This document shows positions 1 through 64,000 of a stretch of DNA of 64,000 bases, piece after piece (position 1 is the first letter of the stretch; each line of letters opens with the position of its first letter). The DNA lies in contig NZ_NFJR01000004.1 in assembly GCF_002159975.1 (NCBI RefSeq), forward strand, positions 62,001 to 126,000, written 5' to 3'. The notes beneath the pieces were generated by a model, which ran no database searches, was not told where the DNA came from, and worked only from the letters and a program-made list of their open reading frames with translations. A program made the translations under genes and the position numbers. The stretch is from Barnesiella sp. An22. GTDB lineage: Bacteria > Bacteroidota > Bacteroidia > Bacteroidales > Barnesiellaceae.

Positions 1-308
1 GTCTGATTGATAAATTTCCCGGATGAGGGAAATAGCGCAATACTGGTATAGGATTGTATTTCGGTTCTAATACCCATCACCCGGCATAACACGGGTTACA
101 TGTTGCATCCCGTCAAGGGGCTGTATCGCCAACAGGCGATGCGGCCCCTTGTGGCATCCGTTGGGTTTTGTCGGTCGGGAAGGGGAGAGGGCGGCGATTA
201 CGGGCCGGAGAAGTCGGGGCGCGGGAAAATCACCCGGCCGATTTTCCGTTTCAACCCCCATTTTGGTCGGTTCACCGGCAAGTAGTCGGAGAAATAGGAG
301 GGAGGCAG
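1..308. other. Intergenic region, no convincing gene
   Basis: No ORF here has a recognisable family or a credible start; the short ORFs on both strands look like chance reading frames. The stretch holds a small hairpin at 15-32 (TTTCCC/GGGAAA) and a much stronger one at 115-150. It probably carries the 3' end or terminator of a transcript coming from outside the window, followed by the promoter region of the efflux operon. Confidence 0.5.
115..150 (+). terminator. Strong hairpin, likely terminator of an off-window upstream transcript
   Basis: Arms 115-130 and 135-150 pair over 16 bases (two G-U pairs if read as + strand RNA) around an AACA loop. A short T-rich stretch follows only at about 170-180, so it is not a textbook intrinsic terminator. 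It lies upstream of the predicted promoter at 309 and so is not part of the efflux-operon leader. Confidence 0.45.
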
Positions 309-316
309 TAACTTTG
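309..316 (+). promoter_or_regulatory. -7 element of efflux operon promoter
   Basis: TAACTTTG matches the Bacteroidota -7 consensus TAnnTTTG exactly and lies 30 bases before the ATG at 347. No clear -33 TTTG is seen at the usual 19-21 base distance, so the promoter may depend on an activator. Confidence 0.55.
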
Positions 317-346
317 TAACGATTATAAATTTAGTATCTATCACAT

Positions 347-3300
347 ATGTTTTCAAAGATCGTACACTTTTCAATCCGAAGGAAGCTGTTTGTGGCCCTG
401 ACCACCCTGTTGCTTCTGGCGGGCGGCATATACTCCATGCTGACGTTGCCCATCGATGCCGTGCCCGACATCACCAACAACCAGGTGCAGATTGTCACCG
501 TGTCGCCCACGCTGGCCCCGCAAGAGGTGGAACAGCTCATTACTTTCCCCATCGAGATAGCCATGAGCAACGTGATGAATGTCGAGGAGATACGCTCGGT
601 ATCGCGTTTCGGGCTGTCGCTTGTGACGGTGGTTTTCAAGGAGGATGTGCCCACGCTGGATGCCCGCCAGTTGGTCAACGAACAGATTCAGATGGTATCG
701 GGCGAAATCCCGCCGGAACTGGGAACTCCCGAGCTGATGCCTATCACCACCGGTCTGGGCGAGATATACCAGTATGTGCTCAAGGTGGCGCCGGGCTATG
801 AAGACCGCTACGATGCCATGGAGCTGCGCACCATCCAGGACTGGATTGTGAAACGTCAGCTTTCGGGTATCCCCGGCATTGTCGAAATCAACAGCTTCGG
901 CGGCTATCTGAAGCAGTACGAGGTGGCTGTCGACCCCGACGCTCTCTATTCGCTCAACATCACGATTGGCGAGGTGTTCGAGGCTTTGAGCCGGAACAAC
1001 CAGAATACGGGCGGCAGCTATATCGAAAAGATAAACCGCGCCTACTACATACGCTCCGAGGGTATGATCAAAGACCTGCACGACGTGGAGCAGATTGTGG
1101 TGACCAACCGGGGCGGTATCCCCATACACATCGGCGATATAGGCCGTGTACAGTTCGGCGCTCCCAAACGCTTCGGTGCCATGACCAAGGATGGCGAGGG
1201 CGAGTGTGTGGGCGGTATCGCCATGATGCTCAAGGGTGCCAATGCCAACGTGGTAACCAAGGAGCTGGAGAAACGGGTGGCCAAGGTGCAGCAGATGTTG
1301 CCTGAGGGAGTGTCGGTCGAGCCCTACTTGAACCGCTCGGAGCTGGTGAACCGGAATATTTCGACCGTGATTCGCAACCTGGTCGAGGGTGCCATCATCG
1401 TATTTCTGGTGCTGATTATCTTCCTGGGCAATGTACGGGCCGGGTTGATTGTCGCATCGGTTATCCCGCTGGCCATGCTCTTTGCCTTTATCCTGATGCG
1501 CATCTTCAACGTCTCGGCCAACCTGATGAGCCTCGGTGCCATCGACTTCGGTATTGTGGTCGATGGGTCCATCGTCATTCTGGAGGGTATCCTGGCCCAC
1601 CTCTACGGGCGGCAGTTGCGCGGTCGCACGCTGTCGCGTGAAGAGATGAACGACGAGGTCGAGAAGGGGGCCGGCCGTGTAGCCCGCAGTGCTACCTTTG
1701 CCGTGCTCATTATCCTGATTGTATTCTTCCCCATACTTACCTTGAGCGGCATCGAGGGCAAATACTTTACGCCGATGGCCAAGACGCTCGTCTTCTGTAT
1801 TATCGGCGCCCTTATCCTGTCGCTTACCTATGTACCCATGATGGCGTCGCTCTGCCTGAAACGGACGATGACCGTGAAGCGGACCTTTGCCGACCGCTTC
1901 TTCGACTGGTTGAACCGCCTCTATCGACGCACGCTCCGCTTCAGCCAGGCCCATGTGTGGGGCACGGTGGCCGCTGCCTTCGTGGCTTTGGTGCTGTCGT
2001 TGCTGCTCTTCACCCGGTTGGGTGCCGAGTTTATCCCGACGCTCGACGAGGGCGATTTCGCCATGCAGATGACCCTCCCGGCCGGTAGCTCGCTGAGCCG
2101 GAGTATCGAGGTTTCGCTCGAGGCCGAGAAACGGCTCAAGGAGCGCTTCCCCGAAATCAAGCACGTAGTGGCCAAAATAGGTACGGCCGAGGTGCCTACC
2201 GACCCGATGGCCGTTGAGGATGCCGACGTGATGATTGTGATGAAACCTTTCAGCGAATGGACGTCGGCCTCGAGCCGGGCCGAGATGGTGGAGAAGATGA
2301 AGCAGTGCCTCGACTCGATCGACGGTGCCGAGTTCAACTTCAGCCAGCCTATTCAGCTGCGGTTCAACGAGCTGATGACCGGTGCCAAGGCCGATATTGC
2401 CATCAAGCTCTACGGCGAGGATATGGCCGAGCTGTACAGCAAGGCGCGCGAGGCGGCCCGCTATGTCGAGCAGGTGCCGGGTGCGGCCGACGTGCAGGTA
2501 GAGCAGGCCATGGGTCTGCCCCAGTTGCTCATTCACTTCGACCGGGCCAAGATTGCCCGCTACGGCATCGACATCGAAGAGCTGAATACCGTTATCCGCA
2601 CCGCCTATGCGGGCGAGACGGCCGGGGTTGTCTTTGAGAACGAGCGCCGCTTCGACCTCGTGGTTCGCCTGGATAAGAACAAGGTGAGCGACCTGAACAT
2701 CGACAAGCTCTTTGTCCGCACGAAAGACAACATACAGCTCCCCGTCAGCGAGGTGGCCAGCATCGAGCTGGAAAACGGCCCCCTGCAAATCAACCGCGAC
2801 GCCACCAAGCGACGCGTGGTTATCGGTGTGAATGTGCGCGATGCCGATATTCAGCAGGTGGTGAACCAGATCAGAGAGTCGCTCGACAAGAACGTGAAAC
2901 TCAAGCCCGGCTACTACTTCGAGTATGGCGGCCAGTTCGAGAACCTGCAAAATGCCATCAGCACCCTCACGGTGGTTATCCCCATCGCCCTGATGCTCAT
3001 CTTGCTGTTGCTCTTCTTTGCCTTCCACAGCATCACCTATTCGCTGGTCGTATTCTCTACCGTGCCCCTCTCGCTCATCGGCGGTATCGTGGCCCTGTGG
3101 CTGCGCGGCCTCCCCTTCAGCATCTCGGCCGGTGTCGGGTTCATTGCCCTCTTCGGTGTGGCGGTGCTGAACGGTATCCTCATGATTAACCACTTCAACG
3201 ACATACGCAAGCGTACCCGGTATCCCTTGACGACCAGCCGCATCATTGCCGAGGGCTGCCCGCACCTGTTGCGCCCGGTATTCCTTACCGGTCTGGTAGC

Positions 3301-4672
3301 TTCGCTGGGCTTCGTGCCGATGGCCATAGCCAAGTCGGCCGGTGCCGAGGTACAGCGCCCGTTGGCCACGGTAGTGATTGGTGGCTTGATTGTTTCGACC
3401 GCCCTGACGCTCATCATTATCCCCGCATTTTACCGTATCGTGAGCATCCTGGCCGCCAAACGGCTGCGCCGGAAGAGTCGCCGCTCTCTCCGTAAGGCTG
3501 CTTTGGGTCTGGCTTTGCTGATAGCCTTCGTGCCTGCCGCACAGGCCCAGCAGACCGTGACGATGGAGCAGGCCATCGAGATGGCCCAGAGCAACAACCC
3601 GCGGTTGAAGATGGCCGAGTCGGAAATCTCCCTGGCCCGCGTCACAAAGGGCGAGGCCTGGGACGGTGGCAGCACCTCGTTCAGCTACTCCTGGGGGCAA
3701 CTGAACGGCGAGAGCAGCAAGGACAACGAACTGTCGATCGAGCAGTCGCTCGGCTCGCTGCTCACCCCCTTCTATAAAAATGCCCTGGCCAACGCGCAGA
3801 TAAGCAAGGGCGAGAGCTACCGCGACATGGTGAAGAAAGAGATTACGGCCGAGGTGAAACGGGCATGGGCCTACTACCAGTATGCCTACCACGTCGACGC
3901 CCTCTATCGGGGGCAGAAGGAGCTGGCCGAGCAGTTGCGGAACAGCGGCGAGCAACGCTACCAGCAGGGCGACATCGACCTGGCCGAGCGCAACATGATT
4001 ACGGCCCTGGCCACCGACCTGCACACCCGTTGGATGGAGGCTTCGGAAGAGTTGAACCTGGCCGAGCGCCGGTTTGCCTGGACCTGTTACAGCGACGAGG
4101 CCCTGTTGCCGGCCGATACCTCGCTGGCCGTGATGCAGATACAGACCGACGGCCTGTCGCTCTCGTCGCGTCATCTCGACTACTTCAGTGCCCAGGTACA
4201 GGAGAAGCGGGATATGCTGAAAATCGAGCGCAGCCGCTTCTTCCCCGAAATTTCGGTTGGTTATGTGCGCCAGAAGATAGCCCCCCTCTCGGGCCTGAAC
4301 TCGTGGATGGTGGGCGTATCGTTCCCCATACTCTTCTTTCCGCAGCAAAGCCGGGCCAAGCAGGCCCGCATCAACCTGCAGATTGCCAACTGGCAGGCCG
4401 AGGACAATCGCCGCCAGCTCTCCAACCGGGTGAGCGAACTGCAGAACCAGTTGGTACGCCAGCGCGAGCGTCTGCTCTACTACCAGCAGGCTGCCGTCAA
4501 GGAGGCCGAGGCCCTGCAAAACAGTGCCGTCAAGAAATTCCAGGAGAACGAAACCGACATTAGCGAATTTATCCAGAGCTTGAATGCCGCCCGCGAAATA
4601 CGCCGGGGCTACATCGAAACGGTATATGCCTACAACATCACCGTGCTCGAGCTCGAACTCTATACCGAGTGA
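347..4672 (+). CDS. CusA/CzcA-family RND metal efflux pump fused to a TolC-like outer-membrane factor
   Basis: A 1441-residue protein. Residues about 1-1040 are a full heavy-metal RND pump, with a DFG...DG motif near residue 400 as in CzcA-type pumps and the usual two halves of large periplasmic loops and membrane helices. A basic stretch follows, then a hydrophobic segment ending in AQAQ near residue 1066 that looks like an internal signal peptide. The remaining roughly 375 residues form an OMF/TolC-type domain with long coiled-coil-like helices. The pump should export divalent metals or Cu/Ag from the cell with the adaptor encoded next; substrate cannot be fixed from sequence. The reading frame is continuous across the junction, so this is a real fusion in this sequence. 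Processing at the internal signal is my inference. Confidence 0.93.
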   Translation: MFSKIVHFSIRRKLFVALTTLLLLAGGIYSMLTLPIDAVPDITNNQVQIVTVSPTLAPQEVEQLITFPIEIAMSNVMNVEEIRSVSRFGLSLVTVVFKEDVPTLDARQLVNEQIQMVSGEIPPELGTPELMPITTGLGEIYQYVLKVAPGYEDRYDAMELRTIQDWIVKRQLSGIPGIVEINSFGGYLKQYEVAVDPDALYSLNITIGEVFEALSRNNQNTGGSYIEKINRAYYIRSEGMIKDLHDVEQIVVTNRGGIPIHIGDIGRVQFGAPKRFGAMTKDGEGECVGGIAMMLKGANANVVTKELEKRVAKVQQMLPEGVSVEPYLNRSELVNRNISTVIRNLVEGAIIVFLVLIIFLGNVRAGLIVASVIPLAMLFAFILMRIFNVSANLMSLGAIDFGIVVDGSIVILEGILAHLYGRQLRGRTLSREEMNDEVEKGAGRVARSATFAVLIILIVFFPILTLSGIEGKYFTPMAKTLVFCIIGALILSLTYVPMMASLCLKRTMTVKRTFADRFFDWLNRLYRRTLRFSQAHVWGTVAAAFVALVLSLLLFTRLGAEFIPTLDEGDFAMQMTLPAGSSLSRSIEVSLEAEKRLKERFPEIKHVVAKIGTAEVPTDPMAVEDADVMIVMKPFSEWTSASSRAEMVEKMKQCLDSIDGAEFNFSQPIQLRFNELMTGAKADIAIKLYGEDMAELYSKAREAARYVEQVPGAADVQVEQAMGLPQLLIHFDRAKIARYGIDIEELNTVIRTAYAGETAGVVFENERRFDLVVRLDKNKVSDLNIDKLFVRTKDNIQLPVSEVASIELENGPLQINRDATKRRVVIGVNVRDADIQQVVNQIRESLDKNVKLKPGYYFEYGGQFENLQNAISTLTVVIPIALMLILLLLFFAFHSITYSLVVFSTVPLSLIGGIVALWLRGLPFSISAGVGFIALFGVAVLNGILMINHFNDIRKRTRYPLTTSRIIAEGCPHLLRPVFLTGLVASLGFVPMAIAKSAGAEVQRPLATVVIGGLIVSTALTLIIIPAFYRIVSILAAKRLRRKSRRSLRKAALGLALLIAFVPAAQAQQTVTMEQAIEMAQSNNPRLKMAESEISLARVTKGEAWDGGSTSFSYSWGQLNGESSKDNELSIEQSLGSLLTPFYKNALANAQISKGESYRDMVKKEITAEVKRAWAYYQYAYHVDALYRGQKELAEQLRNSGEQRYQQGDIDLAERNMITALATDLHTRWMEASEELNLAERRFAWTCYSDEALLPADTSLAVMQIQTDGLSLSSRHLDYFSAQVQEKRDMLKIERSRFFPEISVGYVRQKIAPLSGLNSWMVGVSFPILFFPQQSRAKQARINLQIANWQAEDNRRQLSNRVSELQNQLVRQRERLLYYQQAAVKEAEALQNSAVKKFQENETDISEFIQSLNAAREIRRGYIETVYAYNITVLELELYTE

Positions 4673-4722
4673 GCCGCCGGTTCACCCCCTTTAATTACCC
4701 AACCTCAAAAACTCAAAGAACA

Positions 4723-5646
4723 ATGAATAACAGAATGAACCTGATGAAACAACGAATGATTTACGTGGCCCTTGCCTTGCTGGCCGTATCGTGTTCAAAT
4801 TCGTCGACTCCGTCGGCCGGGTCGGCTGCTCCGGCCGACACCGTGGCACAAGCCTCGGGCGACAGTGCCCAGACCCCTAAGGTCGATGGCGTGAGCGGAG
4901 CCACCAACGTCTCCAATCCGCCGTCGTTCAACGGCATTATCGTGATGCCGCCGCAAAATCACGTCACCGTCACGCTGAGCATGGGCGGTTCGGTGCAGGA
5001 TATTCGGGTCTTGCCCGGCAAGTATGTGAGCAAGGGCGAGGTGATTCTTACGCTGGCCAATCCGGCCTATATCGAGCTCCAGCAATCCTATCTCGATGCC
5101 GCCGCTCAGGCCGAATATCTCAAGAAGGAGTATGAGCGTCAGCAACGTCTGGTATCGGGCGAATCGGCTTCGCTCAAGCGTCTGCAACAGAGCAAGGCCG
5201 ACTACCTGTCGATGAAGAGCCGCATGGAAGCGGCCGCCGCACAACTTGCCCTGCTGGGTACCGACACGGCGTCGCTGAACCGGAAAGGCATACGCACCTA
5301 TCTGGAGGTACGCTCTCCGCGCAACGGCTATGTGACCAACATGGACATCAACGCCGGCAAGTATTTTGCTGCAGGTGAGCCTGTTTGCGATGTTATCGAC
5401 AAGAACAACCCCATGCTGCAGTTGACGGCCTACGAAAAAGACCTGAACAAACTGCAGCCGGGAACCCGCTTCACCTTCAAGGTCAACGGCATGCCCGATA
5501 CCACCTTCTCGGCCGAGCTCGTTTCGGTAGACCAGATGGTCGACAACGTCAATCGTTCCATCAAGGTCTATGCCCGCATTTTGCAACCCTACTCCAATTT
5601 CAGACCGGGAATGTATGTGGCTGCCACGATTACGGATAAAAAATGA
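4723..5646 (+). CDS. RND efflux periplasmic adaptor (membrane fusion protein), lipoprotein
   Basis: HlyD/CusB-like adaptor of about 307 residues that links the inner-membrane pump to the outer-membrane factor. The N-terminus has a lipoprotein signal (LLAVSC), then a Ser/Thr/Pro-rich linker, a barrel-sandwich (lipoyl-like) hybrid domain interrupted by an alpha-hairpin, and a beta-barrel domain ending in RPGMYV, typical of the family. A GTG codon at 4669 overlaps the stop of the pump gene and would also be in frame, but it would put 18 residues before the signal peptide, so I chose the ATG at 4723. It is cotranscribed with the pump. Confidence 0.9.
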   Translation: MNNRMNLMKQRMIYVALALLAVSCSNSSTPSAGSAAPADTVAQASGDSAQTPKVDGVSGATNVSNPPSFNGIIVMPPQNHVTVTLSMGGSVQDIRVLPGKYVSKGEVILTLANPAYIELQQSYLDAAAQAEYLKKEYERQQRLVSGESASLKRLQQSKADYLSMKSRMEAAAAQLALLGTDTASLNRKGIRTYLEVRSPRNGYVTNMDINAGKYFAAGEPVCDVIDKNNPMLQLTAYEKDLNKLQPGTRFTFKVNGMPDTTFSAELVSVDQMVDNVNRSIKVYARILQPYSNFRPGMYVAATITDKK

Positions 5647-5658
5647 TAACTTTGGGGC

Positions 5659-6702
5659 ATGAAGTTGTTTCACATCCATAAGCGATTCCTCCTGATGATG
5701 AATGCCATCTCCATTCTGGTGGCATTCCTCATGCACCTGCCCGAGCTGATTGCGCTCTCCGAGCCCGAGGCGGGCAGCCGCCTCTTCCCCGATGTACATT
5801 GGGCCAACGTCAGTTATGAGATACTGTTTACCTATCTCTCTACCGTGCTGCTGTTCTTCCTGAATATCGGGATGATGAGGCTCAACAAGCCGGCGGCCGA
5901 GTTGAGCTGGCGGCGGGTGGCGGTGACCTTTGTCGTTACGCTGGTAGCCTGTAATCTGTTGGGCAAAGGTTTTGTTTATGCCCATGAACATTTCGGAGTC
6001 CCGGCCATCACGGCCATGTTGCATCACTACCTGCATCCGTTGCGCGACATACTCATTGCCTGTATCGTTACGGGCACCAGTTATTTGGACCACCAGAGTC
6101 GACGCAGCCAGCGCATGTTGCTCGAGAACGAACAGTTGCGCACCGAAAATCTCGTCAACCAGTACGAGGCCTTGAAGAGCCAGCTCAACCCGCACATGCT
6201 CTTCAACTCGCTCAACACGCTCTATTCGCTCATTCGGGAGTCGCCCGACAAGGCGCAGAACTATCTGCAGGAGCTCTCGCGGGTGATGCGCTACACGCTG
6301 CACGACAACCAGACGCACACCGTCACCCTGCGGGAGGAGATGGACTTCGTGCAGTCGTACATCTATCTGCTGCAGATGCGCTATGAGGATAACCTGCACT
6401 TCGACATCGACATCCCGCAGGCCTTGATGCAGCGGCAAGTGCCGCTGATGGCGGTGCAGATGCTGGTCGAGAATGCGGTGAAACACAACGAAATCAGCAA
6501 CCGCAACCCGCTCACCATACGCATCGGTGCCGAGGGCGACGGACTGTGTGTGAGCAACCGCCTGCAACCCAAACTGACCGACAGCAGCAGTACCTGCATC
6601 GGGCTGGCCAACCTCTCCAAGCGCTACCGCTTGCTTTTCGGGCGCGACATCACCATCGAGGAGAGCGAGAAAAACTTTAAAGTAACTTTGCCGTTGATAT
6701 GA
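5659..6702 (+). CDS. LytS/YehU-type sensor histidine kinase
   Basis: A 347-residue membrane sensor kinase. About four transmembrane helices occupy residues 10-140, a short coiled coil follows, and the His_kinase domain carries LNPHMLFNSLN with the phospho-acceptor His at residue 179. The C-terminal ATPase part has an N-box-like LVENAVKHN. It starts 12 bases after the adaptor stop and overlaps the next gene by 4 bases. The partner is the LytTR regulator that follows. The position suggests control of, or co-expression with, the efflux pump, but no binding site was identified. Confidence 0.93.
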   Translation: MKLFHIHKRFLLMMNAISILVAFLMHLPELIALSEPEAGSRLFPDVHWANVSYEILFTYLSTVLLFFLNIGMMRLNKPAAELSWRRVAVTFVVTLVACNLLGKGFVYAHEHFGVPAITAMLHHYLHPLRDILIACIVTGTSYLDHQSRRSQRMLLENEQLRTENLVNQYEALKSQLNPHMLFNSLNTLYSLIRESPDKAQNYLQELSRVMRYTLHDNQTHTVTLREEMDFVQSYIYLLQMRYEDNLHFDIDIPQALMQRQVPLMAVQMLVENAVKHNEISNRNPLTIRIGAEGDGLCVSNRLQPKLTDSSSTCIGLANLSKRYRLLFGRDITIEESEKNFKVTLPLI

Positions 6703-7451
6703 AGACCTTGATTATAGAAGACGAAAAAGCGGCCCTGCGCAACCTGAAGGCGGCCATGAAAGAGGTCGATGCCGAGTTTGACATCGTAGGCGAGACCGAC
6801 AGTGTGACCGGTGCGCTGGAGTGGTTTGCCGCTCATCCCATGCCCGAGCTGGTATTCATGGATATACACCTGGCCGACGGGTCGGCTTTCGGTACCTTCG
6901 AGCATATCGACATCACCTGTCCCATCATCTTTACCACCGCCTACGACGAGTATGCCTTGCAGGCTTTCCGGGTGAACAGCATCGCCTATCTGTTGAAACC
7001 CATCGGCAGCGGCGACCTGCAGAAGGCCATCGACAAACTGAAGATGCTGGGCGGCACCCCGCAACCGGCTGCCGACCTGCAGGCGGTGATGCGGGCCTTG
7101 AAGCGGGAGGAGAGTTACAAAACCCACTTCCTGGTCCCCGTCAAGGGCGACCGCTTCGTGCCCGTGAGCGTGGAGCAAATCAGCTATTTCTATATCGATG
7201 GCGGTTCGGTCAAGGCCGTGATGCAGTCGGGCGAGACGTTCGACTTTCAGCAAACTCTCGACGAGTTGGCCGAACAGCTCAACCCCCGCCACTTTTTCAG
7301 GGCCAACCGGCAATACATCATTGCCCACAAGGCCGTTACCGGCGTGAGCCTCTGGTTTGGCGGGCGCATGGTGCTGCAACTCACACCCCCTACGACCGAG
7401 AAGGTCATCATCAGCAAGGCCCGTGTGCCAGCTTTCAGAGATTGGTTTTAA
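6699..7451 (+). CDS. LytTR-family response regulator
   Basis: A 250-residue regulator with an N-terminal receiver domain (acidic pair near residues 7-8, phospho-acceptor Asp55 in FMDIH, Lys near residue 105) and a C-terminal LytTR DNA-binding domain from about residue 145. Its ATG overlaps the kinase stop by 4 bases, so the two are translationally coupled. A TAACTTTG sequence at 6683-6690 inside the kinase gene resembles a -7 box but leaves almost no leader and is probably fortuitous. Its stop shares the tetranucleotide TTAA with the convergent tatC stop. Confidence 0.93.
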   Translation: MKTLIIEDEKAALRNLKAAMKEVDAEFDIVGETDSVTGALEWFAAHPMPELVFMDIHLADGSAFGTFEHIDITCPIIFTTAYDEYALQAFRVNSIAYLLKPIGSGDLQKAIDKLKMLGGTPQPAADLQAVMRALKREESYKTHFLVPVKGDRFVPVSVEQISYFYIDGGSVKAVMQSGETFDFQQTLDELAEQLNPRHFFRANRQYIIAHKAVTGVSLWFGGRMVLQLTPPTTEKVIISKARVPAFRDWF

Positions 7452-8281
7452 GCGGGAGAGTTCTCGTTGTCATCCTCCTCTTCCTCCTCTTTGGGGGTGG
7501 GTTTCACCACCCAGGCACTGATTTCGTAGAGAGCATAGAGCGGGATGAATACGACCGAAAGGGTAAAGGGATCGCTCGAGGGGGTGATAAAGGCGGCCAG
7601 AATGAGCAGAATGACGATGGCGTGGCGGCGGTAAGTCTTGAAGAATTGCCGCGAGATGAGTCCCATGTTCGAGAGCAGCCAGCAGAGGAGCGGCAACTCG
7701 AAGACCAACCCCATGACGAAGTTGAGCGTAAGGAAGTTGTTCATGTAAGAGTCGAGCGAAATCTGGTTGGGCACCATTTCGCTCACCTGATACTCGGCCA
7801 GGAACCTCAGGGTGAGGGGGAATACCAGAAAATAGCCGACGGCAATACCGATGAAAAACATGATGTTCCCGGCCAGGAAGGCACCCCGGGCGTGACGTTT
7901 CTCGCCCGCATAGAGTCCGGGACTGATGAAAGTCCACAGTTCATAGATGATGTAAGGAAAAGCCACCAGCAGGGCAAGCCACATGGAGGTGCTCATGTGG
8001 ATGAAGAACTGCGAAGCCAGTTGTATGTTGATGAGTTTGACCTCGAACTGGTCGTTGCAAAAGTCGGGCAGGATGGCCGTGTGCTGGTTGAGTGCGCAGA
8101 GCCACCGGTACAGAATGAAGTCGGAGTGGCAGGGAGCCAGAATAATGCTGTCGAAGATATAGGGCATGAGTGCAAAGAAGACGATGGCCAGCACGACGAT
8201 AGCTCCGACCGAACGCAAGATAACCTTACGCAGGTCTTCGACGTGTTCCCAAAAACTCATCTCTTTCAGTTCGTTGCTCAT
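7448..8281 (-). CDS. tatC: Sec-independent protein translocase TatC
   Basis: Polytopic inner-membrane core of the twin-arginine translocase, which exports folded proteins. The start MSNELKEMSFWEHVEDLR is typical of TatC; an in-frame upstream start at 8320 would add 13 residues with no similarity to the family and is rejected. Six hydrophobic segments are visible, with the conserved region PYIIYELWTFISPGL followed by E. The C-terminus is a run of Glu/Asp residues, an unusual acidic tail. It lies 97 bases after tatA on the same strand and converges with the response regulator gene, overlapping it by 4 bases. Confidence 0.95.
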   Translation of the reverse strand: MSNELKEMSFWEHVEDLRKVILRSVGAIVVLAIVFFALMPYIFDSIILAPCHSDFILYRWLCALNQHTAILPDFCNDQFEVKLINIQLASQFFIHMSTSMWLALLVAFPYIIYELWTFISPGLYAGEKRHARGAFLAGNIMFFIGIAVGYFLVFPLTLRFLAEYQVSEMVPNQISLDSYMNNFLTLNFVMGLVFELPLLCWLLSNMGLISRQFFKTYRRHAIVILLILAAFITPSSDPFTLSVVFIPLYALYEISAWVVKPTPKEEEEEDDNENSPA

Positions 8282-8378
8282 ACAAATACAACAGTTCGGC
8301 CTGCAGTGTGAGAACCGCACGGCGACAAAGTTCGATTTTTACCGATGTGCCCGACGGGTAGTAGCAAAGCCGTCGTAT

Positions 8379-8624
8379 TTATTTGTTTCCCTCCTTGGGC
8401 AGTTCTTTGGTCTTCTCTTTGCTGTCGGGGGCGGGAGTGGAGTTTATTTCGTCTTCGATTTCGTTCATGCCCTTTTTGAAACTGCGAACGCCTTTGCCCA
8501 GACCGTGCATCAGTTCGGGTATCTTTTTACCGCCGAACAGGAGCAGAATCACAATAAAAATAATGATTACCTCGGTTGTTCCCAAGTTCCCAAAAAGTAA
8601 CAGTATCGCAGAGAGTGTATTCAT
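8379..8624 (-). CDS. tatA: Twin-arginine translocase subunit TatA/TatE
   Basis: An 81-residue protein with one N-terminal transmembrane helix (about residues 16-32), the hinge FGGKKIPEL, an amphipathic helix containing [13 protein letters not shown], and a charged tail. This is the standard TatA layout. It forms the protein-conducting part of the Tat system together with tatC immediately downstream. No separate tatB is visible, which is common in minimal TatAC systems. Confidence 0.94.
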
Positions 8625-8885
8625 TTTTGTATACCAGTTTAGTGTTTACGGAACAAAATAAGAAAGAATATTTGTATAATACAACAAATCCATATCAAAA
8701 TTGATTAACACATCGGCTCACGAATAGGTTCGGTTGCAGAGGTAGATTTCGTTGGTGGTACAATCTGTCTCCCGGCACATGGCTGTTGTCGGGGTTAGGC
8801 GCGACGTAATTCTTTTGCATGGAGGTGGGTAGGATGTCTGTTTACGATTATTCTCCCGGTTAAAAATGATATTGATATGTAAAAG
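8625..8885. other. Intergenic region between divergent tatA and fabD
   Basis: About 260 bases with no supported gene. A minus-strand ORF that starts inside fabD and ends near 8718 has no family features and runs through the fabD promoter. No strong hairpin or riboswitch-like structure was recognised. Confidence 0.5.
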
Positions 8886-8917
8886 TTTGCTCATCCTGAT
8901 AAATTGATTTAACTTTG
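8886..8917 (+). promoter_or_regulatory. fabD promoter
   Basis: TTTG at 8886-8889 and TAACTTTG at 8910-8917 are separated by 20 bases, an exact fit to the Bacteroidota housekeeping promoter. The leader to the ATG at 8966 would be about 40 bases. Confidence 0.75.
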
Positions 8918-8965
8918 CAACGATTTTGGAATAAGGAAAAATTTCCGTAATTAAAAACAATAGAA

Positions 8966-9853
8966 ATGAAAGCATTTGTATTTCCCGGACAAGGGGCCCA
9001 ATTCGTAGGCATGGGTAAAGACCTCTACGAGAACAACCCCGTAGCCAAAGAGATGTTTGATAAGGCCAACGAGATATTGGGTTTCAATATCACCGACCTG
9101 ATGTTTAACGGTACCGACGAGGACCTGCGCCAAACCAAGGTTACTCAGCCGGCCATCTTCCTGCACTCGGTCATTCTGGCCAAGACGATGGGCGATGCCT
9201 TCGACCCCGACATGGTTGCCGGTCACTCGCTGGGTGAGTTCTCGGCTCTGGTAGCTGCCGGTGCTCTCTCGTTTGAAGACGGTGTACGTCTGGTTTCGGC
9301 TCGTGCTCAGGCCATGCAGAAGGCTTGCGAAGCTCATCCCTCTACGATGGCTGCCATCATTGCCCTGCCGGATGCGAAAGTAGAAGAAATCTGCGCATCG
9401 GTAGCCGCCGAAGGCGAAGTTTGTGTAGCCGCCAACTACAACTGCCCGGGACAGATTGTGATTTCGGGTAGCATTGAAGGTATCAACAAGGCTTGCGAAC
9501 TGATGAAAGCCGCCGGCGCCAAACGTGCCCTCCCGCTGAAAGTGGGCGGTGCTTTCCACTCGCCGCTGATGGAGCCCGCTCGTGCCGAATTGGCCGACGC
9601 TATCGCTCACACCAACTTCCACACGCCCAAGTGCCCCGTTTATCAAAACGTGAACGCTCAACCGCAGACCGACCCCGATGAGATCAAGAAGAACCTGATC
9701 GCTCAGTTGACCGCTCCCGTACGTTGGACGCAATCGGTTCAAAACATGATTGCTGCCGGTGCCGATACCTTCATCGAGGTAGGTCCCGGTGCCGTACTGC
9801 AAGGTTTGGTAAAGAAGATTTCGTCGGAAGTAACCACTTCGGGTGTACAGTAA
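8966..9853 (+). CDS. fabD: Malonyl-CoA:ACP transacylase
   Basis: Transfers malonyl from CoA to acyl carrier protein, supplying extender units for fatty acid synthesis in the cytoplasm. The protein of 295 residues begins with MKAFVFPGQGAQ, carries the nucleophile Ser88 in GHSLGE and the catalytic His198 in GAFHSPLM, and ends with an IEVGPG-type motif. All key residues are intact and the length is normal. It appears monocistronic, with its own promoter at 8886-8917 and a terminator at 9883. Confidence 0.97.
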   Translation: MKAFVFPGQGAQFVGMGKDLYENNPVAKEMFDKANEILGFNITDLMFNGTDEDLRQTKVTQPAIFLHSVILAKTMGDAFDPDMVAGHSLGEFSALVAAGALSFEDGVRLVSARAQAMQKACEAHPSTMAAIIALPDAKVEEICASVAAEGEVCVAANYNCPGQIVISGSIEGINKACELMKAAGAKRALPLKVGGAFHSPLMEPARAELADAIAHTNFHTPKCPVYQNVNAQPQTDPDEIKKNLIAQLTAPVRWTQSVQNMIAAGADTFIEVGPGAVLQGLVKKISSEVTTSGVQ

Positions 9854-9882
9854 AAGTAAACGACATATATCGAGGTAAACGA

Positions 9883-9915
9883 GAGGCGATGACCCACGGG
9901 GTTGTCGCCTCTTTT
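9883..9915 (+). terminator. fabD terminator
   Basis: Arms GAGGCGATGACCC (9883-9895) and GGGTTGTCGCCTC (9899-9911) pair fully with two G-U pairs and are followed by TTTTGTTTG. It lies between convergent fabD and the acyltransferase gene and may act on both. Confidence 0.75.
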
Positions 9916-9922
9916 GTTTGTT

Positions 9923-10972
9923 TTAGGATGAGAAGCGTTTGCGAATCAGTCGGTTCAGAGGTTGCTCGATATACTGATGTGCGATATAAGCCGTGGCGAT
10001 GCTCACAGCAAGGGCAATGAAAAATTCGATAGTGAGCGAGACCTCGAGATGCAGATGTCGCAGCCCGATTTTTACGCATTGTATCACCAGGTAGTGAAAC
10101 AGATAGAAGGCGAAACTGATTTCTCCCAGTTTGACACATACGGGGTGGGAGAGCAGTCGCGACAAGGCTCCGCGGTGAAAGTAGAAGGAGGCAATGAGCA
10201 ATCCCATGGGCAACCAGTACCACACGCTGCGGCGAAAGGATACCGGGATAAAGAAGGCCGTGCAGTAGGCCACGATAATTAGGAGCAGGGCTAGCCATTC
10301 GAGTTGGGTATAGCGACCTTGTAGCGGAAGGTACGATTCCCATCGGTGGCAGAGGTTGTAGAGTGCAATGCCCAGCACAAAGTCGAAGATGCGGAAAAGG
10401 GGATTGATGTAGAGCGTCCAATGTTCCCATAGATTGTTTCGTAACAGATAGGCCGAAAGCACGATGGCCAGCCCCAACCCTACCCACATGGTCTGGGCTT
10501 CCCTCCGTCGGTTACGGAAGGTTGAGAAAATAATTACGGGAAAAAGGGCGTAGAAGAAGGCTTCGTCGGAGAGGCTCCAACTCACCGAGTTGAACAGAAA
10601 CTCTTGTCCCGGAATGAAACTTTGCAGCAGCAGAATGTTGAGTGCCAGTTCTCCAAAATCGCTTGCCGATGGGTGGGTAAAGAAGCGCAAGAGGAAGAGC
10701 GATACCAGCAGAGCCAGTAGGTGCAGCGGGTAGATGCGAGCTATCCGTGCTACATAGAACGAGCGTACGGTCACCGTGCCACTTATGAGTCGCTGTTGGT
10801 AGGTATAAGCCAGAATGAAACCGCTCAACATGAAAAAGAAACTCACTCCGGCATATCCCTCTCGGAAGATGTGCCACAAAAATCCCGGAGCCTCGTGTGG
10901 GAAGAGGTTTTTATGGCTCATGAATACCAGGAAGGCAAACACGAAACGCAGTGAGGTGAGAGGTTTAATCAT
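9923..10972 (-). CDS. Acyltransferase family 3 membrane protein (OafA/YrhL-like)
   Basis: A 349-residue integral membrane O-acyltransferase. It begins with the typical LTSLRFVFAFLVF segment followed by Ser-His, the conserved His of the family near residue 20, and has about ten hydrophobic helices. Such enzymes acetylate or acylate surface polysaccharides or lipids; no neighbouring glycan gene fixes the substrate. The predicted promoter is the left half of the divergent element at 10992-11072. Confidence 0.87.
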   Translation of the reverse strand: MIKPLTSLRFVFAFLVFMSHKNLFPHEAPGFLWHIFREGYAGVSFFFMLSGFILAYTYQQRLISGTVTVRSFYVARIARIYPLHLLALLVSLFLLRFFTHPSASDFGELALNILLLQSFIPGQEFLFNSVSWSLSDEAFFYALFPVIIFSTFRNRRREAQTMWVGLGLAIVLSAYLLRNNLWEHWTLYINPLFRIFDFVLGIALYNLCHRWESYLPLQGRYTQLEWLALLLIIVAYCTAFFIPVSFRRSVWYWLPMGLLIASFYFHRGALSRLLSHPVCVKLGEISFAFYLFHYLVIQCVKIGLRHLHLEVSLTIEFFIALAVSIATAYIAHQYIEQPLNRLIRKRFSS

Positions 10973-10991
10973 GAGTTTTTTTTGAATGATA

Positions 10992-11072
10992 CAAAAATAG
11001 TAAAAGGCGAGGGTGAGACAAATGAAAAATTGTATTTTCGTTTGCCTCTGCTCTCACCTTTTTCTATCTTTG
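10992..11072. promoter_or_regulatory. Symmetrical divergent promoter of the inverted-repeat family
   Basis: To the right, TTTG (11041-11044) and TATCTTTG (11065-11072) are 20 bases apart, leading to the mgtC-like gene. To the left, read on the minus strand, TTTG (11019-11022) and TATTTTTG (10992-10999) are 19 bases apart, leading to the acyltransferase. The two -33 boxes are the outer ends of one palindrome (11019-11044). Both flanks carry the tail motif CTC(A/G)CCTTT..CTAT seen in other copies of the family. Confidence 0.75.
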
Positions 11073-11091
11073 TACAGCTAAAAAGTAAGAT

Positions 11092-11808
11092 ATGAATATC
11101 TTCGAAGATTTTCTGGCAACGATTTCAGACACAGAGGTGACAGCCACCTCGGCCGTATTCAAGCTGGCGCTGAGTCTGTTGCTGGGTGGTATCGTCGGTT
11201 TTGAGCGGAAGCGCAAGGGCCAGGTGGCCGGAGCCCGCACCTTTGCCCTGATTTCGATGGGGGCGACGCTGGCGATGATTGTGTCGATTTATATTCCACA
11301 AGTCTATTTGGGTTTGAAAAACGGCGACCCCGGCCGGGTGGCTGCGCAGGTGATTACGGGTGTGGGTTTCCTGGGTGCCGGTGCCATAATCCAGACCAAG
11401 GGTTCGGTGCGGGGATTGACTACCGCCGCGGGCATCTGGATGGTGGCCGCTCTGGGTCTGGCCGTGGGGGTAGGGCTCTACTGGGTTGCCGTCATCTCTA
11501 CGGTGCTTATCCTGTTTACGCTGGTGAGCCTCGAGCAGTACGAGCGGCATGCCAAACTCGATTGGGAGGGGCGCATCATCCACCTGCGTGCCGGCGAGAT
11601 TGTGGAAGATCTGGAACGCTATAAACAGTTGCTGGGGCAATACAACGTGGCCCTGCACAACGTGCTGGTCGAGTATGACTACGGGGGGCAGAAGACCGAC
11701 CTGAAGTTTGTCGTGCTGGCTCGTTCGACGACCGATTTTGTCTCGCTCTTTGCCCGCATGCGTAATCTCTATCGAACCGAATATATTTCTCTTCAAAACG
11801 AAATTTGA
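11092..11808 (+). CDS. MgtC/SapB family membrane protein
   Basis: A 238-residue protein with an N-terminal MgtC domain of four to five helices (about residues 20-150), including GGIVGFERKRKGQ and the glycine-rich GVGFLGAGAII, and a C-terminal soluble domain of the ACT-like kind. Family members are linked to growth at low magnesium and to membrane ATPase regulation; the exact role here is unknown. First gene of an operon with the antiporter and guaA; the next ATG is 2 bases after its stop. Confidence 0.9.
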   Translation: MNIFEDFLATISDTEVTATSAVFKLALSLLLGGIVGFERKRKGQVAGARTFALISMGATLAMIVSIYIPQVYLGLKNGDPGRVAAQVITGVGFLGAGAIIQTKGSVRGLTTAAGIWMVAALGLAVGVGLYWVAVISTVLILFTLVSLEQYERHAKLDWEGRIIHLRAGEIVEDLERYKQLLGQYNVALHNVLVEYDYGGQKTDLKFVVLARSTTDFVSLFARMRNLYRTEYISLQNEI

Positions 11809-11810
11809 TT

Positions 11811-14057
11811 ATGGGAGGATTGGATTCACTCATTACCGATTTGGCTCTCATCTTGATTGTCGCCGGGGTAGTGACCTTGCTGTTTAAGAAACTGAAGCAG
11901 CCCGTTGTTCTGGGTTATATTGTCGCTGGTTTTCTGGTGGGGCCCAATTTCGGTTTTTTCCCGACGATTGTCGATGAGGCCGACATTAACCTGTGGGCCG
12001 AACTGGGTATTATCGTACTCTTGTTTTCGCTGGGGTTGGAGTTTAGTTTCAAGAAGTTGTTCCAGGTGGGTTCGTCGGCCGTAATTACGGCGTTGGTCGT
12101 GGTGGCGGGCATGATGCTCGTGGGCTACGGAGCCGGGCGGTTGCTGCACTTTACCTATCTCGACAGTGTATTTCTGGGCGCCATGCTCTCCATGTCGTCC
12201 ACGACGATTATCATCAAGGCTTTCACCGATTTGAACCTTCGGAAGAAAGCCTTTGCCAATTTGGTATTCGGTGTGCTCATCGTCGAGGACTTGTTTGCCG
12301 TGGTGATGATGGTGATTCTCTCGTCGATTGCGGTGAAAAACTCTTTTGAGGGTGCCGAACTGATCGAGAGCATTGCCAAGCTGGTATTCTTCCTCATCAT
12401 CTGGTTTGTGGTGGGGGTTGCCGTGCTGCCGCTCTTCCTGAAGAAGGCCTGCCGGTTCCTGAACGACGAGACGCTGCTGGTTGTCTCGATGGGCCTCTGC
12501 CTGGGTATGGTGGTGCTGGCTACCTACGTGGGCTTTTCGTCGGCACTGGGTGCCTTCGTCATGGGCTCGATTCTGGCGGGGACCAACGAGGCCGAGCGCA
12601 TCGGCAAGGTGGTGGGCCCGGTCAAAGACCTCTTCGGCGCCATCTTTTTCGTGTCGGTGGGCATGCTTGTGAGTCCCGATGCCTTGAGCCAATATGCCCT
12701 GCCCATCTGCCTGCTGTCGCTGGTGGTTATCGTGGGGCAGGTATTCTTCGGCACGGTGGGTATGCTGGCCTCGGGCCAGTCGCTCAAAATCGCGATGCAG
12801 TCGGGTTTCAGCTTCTCGCAAATCGGCGAGTTTGCCTTTATCATCGCCTCGCTGGGTATGTCGTTGAATGTGATTGACAAGTTTCTTTACCCCATTGTGG
12901 TAGCCGTCTCGGTCATCACCACCTTCCTCACCCCCTACTGCATACGCTTGGCCGACCCGGCCTATGGGTGGGTAGAGCGTCATCTGCCCGAAAAATGGCT
13001 TACGGCCATCGACCGGTACAGCCAGAGCCGAACCGAAATCAAGCCTCACAAGGCGGTGTGGAAAGAGGCGCTTACCCAATACCTGTGGCGGGTCGTGCTC
13101 TACTCGGCCATCATTGTGGCTATTATACTTATTTCGAAATCGTGGTTCATGCCTCTCATGCTCGATATTCTGCCCGACTGGGGACGGGCTATTGCCGCTG
13201 TGGTGACACTGGTAGCGATGTCGCCCTTCCTGTGGGCTCTCATGGTGAAAGAGGTAAACATGAGCCTTATCCGAAAACTGGGCGAGGGACGGGCCAACCG
13301 GGTACCGCTCACGCTGATGATTGTCTTCCGCATCCTGCTGGCTCTCTTCTTCGTCATCTATTACCTCTCGAGCGTACACTCGCAACGCACCGGGGTACTG
13401 TTGGGGTTGGGTATCTTTATCGTGGTGCTCATCTTGCTGTCGAAGCGTATTCAGAAGCAGTTCATGCGCATCGAGACCATCTTTATGGACAATCTCAACG
13501 AGCGCGAGTTGCGCAAGACCGGCCGCAACACCAGCTTGGTGAGCGACATGCACCTGGCCTATATGGACGTGAATGCCGATTGTCCTTTTGCCGGCCGTCG
13601 GCTCATGGACTCGAACCTGCGCAAGGAGTATGGCGTGAACGTGGTGAGTATCCAGCGCGGAACGAAACGCATCAACATACCCAAGGGCGAGACCCGCATC
13701 TTCCCCGGCGACACCATCGGGGTAATCGGTACCGACGACCAGATACAGTCGTTGCTCGCCGTAGTCGAGGGCAGTGCCTCGACCGACGACGAGAGCGAAG
13801 CCAAGGAGGTGACCTTCACCCATGTGGTGGTGCCCGACGATTCGCCCCTGATCGGGCAGACCAGTTCGTCGCTCAACATCCGCAACCAGAACAACTGCCT
13901 CATTGTGGGCATCGAGCGGGCCGACGGTACCTTCCACCAGCCCGACGGTCAAATCCGTTTCGAGGCTCACGACGTCATCTGGCTGGCCGGCGAGCCCGAC
14001 AACATCAAGCAACTGACACGCGAAAAGATTATGAACAACCATATACAACACACATAA
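11811..14057 (+). CDS. KefB-like cation:proton antiporter with C-terminal TrkA-C domains
   Basis: A 748-residue CPA2-type antiporter. About twelve helices form the exchanger domain (residues 5-385), a second group of three to four helices lies near residues 425-550, and the C-terminal cytosolic part (about 575-745) looks like two TrkA-C (RCK-C) regulatory domains. No complete TrkA-N (NAD-binding) domain is visible, unlike E. coli KefB/KefC. An in-frame TTG at 11805 overlaps the mgtC-like stop but the ATG at 11811 is preferred. Predicted K+ or Na+/H+ exchange at the inner membrane. Confidence 0.9.
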   Translation: MGGLDSLITDLALILIVAGVVTLLFKKLKQPVVLGYIVAGFLVGPNFGFFPTIVDEADINLWAELGIIVLLFSLGLEFSFKKLFQVGSSAVITALVVVAGMMLVGYGAGRLLHFTYLDSVFLGAMLSMSSTTIIIKAFTDLNLRKKAFANLVFGVLIVEDLFAVVMMVILSSIAVKNSFEGAELIESIAKLVFFLIIWFVVGVAVLPLFLKKACRFLNDETLLVVSMGLCLGMVVLATYVGFSSALGAFVMGSILAGTNEAERIGKVVGPVKDLFGAIFFVSVGMLVSPDALSQYALPICLLSLVVIVGQVFFGTVGMLASGQSLKIAMQSGFSFSQIGEFAFIIASLGMSLNVIDKFLYPIVVAVSVITTFLTPYCIRLADPAYGWVERHLPEKWLTAIDRYSQSRTEIKPHKAVWKEALTQYLWRVVLYSAIIVAIILISKSWFMPLMLDILPDWGRAIAAVVTLVAMSPFLWALMVKEVNMSLIRKLGEGRANRVPLTLMIVFRILLALFFVIYYLSSVHSQRTGVLLGLGIFIVVLILLSKRIQKQFMRIETIFMDNLNERELRKTGRNTSLVSDMHLAYMDVNADCPFAGRRLMDSNLRKEYGVNVVSIQRGTKRINIPKGETRIFPGDTIGVIGTDDQIQSLLAVVEGSASTDDESEAKEVTFTHVVVPDDSPLIGQTSSSLNIRNQNNCLIVGIERADGTFHQPDGQIRFEAHDVIWLAGEPDNIKQLTREKIMNNHIQHT

Positions 14058-14069
14058 AGACCTACGATT

Positions 14070-15593
14070 ATGCAGGAAAAGATTATTATTCTCGATTTCG
14101 GATCCCAGTACACTCAGCTTATCGCCCGCCGCTTGCGGGAGCTGAATACCTACTGCGAAATCTTGCCCTACAACAAGTTCCCCTATGGCGACGAGGGCAT
14201 CAAGGGTGTGATTCTCTCGGGAAGTCCCTATTCGGTGAACGACCCTCAGGCACTCTTTGTGGATTTGAGCCGTATCCGCGGTGTCTATCCCGTGCTCGGC
14301 GTCTGCTACGGAGCGCAGTTCCTGGCCCACACCTCGGGCGGTAAGGTCGAGTCGGCCGATACCCGCGAATACGGGCGCGCCAATCTGGCCTGGCACGACG
14401 ACAGCGACCCCCTCATGCACGGCATGCGCGAGAACTCTACGGTGTGGATGTCGCACGGCGACTCCATCACGGTCATCCCCCCGTCGTTCAAACTCGTGGC
14501 CAGCACCCACGAGGTGAAGACCGCCGCCTTCCACATCGAGGGCGAGCAGACCTGGGGCGTACAGTTCCACCCCGAGGTATACCACAGCGAAGACGGTACC
14601 CTGTTGCTCACCAACTTCGTGCGCGACATCTGCCACTGCAACATGGACTGGACTCCCGCCTCGTTCATCGAACACACGGTGGCCCAGTTGCAAGAGAAGC
14701 TGGGCAACGACAAGGTGGTGCTGGCCCTCTCGGGCGGTGTCGATTCGACCGTAGCCGCCGTACTGCTCAACAAGGCTATCGGCAGCCGCCTCACCTGTAT
14801 CTTTGTCGATAACGGGTTGTTGCGCAAGAACGAGTTCGAGAGCGTGCTGGCCAACTACAAGGATATGGGCCTCAACGTGCTGGGCATCGATGCCAAGGAG
14901 TATTTCTACGAACAGCTCAAAGGGGTAACCGACCCCGAGAAGAAGCGCAAGATTATCGGCAAGGGCTTCATCGACATCTTTGACCGCGAGGCTCGCAAGC
15001 TCACCGACATCAAGTGGCTGGCTCAAGGTACCATCTATCCCGACGTGATCGAGTCGCTCTCGATTACCGGCATGACCATCAAGTCGCACCACAACGTGGG
15101 CGGTCTGCCCGAGAAGATGAACCTGAAGCTGGTAGAGCCCCTGCGCCTGCTCTTCAAGGACGAAGTTCGTCGCGTGGGCCGCGAGCTGGGCATCAGCAAC
15201 AAGCTCATCGGGCGTCACCCCTTCCCCGGTCCCGGTCTGGGTGTGCGCATCCTGGGCGACATCACTCCCGAGAAGGTGCGCATTCTGCAAGATGCCGACC
15301 ACATCTTCATCCAGGGCCTTATCGACAACGACCTCTACGACAAGGTTTGGCAGGCCGGTGTGATACTGTTGCCGGTACAGTCGGTAGGCGTGATGGGCGA
15401 CGAGCGCACCTACGAGCGTGCCGTAGCCTTGCGTGCCGTGCTCTCGACCGACGGCATGACGGCCGACTGGGCCCGTCTGCCCTACGAGTTCCTGGCCAAG
15501 GTGTCGAACGACATCATCAACAAGGTGCGCGGCGTGAACCGCGTAGTCTACGACATCAGCTCCAAACCGCCTTCGACAATCGAGTGGGAGTAA
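14070..15593 (+). CDS. guaA: GMP synthase (glutamine-hydrolysing)
   Basis: Converts XMP to GMP using glutamine and ATP, in the cytoplasm. The 507-residue protein has an N-terminal class I glutamine amidotransferase domain with Cys79 in GVCYGAQ and His167/Glu169 in FHPE, an ATP pyrophosphatase domain with the P-loop SGGVDS at 221-226, and the C-terminal dimerisation domain ending KPPSTIEWE. All catalytic residues are present. It starts 12 bases after the antiporter stop, so it appears to be the last gene of that operon, an unusual partner for ion-transport genes. Confidence 0.97.
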
Positions 15594-15615
15594 GAGAGGA
15601 TAGGTAAATATACAG

Positions 15616-15655
15616 AGAGAGGTTGCGCTTTTCCCACGGCGCAATCTCTCTTTTT
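15616..15655 (+). terminator. guaA terminator
   Basis: Arms 15616-15628 (AGAGAGGTTGCGC) and 15639-15651 (GCGCAATCTCTCT) pair over 13 bases with one G-U pair, followed by a run of T. It marks the right border of the GC-richer core region before the AT-rich island. Confidence 0.9.
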
Positions 15656-15782
15656 AATACTTTTATAAAATCTAAGAGCTACTATGGCAATCACCTTTGG
15701 TAGTTTCTATTGTGATTCGTAGAATGAATTGATTTTTTACGATGGTAGAAATTTAATTATTGATGCAAATTAAAATTTCGTT

Positions 15783-16406
15783 TTAATCTATTATAAAGGA
15801 ATAATACCATCCTGAGAGTTGCAAATAACATCTCTCTTCTCCACTTCCATCATCCCACCAATTTGCGAGTGATAATCTAATTAATGTACCTGCTGAAATT
15901 TTATTAACTGGCTTTTCATAGCCGACATATTTAATTCGGATGTTATTATTATAAATATAGTAATGTTTTTCCCATTGTTCACTATGAATTAGATCTTTAT
16001 CTGCAATCCAAAATTGGGTGCTAAAAGATGGTACATTATCATGGCTTATAAAATTCTTCGTCCCATAGAATTTTAAACATCCTTCAAAAATTAAATTGAT
16101 AGGACCTTTTACAATTCTATTTCCAGAAAGATTATTTTTAATAAAGAGAGCAATGCTCCCAAATAGTCTATTTATTTTACGGATTGGTCTTACTTGTCTG
16201 TCTTCTGTATGAGGCTTTGGACGAGCATTCCAAGCTTGTTCAACTTCCATTTCCCATCTATCACCTATTTCATAAGGGGCATCTAGTGGCAGATTGCCTC
16301 CATTTTCGTCATGAATGCGTATTAATTCATAAGAGTCTTCATCAATGCCTCCTACACAGACTCCATTTTTCATTCGTGTTTTCGATACTATTAGAATTGT
16401 AGACAT
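15783..16406 (-). CDS. Putative dual-OB domain protein (DuOB-like), third gene of DUF488 island
   Basis: A 207-residue soluble protein with no signal peptide or membrane segment. From memory it resembles the dual OB-fold (DuOB) family: an N-terminal beta-rich half starting MSTILIVSKTRMKNGVCVGG, a conserved patch PKPHTEDRQV near residues 63-72, and a C-terminal half with AGTLIRLSLANWW and CYLQLSGWYY. OB folds usually bind nucleic acid, so a nucleic-acid-binding role is inferred, not shown. It starts 6 bases after the stop of the second DUF488 gene, so the three genes form one operon. The coding sequence is AT-rich compared with guaA and the PUL, suggesting horizontal acquisition. Confidence 0.6.
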   Translation of the reverse strand: MSTILIVSKTRMKNGVCVGGIDEDSYELIRIHDENGGNLPLDAPYEIGDRWEMEVEQAWNARPKPHTEDRQVRPIRKINRLFGSIALFIKNNLSGNRIVKGPINLIFEGCLKFYGTKNFISHDNVPSFSTQFWIADKDLIHSEQWEKHYYIYNNNIRIKYVGYEKPVNKISAGTLIRLSLANWWDDGSGEERCYLQLSGWYYSFIID

Positions 16407-16412
16407 AATTAA

Positions 16413-16904
16413 TTATAAATTTATTATTTCTATACCTCCAAATTCTTTTGATAATCTTTTTGCAACTAATGAACGATGACAGGCCTTGGCTTGTTCTTCG
16501 ACACAAAAAAATAGGACATTTTTTATTCCTTTTTTTTGTAATTCATTTATAAAGGTTTCCATATTAAATTTGTTTAATATCTGTTCGCAATATTCATTTA
16601 TGAATACTTCGCCTAATATCGTACGTTGTTTTTTTGTCTCATTGTTAAGTTTATCAGCATCTTTTTGTTTTTGTCGAATTTCTTTTGTTGGTGCTAACTC
16701 TTTAATATAAATATAGGGAATTTTTAATTCTGATAATTTAGATTGTAGATAGTTACTATTTACATATTTATATTGTGCACCCCGAATTCCTCTGCGCTGA
16801 CGAATATCGCAAAATAAACTAATATTATTTTGAACTAATTTCCCGAAAAAGCTTTGTTCTGTTGTTTGATAAACACCAATTGTATATATTTTAAATGTAT
16901 CCAT
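16413..16904 (-). CDS. DUF488 family protein, divergent copy
   Basis: A 163-residue protein with the DUF488 pattern: TIGVYQ at the start, CDIRQRRG near residues 32-39 in place of the usual DVR segment, and the C-terminal motif CVEEQAKACHR with both cysteines and CHR intact. An upstream in-frame start would run into the preceding gene, so I use the ATG at 16904, which overlaps that gene by 14 bases. Family function is not established; the conserved CxE...CHR motif suggests an enzymatic or metal/sulfur-related site. It clearly differs from its neighbour, so the two are not a recent duplication. Confidence 0.75.
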   Translation of the reverse strand: MDTFKIYTIGVYQTTEQSFFGKLVQNNISLFCDIRQRRGIRGAQYKYVNSNYLQSKLSELKIPYIYIKELAPTKEIRQKQKDADKLNNETKKQRTILGEVFINEYCEQILNKFNMETFINELQKKGIKNVLFFCVEEQAKACHRSLVAKRLSKEFGGIEIINL

Positions 16905-17493
16905 CTTCAATGTATTGATTTTTGTCTTTATAAGATTTGCAAGATTTAAAATATGGTGGTTCACAAATTTCGAAAAGATTGCCATTTGGTGTCCATTCTC
17001 CATTAGTTAACATTGTCATAATAGAAACCTGTGTAATATATTTATTCATGTCTATAATGTGATACATGTTTATGTTGTGGCTAAAAAATAGTTCTCTTCC
17101 TATCAATTTAGTTCGGTGACATTGAGACGGGTCTGTTTCAGTACACATAATTGCAGCACATATTTTTTTATTATTAGCTATTACAAGTCGATTTAACCCT
17201 TTTTGAAACAGAGGATCTTGTGCCATTTTTTTATAATCGAAAAAGCCATCAATGTCATAGCATAATTCATTTTGAGGTTTTCCTCCGAGAGAATCCCCCA
17301 TATATATATATATGATGTCTGGCATTAACCATGTTTCAATAGTACCTTGATTAAAATGGGGAGCCCATTTAGAATAAGGATTAGTTCTTACATCAATGAG
17401 ATATTTTATATTGAAACATTTTAATTCGGTAATAAATTCTTCCCGAGTTTTATGTCCATGTCCAATTGAATATAATGTAGTTTCGCCGTACAT
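16891..17493 (-). CDS. DUF488 family protein, canonical copy
   Basis: A 200-residue cytosolic protein beginning with YSIGHGHKTREEFI and containing LIDVRTNPYSKWAPHFN and CTETDPSQCHR, the three hallmark blocks of DUF488. All conserved residues are present. It is the first gene of the AT-rich island; a -7 box (TATATTTG on the minus strand, 17518-17525) lies just upstream. DUF488 proteins have no firmly assigned reaction; the pairing with a second DUF488 and a putative OB-fold protein in an isolated AT-rich block is consistent with a mobile accessory or defence operon. Confidence 0.85.
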   Translation of the reverse strand: MYGETTLYSIGHGHKTREEFITELKCFNIKYLIDVRTNPYSKWAPHFNQGTIETWLMPDIIYIYMGDSLGGKPQNELCYDIDGFFDYKKMAQDPLFQKGLNRLVIANNKKICAAIMCTETDPSQCHRTKLIGRELFFSHNINMYHIIDMNKYITQVSIMTMLTNGEWTPNGNLFEICEPPYFKSCKSYKDKNQYIEDGYI

Positions 17494-17517
17494 TTGAAAT
17501 TAGATTTATTCTGTATT

Positions 17518-17525
17518 CAAATATA
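17518..17525 (-). promoter_or_regulatory. -7 element of DUF488 island promoter
   Basis: On the minus strand TATATTTG fits TAnnTTTG and lies 25 bases before the ATG of the first DUF488 gene. A TTG about 21 bases further upstream could be the -33 part. The island therefore seems to have its own promoter, separate from the PUL whose terminator precedes it. Confidence 0.5.
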
Positions 17526-17599
17526 GTGAGACTTAACTATATAAACAAGCAATATTAAGTTTTATCTTTGAAGAATTTTATTAAGATATTTTTAAATAA

Positions 17600-17638
17600 A
17601 AACGGGGCCGATTCCTGGGCAGGAAGTCGGTCCCGTTT
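17600..17638 (-). terminator. PUL terminator
   Basis: Arms 17600-17616 and 17621-17638 pair almost perfectly (one bulged G, one G-U) around a GGGC loop. On the minus strand the hairpin is followed by TTTTTATTT, a typical intrinsic terminator. It closes the long PUL transcript just after the last GH92 gene. Confidence 0.9.
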
Positions 17639-17665
17639 CGTATTATGAAGAAAGATTGAATTGCT

Positions 17666-19921
17666 CTATTTCTTCTCGGTAAGGACAAACCGGATGGTGC
17701 CGGCGTTGACCAAATCGTCGTGCGAGATGAAGCGGCCTTTGAGGCGCTTGCCGTTGACCTCGATGTGGTCGACATAGATGGCCTCGGCCGAGGGGCGCTC
17801 ACACTCGATGACCAGCGTGTCGTGCTTGTAGTAGCGCGGGTCGAGGTGCAGGGTGATGCGGTCGAACGTGGGGGCCGTGAGGGTGTAGCGGGGGATGCCC
17901 GGACAGTCGGGGTAGAGGCCCATCATGCTGAATACGGCCCAGGCCGACATGGTACCGGTGTCGTCGTTGCCGGGGATACCGTCGGGCTGGTTCTTGAAGT
18001 GCTTTTTCAAGAGCACGTTCACCAGCGAGTCGGTGCGCCACTCTTGTCCCTTGACTTGTGCGAAGAGGTAGGGGTAGGTGATGTCGGGTTCGTTGGCGGG
18101 GTCATAGAGGTTTTCGTCGAAGACCTTGCGCAGCTTGTCGGCAAATTTCTTTTCGCCTCCCATGATTCGTTTCAGCCCGTCGATGTCGTGCGGAATATAG
18201 AACGTGTAGTTCCAGGCGTTACCCTCGTGGAACCCGGGTGAAGGCTCGAAGTTGATACCCTGCATGGGGTCGAAGGGGGAGTAGAACTTGCCGTCGGGCA
18301 AGATGGGACGCAGCGTGCCATATTCCTTGCAGTAGTAGCGTTTGTAGCCCAGCGAGCGGTCGGCAAAGAGCTTGGCATCCTCCTTGTGGCCCAGGTCGGC
18401 GGCAAAGCGCGATAGGGCAAAGTCGGCCAGATAGTATTCGAGGGCGTGCGATACCGAGTTGTCGAACTGTTCGCGCAGGGGCACATAGCCCAGGGCCAGG
18501 TAGTCGTCGTTGTCGGTGCGCAGGATATTCTCGCTGCTCGGGGCGGTGGCCGATTTCACCATGGCCCGGTAGGCCGTTTCGGCGTCGAATCCCTTCAGGC
18601 CGCGCAGCCAGGTATCGGCCAGCATGATGGTGGCCGGGTCGCCCGACATGGTGAGGGTCTCGTTGCCGTAGAGCTCCCAGCGGGGCAGCCAGCCGCACTC
18701 GTTGTACATGTCGATGAGGGTCTGTGCCATATCGAGCTGCATCTGCGGATAGACGAGGGTGAAGAAGGGGTGCACGTTGCGGAAGGTATCCCACAGCGAG
18801 AATACCGTGTAGCGGTTGTGCGGGGTGGTGAGTATCTGCTGGCTCTCCATGGCGGGGTATTGCCCGTTGACATCCTGCAGGATGTTGGGGTGGATGAGCA
18901 TGTGATAGAGGGCGGTGTAGAAGATGGTCTTCTGTTCGTCGGTGCCCCCCTCGACCTCGACGCTCGAGAGTATGTCGTTCCACTGCCGGCGGGCGTCGTG
19001 GGCCACCTGGTCGAACCGGAATCCCTGTTGTTCCCGGTCGAGGTTCTCGCGGGCGTTGGCCGTGCTCACGAACGATACGCCTATCTGCACCTGTATCTGC
19101 TCGCCCGGCTGGGTGTTGTAGGTGAAGAATAGACCAATGTCGTCGCCCGACATCTCCTTGGTGTAGCGCGAGTAGATTTTGTATTTGCCGTTATCGGGGT
19201 CCCACTCGGCCTCTACGCCGGTCATGGGGCGCTGTTTCTTCCAGTAGCCCGACTGCAGGGGCTTCTTGTCGACCCGAATCACGAAGTAGATGGGGAATAC
19301 TCCCTGGCGGTTGTAGTAGCAGAAGCCGCCCAGCAGCTTGCAGCCTTCGTACTCGGTGTCGCTCACCTTGCGCACGGTGGCGCCGCTCTCGTTGGTGAGC
19401 CCTTCGCCCAGGTTCAGGAGCACGTGGCTCTCGCCGCCGGGGTAGGTGAAGCGGGCAATCGAGCTGCGCATCGTGGCGCTCACCTCGGTGTCGATGCCGT
19501 AGCGGGTGAGGCGGTTGGCATAGTAGCCGGGGTGCGCCTCCTCCTGGGTGTATTCACTGCCGTACTGCTTGTAGTCGACACACAGCTCGCCGCTGGTGGG
19601 CATGAGCAGCAGGGAGCCCAGGTCGGGGCAGCCCACACCGCTGAGGTTCACGTGCGAGAATCCGGTGAAGAAGCGGTTGTGATACTCGTAGGGGGTAGAC
19701 CACCAGCGGGCATCCTTGTCGTAGACGTTGAGGTCGGACCCCATGACGTTGAAGGGGGTGACCGACATCAGCCCGTTGGGACAGAGGGCCCCGGGGTTGG
19801 TGGTACCGAAGTTGGTGGTACCGATAAAGGGGTTTATATAAGCGACAGGCTCGCCTGCCCCTGCCGGGACGGAAGAGACTGCCGTTAAGATACCCGCAAT
19901 GATGAGATTGCGTATGTTCAT
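17666..19921 (-). CDS. GH92 alpha-mannosidase, secreted
   Basis: A 751-residue exo-alpha-mannosidase of family GH92 (calcium-dependent in characterised members). A Sec signal peptide covers residues 1-22, then INPFIGT and the N-terminal beta-sandwich (NLSGVGCPD), and the C-terminal (alpha/alpha)6 domain with [17 protein letters not shown] and [11 protein letters not shown]. The ATG at 19921 overlaps the GH130 stop (ATGA). It probably acts in the periplasm, trimming mannose from imported N-glycans. It differs from the second GH92 of the locus at motif positions (HEGNAW against CEGTAW, GNDDTG against GNEDCG), so the two likely differ in linkage preference. Confidence 0.93.
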
Positions 19922-20889
19922 AATACAGAGTTGTTTTTGGTAAACTCGAGGATTTCCGAAATGTATCCGAAGGCCAGACCTACCACCGTATCGGCCGCAC
20001 CGTAGTACACGGCTACGCGGTCGCCGTCGGTGAGGGCTGCGCAGGGGAATACGACGTTGGGCACATCGCCTTGCAGCTCGTAGGGAGCGGCGGGGGCGAG
20101 CAGGTAGGGACGCGTGCGGTAGAGCAGTTTCGAGGGGTCGTCCTTGTCGAGGATGGCGGCACCCATCGAGTAGCGGAATCCGTTGCAGGTGGTGATGACA
20201 CCGTGGTAGAAGAGCAACCATCCCTCGTCGGTGAGGATGGGGATGGGGCCGGCACCTACCTTGGTGCATTGCCAGGCACTCTCGGGGAAGGGAGTGGGCG
20301 AGAGCACGTGACGGTGTTCGCCCCAGTATTTCATGTCGGGGCTATAGCTGATGTAGATATCGCCGAAGGGGGTGTGGCCGCTGTCGCTGGGGCGGCTCAG
20401 CAGGGCATACTTGCCGTTGATCTTCTGGGGGAAGAGCACGCCGTTGCGGTTGAAGGGCAGCAGGGCGTTTTCGCACTGGAAGAACTCCTTGAAGTCGAAG
20501 GTGTAGCCTACGCCGATGGTGGGGCCGTAGTAGCCGTTGCACCAGGTAATCCAGTAGCGGTCTTCGATCCAGGTCACGCGCGGGTCGTATTTGTATTCCG
20601 ACTCAATCATATCGGTGTTGCCCGGTTTGAATTGGATGGGCTCGTGCTCGATGTCCCAGTGGATACCGTCTTTGCTGAATCCGGCGAAGATGTTCATCTG
20701 TACGGCCCGGTTGTCGCAGCGGAATACCCCGGCAAAGCCGTCGCCGAAAGGCACTACGGCACTGTTGAAAATACTGTTCGAGGTGGGGATATGGTAACGA
20801 TCGATTACCGGATTTTGCGAATAACGCCACATAACCTCCGAGCATCCTGCCGGACGGTCTTCCCAAGGCATAGCCATTTTGTTGCTCAT
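19918..20889 (-). CDS. GH130 beta-mannoside phosphorylase
   Basis: Cytoplasmic phosphorylase of 323 residues without signal peptide. It starts [13 protein letters not shown]; an upstream ATG at 20964 would add 25 residues and is less likely. Conserved features include [48 protein letters not shown] and a C-terminal YYGAADT. Enzymes of this family use phosphate to split beta-1,4-mannosyl-GlcNAc (from N-glycan cores) or mannobiose. Here the GH85, GH20 and GH92 context favours Man-beta-1,4-GlcNAc, giving mannose-1-phosphate and GlcNAc. It lies downstream of a permease that could supply the disaccharide. Confidence 0.92.
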
Positions 20890-20973
20890 ATTGACTTCTT
20901 TTTGTTTTTGATTTTGATAAATTCTTTGGTCGATAAATATCGGCATTTTATTTGACACGGCCATGAGGCGGTG

Positions 20974-22302
20974 CTATTTCTCTTGCTGTTTTTTCGAATC
21001 GTCGTAGGTGAAGGGGATGAAATAGGTGATCAGCAACGACGGGATGGTGGCCAGCAGGACGTAGATGAAGAACTTCTCGTAGCCCAGCCAGTCGCTGAAG
21101 AAACCACTCATCATACCCGGCAGCATCACGCCCAGATTCATGATGCCCGAGGCAAAGGCGTAGTGCGACATCTGGTGTTTGCCCGGAGCAATCTGCTGCA
21201 TCATAAAGAGGGTGAGGCCCACGAAACCGAAGCCGTAGCCGAAATACTCGGTGATGATGCCGGCGCCGATCACGTAGAGGTTCTCGGGCTGGAACACCGC
21301 CAGCAGCGTGTAGGCTACAAAGGGGAAGTTGAAGACGCAGCAGAGTGTGAAGAGCGTCTTTTTCAACCCCCGGCGCGACACGTAGATACCGGCCAGCAGC
21401 GAGCCCAGCACGAAGGCGGCCGACCCGAACACTCCGTTGAGCGTACCGATTTGGGTGAGTGTAAGTCCCAGTCCGCCGATGTCGCGCGACGAGCGCAGGA
21501 AGAGCGGGGCTATCTTCATGATGAAGCCTTCGGCAAAGCGGTAGAGGATGATGAAGCAGATGTAGTAGATGATGTGTTTCTTGGTGAAGAAGTTTTTGAT
21601 GACCTCCCACAGCTCGTGCAGAACCTCGGCACTCGACCGTTTTTGGGTCGATGGTACTTGTGTGCAGGGCAACATGCGCGAGTGGTAGAGGCCCAGCACC
21701 AGCAGCAGCGCCGAGATGATGATGAAGATAATCATCCACGCCTCCTTATAGGCAGGCATGTTTTCCTGTATCGAAGCCCCTTCGACAGCCCCGAAGTGCT
21801 CGGCCAGCATGCCGGCCACGGCTACCAGTCCGCCGTTGGCCACCAGCTTGGCAATGTTGTAGAAGGCACCCTGCACCCCGATGTATTTGGCCTGGTCTTC
21901 GGGCGAGAGCTCGGCCATGTACACGCCGTCGCAGGCGATGTCGTGCGTGGCACCGCTCAGGGCGATGACGGCCATCGTCGAGATGCTGATGGCAAAGAAA
22001 TAATCGAACTTCAGCGAGAAGGCTATCACGCCGAAGAGGAGTCCGCTCAGCAACTGGGTGACCACGACGAAGAACTTCTTGGTGCGGTACATCTCCAGAA
22101 ACGGGCTCCAAAGAAACTTCAAAGTCCACGGCAACATGATGATTGAGGTCCAGAACGCGATTTGTGTATCGGATATTCCTAAGTCTTTGAACATGAACGT
22201 CGATACGAGATTGACCGCGATGAACGGCAGTCCCATGGCGAAATAGACTGTGGGAACCCATGCGATGGGATTGGTCGATTTTCCTTTGCTTTTCTTCTCC
22301 AT
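20974..22302 (-). CDS. MFS permease (AmpG-like), inner membrane
   Basis: A 442-residue major facilitator with about twelve helices and a central cytoplasmic loop. The first half contains YFAMGLPF and SGATHDIACDGVYMAELSPE, similar to AmpG and other sugar/muropeptide permeases. Sandwiched between GH20 and GH130, it is the obvious candidate for import of the Man-GlcNAc disaccharide or GlcNAc produced in the periplasm. Substrate is inferred from context only. Confidence 0.88.
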   Translation of the reverse strand: MEKKSKGKSTNPIAWVPTVYFAMGLPFIAVNLVSTFMFKDLGISDTQIAFWTSIIMLPWTLKFLWSPFLEMYRTKKFFVVVTQLLSGLLFGVIAFSLKFDYFFAISISTMAVIALSGATHDIACDGVYMAELSPEDQAKYIGVQGAFYNIAKLVANGGLVAVAGMLAEHFGAVEGASIQENMPAYKEAWMIIFIIISALLLVLGLYHSRMLPCTQVPSTQKRSSAEVLHELWEVIKNFFTKKHIIYYICFIILYRFAEGFIMKIAPLFLRSSRDIGGLGLTLTQIGTLNGVFGSAAFVLGSLLAGIYVSRRGLKKTLFTLCCVFNFPFVAYTLLAVFQPENLYVIGAGIITEYFGYGFGFVGLTLFMMQQIAPGKHQMSHYAFASGIMNLGVMLPGMMSGFFSDWLGYEKFFIYVLLATIPSLLITYFIPFTYDDSKKQQEK

Positions 22303-22340
22303 TTTTTCTTGTTTATAGATAGCTTTTTGCGTATAGTCGT

Positions 22341-24413
22341 TTATCGGATAATGATTTCGTCGGTGAAGAGCCAGCCGCCGGCAATGCCGTTCGACTGTGC
22401 CTGATACCGCACGTAACGGGCCTGGGTGTTGCCTTTCCAGCCGAAGGTCTTGAACTGGAGGGTGTCGATGTCGGGCGAGATGTCGTTGTCGACAGTTGCC
22501 AGAGGCTTATACTCCTTGCCGTCGGTCGAGGCCGAGATGGTCACCTGCTTGGGCAGCCATACATACGGGCCCTTCAGTTGCAGGAATTCGGCACTCACCT
22601 CCTGAATGGCAGTCTCGCTGCCCAGGTCGATGGTCACGTCGAGGTCGCTGTTGAGGAATCCCTGCCAACGGTCGTCGTTGTACATCCAGCCGCCCCGTAC
22701 GCCATCGACGAGCGTCTGGTCGCCCTGTGCGGCATATTGCTTGCTGTACGGGGTGGCATAGGTCACGCTCTTGTGCAGGGCCAGGTGCTCTACGGGTTGC
22801 AGCGACTCGGGTTTATCGCCCACCTCCTTGTCGAGGGGGAAGGGGTTGTATCCCCGGCTGCGCAGGTGGTTCACGGCGTGGAGGGCACGGGTGTGGAAGC
22901 TGGACCAGTCTTTCAGTTCGGCCGGTGTCCAGCCCACCTCGGCCAGAGCCAGAATGCGGGGGTATATCATGTATTCGGTGTGCTCGGGGGTGGGCATGTA
23001 CTCGGTCCACACGTTGCCTTGCACGCCCTTGATGAGGGCAGCCTCCTCGGTCGAGAGCGAGTCGGGGACAGGCTCGAACGAATAGGCCTTCTCGAGGGTG
23101 AGGTATCCGCCGATAGCCAGCGGTTGGGTGTTGGGGGCATCCTGATAGGCATCGAGGTAGCAATATTTGCCGGGGGTCATGATGGCGGCGTTGCCGGCCT
23201 TGACGGCATGGATGGCTCCCTCTTCGCCACGCCACGACATGACGGTAGCGGTGGGGGTGAGTCCGCCCTCGATAATCTCGTCCCAGCCGATGAGCTTACG
23301 GCCGTGGTCGTTGAGGAACCGCTCGATGCGGTGTATCATGTAGCTCTGCAGCTCCTCGACCGAAGCCAGGTGCTCGTCGGCCATCCGCTTCTTGCAGCGG
23401 GGGCAGTTGCGCCAGCCGTTTTTCGAAGCCTCGTCGCCCCCGATGTGGATATACTCCGAGGGGAAGAGGTCCATCACCTCGAGCAGCACGTTCTCGAGGA
23501 ACTCGAAAGTCTTCTCGTTGCCGATGCAGTAGTCGGCATCGACATAGGGTTTGCCCGAGCAGGAGAGCTCGGGATAGGTGGCCAGCACCTCTTCGGAGTG
23601 GCCCGGCATCTCGATTTCGGGGATGACGGTGATGTGGCGCTCGGCGGCATAGGCTACCACTTCGCGGATGTCGTCTTGCGTGTAATATCCGCCCACGGCG
23701 CGCGGGTCGTCCTGGTCGCAGAAGGTGCGGCCGCCGGTCCACCAGTCGTTCAGCTTCTCAAAGGGACGCCAGGCGGCAAACGAGGTGAGGCGGGGGTATT
23801 TCTTGATTTCGATACGCCAGCCGGCACCGTCGGTGAGGTGCCAGTGGAGGCGGTTCATCTTGAAGTAGGCCATGGCATCGAGCTGCTTCTTCACAAACTC
23901 CTTGTTGTAGAAGTGGCGCGACACGTCGAGGTGCATGCCCCGGTAGGGGAATCGGGGTGAGTCGGCTATGGTCACGGCGGGGAGGCTCTTGCCGTCGCCG
24001 TTGTTCAGCAACTGGAGCAGGGTCTGTATGCCGTAGAAGATACCCGTCTCGGTACTGGCCGAGAGGTGTATCCCCTTCTTGCCGATTTCGAGGCGGTAGC
24101 CCTCGGCTTCGGGCACGGTGGCCGTGTCGCAGAGGGTCAACTCGATGCCGTCGTTACCGGTGGCCTCGTCGGCAAATGCAACTTGACCGAGAGCCGTACC
24201 CTCGAGGTAGCGGGCCAGGGCCTGTTTGCTCTCGGGCGAGAGCGACGCGTAGAACTTCGTCTCGGGCGAGAGGGTGAATGTTCCCCGGTGATACTCGACC
24301 GACCGGGGCATGGGGATGATGTCGAGCTCTTTGGGTTGTTGGCTGCAACTGCTTGCCCCCACCAGCAGGAGGAGGGCAAACAGTGCGCTATGGAATAGAT
24401 TGCGTTTGGTCAT
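22341..24413 (-). CDS. GH20 beta-N-acetylhexosaminidase, lipoprotein (1)
   Basis: A 690-residue lipoprotein (lipobox ASSC near residue 23). It has a GH20b N-terminal domain (about 28-150), a catalytic barrel with RGMHLDVSRHF, LHWHLTDGAGWR and the acid pair Asp327-Glu328 in HIGGDE, and a C-terminal beta-sandwich that resembles an F5/8-type (CBM32) module ending near LFTDEIIIR. It removes terminal beta-GlcNAc (or GalNAc) from glycans, probably at the periplasmic or outer-membrane face. It follows the other GH20 by 15 bases. Confidence 0.93.
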   Translation of the reverse strand: MTKRNLFHSALFALLLLVGASSCSQQPKELDIIPMPRSVEYHRGTFTLSPETKFYASLSPESKQALARYLEGTALGQVAFADEATGNDGIELTLCDTATVPEAEGYRLEIGKKGIHLSASTETGIFYGIQTLLQLLNNGDGKSLPAVTIADSPRFPYRGMHLDVSRHFYNKEFVKKQLDAMAYFKMNRLHWHLTDGAGWRIEIKKYPRLTSFAAWRPFEKLNDWWTGGRTFCDQDDPRAVGGYYTQDDIREVVAYAAERHITVIPEIEMPGHSEEVLATYPELSCSGKPYVDADYCIGNEKTFEFLENVLLEVMDLFPSEYIHIGGDEASKNGWRNCPRCKKRMADEHLASVEELQSYMIHRIERFLNDHGRKLIGWDEIIEGGLTPTATVMSWRGEEGAIHAVKAGNAAIMTPGKYCYLDAYQDAPNTQPLAIGGYLTLEKAYSFEPVPDSLSTEEAALIKGVQGNVWTEYMPTPEHTEYMIYPRILALAEVGWTPAELKDWSSFHTRALHAVNHLRSRGYNPFPLDKEVGDKPESLQPVEHLALHKSVTYATPYSKQYAAQGDQTLVDGVRGGWMYNDDRWQGFLNSDLDVTIDLGSETAIQEVSAEFLQLKGPYVWLPKQVTISASTDGKEYKPLATVDNDISPDIDTLQFKTFGWKGNTQARYVRYQAQSNGIAGGWLFTDEIIIR

Positions 24414-24428
24414 GTGTGTACAGGGTGA

Positions 24429-26771
24429 TTAGTTGATGGAAATTTCGTCGACAAAGAGCCAACCCTTTTCGCCATGGGCGCCGTGCCAGGCGGGAATCTG
24501 GCTGGTGGTCTCGACTACGACCCGTATCTTGGAGGCCGGTACCGAGGGGAATTCGCAGGTGTATTGGCGCACACCGTCGGCATCTTGTTTGGGTGCCACG
24601 GGTATGTCGAGCTTGCCTATCTCGGTCATGGGGTTATCGCCGTCGGCGGCATAGACCGTGATTTTCGTCGGGGGGAAGATATACTCGGAGTATTGTACGA
24701 GCGAACCTATCTGCACGCTGCTTACCGACTGGGTGTCGCCCAGGTCGATGGTGGCATCGAGCGGGGTGTCGATAAAGCCCAGCCAGCAGCTGTTGCTGTA
24801 GTTGAAATCGCCGCGGATACCGTCGGTCAGTACCGAAGCTCCACCAAACGTGTATTTCGGGTTGGGAGCATCTTTGAGTTCAGCCAGGTGCCCGGTCGCT
24901 TTGTTGAACGAGAAGGGGCGCACCAGGGTGCGGGTCTTCACCTGATCGCGCACGACGATAGCCTTCAAGGTGCAGGTGTCGCTGTCTGTGCTGATTTCGA
25001 TCGGGCCCGTGTAGAGGGTGCTGGCCGTGGTGGGCTCGGAGCCGTCGAGGGTGTAGTAGATGGGGGCATCGCCCTGCGTGCGCAGCGTAGCCTCGATGCA
25101 GTTTTTGCTGTCGTTTACGGTGTACTCGCCCTCTACCTCGAAGAGGTGTTTGGCGTAGTTGAGTCCCATGGCGTTGTAGATTTCCAGGATGTGGCCGATG
25201 TGGTTGAGGAATCGGTCGTAGTCCTTATTCTCCAGTTGGTCCCACTGTACTTCGCTCAAGGCGGCGAGACGGGGGAGAATCATGTATTCGAGCTGTTCGT
25301 TGGTGGGCATGTATTCGGTCCAGACGTTGGCTTGTGTACCCAGAATGTGCCGGGCCTCCTCTTCGGTCAACTCCTCGGACACGGGGTTGAACTTGTAGAC
25401 CAGGTCTACCGGGTTGTATCCGCCGATGGCGAGCGGCTCGCTTTGGGTGTCGCGCGACTGGTAGTAGTCGAAGTAGAGAGGGTTGGTGGGGGTCATAATC
25501 ACGTCGTGTCCTTGTTTGGCAGCTTCGATGCCGTTGCTTACACCGCGCCACGACATGATGGTGGCATGGGTCGAGAGTCCGCCCTCCATAATCTCGTCCC
25601 AACCGATCATCTCACGGCCGTGGTCGCTGAGGAACTTCTCGACACGCTCGGTTACGTAGCCTTGCAGGTAGTGTTCGGCCGTGCCGTGCTCATCGTCTTT
25701 GAGACCCAGTTGCTTGATGCGGGCCTGGCAGGCGGGGCACTTCTCCCAACGCACTTTGGGGCACTCGTCACCACCGATATGAATGTATTTCGAGGGGAAA
25801 ATATCCATCACCTCGAGCAGTACGTTGTCGATAAATTCGAAAGTCTTGTCCTTACCGGCGCAGAGCACATCGTCGCGGATGCCCCACTGTCCCGAAACCT
25901 CATACGGGCCACCGGTACAACCCAACTCGGGGTAGGAGGCCAGGGCGGCCATCATGTGGCCGGGCAGGTCGATTTCGGGGATGATGGTGATACCCAGGTC
26001 GGCGGCATACTTCACGATGTCGCGCAGTTCGTCTTGCGTATAGAATCCGCCATAGGGGGTGTTGTCGTAGTTGTCCCACTCTTTGGCAATCATCGTTTTG
26101 CTGCGCATGCTGCCCACTTCGGTCAGACGGGGGTACTTCTTGATTTCGATGCGCCAGCCCTGGTCGTCGGTGAGGTGCCAGTGCAACGTGTTGAGCTTGT
26201 GCACGGCCATGACGTTGAGAATGCGTTTCACCTCGTCGGTCGAGAAGAAGTGGCGGGCTACGTCTAAGTGCAGGCCGCGGTATCCGAATCGCGGTGCGTC
26301 GTCGATGGCGGCGCAGGGAACCGACCAGTTGGCACCTGTTGCCAGCGTATCGCCGTAGACAGCTGCCGGGAGCAGTTGTTTGACGGTCTGCAAGGCAAAG
26401 CGTACGCCGTTGGGGGTAGCTGCGGCAATTTCGATTTTGCTCTTACCGATGTTCAGGCGGTAAGCTTCGTCGGCCAAATCGGGGTTTGCCTTCACCACGA
26501 TGGCGTTGTTGCGTTCTTCATCGGCAAACTTCAACTCCATGCCGCTGGTCTTTTGGAACTGGTCGGCAAATTGTTGCAGTACGCCGGTTACCTCGTCGCC
26601 GCATTCGGGCGAGACAAATATCTGTGTCCCTTTGTCAAAGGAGAATCGCCCCGGTATCTGTTCGATGTGGTTGGGGTAGGGAATCAGGTCGTAACTGTTT
26701 TCTTCGCTCTGGCAGGAGATCAAGGCCAGGACTGCTGCCACGAGTGCGAGATAACGATTGAATCTTTTCAT
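24429..26771 (-). CDS. GH20 beta-N-acetylhexosaminidase, lipoprotein (2)
   Basis: A 780-residue lipoprotein (lipobox LISC, Cys20). Order: GH20b domain (25-155), catalytic barrel with RGLHLDVARHF, LHWHLTDDQGWR and the acid pair Asp335-Glu336 in HIGGDECP, a small chitobiase C-like segment (EGEYTVNDSKN to about residue 640), then a discoidin-like C-terminal module. Only moderately similar to its neighbour, and with an extra domain, so the two probably differ in linkage or antenna preference rather than being redundant copies. Confidence 0.93.
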   Translation of the reverse strand: MKRFNRYLALVAAVLALISCQSEENSYDLIPYPNHIEQIPGRFSFDKGTQIFVSPECGDEVTGVLQQFADQFQKTSGMELKFADEERNNAIVVKANPDLADEAYRLNIGKSKIEIAAATPNGVRFALQTVKQLLPAAVYGDTLATGANWSVPCAAIDDAPRFGYRGLHLDVARHFFSTDEVKRILNVMAVHKLNTLHWHLTDDQGWRIEIKKYPRLTEVGSMRSKTMIAKEWDNYDNTPYGGFYTQDELRDIVKYAADLGITIIPEIDLPGHMMAALASYPELGCTGGPYEVSGQWGIRDDVLCAGKDKTFEFIDNVLLEVMDIFPSKYIHIGGDECPKVRWEKCPACQARIKQLGLKDDEHGTAEHYLQGYVTERVEKFLSDHGREMIGWDEIMEGGLSTHATIMSWRGVSNGIEAAKQGHDVIMTPTNPLYFDYYQSRDTQSEPLAIGGYNPVDLVYKFNPVSEELTEEEARHILGTQANVWTEYMPTNEQLEYMILPRLAALSEVQWDQLENKDYDRFLNHIGHILEIYNAMGLNYAKHLFEVEGEYTVNDSKNCIEATLRTQGDAPIYYTLDGSEPTTASTLYTGPIEISTDSDTCTLKAIVVRDQVKTRTLVRPFSFNKATGHLAELKDAPNPKYTFGGASVLTDGIRGDFNYSNSCWLGFIDTPLDATIDLGDTQSVSSVQIGSLVQYSEYIFPPTKITVYAADGDNPMTEIGKLDIPVAPKQDADGVRQYTCEFPSVPASKIRVVVETTSQIPAWHGAHGEKGWLFVDEISIN

Positions 26772-26809
26772 ACTGGATTGTGTATTATGGATGATTATTG
26801 CTTAAGGAT

Positions 26810-29080
26810 TTATTGCTTTACCGGGGTGTTGCCCATGTCGACGACAATGCGTCCGCCCTTCATGATGTCGCTGTGCATGAAGAAGGGCGACTCGAGCAGG
26901 ATGTTGTCGAGACGTATGCTTTGTATGTACTTGTTGGTACGCGAGTTGTTGTTGGCTACGATTTCGAACTTCTTGCCGTTCGACAGGTTGATGGTGACCT
27001 TGTCGAAGATGGGGCGGCCTACCGAGTAGATGGGCGAGCCGGGGCATACTTGGTAGAAGCCCATGGCGTTGAGTACGTACCAGGCCGACATCTGTCCGCA
27101 ATCCTCGTTACCCGAGAGACCGTTGGGGTCGTCGAAGTATTGGTTGTAGAGGATGGTGTCGATGAGCTGTTGCGTCTTCCACGACTGGTTCACATAGTTG
27201 TAGAGGTGGGCGATGTGGTGGCTGGGTTCGTTGCCGTGGGCATACTGGCCTATGAGGCCCGAGATGTCGGACGACACGAGGTCACCCTCGAGTTTCGAGT
27301 CGGCCAGGAAGAGCGAGTCGAGCCGGTCGATGAATTGCTCCTGACCGCCCATCAGGGTTATGAGGCCGTCTATATCGTGGGGTACGAACCAGGTCCACTG
27401 CCAGGCGGTACCCTCGCAATAGTCGTCGTTGCGGTGGTCCGACGAACGGGGGTGGAAGGGCGAGTGCCATTTGCCGTCGAGGTCTTTGCCCCGCATGAAT
27501 TTGGTCTGGGCATCGTAATAGTTGGCATAGGCTTGGCTGAGACCCTTGTATTTTTCGTAGGTGGTCGTGTCGCCTATGGCTTCGGCCAGTTGGGAGATGC
27601 ACCAGTCGTTGTAGGCATATTCAAGACCTTTGGCTACCGATTCGTTTTCCTTATCGTAAGGGATATAACCAATTTTGTTTTTATAATATTTCGAGATGGG
27701 TACCAGGCCGTTGACCATGCGGCTGGGGGCAATGATACCGGTCGTGTCGTATACCGAGCTTCTGATGCAGGCCTCGAGCAGTTCGTGGCCGTCGATTTTG
27801 TTGAATCCTTTCATGTAGGCATCGACAATGACCGGTACGGCGTGGTAGCCGATCATGGTGGCGGTGTAGTTGCCGGCCAGCTCCCACATGGGCAGGATAC
27901 CTCCCTCGTGATATTTCTCCATGAGCGACATGATCAGCTTGTCGTTCAACTCGGGTTGAGTGATAGTGAGCAGGGGGTGCAATGCTCTGAAGGTATCCCA
28001 CAACGAGTATACGGTGTAGATTTCTTTCCCCGGTTTGGTCTGGTGTATCATCTGGTCGAGTCCGCGGTAGCGACCGTCGGCATCGGAGAAGAGGCTGGGG
28101 TGTATGGCCGTGTGGTAGAGGGCGGTATAGAAGATGCGCTTCTGGGTCTCGTTGTCGGTCTCGACCTCGATGGTACCCAGGTAGTCGTTCCACTTCTCTT
28201 TGGCCTGTATGGCAATGCTGTCGAAGTCCCAGTGGGGGATTTCGGTCTCGACGTTGCGACGGGCCCCGTCGATGTCGACAGCCGAGATACCTACCTTCAC
28301 GAGCACCTCTTCGTCTTGGGTCGTGGCAAATTGAAGCAGGGCTTTCTTCTGCTCCAGTTTATACGGTTTGCCGTTGCGCATGATGTCGATTACCGTGTCG
28401 ACAATCTGGCAGGTGAAGGGTTTCGAAAACTTCATGTAGAATCCGATCGACTGGTTGTCGGCCCACCCTTTGGTGCGTTTCCAACCCACGATTTCGGTAT
28501 CGCTCAGGGTATTGAGTTTCATATCGAGATTCTGCTGCCCTTGCAGGCTGTAGTCGAGGTCTACGATAAAACCGGCCTGCTGGCTATCGGGGAAGTGATA
28601 GCGGTGCATGGCGGCCCGTTCGGTGGCCGTCAGTTCGGCTTTGACTTGGTAGCGGTCGAGCATGACCGAGTAGTAGCCCGGGGTGGCCGTTTCGCGGCTG
28701 TGCGAGAAGGGCGAGGCGTAGGCCGTTTGCTGACTCTCGGCACCCAGGTATCGGTAGTCTTGTTTGCCTACGGTCGGCATCAGCAGAATGTCGCCGTAGT
28801 CACCGCACCCGGTACCGCTCAGGTGAGTGTGGGAAAAACCGTTGATTGTGCTGTCGGAGTAGTGGTATCCCGAGCAGGCATCCCACTCGTAAATGCGGGT
28901 ATCGGGACTCGGTTGTATCATTCCGTGAGGAACCACTGCACCGGGAAACGTGTGTCCGTGACCACCCGTCCCGATGAACGGATTCACAAAATCGGAATAT
29001 TGTAACTGGGTTTCCGATGAATTGGTACAGCTCGAAAAGAGGAGCAATCCCAATCCCAGCCAAAGCATTGTTTGTTTCAT
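26810..29080 (-). CDS. GH92 alpha-mannosidase, lipoprotein
   Basis: A 756-residue GH92 enzyme with a lipoprotein signal (FSSC, Cys18). Motifs: VNPFIGTGGHGHTFPGA, HLSGTGCGDYGD, CEGTAWQWTWFVPHD and GNEDCGQMSAWYV. It is the same family as the enzyme at 17666-19921 but differs in anchoring and in catalytic-cleft residues. Predicted to remove alpha-1,2/1,3/1,6 mannose from N-glycans; the exact linkage cannot be read from sequence. It lies 38 bases before the GH20 gene in the same transcript. Confidence 0.93.
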   Translation of the reverse strand: MKQTMLWLGLGLLLFSSCTNSSETQLQYSDFVNPFIGTGGHGHTFPGAVVPHGMIQPSPDTRIYEWDACSGYHYSDSTINGFSHTHLSGTGCGDYGDILLMPTVGKQDYRYLGAESQQTAYASPFSHSRETATPGYYSVMLDRYQVKAELTATERAAMHRYHFPDSQQAGFIVDLDYSLQGQQNLDMKLNTLSDTEIVGWKRTKGWADNQSIGFYMKFSKPFTCQIVDTVIDIMRNGKPYKLEQKKALLQFATTQDEEVLVKVGISAVDIDGARRNVETEIPHWDFDSIAIQAKEKWNDYLGTIEVETDNETQKRIFYTALYHTAIHPSLFSDADGRYRGLDQMIHQTKPGKEIYTVYSLWDTFRALHPLLTITQPELNDKLIMSLMEKYHEGGILPMWELAGNYTATMIGYHAVPVIVDAYMKGFNKIDGHELLEACIRSSVYDTTGIIAPSRMVNGLVPISKYYKNKIGYIPYDKENESVAKGLEYAYNDWCISQLAEAIGDTTTYEKYKGLSQAYANYYDAQTKFMRGKDLDGKWHSPFHPRSSDHRNDDYCEGTAWQWTWFVPHDIDGLITLMGGQEQFIDRLDSLFLADSKLEGDLVSSDISGLIGQYAHGNEPSHHIAHLYNYVNQSWKTQQLIDTILYNQYFDDPNGLSGNEDCGQMSAWYVLNAMGFYQVCPGSPIYSVGRPIFDKVTINLSNGKKFEIVANNNSRTNKYIQSIRLDNILLESPFFMHSDIMKGGRIVVDMGNTPVKQ

Positions 29081-29144
29081 GTTGTTTATTTATAGATGTT
29101 TATATTCTTTCTTGTTTTTCTCCTTTATATATTAACTGATTGGA

Positions 29145-32100
29145 TTACCATATTATTTTATAAGTCGAGATGTTTTGATTGCCGTCGCTTACTCGAGCAA
29201 TGAGTACCCGGGGCATGGTGGTGTCGAGCATCGTCTCGAATGTGCTTGCCTGAGGAGCGAAGCGGGCTACGATACGGCCGCTCAAGTCGTACAGCGTAAG
29301 GCTGGTGATGGTAGCATCGGACTCTACATGCAGACGGTTGTCGCGGGTATAGAGGCGTGTGCCTGCACTGGCGGGTTGCTCGATGGCGGTAGCGGTGCCG
29401 GGCTTCTCTACATAGGGGGTACCACAGGGCAGTATCTCGTACAGAGTGGGAATGTTCTCTTCGTTCCACTCGATTTTGATGGCTGTAACCAGTTCCATTT
29501 CGTGGGTGTCGATGATGGTGCAGAGCGAGCTGAGTTGCCCCGTCTCTATCCATTCGGTACCGTTGTTGACGTAGATGGTGGGGAGCTCATACCGGTTGTC
29601 GAACGTCGTGTTGTGGAAAATCTCGATTGTCTCGATGTTGAGGTTTTCGATGAAGCGGTGCTCGATGTATCCGGCTGCGGTGGGGCGATAGCTGGTCGTA
29701 AGGTCGCGGTCTGAGAGGGTGGCAATCTGCTTGCCGTCCTGGTCGGCGGTTTGGGTCTCTTTGGCGGCCATCTCGCTCTTGAACTCGGCTACTTGCAGCC
29801 AATAGCCGCCGGAGTAGCTGCGGATGACGAACCGCACATAGCGGGCCGACTCTCCGTTGGCGTTGCAGGTGAACGAATAGGTATCGTCGAGCTGCTCGGC
29901 GGTAAATTCGGCTATGGGAGTCCACTGGGTATTGTCGTCCGATATTTCGATGGCGACCGTTCCCGAGGGTTGGTCGTTGGCGGTAAAGGTGACCGTAATC
30001 TCGTATTGCGGTTGCGAGTTGGGGTAGGTGAGCATGATGTATTGCCCTTCGGCCTGGGCTTCGCTGCTCCAGAAGAAGGAGTCGGGGTTACCGTCGATAA
30101 CGCGGTCGAGGTCGTAATATTCGTATTGCGGTATGTTGGTCGATACCGTGGGGGTGGTGCTTACCGGGGTGAACAGGCACGAGCCGCTCAGCCGGTCGGA
30201 GCCGACGGTCAAGCTCTCGTCGCCGGTATTCTTGAGTCGTATGTAGGCTACGGTCTGTTCGCTGACGGGCAGTTGTACTGCGCTCCACTGTTTGCCGTTG
30301 ACCGATACCTCTACCTCGATGCCGGGCGTGAGCTCGGTGGCGGCCACGTCGATTTTCTCGAGGTTGCCGAAGTAGATACCGATATATTCATTCGGGTCGA
30401 GGGTGAGGGCGTCGAGTCCGCTCAACTCGAACGAGGTAGACTCGGTCGTGAGGTTCACCCCTTCCCAACTCTCGAGGTTGGAGATGATTTGAATGGTATC
30501 CTTTTCGGGCCATGTTCCCGGCACGTTGTTGCCGGCTTTCCCGACCAGGTATTCGACAAACGGCCGCAGGTAGCTGTCGCCCGGGGTCACTTCGTAGTGT
30601 ACCTCGTAGGTCGATGTGCCATACCCTTCGAGTGCGCTGATGAGGTAGGTCGAGTCGTTGCTCATGCCGTTGTAGAGCTGTTGCAGCGAGAGGTATTTCT
30701 CCCAACCTTCGGCCCGCGACATGGAGCCGTCGTTTTCGAGTATGTCGAGGGCGGTGAGAGCAATCGCACTCAAGGTTTTGAGCTTGGCATTCCAGCAGCG
30801 CAGGTCTTCGTAGATCAGACGGTAGTCGCGATATTCGTTATCTTTCAGGGTCTCGATGTAGTTGCAGGCCTGGTTGAGGTTCCCCAGCTCGGTGCGCAGT
30901 TGGGCAGCTTCGGCCGGGAAGGTCGAGCCCCCGAAGTGCGATTTGAAACCGTCGTAGAGGGCAATCATCTCGTCGTCCTCGACCAGGGCGTCGGAGAAGC
31001 GGGCAAAGCATTTGAGGGCTTCGGCCGTTTGACTATCGCCCGGGCGAGCCATGCGGGCAAAGACATCTTCCCAGTTCTGGTGCACGTCGAAGGTGTTGGG
31101 GTTCCAGCTGTAATCGGCGGCGCCGAAGAGAGCTACCTTCGAGGCCTGGGCCTGGCTCATGGGGTTGAGTATAAGTCCGTTGAGGGTATTGATGGCCCCC
31201 GAGTTCTCGATGGTCCAGTGGGTAGTCATCTCGCGCATGTAGATGCGTTCGTCGTGGTCGTCGTTCACAGGGTTGTTCCACCACATCACGGGGTTGCGGC
31301 CCACGCGGCCGGCCATGTCGTTGATGGCCGAGGCCCGGATGTTGGAGAAGCAGTCGTATCCGGTAAAGGCGATGACCACCTCGCTGTCGACACTCTTCAG
31401 GTCGTTGAGGGTATAGGAGCCTCCGTAGTTGAGGGCATAGGCGGTAGGTACGAAGAAGAGGGGAGCGATTTCGTCATCGGGGTCGTCGGTGACGAAGCGT
31501 TCGCGCAACCGCTTCTGGGTCTCGTCGGCCAGGTAGGCCTGCATGCTGCCGCTGGGGGTATAGTTCATGTCGTCGATAAATACGCCGAATCCCCGTACGC
31601 CGAGGTTGTAAAGATGCTCAAATTTGGTCATCAGGGCATCGATGCCTTGGTCCATCTGGTCTTTGTAGTTGAAGTTGATGCCGTTTTGCAGGCCGGGGTG
31701 AGCCGCCCAGATGAAATTGACGTGGCAGGCTTTGGCGGCCTGGGTGATGGTGCGGAGGTCGTCCTGGGTAATCATGCCGAAAAAGCGTTGTTGCTCGGTG
31801 AGCGAGGTGGGGTAGTTGTCGCGCCAGTTGCCCAGGTGGTAGGGGTCTGATTTGGGACCGTATACAAATACGTTCAGTTTGAATCGTTTGCAGAATTCAA
31901 AGAGGCTGAGTCGGTTTTCGACCGAGTAGGGGTGTCCGTAGAAACCCTCTACGATACCGCGATATTGTGTGTGTGAATAGTCTTCGAAAGTAATTTGACG
32001 GATTGAGTTCCCGCCGGCTTGCTCGAATATCTGTTCGAGCGTGGCGAAGGCGTAGTATTCCGAACCTTCGCTATTGCCCAGAACGACGATGTCGCCATGG

Positions 32101-32489
32101 GGTGAGTTGCTGTTGATTTGCAACAGGTAGGGGTCGAATTTGTTGCTGCCCGCATCGAATACGGTGAGAGGCAGGCTATGTTCGGAGGCATATTGTGCGG
32201 CAGCTCCGTCGGAGCCGCTCACACCGAGGTAGAGGTTGGTTGCGGTTTGCGAGGCCTCGTCGGCGTAAGTGATGGTGTATCCTGCTTTTTCCAGAACCTC
32301 TTCCATGCGGTTTCGGCTCACATCGCCGATGCTGCTTTCGCAAATTACGTTGATGAGGCTGGAGAGTTCTATGGAGTTTTCACCTTCTACGACCTTTTGC
32401 GGGGTAGGGTATATGGTATAAGATTGTGCTTGACTGCAAAAAATGGAGCTCGAGATGAATAAGGTAAGCAGGATAAATATGTTTTTCAT
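29145..32489 (-). CDS. GH84 beta-N-acetylglucosaminidase with C-terminal sorting-type domain
   Basis: An 1114-residue secreted enzyme (signal peptide 1-21). An N-terminal GH84-associated domain (about 25-170) precedes the catalytic barrel with RGIVEGFYGHPYS, YGPKSDPYH and the catalytic Asp306-Asp307 in FGVFIDDM, as in NagJ and OGA-like enzymes. Two beta-sandwich modules follow, including a discoidin-like one (about 790-910). The last 80 residues (LTLYDLSGRIVARF...) resemble a type IX secretion sorting domain. It likely removes GlcNAc from glycans or proteins. A hairpin and the longest intergenic gap of the PUL (211 bases) precede it. Confidence 0.9.
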   Translation of the reverse strand: MKNIFILLTLFISSSIFCSQAQSYTIYPTPQKVVEGENSIELSSLINVICESSIGDVSRNRMEEVLEKAGYTITYADEASQTATNLYLGVSGSDGAAAQYASEHSLPLTVFDAGSNKFDPYLLQINSNSPHGDIVVLGNSEGSEYYAFATLEQIFEQAGGNSIRQITFEDYSHTQYRGIVEGFYGHPYSVENRLSLFEFCKRFKLNVFVYGPKSDPYHLGNWRDNYPTSLTEQQRFFGMITQDDLRTITQAAKACHVNFIWAAHPGLQNGINFNYKDQMDQGIDALMTKFEHLYNLGVRGFGVFIDDMNYTPSGSMQAYLADETQKRLRERFVTDDPDDEIAPLFFVPTAYALNYGGSYTLNDLKSVDSEVVIAFTGYDCFSNIRASAINDMAGRVGRNPVMWWNNPVNDDHDERIYMREMTTHWTIENSGAINTLNGLILNPMSQAQASKVALFGAADYSWNPNTFDVHQNWEDVFARMARPGDSQTAEALKCFARFSDALVEDDEMIALYDGFKSHFGGSTFPAEAAQLRTELGNLNQACNYIETLKDNEYRDYRLIYEDLRCWNAKLKTLSAIALTALDILENDGSMSRAEGWEKYLSLQQLYNGMSNDSTYLISALEGYGTSTYEVHYEVTPGDSYLRPFVEYLVGKAGNNVPGTWPEKDTIQIISNLESWEGVNLTTESTSFELSGLDALTLDPNEYIGIYFGNLEKIDVAATELTPGIEVEVSVNGKQWSAVQLPVSEQTVAYIRLKNTGDESLTVGSDRLSGSCLFTPVSTTPTVSTNIPQYEYYDLDRVIDGNPDSFFWSSEAQAEGQYIMLTYPNSQPQYEITVTFTANDQPSGTVAIEISDDNTQWTPIAEFTAEQLDDTYSFTCNANGESARYVRFVIRSYSGGYWLQVAEFKSEMAAKETQTADQDGKQIATLSDRDLTTSYRPTAAGYIEHRFIENLNIETIEIFHNTTFDNRYELPTIYVNNGTEWIETGQLSSLCTIIDTHEMELVTAIKIEWNEENIPTLYEILPCGTPYVEKPGTATAIEQPASAGTRLYTRDNRLHVESDATITSLTLYDLSGRIVARFAPQASTFETMLDTTMPRVLIARVSDGNQNISTYKIIW

Positions 32490-32652
32490 TGCTACAAAAG
32501 AGTAAAAGTATCGGTTTTTCTATGACGTATGATAGTTACTTGCATTGAAAGTTTCAATTGTCTTGTATTCTTGTTTCTCATGGTTTTGAGGATAGTGAAA
32601 TGGAAGATTCTCAGTCCCGCGATTCCATGAAGTCCGTTCTGTTTTTGAAAAA

Positions 32653-32685
32653 CGCCCCGCACTCGTAAGAGCCGGGTACGGGGCG
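32653..32685 (-). terminator. Intra-PUL terminator between LamG protein and GH84
   Basis: On the minus strand CGCCCCGTA and TGCGGGGCG pair over 9 bases (arms 32677-32685 and 32653-32661) and are followed by TTTTTC, a good intrinsic terminator. It would reduce transcription of the exo-glycosidase genes relative to the surface-protein genes. A minus-strand TACCTTTG (32691-32698) lies immediately before it. Confidence 0.75.
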
Positions 32686-32700
32686 CACTGCAAAGGTAAA

Positions 32701-34734
32701 TTATTTTTTGAAACGAACAATCGTGTGATTGCCATTTATCGAAACCTTGGCCAGGTAAATACCGGCGGGCAGGTTCGAGAGATCGGTGGCCGGTTCGGCA
32801 CTTTCGGCTACGGCACTACCCAGCAGGTTGTAAACTACGGCTGTTGCACCTTGGGGCATGTAGAGCACGTTGCTGTTGAAGTAGATGGTCTCGGCGGCTA
32901 CCTCGTCGATGGCCGAAGCCAAAGAGAAGGTAACATCGACAGTTACATCTTCGGTTCCTACTTGAATGGGGTCGGTTACGTTGGCGAGAGCTTCACCGTT
33001 TACCGTAATCGAGTTGATTTCGTAGGTGTTTCCTTGGTTTACAGCATAGAGGTTGCTGTATGTTTTCACGGCAGCAGGCGATTGAGCCAGAGCTACGTTG
33101 TAGCGTTGCAGCTCATAAGCGGCATTCTCTTCGGCCGGGGTGTTGTAGGTTACGTTCACCGTTTCACGACCGTTGGTCATTTGGATAGCCGAAGCCATGG
33201 GGAAGCTCTTGTTCGAGAGTGTTCCGTTCTGACGATAGTAGGCATCGACATCGCCGGCCAGATTCTCGACCGTAGTGCTTGTGGCCGATTCGGGGCGATA
33301 GTAAGCTACCAGACCCTCGGGGATTTCGTTGAAGCCGTACATCGAGGCTTTGATCTCCTCGGGGGTAAGCGTGCGGTTCCAGAGCTGAACCTCTTCTACT
33401 TTCGAGGCCATCTGGTTGTATTTCGAGTCGCCAAGAGCAAAGTCGCAAGCATCGTAGAGCAGGGCCAGACCACCTTGACCTACCTCTTGCGTGAGGGCTA
33501 CCTCACCGTTTTTGTAGACGGTGAATGTATTGCCGTTGTTGCTGGTTGCCAAGGTAATGAAGGCAAATTCGCCGGGATAGAGCGTAGTTGTTTCCGATAC
33601 GGCAGGGGCCGTAGCACCGGCACAAGCCGTCGAGTTGCCATCCCAGATACGATACCATACGGCCAGTTTACCGTCTTGTACACCTATACCGTAAGAGCCT
33701 TCGACTTTCCAGGTAATGCTGTTTTGTACGTGACCCATGAATACACCGTTGTAGCCCATGGGCGAAACCCAGGCCGAGAAGGTGTAGTTGTGCGACCGTT
33801 GATCGCTCGATACTTGATTTTGATCGGTATTGTGAGAGCCCAGAGCCGTATCGCTGAATCGCAGTTGAGCCTCTTCGCTTCCGTAACCGGGAGCCGACAT
33901 CAACATGGCGTCGCCCGTGGTGGCCAGTTGTTTGAACTCGGCGGTGAAGTTGGCAGCAGCATTGACCGTATAGGTCGAGTTGGGATAAACCTCGCCATTA
34001 TTCTTTACCGATACCAGTTCATAACCGCTGTTGGGGGTAGCGGTGATGGTCAGTACGGTACCCTCGGCAACTTCAGTACCCGAAGTAAGGGCAGTTTCGC
34101 CGTTCTTGATTGAGAGCGTTCCGTTCTCGGGGGTGGTAAAGTTGATGGCATATCTCTGGATATTCGATTTTACGGTTATCTTCACGTCGTAGTAAGTACC
34201 CTCGGCGTAGGTCCCGTCATAGGTGGTGACGTTGTCGGTTCCACCGATGAACATCATACGTAGCAGATAGACGGTACCCTCTTCGGCCGAAGCAGGAACC
34301 GTGAACGAGGGAAGCGTACCCTCCGAGACTTTGGTAGCTCCATCTTCAACATATACCGTTACACCGGTAGTATGATTCTCAAATCCACCGTTTCCCGAGT
34401 TACCGCAGAGGATAAGGCGGGTCATCTCTTTCGTTTCGTTGGCATCGCAGAAGGTAACGAATTGTCCCCACCACGTGTCGATATTGATGGTGAGATCTAC
34501 TTTGCTACCCGGAGCAACCAACAACTCTTGAGCAATTTTGCCGCTGGGTTCTTTAGGAATAGAGATGCTGTTCAGGTCTTCCAAGGCACCCGAAGTACTG
34601 AATGTCATGATATTTCCTACATTACCTATTCCGCCTGTATAGGTAGGAGCGTTGTACCCTTCGAGAGGGCTTTGAGCGTTTGCCAAGGCTCCGCCCAGCA
34701 GAGCCGTAAGCATCAGAATGTAAAGTTTTTTCAT
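32701..34734 (-). CDS. LamG-domain surface protein, candidate glycan-binding protein
   Basis: A 677-residue secreted protein (signal peptide 1-20) with no catalytic motif recognised. Parts: N-terminal beta-sandwich of unknown family (about 25-190), a bacterial repeat-type module (about 195-268, PENGTLSIKNG...TITATPNSGYEL), a LamG/concanavalin-like domain (about 305-485, YTFSAWVSPMGYNGVFMG), and a C-terminal sorting-like domain ending GIYLAKVSINGNHTIVRFKK. Its position right after the endoglycosidase and SusCD is that of a surface glycan-binding protein. Its function is inferred from position only. Confidence 0.65.
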   Translation of the reverse strand: MKKLYILMLTALLGGALANAQSPLEGYNAPTYTGGIGNVGNIMTFSTSGALEDLNSISIPKEPSGKIAQELLVAPGSKVDLTINIDTWWGQFVTFCDANETKEMTRLILCGNSGNGGFENHTTGVTVYVEDGATKVSEGTLPSFTVPASAEEGTVYLLRMMFIGGTDNVTTYDGTYAEGTYYDVKITVKSNIQRYAINFTTPENGTLSIKNGETALTSGTEVAEGTVLTITATPNSGYELVSVKNNGEVYPNSTYTVNAAANFTAEFKQLATTGDAMLMSAPGYGSEEAQLRFSDTALGSHNTDQNQVSSDQRSHNYTFSAWVSPMGYNGVFMGHVQNSITWKVEGSYGIGVQDGKLAVWYRIWDGNSTACAGATAPAVSETTTLYPGEFAFITLATSNNGNTFTVYKNGEVALTQEVGQGGLALLYDACDFALGDSKYNQMASKVEEVQLWNRTLTPEEIKASMYGFNEIPEGLVAYYRPESATSTTVENLAGDVDAYYRQNGTLSNKSFPMASAIQMTNGRETVNVTYNTPAEENAAYELQRYNVALAQSPAAVKTYSNLYAVNQGNTYEINSITVNGEALANVTDPIQVGTEDVTVDVTFSLASAIDEVAAETIYFNSNVLYMPQGATAVVYNLLGSAVAESAEPATDLSNLPAGIYLAKVSINGNHTIVRFKK

Positions 34735-34783
34735 AAATAAAAAAGCTATTAAGAATAAGTGTATGAATGAAATTTATGTAATA

Positions 34784-34821
34784 AACTCCACCGTACACGA
34801 CGGAGCGTGTGCGGTGGAGTT
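34784..34821 (-). terminator. Hairpin between GH85 and LamG genes
   Basis: Arms 34784-34799 (AACTCCACCGTACACG) and 34806-34821 pair over all 16 bases (one C-A mismatch as minus-strand RNA, or a G-U on the other strand) with a 6-base loop. No long T-run follows, so it may be a partial terminator or a 3'-end stabiliser rather than a full stop. Confidence 0.6.
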
Positions 34822-34834
34822 GAATTGCCAATAA

Positions 34835-37800
34835 TTACTCGGCTACTACTTTGAGTGTTCTGATACGTTTGTTGTCTTTCGAAACAGCAACGTAGTAAAC
34901 ACCTTTACCGCCGTTGATCGTAAGCGTGCAGATTTCGCCGGCCATAGCCTCGTGTTTGCGGGTTGTTACCAGGCGACCCTGTGCGTCATATACGTCGATT
35001 ACATAGTTGCCATCGGCTGCAAATTGCAGGTTCACGTTGTCGATGAAGGGGTTGGGATATACGGTGAGGTTGTTCACCAGGTTGTCCTCAACGCCCGATC
35101 CTTCGAGAACTACTACGATGTACTCGTCTTTGGTCATCGTAGCAGACCCCCAGCCGTTGGTCAGTGTGAGCGTTACGCTGTATTTGCCGTCTTTGCTGAA
35201 GGTGGCCGTAGCGTTGTCGCCGTTGTTCACTACCTCGGCATCGGGAATCGAGAAGGTCGAGGTGGTCGTGATGGGCATAGTACCCGACATGGCGGGGTTA
35301 CCCTCTACGTTGATATTGGCGGGCATGAGGTTCTCTTCGTTTTTCGAAGTGTTTTCACCACCCGAACCTCTGATTTCAACGTAAGCAGCTTTGGCATCGG
35401 TCGAAAGTGTACCTTTGTTTTCGAAGGTCTTGTCGGCTTCGTTGTAGTCGTCACTTTCGAATGTCCAGTAACCTTTCAGGTCGCTGGGGATTTCACGACC
35501 GTCGTAACCCTTCATGGCATCAATTACTTCGTTGTCGCTCAAGGCTTTGTGCCAAACTTGTACATCGTCGATTTCTCCGATAAATCCGGCAAAGTACACA
35601 CGAGAACCACCGATATAAATAGGAGCTTCTGTAACAGTTTTGGACCCATTGTTTACTTGACGATATGTTAATTTGGGCCTTTCGTTTTCGCCCGTTTTCT
35701 TACCGTTGAAGTAGATGCGTTGTTTGGCACCGTCGTAAGAAATCACGATATGAGACCATTGGTTTTCTGAGAGACTATACGATTCGGTCGTTGTTCCGGC
35801 GAAACGGCCGTCGGTACAGCAAGCCAAGTTAGGATTCTCGTGCGGGTTTGTGGCTCCGTTCACAGGATATTTAAGATCTTGGTATCCACGTCCGGCATCT
35901 CCCCACATGGAGAATGAAACCGTATTGGCCGGAAGATCCTTTTCATTGTTGGCATTTGCTATTCCGGGCCAAACATCTACCCAAATAGCCCCCCAGTTGT
36001 TATCCGGCCAACTAATATTCAGGTCTCTTTGTCCAATGAGGCCCATACCATACTTTGCGAAGGTGAATTTCTCGGGTTTGATCCACAAAGCGATGGTGTA
36101 TTGGTTCTGATTCATCGGCAAGAATTCAGCGGGGATACGGAAGATATAGGGGTCGTCGATACGAAGACCGCGCGATACGGTACCTTCGCCTTTGTTACCG
36201 GTGTAACTCAGCGTGACTTCTTCGTCGGCGTTGGTTACGTTGGTCTTCGAAGCCGTGAAATCTTCGATCGATGGGATTGCACCTGTGCTCTCGGGCGAGA
36301 TTTGTACATAGCCACGGTAGTTGAGCTCGCTTAAGTCGAACTTGGTCAGTTTTACATCGTAGTAACCCTCTTCGTTGAGAGAGGTTGTGAACGAACGGCC
36401 GCCGTCTTGAGTAGCTACTGCAGTTCCGCCGGTAGTGGCGTTATAGATTTCCCACGAGAAAGGCTCTTCCTGATTGGGGTCGATGAGCGAGAGGGTGAAC
36501 TCTTCGCCGGCTTTGATCACCGATTTGTTGCATACGATACCATCGATCAGCGTCAAGCCAGTAGTCATGTAGTTGGTCCAGGTGATGGCGCTCTTGGTTA
36601 CACCGTCGGGCGCTACGGCGCAAACACCCACGCGGTAATCGGACACTTCGGTATTGGCCGATACGGGAGCACCCACTACATAGTGTGCCCACGACGAGGT
36701 AGTACCGCAGAGGATAGGATCTTCGCCCTTGGCCTGTACATATACTTCGAAATACCAGGTATCTACATCTTCGTTATAGACGGGGATAGAGGGATCGTTG
36801 TCGTTTTTGGTCGATGCGCAGTCCCAGCTGAACTTGAAGTCAAGCGAGTTGTAGGTACGTTTTTTCAGGATATTGCTTTCGGCCGTTGTGATGGTGGGTT
36901 GTACCGGAGCAAACGTTTTGGCGGGGATGATAGACATCTCGCCGATGAGGATTTCGTAGTTGGCAGGGGTGTTTTCGAACTTGAGACCGATGAGGGCCAC
37001 CTTGCCGTTCATGCCCATCTCAGAAGCTTTGGCCGAGATTTTGGTCCACTCGCCCTCTTTGGCACCCGTGATGTCGTAGTAGTGGAGTTGATCCTCGCTA
37101 CCAACGAACGACCAGAAGAGTTTCATGTGTGTGTCGTTACCGCTGTTCAGTTTGATGACCATCGATACGTCGTCACTCTCCGATATGTCGAAGTTGGTCT
37201 TGAACAAGCGTACGTTCGATACCGTTGTAGCACCTGTGATTTGCATGGCAGAACCGGCAAACCAAGCGTCGTCGAAGGTGAAGCCACAGTCGATGGGATC
37301 GTTGGGTACATTCTTGTTGTCGTCGGTAATCCACCAGCGCCAGGTGGGCTGGTAGTCCTGTACACCTACGTTGAACCATTTGTGGTCGAAAGTCACCTTA
37401 CCCTCATTGCGGAAGGTCTTACCATTACCCAGGCAGAAGCGGGTAACGAACGGCAACTCTTGCAGCACGCTTCGGGCCGGCAGGAACTCGGCGATACCGT
37501 GGAACAGTTTCATGCCGGCATCGCTCGAGCTGGTTACGTTGCTGTTGATAGCCGGGCGGTTGGCCGGGTTGCGGTTACCTCCCGAGAAAACTTGTTCTTG
37601 TTTTACCAGATAGGTGTTTTGTACGGCTTCGTCGCCCGAACCGTACTCCGACGAGTTCTGGTAAATCATGTTGGTGGTGTGGTTACCCCAGAAGGCAATA
37701 GATGCCTTGGCGTTCTTAATGTCCCACCAGTTACCATGGCTAAGCCATTTGCCCTGGATATCATATCCGGCATATACGGTATAGGGATCGGCTCCAAGAC

Positions 37801-38665
37801 CTTCGGCATAATTGGCCGAGCTGGCTAATGTACCACTCCAGTTGTAGTTGAGCATGTACATATCGACAACCTGTTTGCCGTTTTTCCACAACCAGTCCGA
37901 TTTGGATTTGTTGAAATCCGAGTCGAGGTTCATATAACCGTCGTTGGTGTTGGTTCCATACCAGTATACGTGGAACTGCCAGCCAATCGACTCGGCATAC
38001 TCGCGGCATTGCGAGAAGAAATCTTGCAGGGCCGAAGCCTGGGGCACGGTACCCTCGGGGTTGATACCTACACCGTCAAGACCGTAGTAGCGCAGGAATT
38101 TCACGAATTTCTCAACCCATTTGAATTGGCCTCCCTCTTTTTCAACCAGCATATTTACGCTGTTGTTGGACTCGGTGTTGTCACCGCCCCACGAGTCGAA
38201 GAATACGAGACCGCCACTGTTGGCTACACCGTTGCGGTGAGTCACGTCGCTGTATGCGCCCGGTACACGTACCCAGGGGAGCGACCAGCCGCCTTGCGAG
38301 TCTACATACGACCACATGCTGAAGTTATCGCCGTCAAATACATAGCGGGGCAGTGATTGCCAGTAGGTATCGGAGATACCCATCGGGGTCCACATACAGA
38401 ATTTACGATCGGTAGTCATGGTAGGATCTACCTGTGTGGCCGGGTTCTCGAAGCGTTGTTTCAGGGGAACACGCGAGATGTAGAAGTTCTCGTCTTCCGA
38501 GAGGGGAGCCCCGGGTTCCCACTCTCTGAAGTATTCAGAGAACGGTTTGGATTTTCCATCATCGAAAGGCATCACGTAAGAGTCGTGTGTCGGCACGTTT
38601 TGGGCATAGCTACCCACTGCGGCGGCACAAGCCAGTACGGACAGAAGTAGTTTCGGTGCTTTCAT
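34835..38665 (-). CDS. GH85 endo-beta-N-acetylglucosaminidase (ENGase)
   Basis: A 1276-residue secreted enzyme that should cleave the chitobiose core of N-glycans, releasing the glycan from protein. The start at 38665 gives a Sec signal peptide (MKAPKLLLSVLACAAAVGSYAQ, residues 1-22). The GH85 barrel (about 60-400) contains GGLVFFDSWGG and the catalytic NPE at 202-204 (the family's N-x-E pair) in YGLDGVGINPEG. Then follow beta-sandwich modules, a LamG-like domain (about 835-1075), a PKD-like region and a C-terminal sorting domain (VYPNPFIDNVNL, about 1190-1276). Signal peptidase I export plus a sorting domain differs from the lipid-anchored ENGases I recall from Bacteroides. Confidence 0.88.
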   Translation of the reverse strand: MKAPKLLLSVLACAAAVGSYAQNVPTHDSYVMPFDDGKSKPFSEYFREWEPGAPLSEDENFYISRVPLKQRFENPATQVDPTMTTDRKFCMWTPMGISDTYWQSLPRYVFDGDNFSMWSYVDSQGGWSLPWVRVPGAYSDVTHRNGVANSGGLVFFDSWGGDNTESNNSVNMLVEKEGGQFKWVEKFVKFLRYYGLDGVGINPEGTVPQASALQDFFSQCREYAESIGWQFHVYWYGTNTNDGYMNLDSDFNKSKSDWLWKNGKQVVDMYMLNYNWSGTLASSANYAEGLGADPYTVYAGYDIQGKWLSHGNWWDIKNAKASIAFWGNHTTNMIYQNSSEYGSGDEAVQNTYLVKQEQVFSGGNRNPANRPAINSNVTSSSDAGMKLFHGIAEFLPARSVLQELPFVTRFCLGNGKTFRNEGKVTFDHKWFNVGVQDYQPTWRWWITDDNKNVPNDPIDCGFTFDDAWFAGSAMQITGATTVSNVRLFKTNFDISESDDVSMVIKLNSGNDTHMKLFWSFVGSEDQLHYYDITGAKEGEWTKISAKASEMGMNGKVALIGLKFENTPANYEILIGEMSIIPAKTFAPVQPTITTAESNILKKRTYNSLDFKFSWDCASTKNDNDPSIPVYNEDVDTWYFEVYVQAKGEDPILCGTTSSWAHYVVGAPVSANTEVSDYRVGVCAVAPDGVTKSAITWTNYMTTGLTLIDGIVCNKSVIKAGEEFTLSLIDPNQEEPFSWEIYNATTGGTAVATQDGGRSFTTSLNEEGYYDVKLTKFDLSELNYRGYVQISPESTGAIPSIEDFTASKTNVTNADEEVTLSYTGNKGEGTVSRGLRIDDPYIFRIPAEFLPMNQNQYTIALWIKPEKFTFAKYGMGLIGQRDLNISWPDNNWGAIWVDVWPGIANANNEKDLPANTVSFSMWGDAGRGYQDLKYPVNGATNPHENPNLACCTDGRFAGTTTESYSLSENQWSHIVISYDGAKQRIYFNGKKTGENERPKLTYRQVNNGSKTVTEAPIYIGGSRVYFAGFIGEIDDVQVWHKALSDNEVIDAMKGYDGREIPSDLKGYWTFESDDYNEADKTFENKGTLSTDAKAAYVEIRGSGGENTSKNEENLMPANINVEGNPAMSGTMPITTTSTFSIPDAEVVNNGDNATATFSKDGKYSVTLTLTNGWGSATMTKDEYIVVVLEGSGVEDNLVNNLTVYPNPFIDNVNLQFAADGNYVIDVYDAQGRLVTTRKHEAMAGEICTLTINGGKGVYYVAVSKDNKRIRTLKVVAE

Positions 38666-38732
38666 GTTTTTTGTTTTGTTTTTTAGTGAATAATAAGATC
38701 TCAAAAAATTCTTGATGTATGATAAGAGGGAG

Positions 38733-38769
38733 GAAGAGGGCTGCTCCATTTGTGTGGAGCAGCCTCTTC
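38733..38769 (-). terminator. Hairpin between susD-like and GH85 genes
   Basis: Arms 38733-38748 and 38755-38769 (GAAGAGG/GCTGCTCCA and complement) pair over 15 bases with one bulged G around a 6-base loop. No poly-T run follows on the minus strand. It is placed 12 bases after the SusD stop, a typical site for processing or partial termination downstream of susCD. Confidence 0.6.
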
Positions 38770-38781
38770 TGTTATACGGGA

Positions 38782-40482
38782 TTACTGACCGGCAGCTTCG
38801 GTTTCCCAACGGCGGTTGTCGCCCAATCCGGCAGGATCTACAACATCCCACCACAGGGTAGTACGCATCAAGTTGCTACCTCCCAGAGCCTCGATACCCG
38901 AGGTGTTTACATCCTGGGCTGCTGCGGCGTCGGTCATGTTCCAAGGTATACGGCGAACCATACGGCCTTTCCCCAGCGAACCATCACCGATATCTTTAAC
39001 CGGGAAGATACGGGGATAACCTGTACGGCGCAGGTCGTTCCAAGCCTCGAGGCCCATGGGGAACTGTGCCAGCCACTTCTGGGTGATAATCTTCTCGAGT
39101 TTCGTCTTGTTATCATCGCTGTTGTTGATTTTTACACCCACGGTGAGCAGACCTTTTTTGTTGTTACGCTCGTTATGCGGATCGACATAATCGATTGTGG
39201 TGTCGGCCGATTCTTGGTTCCAATATGCAATAAACTCGGGATCGGTTTGGGCAATGCTGTATTCGTCGAACATGGCAGCTATACCTCTCAGATAGTTGGT
39301 ATTGATAGAACCTCCGATGCCCCAACGCAAGGCGGCTTCGGCTTGGAGGAAGTAACGCTCCGAGAGTTTGAAGATGGCCAGCGGGAAGTTGGCAAATGCA
39401 CTCGATACTCCCGAGTATTTAGTGTATTGGTTGTTGTCGTCGCGCGGGGTAAGCTGGACTCCGGCGGGGACACCCACGATGGCCGAATTGGCAGTCATTG
39501 TGACTTCTCCGTCTTCGTTGCGGATATCACCGCTGTTCTTGTCGAATAGCTTGTCCATAAAGGGAACTTTAAGCCGCTTCATGATGTTCTCGAGCGAGGC
39601 GTTCATGCGGGTATCGTCCCACAGAATCGAGATGAAGGCCAGCGGGTGGTTGGTACCGTGGTTGACCATAGTGTTGTACTCGATGCTCTTTTCGATGAGG
39701 CCGTCGTTGATGGCAGCTTCAGCTTCTGTTTTGGCCCGGTCGGGATTGACGTTGCTCATGCGCATGGCCATACGCAGACGAATCGAGTTGGAGAACTGGC
39801 GCCAGGTATCTACGCTACCGCAGATTTTGTCGTATTGAGCCAGAATGTCGTTGATGGTATCCTGGTGAGCTTTAGGCGTGTTGTTGAAGTTTTTCAAGAT
39901 TTCGCCGGCATCTTTGAGGTTGACAAAGAGCGAGTCGTAGATCTGGTCCATAGGCTCGTAGGTAACGGGCGGTTCCTGAACGTCGTTCTTGTAGTCGGTC
40001 CAGGGGAAGGGGCCATACACGTCGGACAACTCGAGGGCCGAGAAGCAGTACATGATGTTACACATGGCGCCGAGCTCTTTCAGGTTGAGCTGGTTAGCCG
40101 ACCGCATCACGGGCAGGGCGGCCTGTGCTACCAGAAAGAAACTGGCTTTGGGGCCGTCGCAGTATTGGGCGAAGTAGCGATAGGTCGAGGGTAGGTTACC
40201 ACTGAAGTTCTGAGTTCCGGCTAAATAACCTGAATAATTATCGATGTGGATATTGAACTGCACTTGGTAGATGTGTGCTCCGTTCTGGGCTCCTATGTCG
40301 TGCATCTTTTGTTGTGCTGTCAGGAACATACCGGCAGCTTGTTCGTAAGTCTCGGCTATGGAGAGGTCGCCTGACCCGACTTCGATGTTGGAGTTCAGGT
40401 CGTCAAGCAGGGGGTCGCCGCAGCCTACCAGAGTCACAGCAGCGGCCAATGCAAATACGGAAGAATATATTGTCTTTTTCAT
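38782..40482 (-). CDS. SusD/RagB-family outer-membrane lipoprotein
   Basis: A 566-residue lipoprotein (lipobox LVGC, Cys21) of the SusD-like type, the lid of the SusC transporter that captures oligosaccharide on the cell surface. Helical TPR-like segments at the N-terminus (TYEQAAGMFLTAQQKMHDIG) and the C-terminal KIITQKWLAQFPMGLEAWNDLRRTGYPRIFP, a hallmark block of the family, are present. It lies 14 bases after SusC. N-glycan specificity is inferred from neighbours. Confidence 0.93.
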   Translation of the reverse strand: MKKTIYSSVFALAAAVTLVGCGDPLLDDLNSNIEVGSGDLSIAETYEQAAGMFLTAQQKMHDIGAQNGAHIYQVQFNIHIDNYSGYLAGTQNFSGNLPSTYRYFAQYCDGPKASFFLVAQAALPVMRSANQLNLKELGAMCNIMYCFSALELSDVYGPFPWTDYKNDVQEPPVTYEPMDQIYDSLFVNLKDAGEILKNFNNTPKAHQDTINDILAQYDKICGSVDTWRQFSNSIRLRMAMRMSNVNPDRAKTEAEAAINDGLIEKSIEYNTMVNHGTNHPLAFISILWDDTRMNASLENIMKRLKVPFMDKLFDKNSGDIRNEDGEVTMTANSAIVGVPAGVQLTPRDDNNQYTKYSGVSSAFANFPLAIFKLSERYFLQAEAALRWGIGGSINTNYLRGIAAMFDEYSIAQTDPEFIAYWNQESADTTIDYVDPHNERNNKKGLLTVGVKINNSDDNKTKLEKIITQKWLAQFPMGLEAWNDLRRTGYPRIFPVKDIGDGSLGKGRMVRRIPWNMTDAAAAQDVNTSGIEALGGSNLMRTTLWWDVVDPAGLGDNRRWETEAAGQ

Positions 40483-40496
40483 AATGCTACTTTTCG

Positions 40497-43400
40497 TTAG
40501 AATGATGCTTTAAGAGAGATACCGAATGAACGGGTCGTGGGCATGCTGAAGATATCGACATTACCCAGAGCGTTTTGCGTACTCAACGATGTATCGGGAT
40601 CGATGGGAGCGTTGATGTAGAGGAAGAAGAGGTTACGGGCGTTAGCCGAAACCGTGAGGTTCTTGCTTGGGCCGAAGAGATTGCGGAAGGTATAGGCCAA
40701 CGAAATCTCGCGCAGACGGAAGTTGGTGGCATCGTATACATAATTACGACCTACTGGCGAACCACCTCCGATGGTTTGGTAATATTGGTCGACCGGTACC
40801 AAGGTGTTGGTACCCGGGATATACATAGCGGGTTTGGTTATGGTCCCATCTTCCGAGGTCCAGTAGAGGTTGTTGGCTATGGCAAGGTCGCGGGCTTCGG
40901 CTGTGCGTTGCGAGGTACCGAATTGGTCGAGATAAGCCTCGGTGAAAGAGATGACTTTACCCCCTACTTTACCGTCGATGAGGAAGTAGAATGATAAATC
41001 TTTGTAATTGAACGTATTGGACCATCCCAAAGTGTGCTTGGCATTCATGTTCCCCAGATATTCATTGGCTTGACCATTGAGTTTGAAGGGTGCTCCTGTA
41101 TCTGGATCAACTACGATTTCACCTGTGATTTCGTCTCGCATGAAGTCCACAGCATAGAGATCGCCATATGAGCCTCCTTCTTCGAATTTGATTTTCAGAC
41201 CGCTGAGGTTACCCATGTCAACTTCGTGGATATATTTCTGACCGTTTTGCTTGCGGGCTACGGTGAGGATCTTGTTGTCGTTGTAGGCGTAGTTGAAAGT
41301 GGTAATCCAACTGAAGTCGTTGTTGGGAGCAAAGATATACGATGCGGTCAACTCGACACCTTGGTTGCGCACTTTACCACCGTTAATATAGATCTCTTTA
41401 CCGGCGGCACCTTCGTATTTCATGAACTGGTTTTTCATGATGGCGTTGTAGTAGGTAGCTTGCAACGAGATGGAGCGGTCGAGCAGGCTTACATCGAAAC
41501 CGGCCTCGAACGATTGAGTCGTTTCGGGTTTGGGATCCTTGAAGTTGATGATGGCGCTACTGATGTAGGCACCGGTAGCCGGGTTGCGCGAGGCCGAAGC
41601 CAGGAACAAGTTGTTGGGAATCGAGTTACCTACCTCAGAGTAAGAGGCGCGGAGCTTCAGTTCGTTGATTTGGTCGGGCAAAGAGAGCAGTTTGTTCATC
41701 TGGGCCGAAGCTCCTGCCGAATAGTAGGCGAAGTGGGGGTCCATGTCTTTGAACTGCGTGAAGGCGCGGTACCAGTCGTCGCGGTAGCTACCCTCGACGG
41801 TTACCTTGTCTTGCCAGGTTACCTGAGCAGTAGCGAAGATGGCGCGTTCCCAGTTTTTGGTCGTAAGACCTCCGTAGTTGTCGCTGCTGTTGATGTAGAT
41901 GTCGGAGAGCACGAACTGGTTACACGAGTGGTCCTCGGTATAGGGAGCACCCGATTTGGCGATAGGGGTAATCATCCATTGGTCGTACGACGAGTTCATC
42001 ATACTACCGCCGGCGTTTACACCGATCGTGAAGTCTTGAATCTGCTTGTTGTAGCTCAACATGAAGTCGCCGTAGAAGTCGCTCGATTTGGTGTGGTCGA
42101 GGATGAGGCGGCCGCGGTCGATCATTTCGGCATTACCCCAAGTCGAGGCATATTGGCGAGATTCGTCGTTGCGCTCGTTGTAGTCGTATTTGATACGAGC
42201 CTGCAGGTTGAGGTCGGGGATAATCTGCCAGTTGGCCGTGATGCTGCCGAAGGTACGGTTGATTACCTCTTCGCTGGTCATGCGGTTGAGCAACCACCAG
42301 GGGTTGTTCAGGTTGATGGCGTCGGTAAACCATACTTGTTTGCCGTAATTCGAGTCGGAGAGTGTAACGGTTCTACCATTTTCTATTACAGATATGGGCA
42401 TTCCATTGCTACCTACTTGCGATACAATATAGCTGTATGGGTTGGATTCCCAAGTCGCGTTGGTGTCGTAGTAGTTCTTGCGATACCAATTCATGTCGAG
42501 GTTACGCGGCGAGGTGTAAAGTTGATAGATGGGGTTGAAAAAGGTACCACCGGTGGGGCGGTTTTTGGTCTTCTGGTTGATGTAGTTGGCCGAGATGTCA
42601 ATCTTGAGTTTGTCCTTGAAGAAGGAGAAGCTCTGACGCAGGGCGATGTTGTGACGCTCGAACTTGTTGGTCTCGACGATACCGTTGGCCGTCGTATTTC
42701 CGTAAGAGAAATAGGTCTGGGCCACTTTCGTACCACCGCTCAACGAGATGGAGTTGTTGAAGTTGGTACCCGTGCGGTAGAAGTCGCTGATATCGTATGA
42801 GTTGCGGGTAAGGTGATAGGGCGAGTTGGCTGTGTCGTAATATTCGTTGCCGAGGGAGTTCATGCGTTGGCCCCAACTGTATGATCCCATCGAAAATCCG
42901 TTTTCTACCGAACCCGACATCTGTGCACCGTATACGCTTTGTATCTGGGGCAACTTGAGCGGAGTCTCGAAGGTGGTGCTGCTCGATACATCGATACGCA
43001 ACTGACCCTCTTTTCCTTTCTTGGTAGTAATCATCAGTACACCGTTCGAAGCGGCGCTACCGTACAGGGCGGCCGAGTTGGCACCCTTCAGCACGGTGAT
43101 TGACTCGATGTCGTCGGGGTTGAGTTGCGAAAGGGCGTCGCTGCTCTCTTTCGAACCGTCGGCCATCATCGTGGCACCGCCGCCGTCCATGTCCATCTGA
43201 CCGTTTACGCTGTTCTGCATGGGCACACCGTCGATAACGATAAGGGGTGAGTTGTTACCCAGCATCGAGGCGTTACCACGCAACAGGATTTTCGAGGCAC
43301 CACCGGCACCACCCGAGTTGGGCGTGATGACCAGACCGGCGCTCTTGCCTTGCAGCGAGTTGATGAGGTTGGCCTCTTTGGCGCGGGTCAGCTCGTCGCC

Positions 43401-44084
43401 GCCTACGGTTTGGGTCGAGTAGGAAAGTGTCTCTTCCTTACGGGCGATACCCATGGCGGTAACCACTACCTCGTCGAGCAGCTTGGTGTTGTCGCGCATG
43501 ACGATGTCGATTTTATCTTTCCCGTTGATGGGCTGTTTCACGGTTTGGTAACCGATGTAGGAGAACTCCAGTTCGTTGCTCCCGGCCGGAACCTTGATCG
43601 AGTAGTTGCCGTCGATGTCGGTGGCGGTGGCTACGCTGGTACCGGCTACTTTTACGGTGAGGCCGATGAGGGTTTCGCCCGAGGCGTCGGTCACGTTACC
43701 GGTTACGATTCTCGAGCCGTTGGTGGCTTGAGCGGCAGTGGCAGCACCCTTGTTGCCTTTGCCCTGCTCTTGAGCGACAGCTCTTTTCGAAAGCATGATG
43801 TTGGGGTTTTGTATCGAATAGGATACGTCGGTCCCTTTGAACATGATGTCGAGAACTTCGCTGACGGTTTTATTCTTGACGTTTAGGTTTACTTTACGCT
43901 GGGTATCCACTTGTGTATTGAAGACAAACAGACACTTCGCTTCTTTTTCGATCTTTTTCAGAACGTCTTCTACCGGAGTATTCACTTCGGATAGGGAGAT
44001 GCGAGAATACGCATCGGCGCTGGCTTCGAATGCGTAAGCCAGAGCAAAAGCCATGATAAGTGCTTTTAAACTTTTTCTATACAT
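40497..44084 (-). CDS. SusC/RagA-family TonB-dependent transporter with STN domain
   Basis: A 1195-residue outer-membrane importer. Order: signal peptide, secretin/TonB short N-terminal (STN) domain (about 25-107), carboxypeptidase-regulatory-like domain (about 128-205), the plug with VIDGVPMQN and the TonB-box-like DEVVVTAMG near 210, then the 22-strand barrel ending in a C-terminal Phe. The STN domain is the signature of transporters that signal through a FecR-type anti-sigma factor, encoded immediately upstream. It imports oligosaccharides together with the SusD-like protein. Confidence 0.96.
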   Translation of the reverse strand: MYRKSLKALIMAFALAYAFEASADAYSRISLSEVNTPVEDVLKKIEKEAKCLFVFNTQVDTQRKVNLNVKNKTVSEVLDIMFKGTDVSYSIQNPNIMLSKRAVAQEQGKGNKGAATAAQATNGSRIVTGNVTDASGETLIGLTVKVAGTSVATATDIDGNYSIKVPAGSNELEFSYIGYQTVKQPINGKDKIDIVMRDNTKLLDEVVVTAMGIARKEETLSYSTQTVGGDELTRAKEANLINSLQGKSAGLVITPNSGGAGGASKILLRGNASMLGNNSPLIVIDGVPMQNSVNGQMDMDGGGATMMADGSKESSDALSQLNPDDIESITVLKGANSAALYGSAASNGVLMITTKKGKEGQLRIDVSSSTTFETPLKLPQIQSVYGAQMSGSVENGFSMGSYSWGQRMNSLGNEYYDTANSPYHLTRNSYDISDFYRTGTNFNNSISLSGGTKVAQTYFSYGNTTANGIVETNKFERHNIALRQSFSFFKDKLKIDISANYINQKTKNRPTGGTFFNPIYQLYTSPRNLDMNWYRKNYYDTNATWESNPYSYIVSQVGSNGMPISVIENGRTVTLSDSNYGKQVWFTDAINLNNPWWLLNRMTSEEVINRTFGSITANWQIIPDLNLQARIKYDYNERNDESRQYASTWGNAEMIDRGRLILDHTKSSDFYGDFMLSYNKQIQDFTIGVNAGGSMMNSSYDQWMITPIAKSGAPYTEDHSCNQFVLSDIYINSSDNYGGLTTKNWERAIFATAQVTWQDKVTVEGSYRDDWYRAFTQFKDMDPHFAYYSAGASAQMNKLLSLPDQINELKLRASYSEVGNSIPNNLFLASASRNPATGAYISSAIINFKDPKPETTQSFEAGFDVSLLDRSISLQATYYNAIMKNQFMKYEGAAGKEIYINGGKVRNQGVELTASYIFAPNNDFSWITTFNYAYNDNKILTVARKQNGQKYIHEVDMGNLSGLKIKFEEGGSYGDLYAVDFMRDEITGEIVVDPDTGAPFKLNGQANEYLGNMNAKHTLGWSNTFNYKDLSFYFLIDGKVGGKVISFTEAYLDQFGTSQRTAEARDLAIANNLYWTSEDGTITKPAMYIPGTNTLVPVDQYYQTIGGGSPVGRNYVYDATNFRLREISLAYTFRNLFGPSKNLTVSANARNLFFLYINAPIDPDTSLSTQNALGNVDIFSMPTTRSFGISLKASF

Positions 44085-44181
44085 ATGTGTGTTTATGGGT
44101 ATTCAACAAGGATTGTGAATAAAAAATGTTTTGGGTGTTTCAGGGTAATAGGTGTGTTATATGTTCATAGGCATGGAGATG

Positions 44182-45114
44182 TTATTTGTGTTTTGCAGTT
44201 ATGTAAATGGTATTATGTTCGTTGTTCCATTTGAAATCGAAATCGAAGTCGTGTTGCAGGGCGTGTAAGGCATGTTGTACACCGTTGTAGCGATAGAATT
44301 TACCGGTATAGCGCTCGTTGCTCTGTATCTCTCGGTCGATACTGATTTTTACGCCGAAGCACTTTTCAAAACCATCCATGAGCTCGGCGAACGATTGGTT
44401 TTTGAAATAGTAGATACCGTCTTTCCACAGTTCCGACTCGAGCGAGCGGATGACCGACTGTTTGAATTCACCATCCTTGAATTGGGCGCGGTAGCCCGGT
44501 TTGAGGGTTGCGCTCTTGTCGCCCGACGAGATTTTTACCGAGCCTTCGATGAGCGATACCATGAAGTCTTTCTCTTCGGTGGTTGAAGTGACGTAGAATT
44601 TGGTACCCAGCACCTTTATCTTTCCGTTGGGGGTGTTGACGATAAAGGGTCTCCATCGGTTGTGGGCAACTTCGAGGTAGGCTTCGCCCTCGATTTCGAT
44701 GTTGCGTTGCAGCCCCATGAACGACGAGGGGTATTTGATGGTCGATTCGGCATTGAGCCATACTTTGGTACCGTCGGGCAAGAGCAGGGTGTTGCTGTTA
44801 CCGGCGGGAACCGTGAGTGAGTAGAGGGGAACGATACGGTCGCTCAGCGTGAAGTAGAAGGCTCCGAAGGCTACCGAAAGCAGCAGAATGACTACTGCGG
44901 CAATGCGCAGAAGCTGTATGCGGTAGTGGCGGCGGAAGTCGTACTGGGTGTGCTGTATGGCGTCGGTCGATAATAAAACGGCATTGTATATGTTGCGTTC
45001 CCGGCAAAATTCCTTCAGGTTTTCGGGCGAGGCCTGTGCCCATGTCACGACCTCATTGCGCTCTTCTTCGGTGGCGCAATTCCCAAAATATCTATATAAT
45101 GTTTCTTTTTTCAT
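44182..45114 (-). CDS. FecR-family anti-sigma factor
   Basis: A 310-residue inner-membrane protein: cytoplasmic N-terminal domain (1-65), one transmembrane helix (about 68-90), FecR domain (about 95-200; LPDGTKVWLNAESTIKYP, GEAYLEVA, VLGTKFYV) and a C-terminal STN-binding-like domain. It should hold the ECF sigma factor encoded upstream and release it when SusC is loaded with substrate. The neighbours sigma factor, FecR and STN-SusC form the standard trans-envelope switch of such PULs. Confidence 0.94.
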   Translation of the reverse strand: MKKETLYRYFGNCATEEERNEVVTWAQASPENLKEFCRERNIYNAVLLSTDAIQHTQYDFRRHYRIQLLRIAAVVILLLSVAFGAFYFTLSDRIVPLYSLTVPAGNSNTLLLPDGTKVWLNAESTIKYPSSFMGLQRNIEIEGEAYLEVAHNRWRPFIVNTPNGKIKVLGTKFYVTSTTEEKDFMVSLIEGSVKISSGDKSATLKPGYRAQFKDGEFKQSVIRSLESELWKDGIYYFKNQSFAELMDGFEKCFGVKISIDREIQSNERYTGKFYRYNGVQHALHALQHDFDFDFKWNNEHNTIYITAKHK

Positions 45115-45254
45115 ACATTATATAAACCTTATAAATCTTTGTATCCCTAGTTATAAAATAAGATTTTTTTATAAGGGGGGAGTTAAGGCGGGTCGTGGAT
45201 GTCTGGGGTGAGGCTCTGCTTCTCTTTCGTTGGAAATACGGAGGCTGTTGTCGG

Positions 45255-45797
45255 TTACAGATAGTCTTTCAGGTTTTTGCGCAGCATGTTCAGACTTTTT
45301 GAGATGTGAAATTCCACACCTTTGACCGATATGCCGAAGTTCTCGGCGATGGTTTTGTAGGGTTTCTGTTCGAGGTACCGTTCGTAGAAGATTTCGCGGG
45401 TACGGTTGGGCAGGGTTTTGATGGTGTCGTTTACAATCTCTTCGATTTCGCTGGTGAAGAGCTCGGAGGGGTCGCACCCTTTGAGCGAGGAGATGTTGAT
45501 TTCGATTTCGCCGATGAGATGGCGGTGCAGTTCGTCGTTCTTTTGCAGCAGGTTTTTGCGCTCTTCGAGTACGTCGATACACCGGTTGCGGATGATGGTA
45601 AAGATATATCCTTTTATGTTGGTCGACTTGAAGGTCTCTTTGTCTTTGTTTTCCCAGTATTGAATGTATGACTCCATGACTACATCTTCGGCATCTTGCA
45701 TATTCCCGAGATAGGAGTATGCAAATTGAATGAACCCATTTTTAGAGCTTCTAAAAATGTGGTTGAAATCGTTTTCTTCTTGAGTAATCGGTGTCAT
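45255..45797 (-). CDS. ECF RNA polymerase sigma factor of the PUL
   Basis: A 180-residue sigma-70 factor with region 2 (FIQFAYSYLGNMQDAEDVVMESYIQYWEN...) and region 4 (LPNRTREIFYERYLEQKPYKTIAENFGISVKGVEFHI). It belongs to the Bacteroidota ECF group paired with FecR anti-sigma factors. It is the first gene of the PUL and probably activates the SusC promoter region (44085-44181); I could not define the cognate promoter motif. Confidence 0.94.
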   Translation of the reverse strand: MTPITQEENDFNHIFRSSKNGFIQFAYSYLGNMQDAEDVVMESYIQYWENKDKETFKSTNIKGYIFTIIRNRCIDVLEERKNLLQKNDELHRHLIGEIEINISSLKGCDPSELFTSEIEEIVNDTIKTLPNRTREIFYERYLEQKPYKTIAENFGISVKGVEFHISKSLNMLRKNLKDYL

Positions 45798-46102
45798 TAA
45801 CTTTGAATTATATCAAAATCTATACCTCTCTTGAAAAGCATATCAAAGGTTTGCAATTCGTCTATTTTGTGTTTTTTTTCAATGATACTTAGATTTTTAA
45901 GGTCATAAATCGTGCATTCCATAAGGAAAATCGGCGTGCTAATATAATATTTATAGAATAAAAACGGAAATAGGCAACCTAATTTTTTTAAAAAAAAGTT
46001 GTTGCACAAAGAAATGTGAAGAAGATAAAGGAGGGGTGATTGATTGTCTGTCTGGAGCAGGACCGATTCAGACGGAGAGAGAAGGGGGTGGGGCCGATAC
46101 TC

Positions 46103-46137
46103 AAAGGGGGAGTCCCTGTTGGCAGGAATCCCCCTTT
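46103..46137 (-). terminator. Terminator downstream of second ECF sigma operon
   Basis: AAAGGGGGAGTCC (46103-46115) and GGAATCCCCCTTT (46125-46137) pair over 12 of 13 bases around a 9-base loop. No strong T-run on the minus strand. It lies just after the small ORF at 46141-46302. Confidence 0.7.
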
Positions 46138-46140
46138 GTA

Positions 46141-46302
46141 TCAGTTATTCACGAATCCGCCCAATGAGGTCGGAAGTTGCGGCTCGAACGAGTAGGCTCT
46201 GGCAAATTGCCTGATAAAGTCGATTGTCGAGGCCGACGGCTGTTGTTGCGTCTTTGAGCTTCTCACTGTCAGGGTGTCTTTGGGAGTAGAGGTTTTTTTC
46301 AT
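46141..46302 (-). CDS. Small protein downstream of ECF sigma factor
   Basis: A 53-residue ORF starting MKKTSTPKDTLTVRS and ending LPTSLGGFVNN, with a central IDFIRQFARAYSFEP. It lies 76 bases after the sigma stop and just before a hairpin. I recall comparable short ORFs with an IxFIxQFARxY-like core next to sigma factors in Bacteroides, which is why I call it a gene; this has not been checked by search. A longer in-frame ORF from 46437 overlaps the sigma gene and is not preferred. Function unknown. Confidence 0.5.
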   Translation of the reverse strand: MKKTSTPKDTLTVRSSKTQQQPSASTIDFIRQFARAYSFEPQLPTSLGGFVNN

Positions 46303-46378
46303 AGGCCGAAGTGTTGATGTTTGTATATGGTAAACGTCGTCGGCCTGTGATTTATTATCTGTGAGGTGCTCTTTTTTA

Positions 46379-46969
46379 TTACAGAGTGAGAACAATGTTG
46401 TTCTCTTCGGCCATTTTCCGCAGGTTGAGTATGGCATAACGCATCCGCCCCAGTGCGGTGTTGATGCTTACCTGGGTGAGGTCGGCAATCTCTTTGAAGC
46501 TCATGTTTTTGTAGTAGCGCATGATGAGAACCTCGCGCTGCGAGTGGGGCAGAGCTTTGATGAGTTTGCGTATGTCGGCCTCGATTTGGTTGTGTACGAT
46601 GGCGTCTTCGACCGTACCCTCGCTCAGCTCCTTGCGGTTGAAGATGTCCATGGTTTCGTTGTCCGATACGACGTAGTTGTCGGCCTTCTCCTGGCGGAAG
46701 AAGTCGATGATGAGATTGTGGGCGATACGCGAAATCCAGGCCGGGAACTTGCCGTTCTCGGTGTAGCGTCCCTGCTTGATGGTCATAATGGCCTTGACAA
46801 AGGTCTCCTGAAAGATGTCGTTGGCCAACTCTTTGTCTTTGACAATGTAGAAAATATAGTTGAAAGTACGGGCCTGATGACGCTTGAGCAATACATCAAA
46901 AGCTCCATTATTACCTTCGGCATACAGCGCAACCAATTCTTCGTCGGTGCGGTCGAATAAATCGTTCAT
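46379..46969 (-). CDS. ECF RNA polymerase sigma factor (RpoE-like)
   Basis: A 196-residue sigma-70 factor with region 2 (LLKRHQARTFNYIFYIVKDKE, FQETFVKA, FPAWISRIAHN) and region 4 (LPHSQREVLIMRYYKNMSFKEIADLTQVSINTALGRMRYA). It has no anti-sigma gene beside it and is distinct from the PUL sigma factor. Probably a general stress or housekeeping-type ECF regulator. Confidence 0.93.
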   Translation of the reverse strand: MNDLFDRTDEELVALYAEGNNGAFDVLLKRHQARTFNYIFYIVKDKELANDIFQETFVKAIMTIKQGRYTENGKFPAWISRIAHNLIIDFFRQEKADNYVVSDNETMDIFNRKELSEGTVEDAIVHNQIEADIRKLIKALPHSQREVLIMRYYKNMSFKEIADLTQVSINTALGRMRYAILNLRKMAEENNIVLTL

Positions 46970-47257
46970 TACTACCTCTCTTTTTTTTATTCCAGCGTAA
47001 TGTTTTGTCGATAGGCAATCTTATTTTAGAGTGATTCAATAATTATTATTCGTTGCAAATAAAGATGTTTTTTTTGAAAACGGAAAGCAAAAATAGAATT
47101 TTTTTGTGCTATCGTTTCATTTTTAACATAGTTGCCGTGAACAAAATCGGTTTGTTAGCATTGTGTTTCTTCTGTTTTCGAGCCGATTAACGAGACCTTC
47201 CTCAGAGCCGGAGGTGAAAAGTCGGGAGCGCATGGGTGCATTATCATAAAAAATAAT
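46970..47257. other. Intergenic region between divergent genes
   Basis: About 290 bases with no ORF of any merit and no strong hairpin. It should contain the promoter of the minus-strand sigma gene, but no clean TAnnTTTG box was found on that strand. Confidence 0.5.
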
Positions 47258-47265
47258 TACATTTG
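47258..47265 (+). promoter_or_regulatory. -7 element upstream of nucleotidyltransferase
   Basis: TACATTTG fits TAnnTTTG and lies 34 bases before the ATG at 47300. No TTTG is found at the -33 distance. Confidence 0.5.
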
Positions 47266-47299
47266 CAACTCATGGAAAACTAAAAAACAAGAAACTGTT

Positions 47300-48202
47300 A
47301 TGAAACCAACTCTTTTTGTATTGGCCGCCGGTATGGGTAGCCGGTATGGGGGCTTGAAGCAACTCGACGGACTGGGCCCCAATGGTGAAACGATTATGGA
47401 TTATTCGATATTCGACGCTTTGCGTGGGGGATTCGGTAAAGTAGTTTTCGTCATCCGTAAAGATTTCGAACAAGATTTCAGAGAGAAGATTCTTTCCAAA
47501 TACGAAGGACATATCCCGTGCGAACTGGTGTTCCAGTCGATCAACGACCTGCCCGAGGGCTTTACCTGCCCCGAAGGCCGCACCAAACCGTGGGGTACCA
47601 ACCACGCCGTGCTCATGGGCAAGGATGTGATTAAAGAGCCGTTTGCCGTCATCAATGCCGACGACTTCTACGGCCGCGAGAGCTTTGCCATCCTGGCCGA
47701 CTATCTGAAGAATCAGGAGGGTAAGCAAAACGACTATTGCATGGTGGGTTACCGGGTAGGCAACACCTTGTCGGAGAGCGGTACCGTGGCTCGCGGTATC
47801 TGCGAGACCAATGCCGCCAAACACTTGACTTCGGTGGTTGAGCGTACGCAAATCGAGCGTCGCGACGGCCGGGTCATGTACAAGGAGGACGACGACAGCT
47901 GGACGGCTATCGATGACAATACGCCTGTGTCGATGAACATGTGGGGCTTCACGCCCGACTATTTCAAATACTCCGAAGAGTATTTCGTTAAATTCCTCCA
48001 GGAGAATGCCGGCAATATCAAGGCCGAGTTCTTTATCCCGCTGGTAGTCAACGACCTCATCCAATCGGGTAAGGCTACGGTTACGGTACTCGACACGCCG
48101 TCGAAGTGGTTTGGTGTGACTTATGCCGCCGACCGTCAGTCGGTTGTCGACAAGATTCAGGCACTGGTCGATGCCGGTGAATATCCTGCCAAGCTCTTCT
48201 AA
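47300..48202 (+). CDS. NTP-transferase family sugar nucleotidyltransferase
   Basis: A 300-residue cytoplasmic protein with the nucleotidyltransferase signature LAAGMGSRYGGLKQ (residues 8-21), a second metal-binding INADDFYG near residue 115, and KPWGTNHAVLMG. It should form an NDP-sugar from a sugar-1-phosphate; the sugar cannot be named from sequence. Monocistronic, with its own -7 box and a terminator at 48232. Confidence 0.87.
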   Translation: MKPTLFVLAAGMGSRYGGLKQLDGLGPNGETIMDYSIFDALRGGFGKVVFVIRKDFEQDFREKILSKYEGHIPCELVFQSINDLPEGFTCPEGRTKPWGTNHAVLMGKDVIKEPFAVINADDFYGRESFAILADYLKNQEGKQNDYCMVGYRVGNTLSESGTVARGICETNAAKHLTSVVERTQIERRDGRVMYKEDDDSWTAIDDNTPVSMNMWGFTPDYFKYSEEYFVKFLQENAGNIKAEFFIPLVVNDLIQSGKATVTVLDTPSKWFGVTYAADRQSVVDKIQALVDAGEYPAKLF

Positions 48203-48231
48203 TCGAGAGGCTTGACATAAAAGTTTATCAG

Positions 48232-48275
48232 AAGAGAGAGGTTGTCTCGCGTGAGTGCAACCCCTCTCTCTTTGT
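48232..48275 (+). terminator. Nucleotidyltransferase terminator
   Basis: Arms near 48232-48244 (AAGAGAGAGGTTG) and 48258-48272 (CAACCCCTCTCTCTT) pair with a two-base bulge, followed by TTTG. Confidence 0.75.
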
Positions 48276-48331
48276 CTCTCGGTGGGGTGGGGCAGGATGC
48301 CGCTCTTCTCGAGACGCCGCATGGATAGCAG

Positions 48332-48399
48332 GACAGGATGTGGCTCGGCATAAAAATCAAGCGAGCTTGTTTTTCTGCTTTCGACTTTTACTATCTTTA
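48332..48399 (+). repeat. Promoter-repeat unit 1 upstream of MATE gene
   Basis: Head GACAGGATGTGGCTCGGC, central palindrome AAAAATC..GTTTTT, tail ending CTATCTTT. A degenerate head fragment (GGCAGGATGCCGCTC) lies at about 48291-48305. It closely resembles the unit at 53758-53825. Confidence 0.7.
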
Positions 48400-48404
48400 G
48401 ATAA

Positions 48405-48559
48405 GACAGGATGCGGCTCGGCCAAGCAAATCATGCAAGCATCTTTGCTTGTCGCTCGCCTTTCACTATCTTTATAGAAGATAGGATACGGTTCGGGATA
48501 AAAAATATCTGAAACGATGTTTCGATATTTTATTCTCCTCTCACCTTTCACTATCTTTG
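48405..48559 (+). repeat. 155-bp direct repeat, copy A (two promoter-repeat units)
   Basis: Contains two head-palindrome-tail units (about 48405-48473 and 48474-48559). Identical to copy B at 48569-48723 in 154 of 155 positions by eye; the only difference is CTCGCC against CTCACC. A 9-base spacer separates the copies. Confidence 0.9.
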
Positions 48560-48568
48560 TTACACGAA

Positions 48569-48723
48569 GACAGGATGCGGCTCGGCCAAGCAAATCATGC
48601 AAGCATCTTTGCTTGTCGCTCACCTTTCACTATCTTTATAGAAGATAGGATACGGTTCGGGATAAAAAATATCTGAAACGATGTTTCGATATTTTATTCT
48701 CCTCTCACCTTTCACTATCTTTG
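48569..48723 (+). repeat. 155-bp direct repeat, copy B, ending in MATE promoter
   Basis: Second copy of the duplication. Its last eight bases (48716-48723) are TATCTTTG, a perfect -7 box 16-25 bases ahead of the MATE start codons. The tail CTCTCACCTTTCAC precedes it as in other members of the family. Confidence 0.9.
48716..48723 (+). promoter_or_regulatory. MATE gene -7 element within repeat
   Basis: TATCTTTG matches TAnnTTTG. The -33 position reads as a T-rich stretch rather than TTTG in this unit. Because transcription should start near 48730, an upstream TTG codon at 48721 cannot be the MATE start. Confidence 0.65.
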
Positions 48724-48738
48724 CACGCTGTTTTTGAA

Positions 48739-50109
48739 ATGGTATTTATGAATGCGATTCCACTATTGCCTTATAAGCAACAGGTCGTTTCGTTGCTGAA
48801 ACTGGGACTCCCCATTGTCGTGGGGCAGTTGGGTATGATTATATTGGGACTGGCCGATACGGTGATGATCGGGCACCACAGTACCGAGGAGCTTGCGGCT
48901 GCTGCCTTTGTCAACAATGTATTTAATCTGGCTATTATTTTTGCGACGGGTTTTTCATACGGACTTACCCCTCTGATCGGGATGTTGCAGGGGACCGGCA
49001 ACGTGCAGGGCATCGGGCGGGTTTTCCGCAATGCCCTCGTGGCTCACACGGCAGTGGCGGTGCTGCTCACGGTTATCATGTATGTGGTCTACTGTTTTGT
49101 TGATCGGCTGGGACAGCCGGTGGAGTTGTTGCCTTACATACGGCCCTATTTTGTCTTGCAGCTCATCTCGCTCATTTTCGTGATGCTCTTCAACAGCTTC
49201 CGGCAGTTCTCCGAGGGGCTCACCGATACACGCACGCCCATGTGGATTTTGCTGGGGGGCAATGCTCTCAATATCATAGGGAACTATCTGCTCATCTACG
49301 GTAGCTTCGGTTGCCCCGAATGGGGGCTGTTCGGTGCCGGCGTGAGTACGCTGGTGTCGCGGGTAGTCATGCTGCTGGTCTTTGTGGGGATGGTGTGGTG
49401 GATGCCTCGCTACCGGGCCTATCGGGAGGCGATGCGCCATTCGCGCTTCAACCGCAACGACTTCGTGCAACTCAATGCCCTGGGGTGGCCGCTGGCCTTG
49501 CAGATGGGTATGGAGACGGCTGCCTTCTCGCTGAGCGCCATCATGGTGGGTTGGCTGGGCAGTGTGCCATTGGCGGCTCACCAGATTATGATTTCGGTCA
49601 GTACGCTGGGCTTTATGATTTATTATGGTATGGGTGCTGCCCTGGCGGTGCGGGTGAGCCACTTTATGGGACAGCGCGATTTCCCCAACCTGCGCCGGGC
49701 CGTACATGCCGGGCTGGGCATCATTCTGGTGCTGGCCGTGGCAGCCAGTCTCTTCTTCTACCTGGCTCGGGTGCCTATCGTATACAGTTTCACCGAAGAC
49801 CCCGCGGTGATGGCTCTTGTGGTGGTGCTCATCTATTCGCTCATCGTCTACCAGTTTGGCGATGCCTTGCAGATTACCTTTGCCAACGCCCTGCGGGGTA
49901 CGGCCGACGTGAAGCCCATGATGTGGATTGCCTTCGTGGCCTATTTCGTGATAGCCTTGCCGGTAGGATACCTGTGTGGTTTCACGCTCGACGGTGGAGT
50001 CGTGGGGGTGTGGGTCGCCTTTCCGGCAGGATTGTTCTCGGCCGGCTTCCTCTTTTGGCTGCGGTTCCGCTACCGCCTGCGTAGATTGATGAAGGAGGGG
50101 CAGATATGA
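48739..50109 (+). CDS. MATE family efflux transporter
   Basis: A 456-residue inner-membrane multidrug/toxin exporter with about twelve helices, including GLPIVVGQLGMIILGLADTVMIG near the start and GWPLALQMGMETAAFSLSAIMVG opening the second half. Starts at 48739 or 48748 (both ATG) are possible given the promoter at 48716; a TTG start at 48721 lies inside the -7 box and is rejected. Substrate unknown. Overlaps the next gene by 4 bases (ATGA). Confidence 0.93.
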   Translation: MVFMNAIPLLPYKQQVVSLLKLGLPIVVGQLGMIILGLADTVMIGHHSTEELAAAAFVNNVFNLAIIFATGFSYGLTPLIGMLQGTGNVQGIGRVFRNALVAHTAVAVLLTVIMYVVYCFVDRLGQPVELLPYIRPYFVLQLISLIFVMLFNSFRQFSEGLTDTRTPMWILLGGNALNIIGNYLLIYGSFGCPEWGLFGAGVSTLVSRVVMLLVFVGMVWWMPRYRAYREAMRHSRFNRNDFVQLNALGWPLALQMGMETAAFSLSAIMVGWLGSVPLAAHQIMISVSTLGFMIYYGMGAALAVRVSHFMGQRDFPNLRRAVHAGLGIILVLAVAASLFFYLARVPIVYSFTEDPAVMALVVVLIYSLIVYQFGDALQITFANALRGTADVKPMMWIAFVAYFVIALPVGYLCGFTLDGGVVGVWVAFPAGLFSAGFLFWLRFRYRLRRLMKEGQI

Positions 50110-50759
50110 AGCCGGTATCCGACAAAGTCTATCTGCAACAGCTCATCGACGAGGGAGAGCACCAGCAGCAGGATTTCAAGTTCGAAATCTCCGATGCCCG
50201 CAAGATAGCCCGCTCGCTGTCGGCCTTTGCCAATACCGACGGCGGCCGGTTGCTCATCGGGGTGAAGGACAACGGCCGCATTGCCGGGGTGCGCTCCGAA
50301 GAGGAGATTTACATGATCGAGGCGGCGGCCCGGCTCTACTGCCAGCCGCAGGTCGATATTGTCATGCACACCTATACGGTCGACGGCAAGACGGTGCTCA
50401 TTGCCGAGATACCCAAGGCTCCGGAGAAACCGATACAGGCCCAGGTGGCTCCCGGCAAATACATGGCCTATGTGCGCATTGCCGACGAGAACATACTGGC
50501 TACGGCCGTGCACCTGGCGGTGTGGCGGCAGAAGAACAGCAAGCGCGGGTCGCTTGTGGAGTATACCGAGCGCGAGCAGATGTTGCTCGACTATCTGGCC
50601 GAGCATGGCGAGATAACGGTGAGCAAATACAGCCGGTTGGCCCGGCTTTCGTATCGGTCGGCCGTGGAGCATATAGCTCGCTTTGTCCGCTTCGGGTTGC
50701 TCGAGGTCTGCTTCGAGCATCACAAGTTTTATTATCGGTTGCGGCAAAGCGAAGAGTGA
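50106..50759 (+). CDS. AlbA_2 (Schlafen-like) ATP-binding/HTH protein
   Basis: A 217-residue cytoplasmic protein. Residues 1-125 form an AlbA_2 domain (EHQQQDFKFEISD, AFANTDGGRLLIGVKDNG), and the C-terminus looks like a winged-helix domain (YLAEHGEITVSKYSRLARLSYRSAVEH). Such proteins are putative transcription regulators or nucleic-acid binders. Translational coupling to the MATE gene suggests it may regulate that exporter, but this is inference. Confidence 0.85.
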   Translation: MKPVSDKVYLQQLIDEGEHQQQDFKFEISDARKIARSLSAFANTDGGRLLIGVKDNGRIAGVRSEEEIYMIEAAARLYCQPQVDIVMHTYTVDGKTVLIAEIPKAPEKPIQAQVAPGKYMAYVRIADENILATAVHLAVWRQKNSKRGSLVEYTEREQMLLDYLAEHGEITVSKYSRLARLSYRSAVEHIARFVRFGLLEVCFEHHKFYYRLRQSEE

Positions 50760-50789
50760 GGTTGAATAAGCTCGAATGATAACATAAAA

Positions 50790-50822
50790 CGGGGGAGAGT
50801 GGTCGCACACCGCTCTCCCCCG
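50790..50822. terminator. Bidirectional terminator hairpin
   Basis: CGGGGGAGAGTGGT (50790-50803) and ACCGCTCTCCCCCG (50809-50822) pair over 14 bases with one G-U pair. It sits between two convergent genes and can serve both. Confidence 0.8.
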
Positions 50823-50841
50823 CTGTTATAATAACCTTATC

Positions 50842-53292
50842 TTATTTTACCCTGAATTTCAAACTTTGAGTCTGGCCGTTGGCCCGAATTGTCACGAGGT
50901 ATATCCCGGGCGTGAGGAAGCGGTCGGGCAGGGGGTAGGTGTAGGTGCCCGGCAGTTCGCGGGTGGTGGTGTAGGCGGTGAGTTGCCGTCCGTCGAGGGT
51001 CCACAGCGCGATGTCGGCCGCACCGGTGCGCGACAGGCGGTAGTGCAGCACGGGCGAGCCCTCGGTCGAGATCCAGGCAAAGCGGCTCTCGGCAACGGGG
51101 GTCGTTACGGCCGAGTTCTCCTTCACGGGGTAGTAGGCCCGCAGGTCTCGCAGGGGTATGGCTACCTCGGACCGGCTGCCGGCGTTGAGCACCAGGCGGA
51201 TGGCCTGTAGCGTGAGGGGGAAGTCCTCGATGGGATATTCGCCACCCTCTTGGGCAAAGGCCCACGTGATAGTCTGGTCGCCGGTGTGAGAGGGCACATA
51301 CTCGGGTTGCCAGTAGTTTTTACCCCCTTGGTGGGTGAAGTCGAAACGGATGTGTTTGATGGCGGCCAGCGCCTCGTCCGAGAGGTTGATTTGCAGCGAA
51401 ATGGAGTCGGGCAGACTGTACAGCCGGTAGCTCTTGCCCAGTTCGACATAGGGGTTGCGCCCCGCCTTCTGGTCGAACCGCAGCACGGCTCCGTCGCTCC
51501 ATCCGGCCGGCAGCCCCTCGTGCGTGAGGGTGAGGGTGTTGGCTACGGTCGAGGCGAGGGGGTAGTCGGTGAGGTCGGCAAAGTCTTCGTGTACGAGTGT
51601 AGCCGGGGTCACCTCTACCGTTACGTGCAGATTTACCGTGAGGTCACCGAGGGTGCCGGTGAGGGTAGTCTCACCGTTGGCCAAGCCTTTGATTACCCCC
51701 TCGTCGATGCGGCAGCACGAGGGGTTGGTCGAGCTCCAGGTGAAAGCTGCCGGGTCGAGCGTATATACCTGGCCGTTGATGCTCCCCTCGAGGTTGATGC
51801 GGTAGGGGCGCACACTGTCGATGAGCACTTCGTCGACAGCGATATGAATGCCTTCGACCGGTCGGGTCGATACCGGCAGCTCGGCCGAGATACCGTCCTT
51901 TTCGGCAATGATTTTACCCGCCATCACCGTTTCGCCGGCATGGAATACGGCCTCGTCGTCGACCCAACCCAGCTCGGCCGGTTCGCAGCGGAAGGTGAAA
52001 CCTTCGACGTTACGCTCGACAATATCCTTGTATTGGTTCTGAGCCATGAGGGTGAGCGGTGCCAGCGAGATAATGGGTACGTTCAACTGACTTTTCGAGA
52101 AGGTGTAGTGGGCCACCACGCTGTCTTCGGGGGCATTCGATACCACCAGCACGCCGTCCATGACCGGACGCAGCGAGCCGCGCCCCGGCAGGTTGAGCAT
52201 GGTGTGGTTCACCACGATGGCCGTGGAGCCTCCGCTGTCGAAGTTGACCACGTTCCAGGCGCCGTGGGCCAGCATCCAGTTGGCTATGTCGATGCAGTTG
52301 ATACCCACGCTGTTCTCCGAGAGTTCGGTGGCTACGAAGTAGACCGTCTTCCCGTCTTGCGACATGCCGGCCATGGTGCGGCACGAGAGCTCGTATTCGC
52401 GGCCGTTTTCAAAATCGTTGTATTCGCCCTCGTGCAGTTTCCCCTCGAAGGCGATGCTGGGGTAGCCGTGGAAGGCCTGCAGGATATTCTCGGGCGGGGT
52501 GCCGAACTTGCCGGGTATCAGTTTCTGCGAGATAGTGATTTCGCTGCCGACAGCCACACCGGGCAGGGCATCGCGTTTCGTGTTGCGCAGGAAGAGCACG
52601 AAATCGCTCTCGGAGGTTTGCAGCGGCGAGTCCGATACCTCGAGCACCTCGCACGCGGTAGGCTCACCGTTGATAATCCAGTCGCCGAGCGGGCGCAGCT
52701 TGATATACCGCCCCTCGGCATCGAGCGTGAGGGCGTTGAGGTTGGTAAAGAGCACGCAGTCGCCGTTGGTGTAGCCGATACCCCAGTTGAACTGGTCGAT
52801 GGCTACCGACTCGCCGGTAGGCAGCGAGGCCGAGCACTGAGGCACGGGGAAGAATACCGAGGCCGTTTTGTCTTGTGTGATAGCAAAGGTAGAGCGACCG
52901 CTGCCCGACGACCAGGAGATGAGGCCGTTGCTGGCGTTGAGCCCGATGCAGATGCCGGCATCATAGCTGAAGAAGTCGTGGTTGAAGGCGGCACACACCT
53001 TATGTCCCGGCCGGGTGAGCCGTTTCGACATGTCTTGCACCAGTTCGCGCGAGAGGTCGGGCACGGCGTTGTTCGACTGCACCTGCTCGATGGCATTGTA
53101 GGGGTTGGTCATGTCGATGGTGGTAGCCCACAGCGTGAGGGGTACCGATTCGTACCGTATCTTGATGTATTGGATGCCGGGGCCTATTTCGTAGTGTTCC
53201 AAGGTATCGGCCACTCCCCAGTCGGGAGCGGCAGCCTGTCCGGCCAGAATACCCATGGCTATCGAGGCAAGGAGAGTAAATCTTTTTCTCAT
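50842..53292 (-). CDS. Phosphodiester glycosidase (NAGPA-like) with C-terminal sorting-type domain
   Basis: An 816-residue secreted protein (signal peptide 1-21). The NAGPA-type domain spans about residues 80-385 with AAFNHDFFSYD and NFDSGGSTAIVVN, the blocks of the phosphodiester glycosidase family (uncovering enzyme and bacterial relatives). Several Ig-like beta-sandwich modules and a discoidin-like module follow, and the last 80 residues (WTLDGRQLTAY...PGIYLVTIRANGQ) resemble a type IX secretion sorting domain. The substrate, probably a glycosyl-phosphodiester, is unknown. It is preceded by a long structured leader. Confidence 0.8.
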   Translation of the reverse strand: MRKRFTLLASIAMGILAGQAAAPDWGVADTLEHYEIGPGIQYIKIRYESVPLTLWATTIDMTNPYNAIEQVQSNNAVPDLSRELVQDMSKRLTRPGHKVCAAFNHDFFSYDAGICIGLNASNGLISWSSGSGRSTFAITQDKTASVFFPVPQCSASLPTGESVAIDQFNWGIGYTNGDCVLFTNLNALTLDAEGRYIKLRPLGDWIINGEPTACEVLEVSDSPLQTSESDFVLFLRNTKRDALPGVAVGSEITISQKLIPGKFGTPPENILQAFHGYPSIAFEGKLHEGEYNDFENGREYELSCRTMAGMSQDGKTVYFVATELSENSVGINCIDIANWMLAHGAWNVVNFDSGGSTAIVVNHTMLNLPGRGSLRPVMDGVLVVSNAPEDSVVAHYTFSKSQLNVPIISLAPLTLMAQNQYKDIVERNVEGFTFRCEPAELGWVDDEAVFHAGETVMAGKIIAEKDGISAELPVSTRPVEGIHIAVDEVLIDSVRPYRINLEGSINGQVYTLDPAAFTWSSTNPSCCRIDEGVIKGLANGETTLTGTLGDLTVNLHVTVEVTPATLVHEDFADLTDYPLASTVANTLTLTHEGLPAGWSDGAVLRFDQKAGRNPYVELGKSYRLYSLPDSISLQINLSDEALAAIKHIRFDFTHQGGKNYWQPEYVPSHTGDQTITWAFAQEGGEYPIEDFPLTLQAIRLVLNAGSRSEVAIPLRDLRAYYPVKENSAVTTPVAESRFAWISTEGSPVLHYRLSRTGAADIALWTLDGRQLTAYTTTRELPGTYTYPLPDRFLTPGIYLVTIRANGQTQSLKFRVK

Positions 53293-53431
53293 GTGTTTTT
53301 ATATATTAGTAAGACTTCTGTCGTTGGTCAAGTGTCCGCACAAGGCATGTTATGGGATTGTGCGGCCTGGTACGTCAGCGACTACTGCCTTGTGAGGCAG
53401 AACTCTGCACGTATTGACACTAACAAAGATA
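53293..53431 (-). promoter_or_regulatory. Promoter and structured 5' leader of phosphodiester glycosidase
   Basis: On the minus strand a perfect -7 box TATCTTTG lies at 53424-53431, giving a leader of about 120 bases. It contains hairpins CTGCCT/AGGCAG (53385-53400) and CCGCACAA/TTGTGCGG (53336-53365). A competing pairing GCAGA/TCTGC overlaps the first hairpin. It is not recognised as a known riboswitch class. Confidence 0.5.
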
Positions 53432-53536
53432 AAGTGCTTTTTTGGAAATCACTAAATAAATTACCCTAAAATATTGTATCTAAATATTATTTATTGTGAT
53501 TCATGGGGTAGCTGTATTTGATATGAGAATATAAGT

Positions 53537-53825
53537 GGAGATGGAGTCGGCTCGGGATAGACAAATTTTTGTTTCGTCGTATGGGTATTTCTGGATACCG
53601 CATCGGGGTGTGGTATGACGGGGTGTCACCCCGCGCTGCGACGCGGGGTCGAGGAGGAGGGGTGTAGAATAGGAGTCGGTTCGGCATAGCCAAATATCGA
53701 AAACTGCGTTTCCGTTTGTCCCTGCCCTCACCTTTCACATTATCTTTGTTACACGAAGATAGGATGCGTCTCAGTATAAAAATCAAGCAAGTTTGTTTTT
53801 CTACCTTCGACTTTCACTATTTTTG
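53537..53825 (+). repeat. Cluster of promoter-repeat units and GC-rich palindromes upstream of aspartyl protease
   Basis: A partial unit near 53537-53575 (GGAGTCGGCTCGGGATAG), GC-rich nested palindromes at about 53615-53650, a full unit at 53667-53748 ending TATCTTTG, and another at 53758-53825 ending TATTTTTG, 52 bases before the protease ATG. ORFs over this stretch merely translate the repeats. Confidence 0.75.
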
Positions 53826-53876
53826 TCATTGGATTGAGGATTACGATAGTAATGATAAACAATAATACAACAGATT

Positions 53877-55202
53877 ATGAAGAAACTCATTCTTACATTA
53901 GGGATATGTTTAGGTTCATTTTCATTTGGATACAGTCAAAGTTCAGATGAAAAAATAGCTGATGCAATGAATAATTCAGACTGGTTTGCATTGGACTCTT
54001 TATATCAAACAGAGCCCAGAGATTCAATCAGCGATTTTTTTGAAATATTTTCTCGTTGCCTTATTGGAAATAGGTTGAATCGTCCAGATGTTTCTATTCC
54101 TGCCTTTACGGAATTATTCAACACTCAGTCAGACAATCTTGATTTGGGTAATATGCTCAGTTCGTCCATGATGTTTGCCATGGACTTAAGCAGGACTGGA
54201 GATAATGAGGCTGCTGCAAACATGTTATCTTCAACTCTTGGTTCAATACGCTCGTATCTTGATAGTACAACCATTGCAGGGATTCAGCAATTTATCGATC
54301 AATACGAAGCCCTATCTAAATACAATCCATATAAAATCACATTTGAAAATTCGGCAGGGACTATTCCGTTTGAGATTGTACCGGTTGGTCCGGAAAAGAA
54401 CAATTCGGTATTGATGCATCTAAGAGACAGTTATATAAATGGCGTTGAAGCCGATATTACTTTTGACACAGGCGCAGGAGTAAATATTATTACCGAATCA
54501 TTGGCCCTTAAATATAATTTAATTCCACTCGAAGCATCAAGTACTGTTGGGGGAGTAGGCATACAAAATGGGAACTACGCAATAGCCAAGGAATTGAAAA
54601 TTGGAGATATGATTGTTACGGATGTTCCTTTTTATGTCATAAACATAACAACTCATAACGAAGAGGCAGACCAATATATTGACTGTTTCGATATTGTGGT
54701 CGGTAGCGAACTGATGTTACAACTCAAAGACCTAACCCTTGATTTTGTCAATCATAAAATTACAGTTCCATCAGCCGCTCCCAAACGAAGCCAAGTGTCT
54801 CCAAACATGTGTTTTTCATCCAGTATGAATTTATTGGGCAAGGGTATCGTACACGGTAATAAAATGTTGATGAATATTGATACCGGTGATGCTTCATATG
54901 GTTCGTTAGACGAAAGATTCTTTGCGAATAACAAAGAATACATCACTACTCATTGTAAATTGGATACTGTCAGAGGTGCAGGAATTGGAGGTGTGCACAT
55001 ATCGGAGTGTTATCGAATGCAAAACATAGCACTCGAATTGGGAAATAGTCAAGTGTCTGTACCTGAAATGGTTGTTTTGTTGGAAAAGAATACAGACGGT
55101 GTATTGTATTCTTATCAATGTAATTTAGGGCTCAGATCGTTGATGCTTTTTGACAAAGTACGATTCAATATGGTCGATTTTGTATTGACGACATTTGAAT
55201 AG
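53877..55202 (+). CDS. Secreted aspartyl protease with two DTG motifs (retropepsin-like)
   Basis: A 441-residue protein with a signal peptide (1-20), an N-terminal helical region (about 22-155) without a recognised family, and a protease region with two active-site-like triads: Asp197-Thr-Gly in ITFDTGAG and Asp335-Thr-Gly in MNIDTGDAS. Each is followed by hydrophobic flap and psi-loop-like segments, so one chain may form a complete two-lobed site, as in pepsins, instead of needing a dimer. The coding sequence is AT-rich relative to neighbours, suggesting recent acquisition. Target unknown. Confidence 0.8.
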   Translation: MKKLILTLGICLGSFSFGYSQSSDEKIADAMNNSDWFALDSLYQTEPRDSISDFFEIFSRCLIGNRLNRPDVSIPAFTELFNTQSDNLDLGNMLSSSMMFAMDLSRTGDNEAAANMLSSTLGSIRSYLDSTTIAGIQQFIDQYEALSKYNPYKITFENSAGTIPFEIVPVGPEKNNSVLMHLRDSYINGVEADITFDTGAGVNIITESLALKYNLIPLEASSTVGGVGIQNGNYAIAKELKIGDMIVTDVPFYVINITTHNEEADQYIDCFDIVVGSELMLQLKDLTLDFVNHKITVPSAAPKRSQVSPNMCFSSSMNLLGKGIVHGNKMLMNIDTGDASYGSLDERFFANNKEYITTHCKLDTVRGAGIGGVHISECYRMQNIALELGNSQVSVPEMVVLLEKNTDGVLYSYQCNLGLRSLMLFDKVRFNMVDFVLTTFE

Positions 55203-55222
55203 AAACGATAATAATCTATTAT

Positions 55223-55270
55223 GCAGACGAAAGAAAATTATTGTTATCTTCTTTTCGTCTGCATTTCTTT
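55223..55270 (+). terminator. Aspartyl protease terminator
   Basis: GCAGACGAAA at 55223-55232 pairs with TTTCGTCTGC at 55253-55262, and ATTTCTTTTTG follows. It lies directly ahead of the rpe promoter. Confidence 0.75.
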
Positions 55271-55273
55271 TTG

Positions 55274-55281
55274 TACTTTTG
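55274..55281 (+). promoter_or_regulatory. rpe -7 element
   Basis: TACTTTTG fits TAnnTTTG and is 18 bases from the ATG of rpe. The -33 region overlaps the terminator stem. Confidence 0.5.
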
Positions 55282-55299
55282 TATAAACAAGATAGTGAT

Positions 55300-55950
55300 A
55301 TGAGCGTAATAATTTCTCCGTCGTTGCTGTCGGCCGATTTCGGAAATCTGAACAGCGAGATAGACATGATTAACGAGAGTGCGGCCGATTGGCTGCATAT
55401 CGACGTGATGGATGGCGTATTTGTGCCGAACATCTCGTTCGGGTTTCCTGTACTGGAGTTTGTGAACCGTCGGTGCAAAAAGCCGCTCGACGTGCATTTG
55501 ATGATTGTCGAGCCGCAGAAGTTTATCGCCGAGGTCAAGCAGATAGGGGGCGCCATCATGACGGTGCACTACGAGGCTTGCACGCATCTGCACCGGGTGG
55601 TGCAACAGATTCATGCGGCGGGCATGAAGGCGGGGGTTTCGCTGAACCCGCACACGCCGGTGTCGCTGCTCGAGGATATTATCGAGGATGTCGACGTGGT
55701 GCTGCTCATGTCGGTCAATCCCGGTTTCGGCGGGCAGAAGTTTATCCCCCGCATTCTCGACAAGGTGCGCGACCTGAAGGCGATGATTGCCCGGCGCAAT
55801 TCGCACGCCCTCATCGAAATAGACGGCGGCGTGAACCTCGAGACGGGGCGGCAGTTGGCCGAGGCCGGTGCCGATGCGTTGGTGGCCGGCAGCTTCGTGT
55901 TCCACTCCGAGGCTCCGCTCGATACCATAGCCCGGCTGAAACAGTTGTAA
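55300..55950 (+). CDS. rpe: Ribulose-phosphate 3-epimerase
   Basis: Pentose-phosphate pathway enzyme interconverting ribulose-5-phosphate and xylulose-5-phosphate. The 216-residue TIM barrel starts MSVIISPSLLSADF and contains HIDVMDGVFVPNISFG, HLMI, MSVNPGFGGQKFI and EIDGGVN, with the conserved metal and phosphate-binding residues. An in-frame upstream start at 55195 would add 35 residues read through the terminator and promoter and is rejected. Confidence 0.97.
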   Translation: MSVIISPSLLSADFGNLNSEIDMINESAADWLHIDVMDGVFVPNISFGFPVLEFVNRRCKKPLDVHLMIVEPQKFIAEVKQIGGAIMTVHYEACTHLHRVVQQIHAAGMKAGVSLNPHTPVSLLEDIIEDVDVVLLMSVNPGFGGQKFIPRILDKVRDLKAMIARRNSHALIEIDGGVNLETGRQLAEAGADALVAGSFVFHSEAPLDTIARLKQL

Positions 55951-55980
55951 CGAAAAAGAGAACTTGAAAGAGGATAAAGC

Positions 55981-56022
55981 AGAAGCCCTCGCTTGCACAT
56001 CGGTTGGCAGGCGAGGGCTTCT
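55981..56022. terminator. Bidirectional terminator, rpe and transglutaminase gene
   Basis: AGAAGCCCTCGC (55981-55992) and GCGAGGGCTTCT (56011-56022) are perfectly complementary; pairing extends outward to ATAAAG/CTTTAT with one bulged base. It lies between convergent genes. Confidence 0.85.
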
Positions 56023-56041
56023 CTTTATGCGGATGGTATCG

Positions 56042-57238
56042 TTATTCCATATAGGCTGTGACGGTCACGGGGTCGGCTCCGACGGTTGCCTCGACGGTAG
56101 CGCGTTCGCCCCGGGCGTTTTCATAGACAAAGGTGTAGGTCTGGTCCTTCTTCAACAGGAACTTGAGGGCATCGTTCATGTCCTGCAAGGGACCGGCGGT
56201 GCGGCCGCCACCCAGTTGCACGCCGTTGCAGAAGACATCGACGTTGGCCTCGACCCGGTCTTCCGATTGGGTGCTATGCTGTTTGTCCTTGTACATGACG
56301 AAGGTCACCACGGTGTGGGTATTCTCCCGGGCAATGGTTTGGGTCTGCTGGCCGTAGAGGTCGATATAGCGTTGCGACACGTCGACAGCATGCACGTCGC
56401 GCGACTCCTGATTCCAGACCATCGGGAACCAGTCGCCCGTGGGGCGGAACGATACGGCATAGATGGCATGGATGCGGTCGCCCGGAGTCGACTGTCCGGC
56501 ATCGGCCATGAACCAGGCGCCGTCGAGGGCAGGGGGGTAGTAGTATTCGGTCGAGTACCAGGCCCCGTCGAGCCATACCTCGGTCCAGCTGTGGTTGCCC
56601 CGGTTGTCGTGCCAGGCAGCCGTGCCCACGAAGCGGGCCGGGATACCTACCGAGCGCAAGGCATCGACCAGCAGGATGGAGAGCCCCGTACACGAGGCCA
56701 TGCCCTGGCGCATCGATTCCGACGGGCTCTGGTTGGTCTTTTCGCGCAGGGTATTATATTCAACTCCCACTACTTGCGGAATGATGCGGTTGATGGTGTC
56801 GAAGGCCGCACGCATATCTTTACAGTCTTTCACCCGAGGGGCAAAGCGCTCGTAGAAATCTTTCCGCCAGGCATCGCGCACCTCGTCGACCGAGGCGTAG
56901 GGCAACACTTCGTTGAGGAAAATCGAGTCGGGCAGCGCCTTGGTCCAGGGAAATTCGGCACGGGCGCGGCAGGCGTAGGTCACGTTTTCGCGCAGCAGTG
57001 CCAGGTCCATGGTGTCGCGGTCGCCTTGAGGCATCCAGGCCAGCAGATAGGCCATGGCTTCCTGTTCGTCGCGGGGTGTCTCCTTGAGTAGAGTGCGCAG
57101 GCTGTCGGCTCGGGGCGAATCGTCGAGCACGGTTTCGAGTTGTCGCTGACTGTCGGCCGAGATTCCCGACGAGGTACAGCCTGCAACCGTGCAGGCCAAC
57201 CCGGCGCACAGCAGCAGGAGGGCATGAGTTTTTTTCAT
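56042..57238 (-). CDS. Transglutaminase-like lipoprotein
   Basis: A 398-residue lipoprotein (lipobox VAGC, Cys21). The papain-like transglutaminase core has the triad Cys183 (ASCTGLS), His216 (GNHSWTEVW) and Asp246 (MADAGQ), all present, and the C-terminal 110 residues form a beta-sandwich. Bacterial members are mostly peptidases or amidases rather than cross-linkers. It lies 12 bases downstream of cutC and should be cotranscribed with it. Substrate unknown. Confidence 0.88.
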   Translation of the reverse strand: MKKTHALLLLCAGLACTVAGCTSSGISADSQRQLETVLDDSPRADSLRTLLKETPRDEQEAMAYLLAWMPQGDRDTMDLALLRENVTYACRARAEFPWTKALPDSIFLNEVLPYASVDEVRDAWRKDFYERFAPRVKDCKDMRAAFDTINRIIPQVVGVEYNTLREKTNQSPSESMRQGMASCTGLSILLVDALRSVGIPARFVGTAAWHDNRGNHSWTEVWLDGAWYSTEYYYPPALDGAWFMADAGQSTPGDRIHAIYAVSFRPTGDWFPMVWNQESRDVHAVDVSQRYIDLYGQQTQTIARENTHTVVTFVMYKDKQHSTQSEDRVEANVDVFCNGVQLGGGRTAGPLQDMNDALKFLLKKDQTYTFVYENARGERATVEATVGADPVTVTAYME

Positions 57239-57250
57239 ATCGGATGGTTT

Positions 57251-57988
57251 TTATTGAGTTAATTGATTGAGAATTTCGCGTATCTTGCGTTCGTCGGCGC
57301 CCACCGAAGCATATTCGGGGATACCCTCCACACCCCCCATCGAGACGGTGGGGTTGCGGTAGGTCATGCGGCTCTCGATGAGGCAGCGGGCACTGAAGTG
57401 CACGGCGTCGACTCCCGCTTGAGCCAGAGTCCGCACGTTCGACGGACTCACGCCGCTGCCGGCCATGATGGCTATGCGGCCGTCGGCCTGACGTACCAGC
57501 GAGCGCAGGGTGTCGATACCCTCGCTGACGGTGTTGCGTCCGCCCGAGGTGAGTACCCGGTAGCAGCCGGCGCGCACGAGAGCTTCGAGGGCCTCGGAGG
57601 TGTCTCGCACCATGTCGAAGGCCCGGTGGAAGGTAAACTGCATCGAGCCGCAACGCTCTACGAGTCGGGCGGTGCGGGCTTCGTCCACACGGCCGTCGGG
57701 GGTGAGGATACCCGCCACGGCACAGTCGGCGCCGCATTCGCGCACGAAATCTATCTCGTCGAGCATCAGGTCGAACTCGTCGTCGGTATAGAAGAAGTCG
57801 CCCCCGCGGGGACGAATCATCACACTCAGTTGCAGGTGGGGTATCTGGCGGGCCCTTCGTATGAGGGCCGCCGAGGGGGTGGTGCCCCCTTCGTAGGGCG
57901 AGGCGCACAGTTCTACCCGTGTCACGCCGGCGCGGGCTGCCGCCCGGCAGGCTTCGAGGGAGAAGGCGCAAAGTTCGGTTTCGATCAT
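57251..57988 (-). CDS. cutC: Copper homeostasis protein CutC
   Basis: A 245-residue TIM-barrel protein of the CutC family: MIETELCAFSLEACRAA, ELCASPYEGGTTPS, MIRPRGGDFFY, FHRAFDM, RVLTSGG and IMAGSGVS are all typical. The start at 57988 is chosen because the predicted promoter (-7 at 58014-58021) lies just upstream; the longer ORF would begin inside it. A copper role is the classical assignment, but its molecular function is uncertain. Confidence 0.93.
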   Translation of the reverse strand: MIETELCAFSLEACRAAARAGVTRVELCASPYEGGTTPSAALIRRARQIPHLQLSVMIRPRGGDFFYTDDEFDLMLDEIDFVRECGADCAVAGILTPDGRVDEARTARLVERCGSMQFTFHRAFDMVRDTSEALEALVRAGCYRVLTSGGRNTVSEGIDTLRSLVRQADGRIAIMAGSGVSPSNVRTLAQAGVDAVHFSARCLIESRMTYRNPTVSMGGVEGIPEYASVGADERKIREILNQLTQ

Positions 57989-58013
57989 GGCGATGGTTTT
58001 TGTGTGTTTGCTA

Positions 58014-58171
58014 CAAAGATAGCGAAAGGTGAGCGACAAGCAAAGATGCTTGCATTATTTGCTTGGCCGAACCGCCTCTTTTCTTCTGAAAAGATAGTGA
58101 AAGGCGAAGGCAGTGACAAACCGAAAACGCAGTTTTCAGTATTTGGCTATGCCGGGCCGACTCCTGTCTTC
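58014..58171 (-). repeat. Two promoter-repeat units upstream of cutC
   Basis: Read on the minus strand, the proximal unit (58014-58086) ends with TTTG (58041-58044) and TATCTTTG (58014-58021) 19 bases apart, a perfect promoter for cutC with a leader of about 20 bases. The distal unit (58089-58171) ends with TATCTTTT and has a TTTG 20 bases upstream of it. Heads read CGGTTCGGCC and GGAGTCGGCCCGG. Confidence 0.8.
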
Positions 58172-58201
58172 TAAATTTTGTTGCCGTGTCGGAGAGGTAC
58201 G

Positions 58202-58249
58202 ACAAAAGCCGCAGCTACGGGTGTTGTCCCGCCAGTCTACGGCTTTTGT
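58202..58249 (-). terminator. DedA gene terminator
   Basis: ACAAAAGCCG (58202-58211) and CGGCTTTTGT (58240-58249) pair perfectly, with a nested CGGG/CCCG stem in the loop. It lies downstream of the DedA gene. Confidence 0.65.
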
Positions 58250-58272
58250 ACCGGATGGCAAAAGTATCTTTT

Positions 58273-58902
58273 TTATTTGGTCTTTTTCGTGCCTTTGTAG
58301 ATGAGGAAGCCCACGATGAATACACAGATGGCGATGAGTATGTAGAGTATCTCGTGGCTGTAGGTCTGTACCTTCAGGATGAGCTCATCCTCGGGAATGA
58401 CGGCGTGGAATCCGTATCCGATGGCGGCCAGCACGATGTTCCAGCACATGGCACCCAGCGTGGTGAAGAGGATAAACTTCGAGAACTTCATGCGGGCCAG
58501 ACCGGCGGGTATGGAGATGAGCTGACGCACGGCCGGGATGAGTCGGCCGATAAGGGTCGATATGCTGCCGTGCTTGTCGAAGTAGCGTTCGGCCGTCTCT
58601 ACCTTGCCTTGGTCGAGCAGGCACATGTGGCCCACGCGGCTGTTGGCAAACTTGTAGACGAGCGGACGGCCTATCCAGAGGGCCAGGTAGTAGTTTATGA
58701 TGGCACCTATATCGGCACCGAGGGTACCGAAGAGGATAACCAGATACATATTCAGTTCGCCATAGGCAGCTTTGTAGGCGGCGGGTATAATCACGACTTC
58801 GGAGGGGAAGGGGATAAACGAACTCTCGATCACCATAAGGAAAGTGATGGTCCAATAATTGATATTATCGAGACACCACTGTATGAAAGATAACGATTCC
58901 AT
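58273..58902 (-). CDS. DedA family membrane protein
   Basis: A 209-residue inner-membrane protein with the DedA (SNARE-associated/VTT) domain: FIPFPSEVVIIPAAY, the conserved GRLIPAVRQLISIPAGLARM, and four to five hydrophobic segments. Family members are implicated in lipid-carrier (undecaprenyl phosphate) recycling and membrane potential. A -7 box TACTTTTG (minus strand, 58940-58947) lies upstream. Confidence 0.92.
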   Translation of the reverse strand: MESLSFIQWCLDNINYWTITFLMVIESSFIPFPSEVVIIPAAYKAAYGELNMYLVILFGTLGADIGAIINYYLALWIGRPLVYKFANSRVGHMCLLDQGKVETAERYFDKHGSISTLIGRLIPAVRQLISIPAGLARMKFSKFILFTTLGAMCWNIVLAAIGYGFHAVIPEDELILKVQTYSHEILYILIAICVFIVGFLIYKGTKKTK

Positions 58903-58939
58903 ATAAAAAGAGTGTATAGAATTAAAATTTTTGAGACTG

Positions 58940-58947
58940 CAAAAGTA
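58940..58947 (-). promoter_or_regulatory. DedA gene -7 element
   Basis: TACTTTTG on the minus strand fits TAnnTTTG and lies 38 bases before the start codon. Confidence 0.5.
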
Positions 58948-59010
58948 ATATAATTCTGCTTAGAAATGAAAATGTTTGTAAAAATGTAACATAAATGTAA
59001 TATGGTAATA

Positions 59011-59595
59011 TTACTCTATTGCCGGGGCTTGAAAGATGGTGCGATAGATGGCCGCCTTCTCGGGCAAGGGTTTGGGATAGGCTCGCGAGGAGGAGGGCAT
59101 GCGGTAGATTCTGAGTGTTCGGTCGTGGTAGACGATTTGGTTGTAGCTACCTATCGGGGGCGGAGTGGCTCCGGTGATGGCACAGAGGGTATCGGTGGCC
59201 TTCTGTCCGGTGGTGACGATGGTGTGGCAGCGGGGTATCTGGTCGAGCAGACGGGCCAGGTCAAGCGGCTCGACCACCTCGAGCGTGAGGTCCGAGGCGT
59301 TGCCGTTCAGTCTGCGGGCCACGGCCACGGTGTCGCTGATGGCGATGCCCTGTTCGCGCAGAAACGATTCGATGGCCTCGCGGCGGAAGCACTTGTGGGC
59401 CGTGTCGACAAAGTGGTCCTTGTCGTCGAAGAAGATAAGGCCGAAGATGCGCCACATGTCGTTGGTATAGTTGGGGTAGAAAAACTCCATCGACCAGCGT
59501 TTGCGGGGTGGCGGGAAACTGCCCAGCATCAGGATGCGAGCCTGCGGCGGCAGAAACGGGGCGAGTGGGTGGATTTCGACAGATGCGGTGTCCAT
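59011..59595 (-). CDS. Uracil-DNA glycosylase superfamily protein
   Basis: A 194-residue protein with the UDG-like fold: LMLGSFPPPRKRW near the N-terminus, NDMWRIFG, and a C-terminal RMPSSSRAY block. It should excise a damaged or mispaired base; the substrate may be uracil or hypoxanthine, as in the divergent families with this motif. It lies 15 bases after a small acidic protein gene and should share its promoter. Confidence 0.8.
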   Translation of the reverse strand: MDTASVEIHPLAPFLPPQARILMLGSFPPPRKRWSMEFFYPNYTNDMWRIFGLIFFDDKDHFVDTAHKCFRREAIESFLREQGIAISDTVAVARRLNGNASDLTLEVVEPLDLARLLDQIPRCHTIVTTGQKATDTLCAITGATPPPIGSYNQIVYHDRTLRIYRMPSSSRAYPKPLPEKAAIYRTIFQAPAIE

Positions 59596-59610
59596 AACGG
59601 TAAGTTGGGT

Positions 59611-59961
59611 TTATAGAAACGAGTCGTCCGAATCCATGTCGGTTTTCCAGAAGGCATCTTCGGCTGCATCGTATCGGTAGTTGCCGCTCGGCAGTGAGTC
59701 GGCGATGAAATTCTCCTTCTCGAGCAGGTCTGCTTCGTCTTCGAGCAGATAGAATTCGTTGTCGGGGTCGTCGCCCTCGAGGGTGGCTCGATAACCCTCG
59801 GGAACCTCGAAGGTCTCGCCGTCGGCTACCTCGATGAGCTGGCGGTCGTATCCCTGTTGAAACATGATGTCATAGGCATCGAAATCTTCATACTCGTCGT
59901 ATCCCAATTCATCTCTCAACATCTCGAATTCGGGAGTGAGTGCTAACAAGATTGTATCCAT
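59611..59961 (-). CDS. Small acidic protein of unknown function
   Basis: A 116-residue protein very rich in Asp/Glu, from MDTILLALTPEFEMLRDELG to KTDMDSDDSFL, with no signal peptide, membrane helix or known motif. First gene of a two-gene operon with the UDG-family gene. DNA-mimic or chaperone-like roles can be imagined for such acidic proteins, but nothing in the sequence proves this. Confidence 0.6.
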   Translation of the reverse strand: MDTILLALTPEFEMLRDELGYDEYEDFDAYDIMFQQGYDRQLIEVADGETFEVPEGYRATLEGDDPDNEFYLLEDEADLLEKENFIADSLPSGNYRYDAAEDAFWKTDMDSDDSFL

Positions 59962-59986
59962 GGGTATAGTCTCTTTTCGTCGGGGG

Positions 59987-59994
59987 CAAAGTTA
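59987..59994 (-). promoter_or_regulatory. -7 element of acidic protein/UDG operon
   Basis: TAACTTTG on the minus strand, 26 bases before the start codon of the acidic protein gene, fits TAnnTTTG exactly. Confidence 0.55.
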
Positions 59995-60073
59995 CTTATT
60001 TTTACGATTGCTTCAACAATTTGACCCGCCTGTTGTTTTAATTGAAAATAAAACTTATAAATCCTGAGTGTAT

Positions 60074-61399
60074 ATGAAAAAATTGTTCTTTTCTTGTGCC
60101 TGCGCCCTGTGCCTCGTGGGGGCTCCGGTATATGCTGCCGATGCTGCCGACACGCAGGCGACCGAGGCGGTCGAGCAGAGAGGTCGTCAAGTGCCCTCCG
60201 AAGTTTCGGATCGTATCGTCTTCCTGTGGGGTGGAAATGCAGCCAACAGTGAGCTGATAGGCATGTTTTACGACACGCGCCAACTCCACTTCCAAGACCC
60301 GCGTGCCCCCCGGTTCCTCTTTGTCGACCGCAAGGGCAAGGTGGCTTTCGGTGTGGGTGGTTATGTGAAGGTGACCGCGTCATATGACTTCGACGGAGCC
60401 GTGCCCAATCGCGACTTCCTCACCTACGATATTCCCGTGCCCGGCAATCCGGCCGAACGCAACCAGTTCCAGATGGATGCCACCACGTCGCACCTCTTCT
60501 TCAAGTTGGTGGGCGACAACTCGGTGTTGGGCAAGTATACGGTCTTTATCGACGGTGACTTCCGGGCGGGACAAAACTACGGCTTCCGGCTCGACCAGGC
60601 CTATGTGCAGGCTCGTGGTTTCCTGATAGGTCAGACATGGAGCACCTTTGTCGATGCTGCTGCGGCGCCTCCTACCATCGACTATGAGGGGCCTACCGGC
60701 ATGACCAGCGTGCGCAACGTGATGATGCGTTACACGTTCAATATGGGCAAACACTGGCAGATGGCCCTGGCGGCCGAGGCTCCGTCGGTCACCTGCACGC
60801 TCGACGGCGACTACAACGCCGCCATCAACCAGCGCATGCCCGATATACCCTTCTATATCCAGTATGGCTGGAACGGCGGTCACGACCACATACGGGCCTC
60901 GGGTCTGTTGCGCGGCCTCTCTTACCGCGACCTGGTGGCCCAGCGCAACCGCTCGGTGCTGGGGTGGGCGGTACAGCTCTCGGGCGTCACCCACATTACC
61001 CGCAAACTCTCGCTCTACTACCAGGGAGTCTATGGCTATGGCTACGGTGAGTATCTGAACGGATTGAACGATGAGGGCTTCGACCTGATTCCCGACCCCG
61101 ATACGCAGGGCAAACTCTATGCCCCCGAAACCCTGGGCTATGTGGCCGGTTTGCAATATGCCTTCTCGCCCAAGTTCTTCATCTCGGCCTCGTACAGCCA
61201 GAGCCGGGTGTACAGCAAGCAGGGGGCACTCTCGCCCGACTCGTATCGCTATGCCCAGTATATCGTGGGCAATGCCTTCTACAACCTCACGAGTGATTGC
61301 AGCATAGGCATCGAGTATCTCTATGGCCGACGTTCCAACCTCAATCGCGAGGATGGTCAGGCCAACCGCATCAACACCATGATACGTTATAATTTCTAA
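60074..61399 (+). CDS. DcaP-like outer-membrane porin
   Basis: A 441-residue beta-barrel outer-membrane protein. It has a signal peptide (1-22, ending VYAADA), the early FYDTRQLHFQDPRAPRFLFVDRKGKVAFGVGGYVK, many alternating strands such as GFRLDQAYVQARGFLIGQTWSTF, and a C-terminal Phe (MIRYNF), typical for barrels inserted by BamA. An in-frame GTG at 60068 adds two residues; the ATG at 60074 is preferred. It should carry small solutes across the outer membrane. Confidence 0.85.
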   Translation: MKKLFFSCACALCLVGAPVYAADAADTQATEAVEQRGRQVPSEVSDRIVFLWGGNAANSELIGMFYDTRQLHFQDPRAPRFLFVDRKGKVAFGVGGYVKVTASYDFDGAVPNRDFLTYDIPVPGNPAERNQFQMDATTSHLFFKLVGDNSVLGKYTVFIDGDFRAGQNYGFRLDQAYVQARGFLIGQTWSTFVDAAAAPPTIDYEGPTGMTSVRNVMMRYTFNMGKHWQMALAAEAPSVTCTLDGDYNAAINQRMPDIPFYIQYGWNGGHDHIRASGLLRGLSYRDLVAQRNRSVLGWAVQLSGVTHITRKLSLYYQGVYGYGYGEYLNGLNDEGFDLIPDPDTQGKLYAPETLGYVAGLQYAFSPKFFISASYSQSRVYSKQGALSPDSYRYAQYIVGNAFYNLTSDCSIGIEYLYGRRSNLNREDGQANRINTMIRYNF

Positions 61400-61424
61400 G
61401 CCAGTACGATAGCTTTTTTTAGCG

Positions 61425-61475
61425 AAGCCCGTTCTCTCGTTGTTTGCGATAGTTGCGAGAGGGCGGGCTTTTGCT
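61425..61475 (+). terminator. Porin gene terminator
   Basis: AAGCCCGTTCTCTCG (61425-61439) and CGAGAGGGCGGGCTT (61456-61470) pair over 15 bases with two G-U pairs, followed by TTTG. Confidence 0.8.
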
Positions 61476-61544
61476 GTCTCCTTTTGAGGCCGATTGGAAA
61501 TAGGTTTTTCTTGTAAAAAATGTTGCAGGCCGTATAAAAAGTGC

Positions 61545-61552
61545 TATTTTTG
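61545..61552 (+). promoter_or_regulatory. -7 element of polysaccharide export operon
   Basis: TATTTTTG fits TAnnTTTG; a TTG at 61523-61525 lies 19 bases upstream. The leader to the ATG at 61596 is about 37 bases and includes AAAAGGAG, a rather strong ribosome binding site for this phylum. Confidence 0.55.
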
Positions 61553-61595
61553 CAAATTGGTTATAATAGACCTTTACTTAAATTAAAAGGAGAAG

Positions 61596-62402
61596 ATGAA
61601 GTTTTTGTATCGGGTGTTTATTGCACTTCTTGTTTGGGGAATCACGTCGTGCTCTTCCTCGAAGAATGTACCCTATATGATTGATGTGGAAAATATTCCG
61701 TCCGAGGTACTGAATGCCGCTACGCCGCAACCGTCGCCTATTTTGGCGCCGGGCGATATTCTCGACATTTCGGTGATGGCCAAGAACCACGAGGTGGTAA
61801 TCCCGTTCAACAAGCGGTTGAACCAGGGCGAGGCTTATGTACGAGGCAATACGTCGAAGGCTGTGGAGTATTATCTGGTCGACCAGAACGGCGATATTGA
61901 GTTCCCGGTAATCGGTCGCATCCACGTAGCCGGCAAGACCAAGAGCGAGCTGGAACTGATGATTCAAGAGATGCTCTATCCCAAGTATCTGAGCGAGTTG
62001 CCCCAGGTGTCGGTGTGGATACAAAACTTCAACATCTCGGTGTTGGGCGATGTAAACCGTCCGGGCATGTTTACCATCGAAAACGAGCGGGTGAGCATTC
62101 TCGATGCGATAGCTCTGGCCGGCGACCTGGCCATTACCGGCCGGCGCGACAATGTGCTGCTGGTGAGAGTCAATGCCGACGGAACCAAGTCTATTGCCCG
62201 TATCAATCTGAATGACAAAAATCTGATCTCTTCGCCCTATTTCTATTTGCAACAAAACGATGTGCTGTATGTGGAGCCCAACAAGTCGAAAGCCAATTCG
62301 GCCGTAGTGGTACCGCCTACGACTACGCTCATATTCAGTGCCACATCTATTTTGCTGACGATTGCTAACTTGATTATTACGGCCTGGAGTATTTCGAAAT
62401 AA
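61596..62402 (+). CDS. Polysaccharide export outer-membrane lipoprotein (Wza-like)
   Basis: A 268-residue lipoprotein (lipobox ITSC, Cys19). A poly_export domain (about residues 48-135, LAPGDILDISV) is followed by an SLBB-type domain (about 145-215, ISVLGDVNRPGMFTI) and a C-terminal hydrophobic helix (TTLIFSATSILLTIANLII). It should form the outer-membrane channel for exopolysaccharide or capsule. The Wzc-like gene starts 6 bases later. Confidence 0.92.
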   Translation: MKFLYRVFIALLVWGITSCSSSKNVPYMIDVENIPSEVLNAATPQPSPILAPGDILDISVMAKNHEVVIPFNKRLNQGEAYVRGNTSKAVEYYLVDQNGDIEFPVIGRIHVAGKTKSELELMIQEMLYPKYLSELPQVSVWIQNFNISVLGDVNRPGMFTIENERVSILDAIALAGDLAITGRRDNVLLVRVNADGTKSIARINLNDKNLISSPYFYLQQNDVLYVEPNKSKANSAVVVPPTTTLIFSATSILLTIANLIITAWSISK

Positions 62403-62408
62403 CAACTA

Positions 62409-64000
62409 TGGAAGAAGATAAGCAAAAGAATACAGAGGAGAAAAACTCGGAGGAGTCGTTCGACGTCACGGGTTTTCTGCTGGAGTGCCTTGCGCACTGG
62501 AAATGGTTTGTCGCCTGTGTGGTGGTGCTGGCTGCGGTAGCGCTCTTCTACTGCTTCAGGCAGACCCCGCTCTACGAGGTGACCTCGGCCGTCTATATTC
62601 AAGACAACAAGAGCGACAACGGCAACGTGCTGTTGGAGAGTCTGGGTTTGTCGCCCTACAAAAACAATATCGACAACGAAATCGAGGTATTCCGCTCGAA
62701 AAATCAGATAACGGCCGTAGTCGAAGCGCTGGGGTTGTACAAGTCGTATGCGTGGAAATCGTTCATGCGCACCACGCCGCTTTATGGCAATTCGCCGGTC
62801 GAGTTTGCGCTCGATTCGATTGACCTGCGAGCAATACAGTCGCCGCTTCAGGTCGAGCTCAAACCGTTGCATGGGGGTAAGTTTCACCTCGAAGCCAAGA
62901 CTCACACCCTCGATGGTGATAAGGTGATGCTTTGCGACCAGGTTATCGACGGGTTGCCCTATGAGCTGCCGTTTGCCGGCGGTACGGTGCAGTTGCGCTA
63001 CACGGGCGATACGATTCCCGTGCTGGAGAAGACGCTGTCGATGACCCTCTCCAACCCGCGAAGCGTGAGCAAGGCGATTACCTTGAACCTGACGGTAGCC
63101 TTTGCCTCGAAAGATGCAACCATCCTCACCGTGATTTACCGCACCCCGGTCGTTCAGGAGGGTAAGGACTTTGTCAGTACGCTGGTCGACTTCTACAACA
63201 TCGACGCAGCCAACCTGAAAAATATGGGAAATGAGAAGACTCAGGAGTTTATCGATTCGCGCCTTTCGTCCATCTCGGAAGAGCTGGCCGTTGTCGAGGC
63301 GCAAGTCGAGGCTTATCGCAGCCACAACAACCTGATAGACATTTCGACCGAGGCCCAGCTCTACCTCGAGCAGACCGGCTATGCCGATGGTCAACTGGCC
63401 GAGTTGGAGTTGCAAAAGAGTCTGGTCGACTATGTCGAAGAGTTCCTGGCCGTCCCCGAAAACGAGTATATGCCTATCCCCGTGCTGGGTATCGACAACG
63501 AAGATTTTGCCGCATTGATAAACGAATACAACAAGAGCCTGCAGCAGCGCGAACGGCTGTTGCTCTCCTCGTCGGAGTCGAACCCCGTAGTGGCCGAACT
63601 GACTCGCAGTGTCAAAACCCAGCGGGCTCTGTTGCTCAAGGGCATCGAGAGTATCCGCAAGGGGGTCGAAATCAAGAAACGGGATATTTCGAAACAGGAC
63701 AGACGCCTCGAAGACAAGATTAAGAATGTGCCGGTTTACGAGCGGGAGCTCTCCGACATCATTCGTCAGCAACGTATCAAGGAGAACCTCTATATCTTCC
63801 TGCTGGAGAAACGTGAGGAGAACTCCCTGGCCAAGAGCATGGTGGTGCCGGTAGCCCGCATCATCGACGACCCCGACTCGACCAACGAGCCGGTATCGCC
63901 CAAGAAGGTGCTGATTCTGTGCGCGGCCGTCCTGTTGGGCTTGCTGATACCGGGCTTTGTCATCTACCTGCGCATGGTCTTCTACCCCGTATTGAAAGAC
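62409..64000 (+). CDS. Wzc-like polysaccharide chain-length/tyrosine kinase protein, truncated by window end
   Basis: The first 530 codons of a gene that continues beyond 64000. An acidic N-terminus (MEEDKQKNTEEK) precedes a transmembrane helix at about 33-50, a Wzz-type periplasmic domain (YEVTSAVYIQD..., NEIEVFRSKNQI), a long coiled-coil region (about 275-470), the conserved PVYERELSDIIRQQRIKENLYIFLLEKREEN, and the second helix at about 500-525. Whether a C-terminal tyrosine kinase domain follows cannot be seen here. It is the inner-membrane partner of the Wza-like channel. Confidence 0.88.

Follow-up and report, generated by a model that had tools for sequence, protein, structure and literature searches.

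What do three small, tightly packed genes, two of them encoding DUF488 proteins and the third a predicted dual OB-fold protein, do in the genome of Barnesiella sp. An22? The sequence-only reading of this locus, a reading made from its letters without database searches, had proposed an uncharacterised system and had guessed at a role in defence, nucleic-acid modification or sensing. DUF488 is common and still without a function in Pfam. We analysed the genes within a 64,000-nucleotide stretch of contig NZ_NFJR01000004.1 (the window; all positions below are window positions unless a locus is named), among related genomes, and among plasmids, viral contigs and catalogued defence families.

The operon and its junction

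The trio lies on the minus strand at 15783-17493 in the order B, C, A (ORF list). Gene B (16891..17493, 200 aa; ORF, Pfam, PADLOC and tree) encodes a PDC-M45B-like DUF488 protein, gene C (16413..16904, 163 aa; ORF, Pfam, PADLOC and AlphaFold2) a second DUF488 protein, and gene A (15783..16406, 207 aa; ORF, Pfam, AlphaFold2 and Foldseek) DuOB, the predicted dual OB-fold protein. The open reading frames confirm the tight packing first noticed at this locus, with a 14-base overlap of B and C and a gap of 6 bases between C and A. The AT-rich composition holds too: G+C is 0.305 (30.5%) for the operon against 0.534 (53.4%) for the window, GC3 of the three genes is 0.16-0.23, and all five loci whose GC we compared, this operon among them, are lower than their surroundings. 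A Prevotella assembly (L051) has the nearest copy, from which the three genes differ at 0.52-0.56 of third codon positions and at 0.14-0.23 of second positions; this excess, a ratio of about 2.4 to 3.9 across the genes, indicates that A, B and C are real coding genes under constraint. The trio is a real operon. Upstream of B stands a promoter-like element, TTG-N20-TATATTTG (17518..17548, minus strand), which we take to be a form of the Bacteroidota promoter consensus. A generic sigma-70 scan was uninformative, returning 18 sites against 11.3 expected, as chance sites in AT-rich DNA.

The operon sits in an inserted segment of about 2.0 kb (15602..17590, no strand assigned; GC 0.30), whose breakpoints were placed by BLAST against the guaA/GH92 junctions of four relatives with an empty site and one with another insert; the guaA and GH92 labels are those of the sequence-only reading and agree with the translations by eye. 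A hairpin and T-run after guaA (15615..15655, plus strand) is likely the guaA terminator, and a GH92-side hairpin beside the right insertion edge (17603..17635, minus strand) is common to the empty-site relatives. The junction is retained in six of nine genus genomes, the window genome counted, and is empty in four of the five others that retain it, with 43, 18, 33 and 61 unaligned bases between guaA and GH92 (L035, L036, L037 and L038, respectively). In the fifth relative, G008, it holds an unrelated AT-rich acyltransferase gene (L031 1722-2978; PF01757, gene GC 0.36). Elsewhere in the genus, different DNA follows guaA in G002 and G007 (roughly 9 kb read), and the contig of G005 stops shortly after guaA.

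The empty junctions, together with the other cargo in G008, mark this junction as a variable spot that takes different cargo in different species. Gene B is present in one of the nine genus genomes; a weak match to it in G008 (29% over 75 residues) is located elsewhere and is not this operon. Flanking repeats at the insertion amount to nothing beyond an 8-base match, and reading through the window ORFs by eye turned up no integrase. A comparison of sister genomes for presence or absence at guaA/GH92 had been proposed at the outset, and the empty sites that it brought out lead us to conclude that the operon is, as judged from these alignments, a horizontally acquired insertion. No defence gene is obvious beside it; as far as the ORFs can be read by eye, its neighbours look metabolic and transport-related.

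Families, residues and folds

Gene B matches the Pfam family DUF488 (PF04343) at E 1.4e-17, with 64.9 bits against a gathering cut-off of 22.2, and gene C matches it at E 2.5e-11 (44.7 bits, same cut-off of 22.2) and also passes DUF488-N3a (PF22751; E 1.1e-6, 29.4 bits, cut-off 27). The Cys...CHR and D-x-R motifs first read in both proteins could be located, as D34-x-R36 and C117-x-E119...C125-H-R in B and as D33-x-R35 and C134-x-E136...C142-H-R in C. Both motifs are kept by all 21 B and all 21 C proteins of 21 triads, which comprise loci from the DuOB search described below and other fetched loci, selected by a match to DuOB or to B; there is thus no sign that either protein is a dead subunit. 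The C proteins of the window type carry an invariant Arg-rich stretch (R37, R38, R41 and G42 in 12 of 12; DIRQRRGIRG in the window) and also invariant R77, K91 and R94 (12 of 12). Profile alignment by hhalign relates B to C (probability 99, E 5.7e-17) and found no similarity of either to 11 of 12 fetched RapZ-C sequences, a weak negative given the shallow alignments. Burroughs and Aravind reportedly treated RapZ-C and DUF488 as kin in 2023, in a RapZ-C/DUF488/DUF4326 clade with a phosphate pocket, and their account of the Rhodanese-phosphatase superfamily is said to cover DuOB and DUF488-N3a.

Gene A matches Pfam DuOB (PF22557) over profile positions 2-210 of 210 (E 3.8e-15, 56.9 bits against a cut-off of 27), and C17, R30 and E68 are kept in the DuOB proteins of all 21 triads. 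Its AlphaFold2 model, built on an alignment of 6 rows, is mostly strands with a pLDDT of 88.5. The first ten Foldseek rows for this model are innate-immunity DNA-binding entries, 4jbj presumably being one of them, and eight are titled HIN; OB entries of telomere proteins and RNases also rank high. HIN domains have two OB-like halves, and the best rows belong to the HIN-200 domains of the DNA-binding innate sensors AIM2, IFI16 and p202. However, the best E is 2.7e-3, with none below 0.001, TM is no higher than 0.37 in the first ten rows, and no sequence relation was found, so that the resemblance appears to be one of arrangement and not of membership. Pfam, the AlphaFold2 model and the Foldseek rows agree on the dual-OB partner that had first been suggested; the model supports two OB-like halves in A and implies no kinship to HIN domains, and nucleic-acid binding by A is a guess made from it. 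The model of C (pLDDT 91.7, alignment of 5 rows) drew weak Rossmann-like matches only. Searched by sequence against solved structures, neither B, nor A, nor the B and C profiles gave a meaningful match. No nuclease, NTPase or toxin family exceeds its cut-off in A, B or C (Pfam, NCBIfam and PADLOC), and a killing step is therefore not obvious.

Recurrence and kin

We searched for DuOB independently of DUF488 in an order sample of 295 genomes and a phylum sample of 395, and found it in 8 and 11 genomes, respectively; the window genome is in both, giving 18 loci, one of which (G476) scores under the family cut-off. Both DUF488 genes are intact beside DuOB at 14 of the 18 (in G681 DuOB is partly present). 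In G343 both lie next to DuOB, C being broken and DuOB partial; in G600 a single C-like DUF488 gene adjoins a broken DuOB; and in G476 and G669 DuOB has no DUF488 neighbours. The set thus recurs in other genomes, as the sequence-only reading would have it. The outcomes named there as contrary, conservation in all relatives and a lack of co-occurrence, were both looked for, and neither was found.

Across the 21 triads the genes always share a strand, with gaps of -113 to 62 bases (longest ORFs), in the order B-C-A in 13 and A-B-C in 8. Protein distances are correlated between B and C (0.82), B and A (0.71) and C and A (0.65), values reached by 0 of 5000 permutations in each case, which argues that A, B and C travel together. 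The 22 B rows of a 50-row tree form one clade (support 100/100), and inside it the 13 window-type rows form a clade of their own. C is not a single clade: the 13 C rows of window-type loci group together, and the remaining 9 group with the DUF488 proteins of plasmids or are placed beside B, on weak branches. To us this unrooted tree suggests that the module divided long ago into the window type and at least one other. The first impression of a diverged pair was borne out, B and C falling in two separate lineages, and the tree and distances indicate that they are distinct, co-inherited paralogues and not a recent duplication. The two-subunit enzyme suggested in the sequence-only reading is a possible arrangement for them.

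The module also occurs in part. A and B are found without C at L098, L103 and L122, and A alone at L154 and L155; L156 has C and a broken A but lacks B. L091 has B and a shortened C near a contig end. Among these seven partial modules C is absent from five, B from three and A from one; the three-gene unit is either not always required or is decaying at such loci. B-like DUF488 genes are commoner than DuOB, being present in 51 of the 395 phylum genomes against 11, and at eight fetched loci (L097, L100, L104-L108 and L112) a B-like gene is accompanied by no detected C or A. B-like genes without A or C are possibly a separate group.

The closest known relative is PDC-M45, a candidate in PADLOC-DB 2.0.0 in which A is DuOB and B and C are DUF488 proteins: the same three families, adjacent and co-oriented. 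Gene B matches PDC-M45B at E 4.2e-41, and gene C matches PDC-M45C at E 2.4e-16, better than PDC-M19A at 1e-11. No PADLOC family, PDC-M45A included, is matched by gene A even at an E of 1. Among five window-type A proteins, those of the window, L109 and L089 have no PADLOC match and those of L092 and L057 reach 0.0014 and 0.0088, whereas PDC-M45A is strongly matched by three of three other-type A proteins, the DuOB of Agrobacterium (2e-88), of Rhodovastum (1.3e-78) and of L052 (1.9e-32). Window-type C differs in addition by its extra invariant Arg-rich signature. We therefore file the operon, from these profile matches, as kin of PDC-M45 and not as a strict PADLOC call; window-type A and its nearest kin are an under-recognised branch outside the PADLOC A models.

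The operon is accordingly a member of an already listed candidate defence family and not a wholly new system. The claim of an uncharacterised system was incomplete: the family is already in PADLOC-DB 2.0.0 and the dual-OB domain is already named in Pfam and RefSeq, A and C passing the Pfam cut-offs for DuOB and DUF488-N3a, respectively. PDCs are putative defence candidates derived from guilt-by-embedding, and experimental validation is described as pending for most of them (PMC12988326). The literature searched makes no mention of PDC-M45, of a DuOB or dual-OB domain, or of DUF488-N3.

Mobile settings and likely function

Triads recur on plasmids, and some adjoin defence genes. On the Rhodothermus plasmid pRMAR01, B-C-A immediately precedes cas1 and cas2, and cas6 follows two genes later; A-B-C lies near a CBASS set on an Agrobacterium plasmid, adjoins csm6 near type III-B CRISPR genes on an Allochromatium plasmid, and is also carried by a Rhodovastum plasmid. 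Scans of a viral collection with alignments A3, A5 and A6 found window-type genes on four contigs: B, C and A on L120, with a terminase, on L121, where B runs off the contig, and on L124; and B and A only on L122. L122 and L124 are P2-like, as judged by their terminase, portal gene and replication gene A, and carry the module genes between the latter two. The gpA-gpQ interval of P2-like phages, the same locus, is described as a hotspot with anti-phage genes (PMC9122126). The viral collection scanned with the Agrobacterium DuOB gave no match; named phage records held no relative of that DuOB and one weak B-like match; and the E. coli collection, queried with two window-type modules taken from the viral contigs, returned nothing. 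Beside the B-A pair of L122, a P2-like prophage, lies a gene for a 451-aa protein of PHROG 8614 (L122 3808-5163).

A second version of the module likewise combines DuOB, a C-like DUF488 protein and a second enzyme in the same compact layout, but (mSLOG-)DUF4326 replaces B. These DuOB-DUF488-mSLOG/DUF4326 modules are found on enterobacterial and Moraxellaceae plasmids (Acinetobacter, Citrobacter, Moraxella and Klebsiella) and in E. coli islands. One such plasmid is 4167 bases in total, of which the module takes about 1.7 kb, and in Klebsiella the neighbours are a NotI-family restriction-modification pair. With this version as the query, 12 of 5426 E. coli genomes gave matches, confined to its DUF488 part (18-25% of the query), and the whole module is annotated in all three of the E. 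coli regions read. In two of these regions the module sits between ffs and ybaA in the company of recombinase or integrase genes; in the third it is downstream of icd, adjoining an integrase, an excisionase and mcrA. A DUF2188 gene occurs near the module in Agrobacterium (L110 7228-7464) and in the E. coli ffs-ybaA islands (L158 9736-9963 and L159 9964-10191). At L053 (6261-7520) the DuOB protein (419 aa) has a long C-terminal extension, with a Siphovirus Gp157 match just over the cut-off.

On balance, and by no wide measure of confidence, we favour the view that the operon is a mobile accessory anti-invader module, probably anti-phage, of the PDC-M45 or DuOB-DUF488 kind. DuOB would bind nucleic acid, namely invading DNA and perhaps its ends or single strands, and would bring both DUF488 enzymes to it. 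The D-x-R / Cys...CHR pocket of each enzyme may then grip a phosphate or sugar-phosphate group, and B and C would catalyse transfers or hydrolyses, as successive or distinct steps, on the nucleic acid or on a nucleotide bound to it; the invader DNA would end up damaged, capped or marked. This reading is supported by the position of the viral modules in the P2 accessory hotspot, the recurrence on prophages and plasmids, the CRISPR and CBASS neighbours, the restriction and integrase neighbours of the DUF4326 version, the empty junctions, the lowered GC, the PADLOC matches, the co-occurrence, tight spacing and co-inheritance of the three genes, the single B clade and the intact motifs. The small share of a 4.2-kb plasmid that the DUF4326 sister version occupies suggests that three genes may suffice alone.

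The defence role guessed at in the sequence-only reading gains from the hotspot, the mobile islands and some of the neighbours, but not from neighbour statistics. For 11 of the 21 triads we tallied PADLOC families at 1e-12 among the genes up to 5 kb away, with 11 of 14 control regions from the same genomes fetched for comparison, and found no enrichment of defence near triads: 68 proteins and 73 families, against 75 proteins and 138 families for the controls, in a crude tally of family and not protein counts that lists the top 25 families on each side. Families listed near triads include two Cas1 proteins and a PDC-M16A match; those listed for the controls include matches to helicases and to restriction systems of type I and type II. 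The defence reading consequently rests on specific contexts and not on statistics. We also count against it the partial loci, the lack of similarity to the RapZ-C sequences, the lack of a killing family, the B-like genes that outnumber DuOB, the absence of an obvious defence gene beside the window operon, and the structure searches, in which B and C matched no solved structure by sequence and the fold of C drew weak matches.

Much the same settings would suit a nucleic-acid modification or end-repair module that serves the upkeep of the mobile elements themselves (replication, transfer or protection of their DNA) and is no weapon, and we regard this as an unlikely alternative, though one to be taken seriously. 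The module is linked to plasmids and prophages, a single-stranded DNA-binding protein gene lies in two of the plasmid neighbourhoods, and A, B and C have no recognised killing domain. However, the cassettes of the window and of L051 lie between ordinary-looking genes with no element recognised, which a benefit to the host fits better, and the prophage modules occupy the P2 accessory hotspot and not the core replication genes.

Lower in our estimate, and rather improbable, is a more specific form of the anti-invader view, in which A would be a HIN-200-like dual-OB sensor of invader DNA and the Cys-pocket pair would add a sugar-phosphate or nucleotide, for example one derived from NAD, to DNA or its ends. 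B would be exchangeable for mSLOG-DUF4326, and the immune system would be widespread, with the window type as a separate branch. Were this true, such an addition would be a new DNA chemistry in defence, carried by a branch that the PADLOC A models do not see.

Doubtful, and less probable again, is a toxin-antitoxin-like addiction module in which one or both DUF488 enzymes are toxic and DuOB or the other protein is the restraint. A compact operon found on plasmids would fit it, as would the uneven loss that leaves A without B and C (L154 and L155) or A and B without C (L098, L103 and L122). Yet the motif residues are retained by the two DUF488 proteins of all 21 triads, so that there is no dead partner; no toxin or antitoxin family exceeds its cut-off in Pfam or NCBIfam; and the persistence of B where C is lost gives no pointer to a single toxin-antitoxin pair. 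Finally, an ordinary housekeeping duplication of DUF488 that adjoins an OB protein and has no special role is scarcely credible: DUF488 is common, being matched in 6 of the 14 control genomes, and another copy exists elsewhere in the host genome, but the operon is in one of nine genus genomes with the junction empty in four, its GC is 0.305, B and C are separate lineages, and the empty junctions and co-inheritance already contradict it.

The value of the operon of Barnesiella sp. An22 lies in its being small, mobile and intact, and it is a good experimental target. A mobile cassette that pairs two motif-intact DUF488 enzymes with a predicted nucleic-acid-binding partner makes the question of what DUF488 does directly testable, and this cassette is small enough to clone whole and is of a kind found in a known anti-phage hotspot. 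As the window-type branch is poorly matched by the PADLOC A models, systems of this type may be under-counted.
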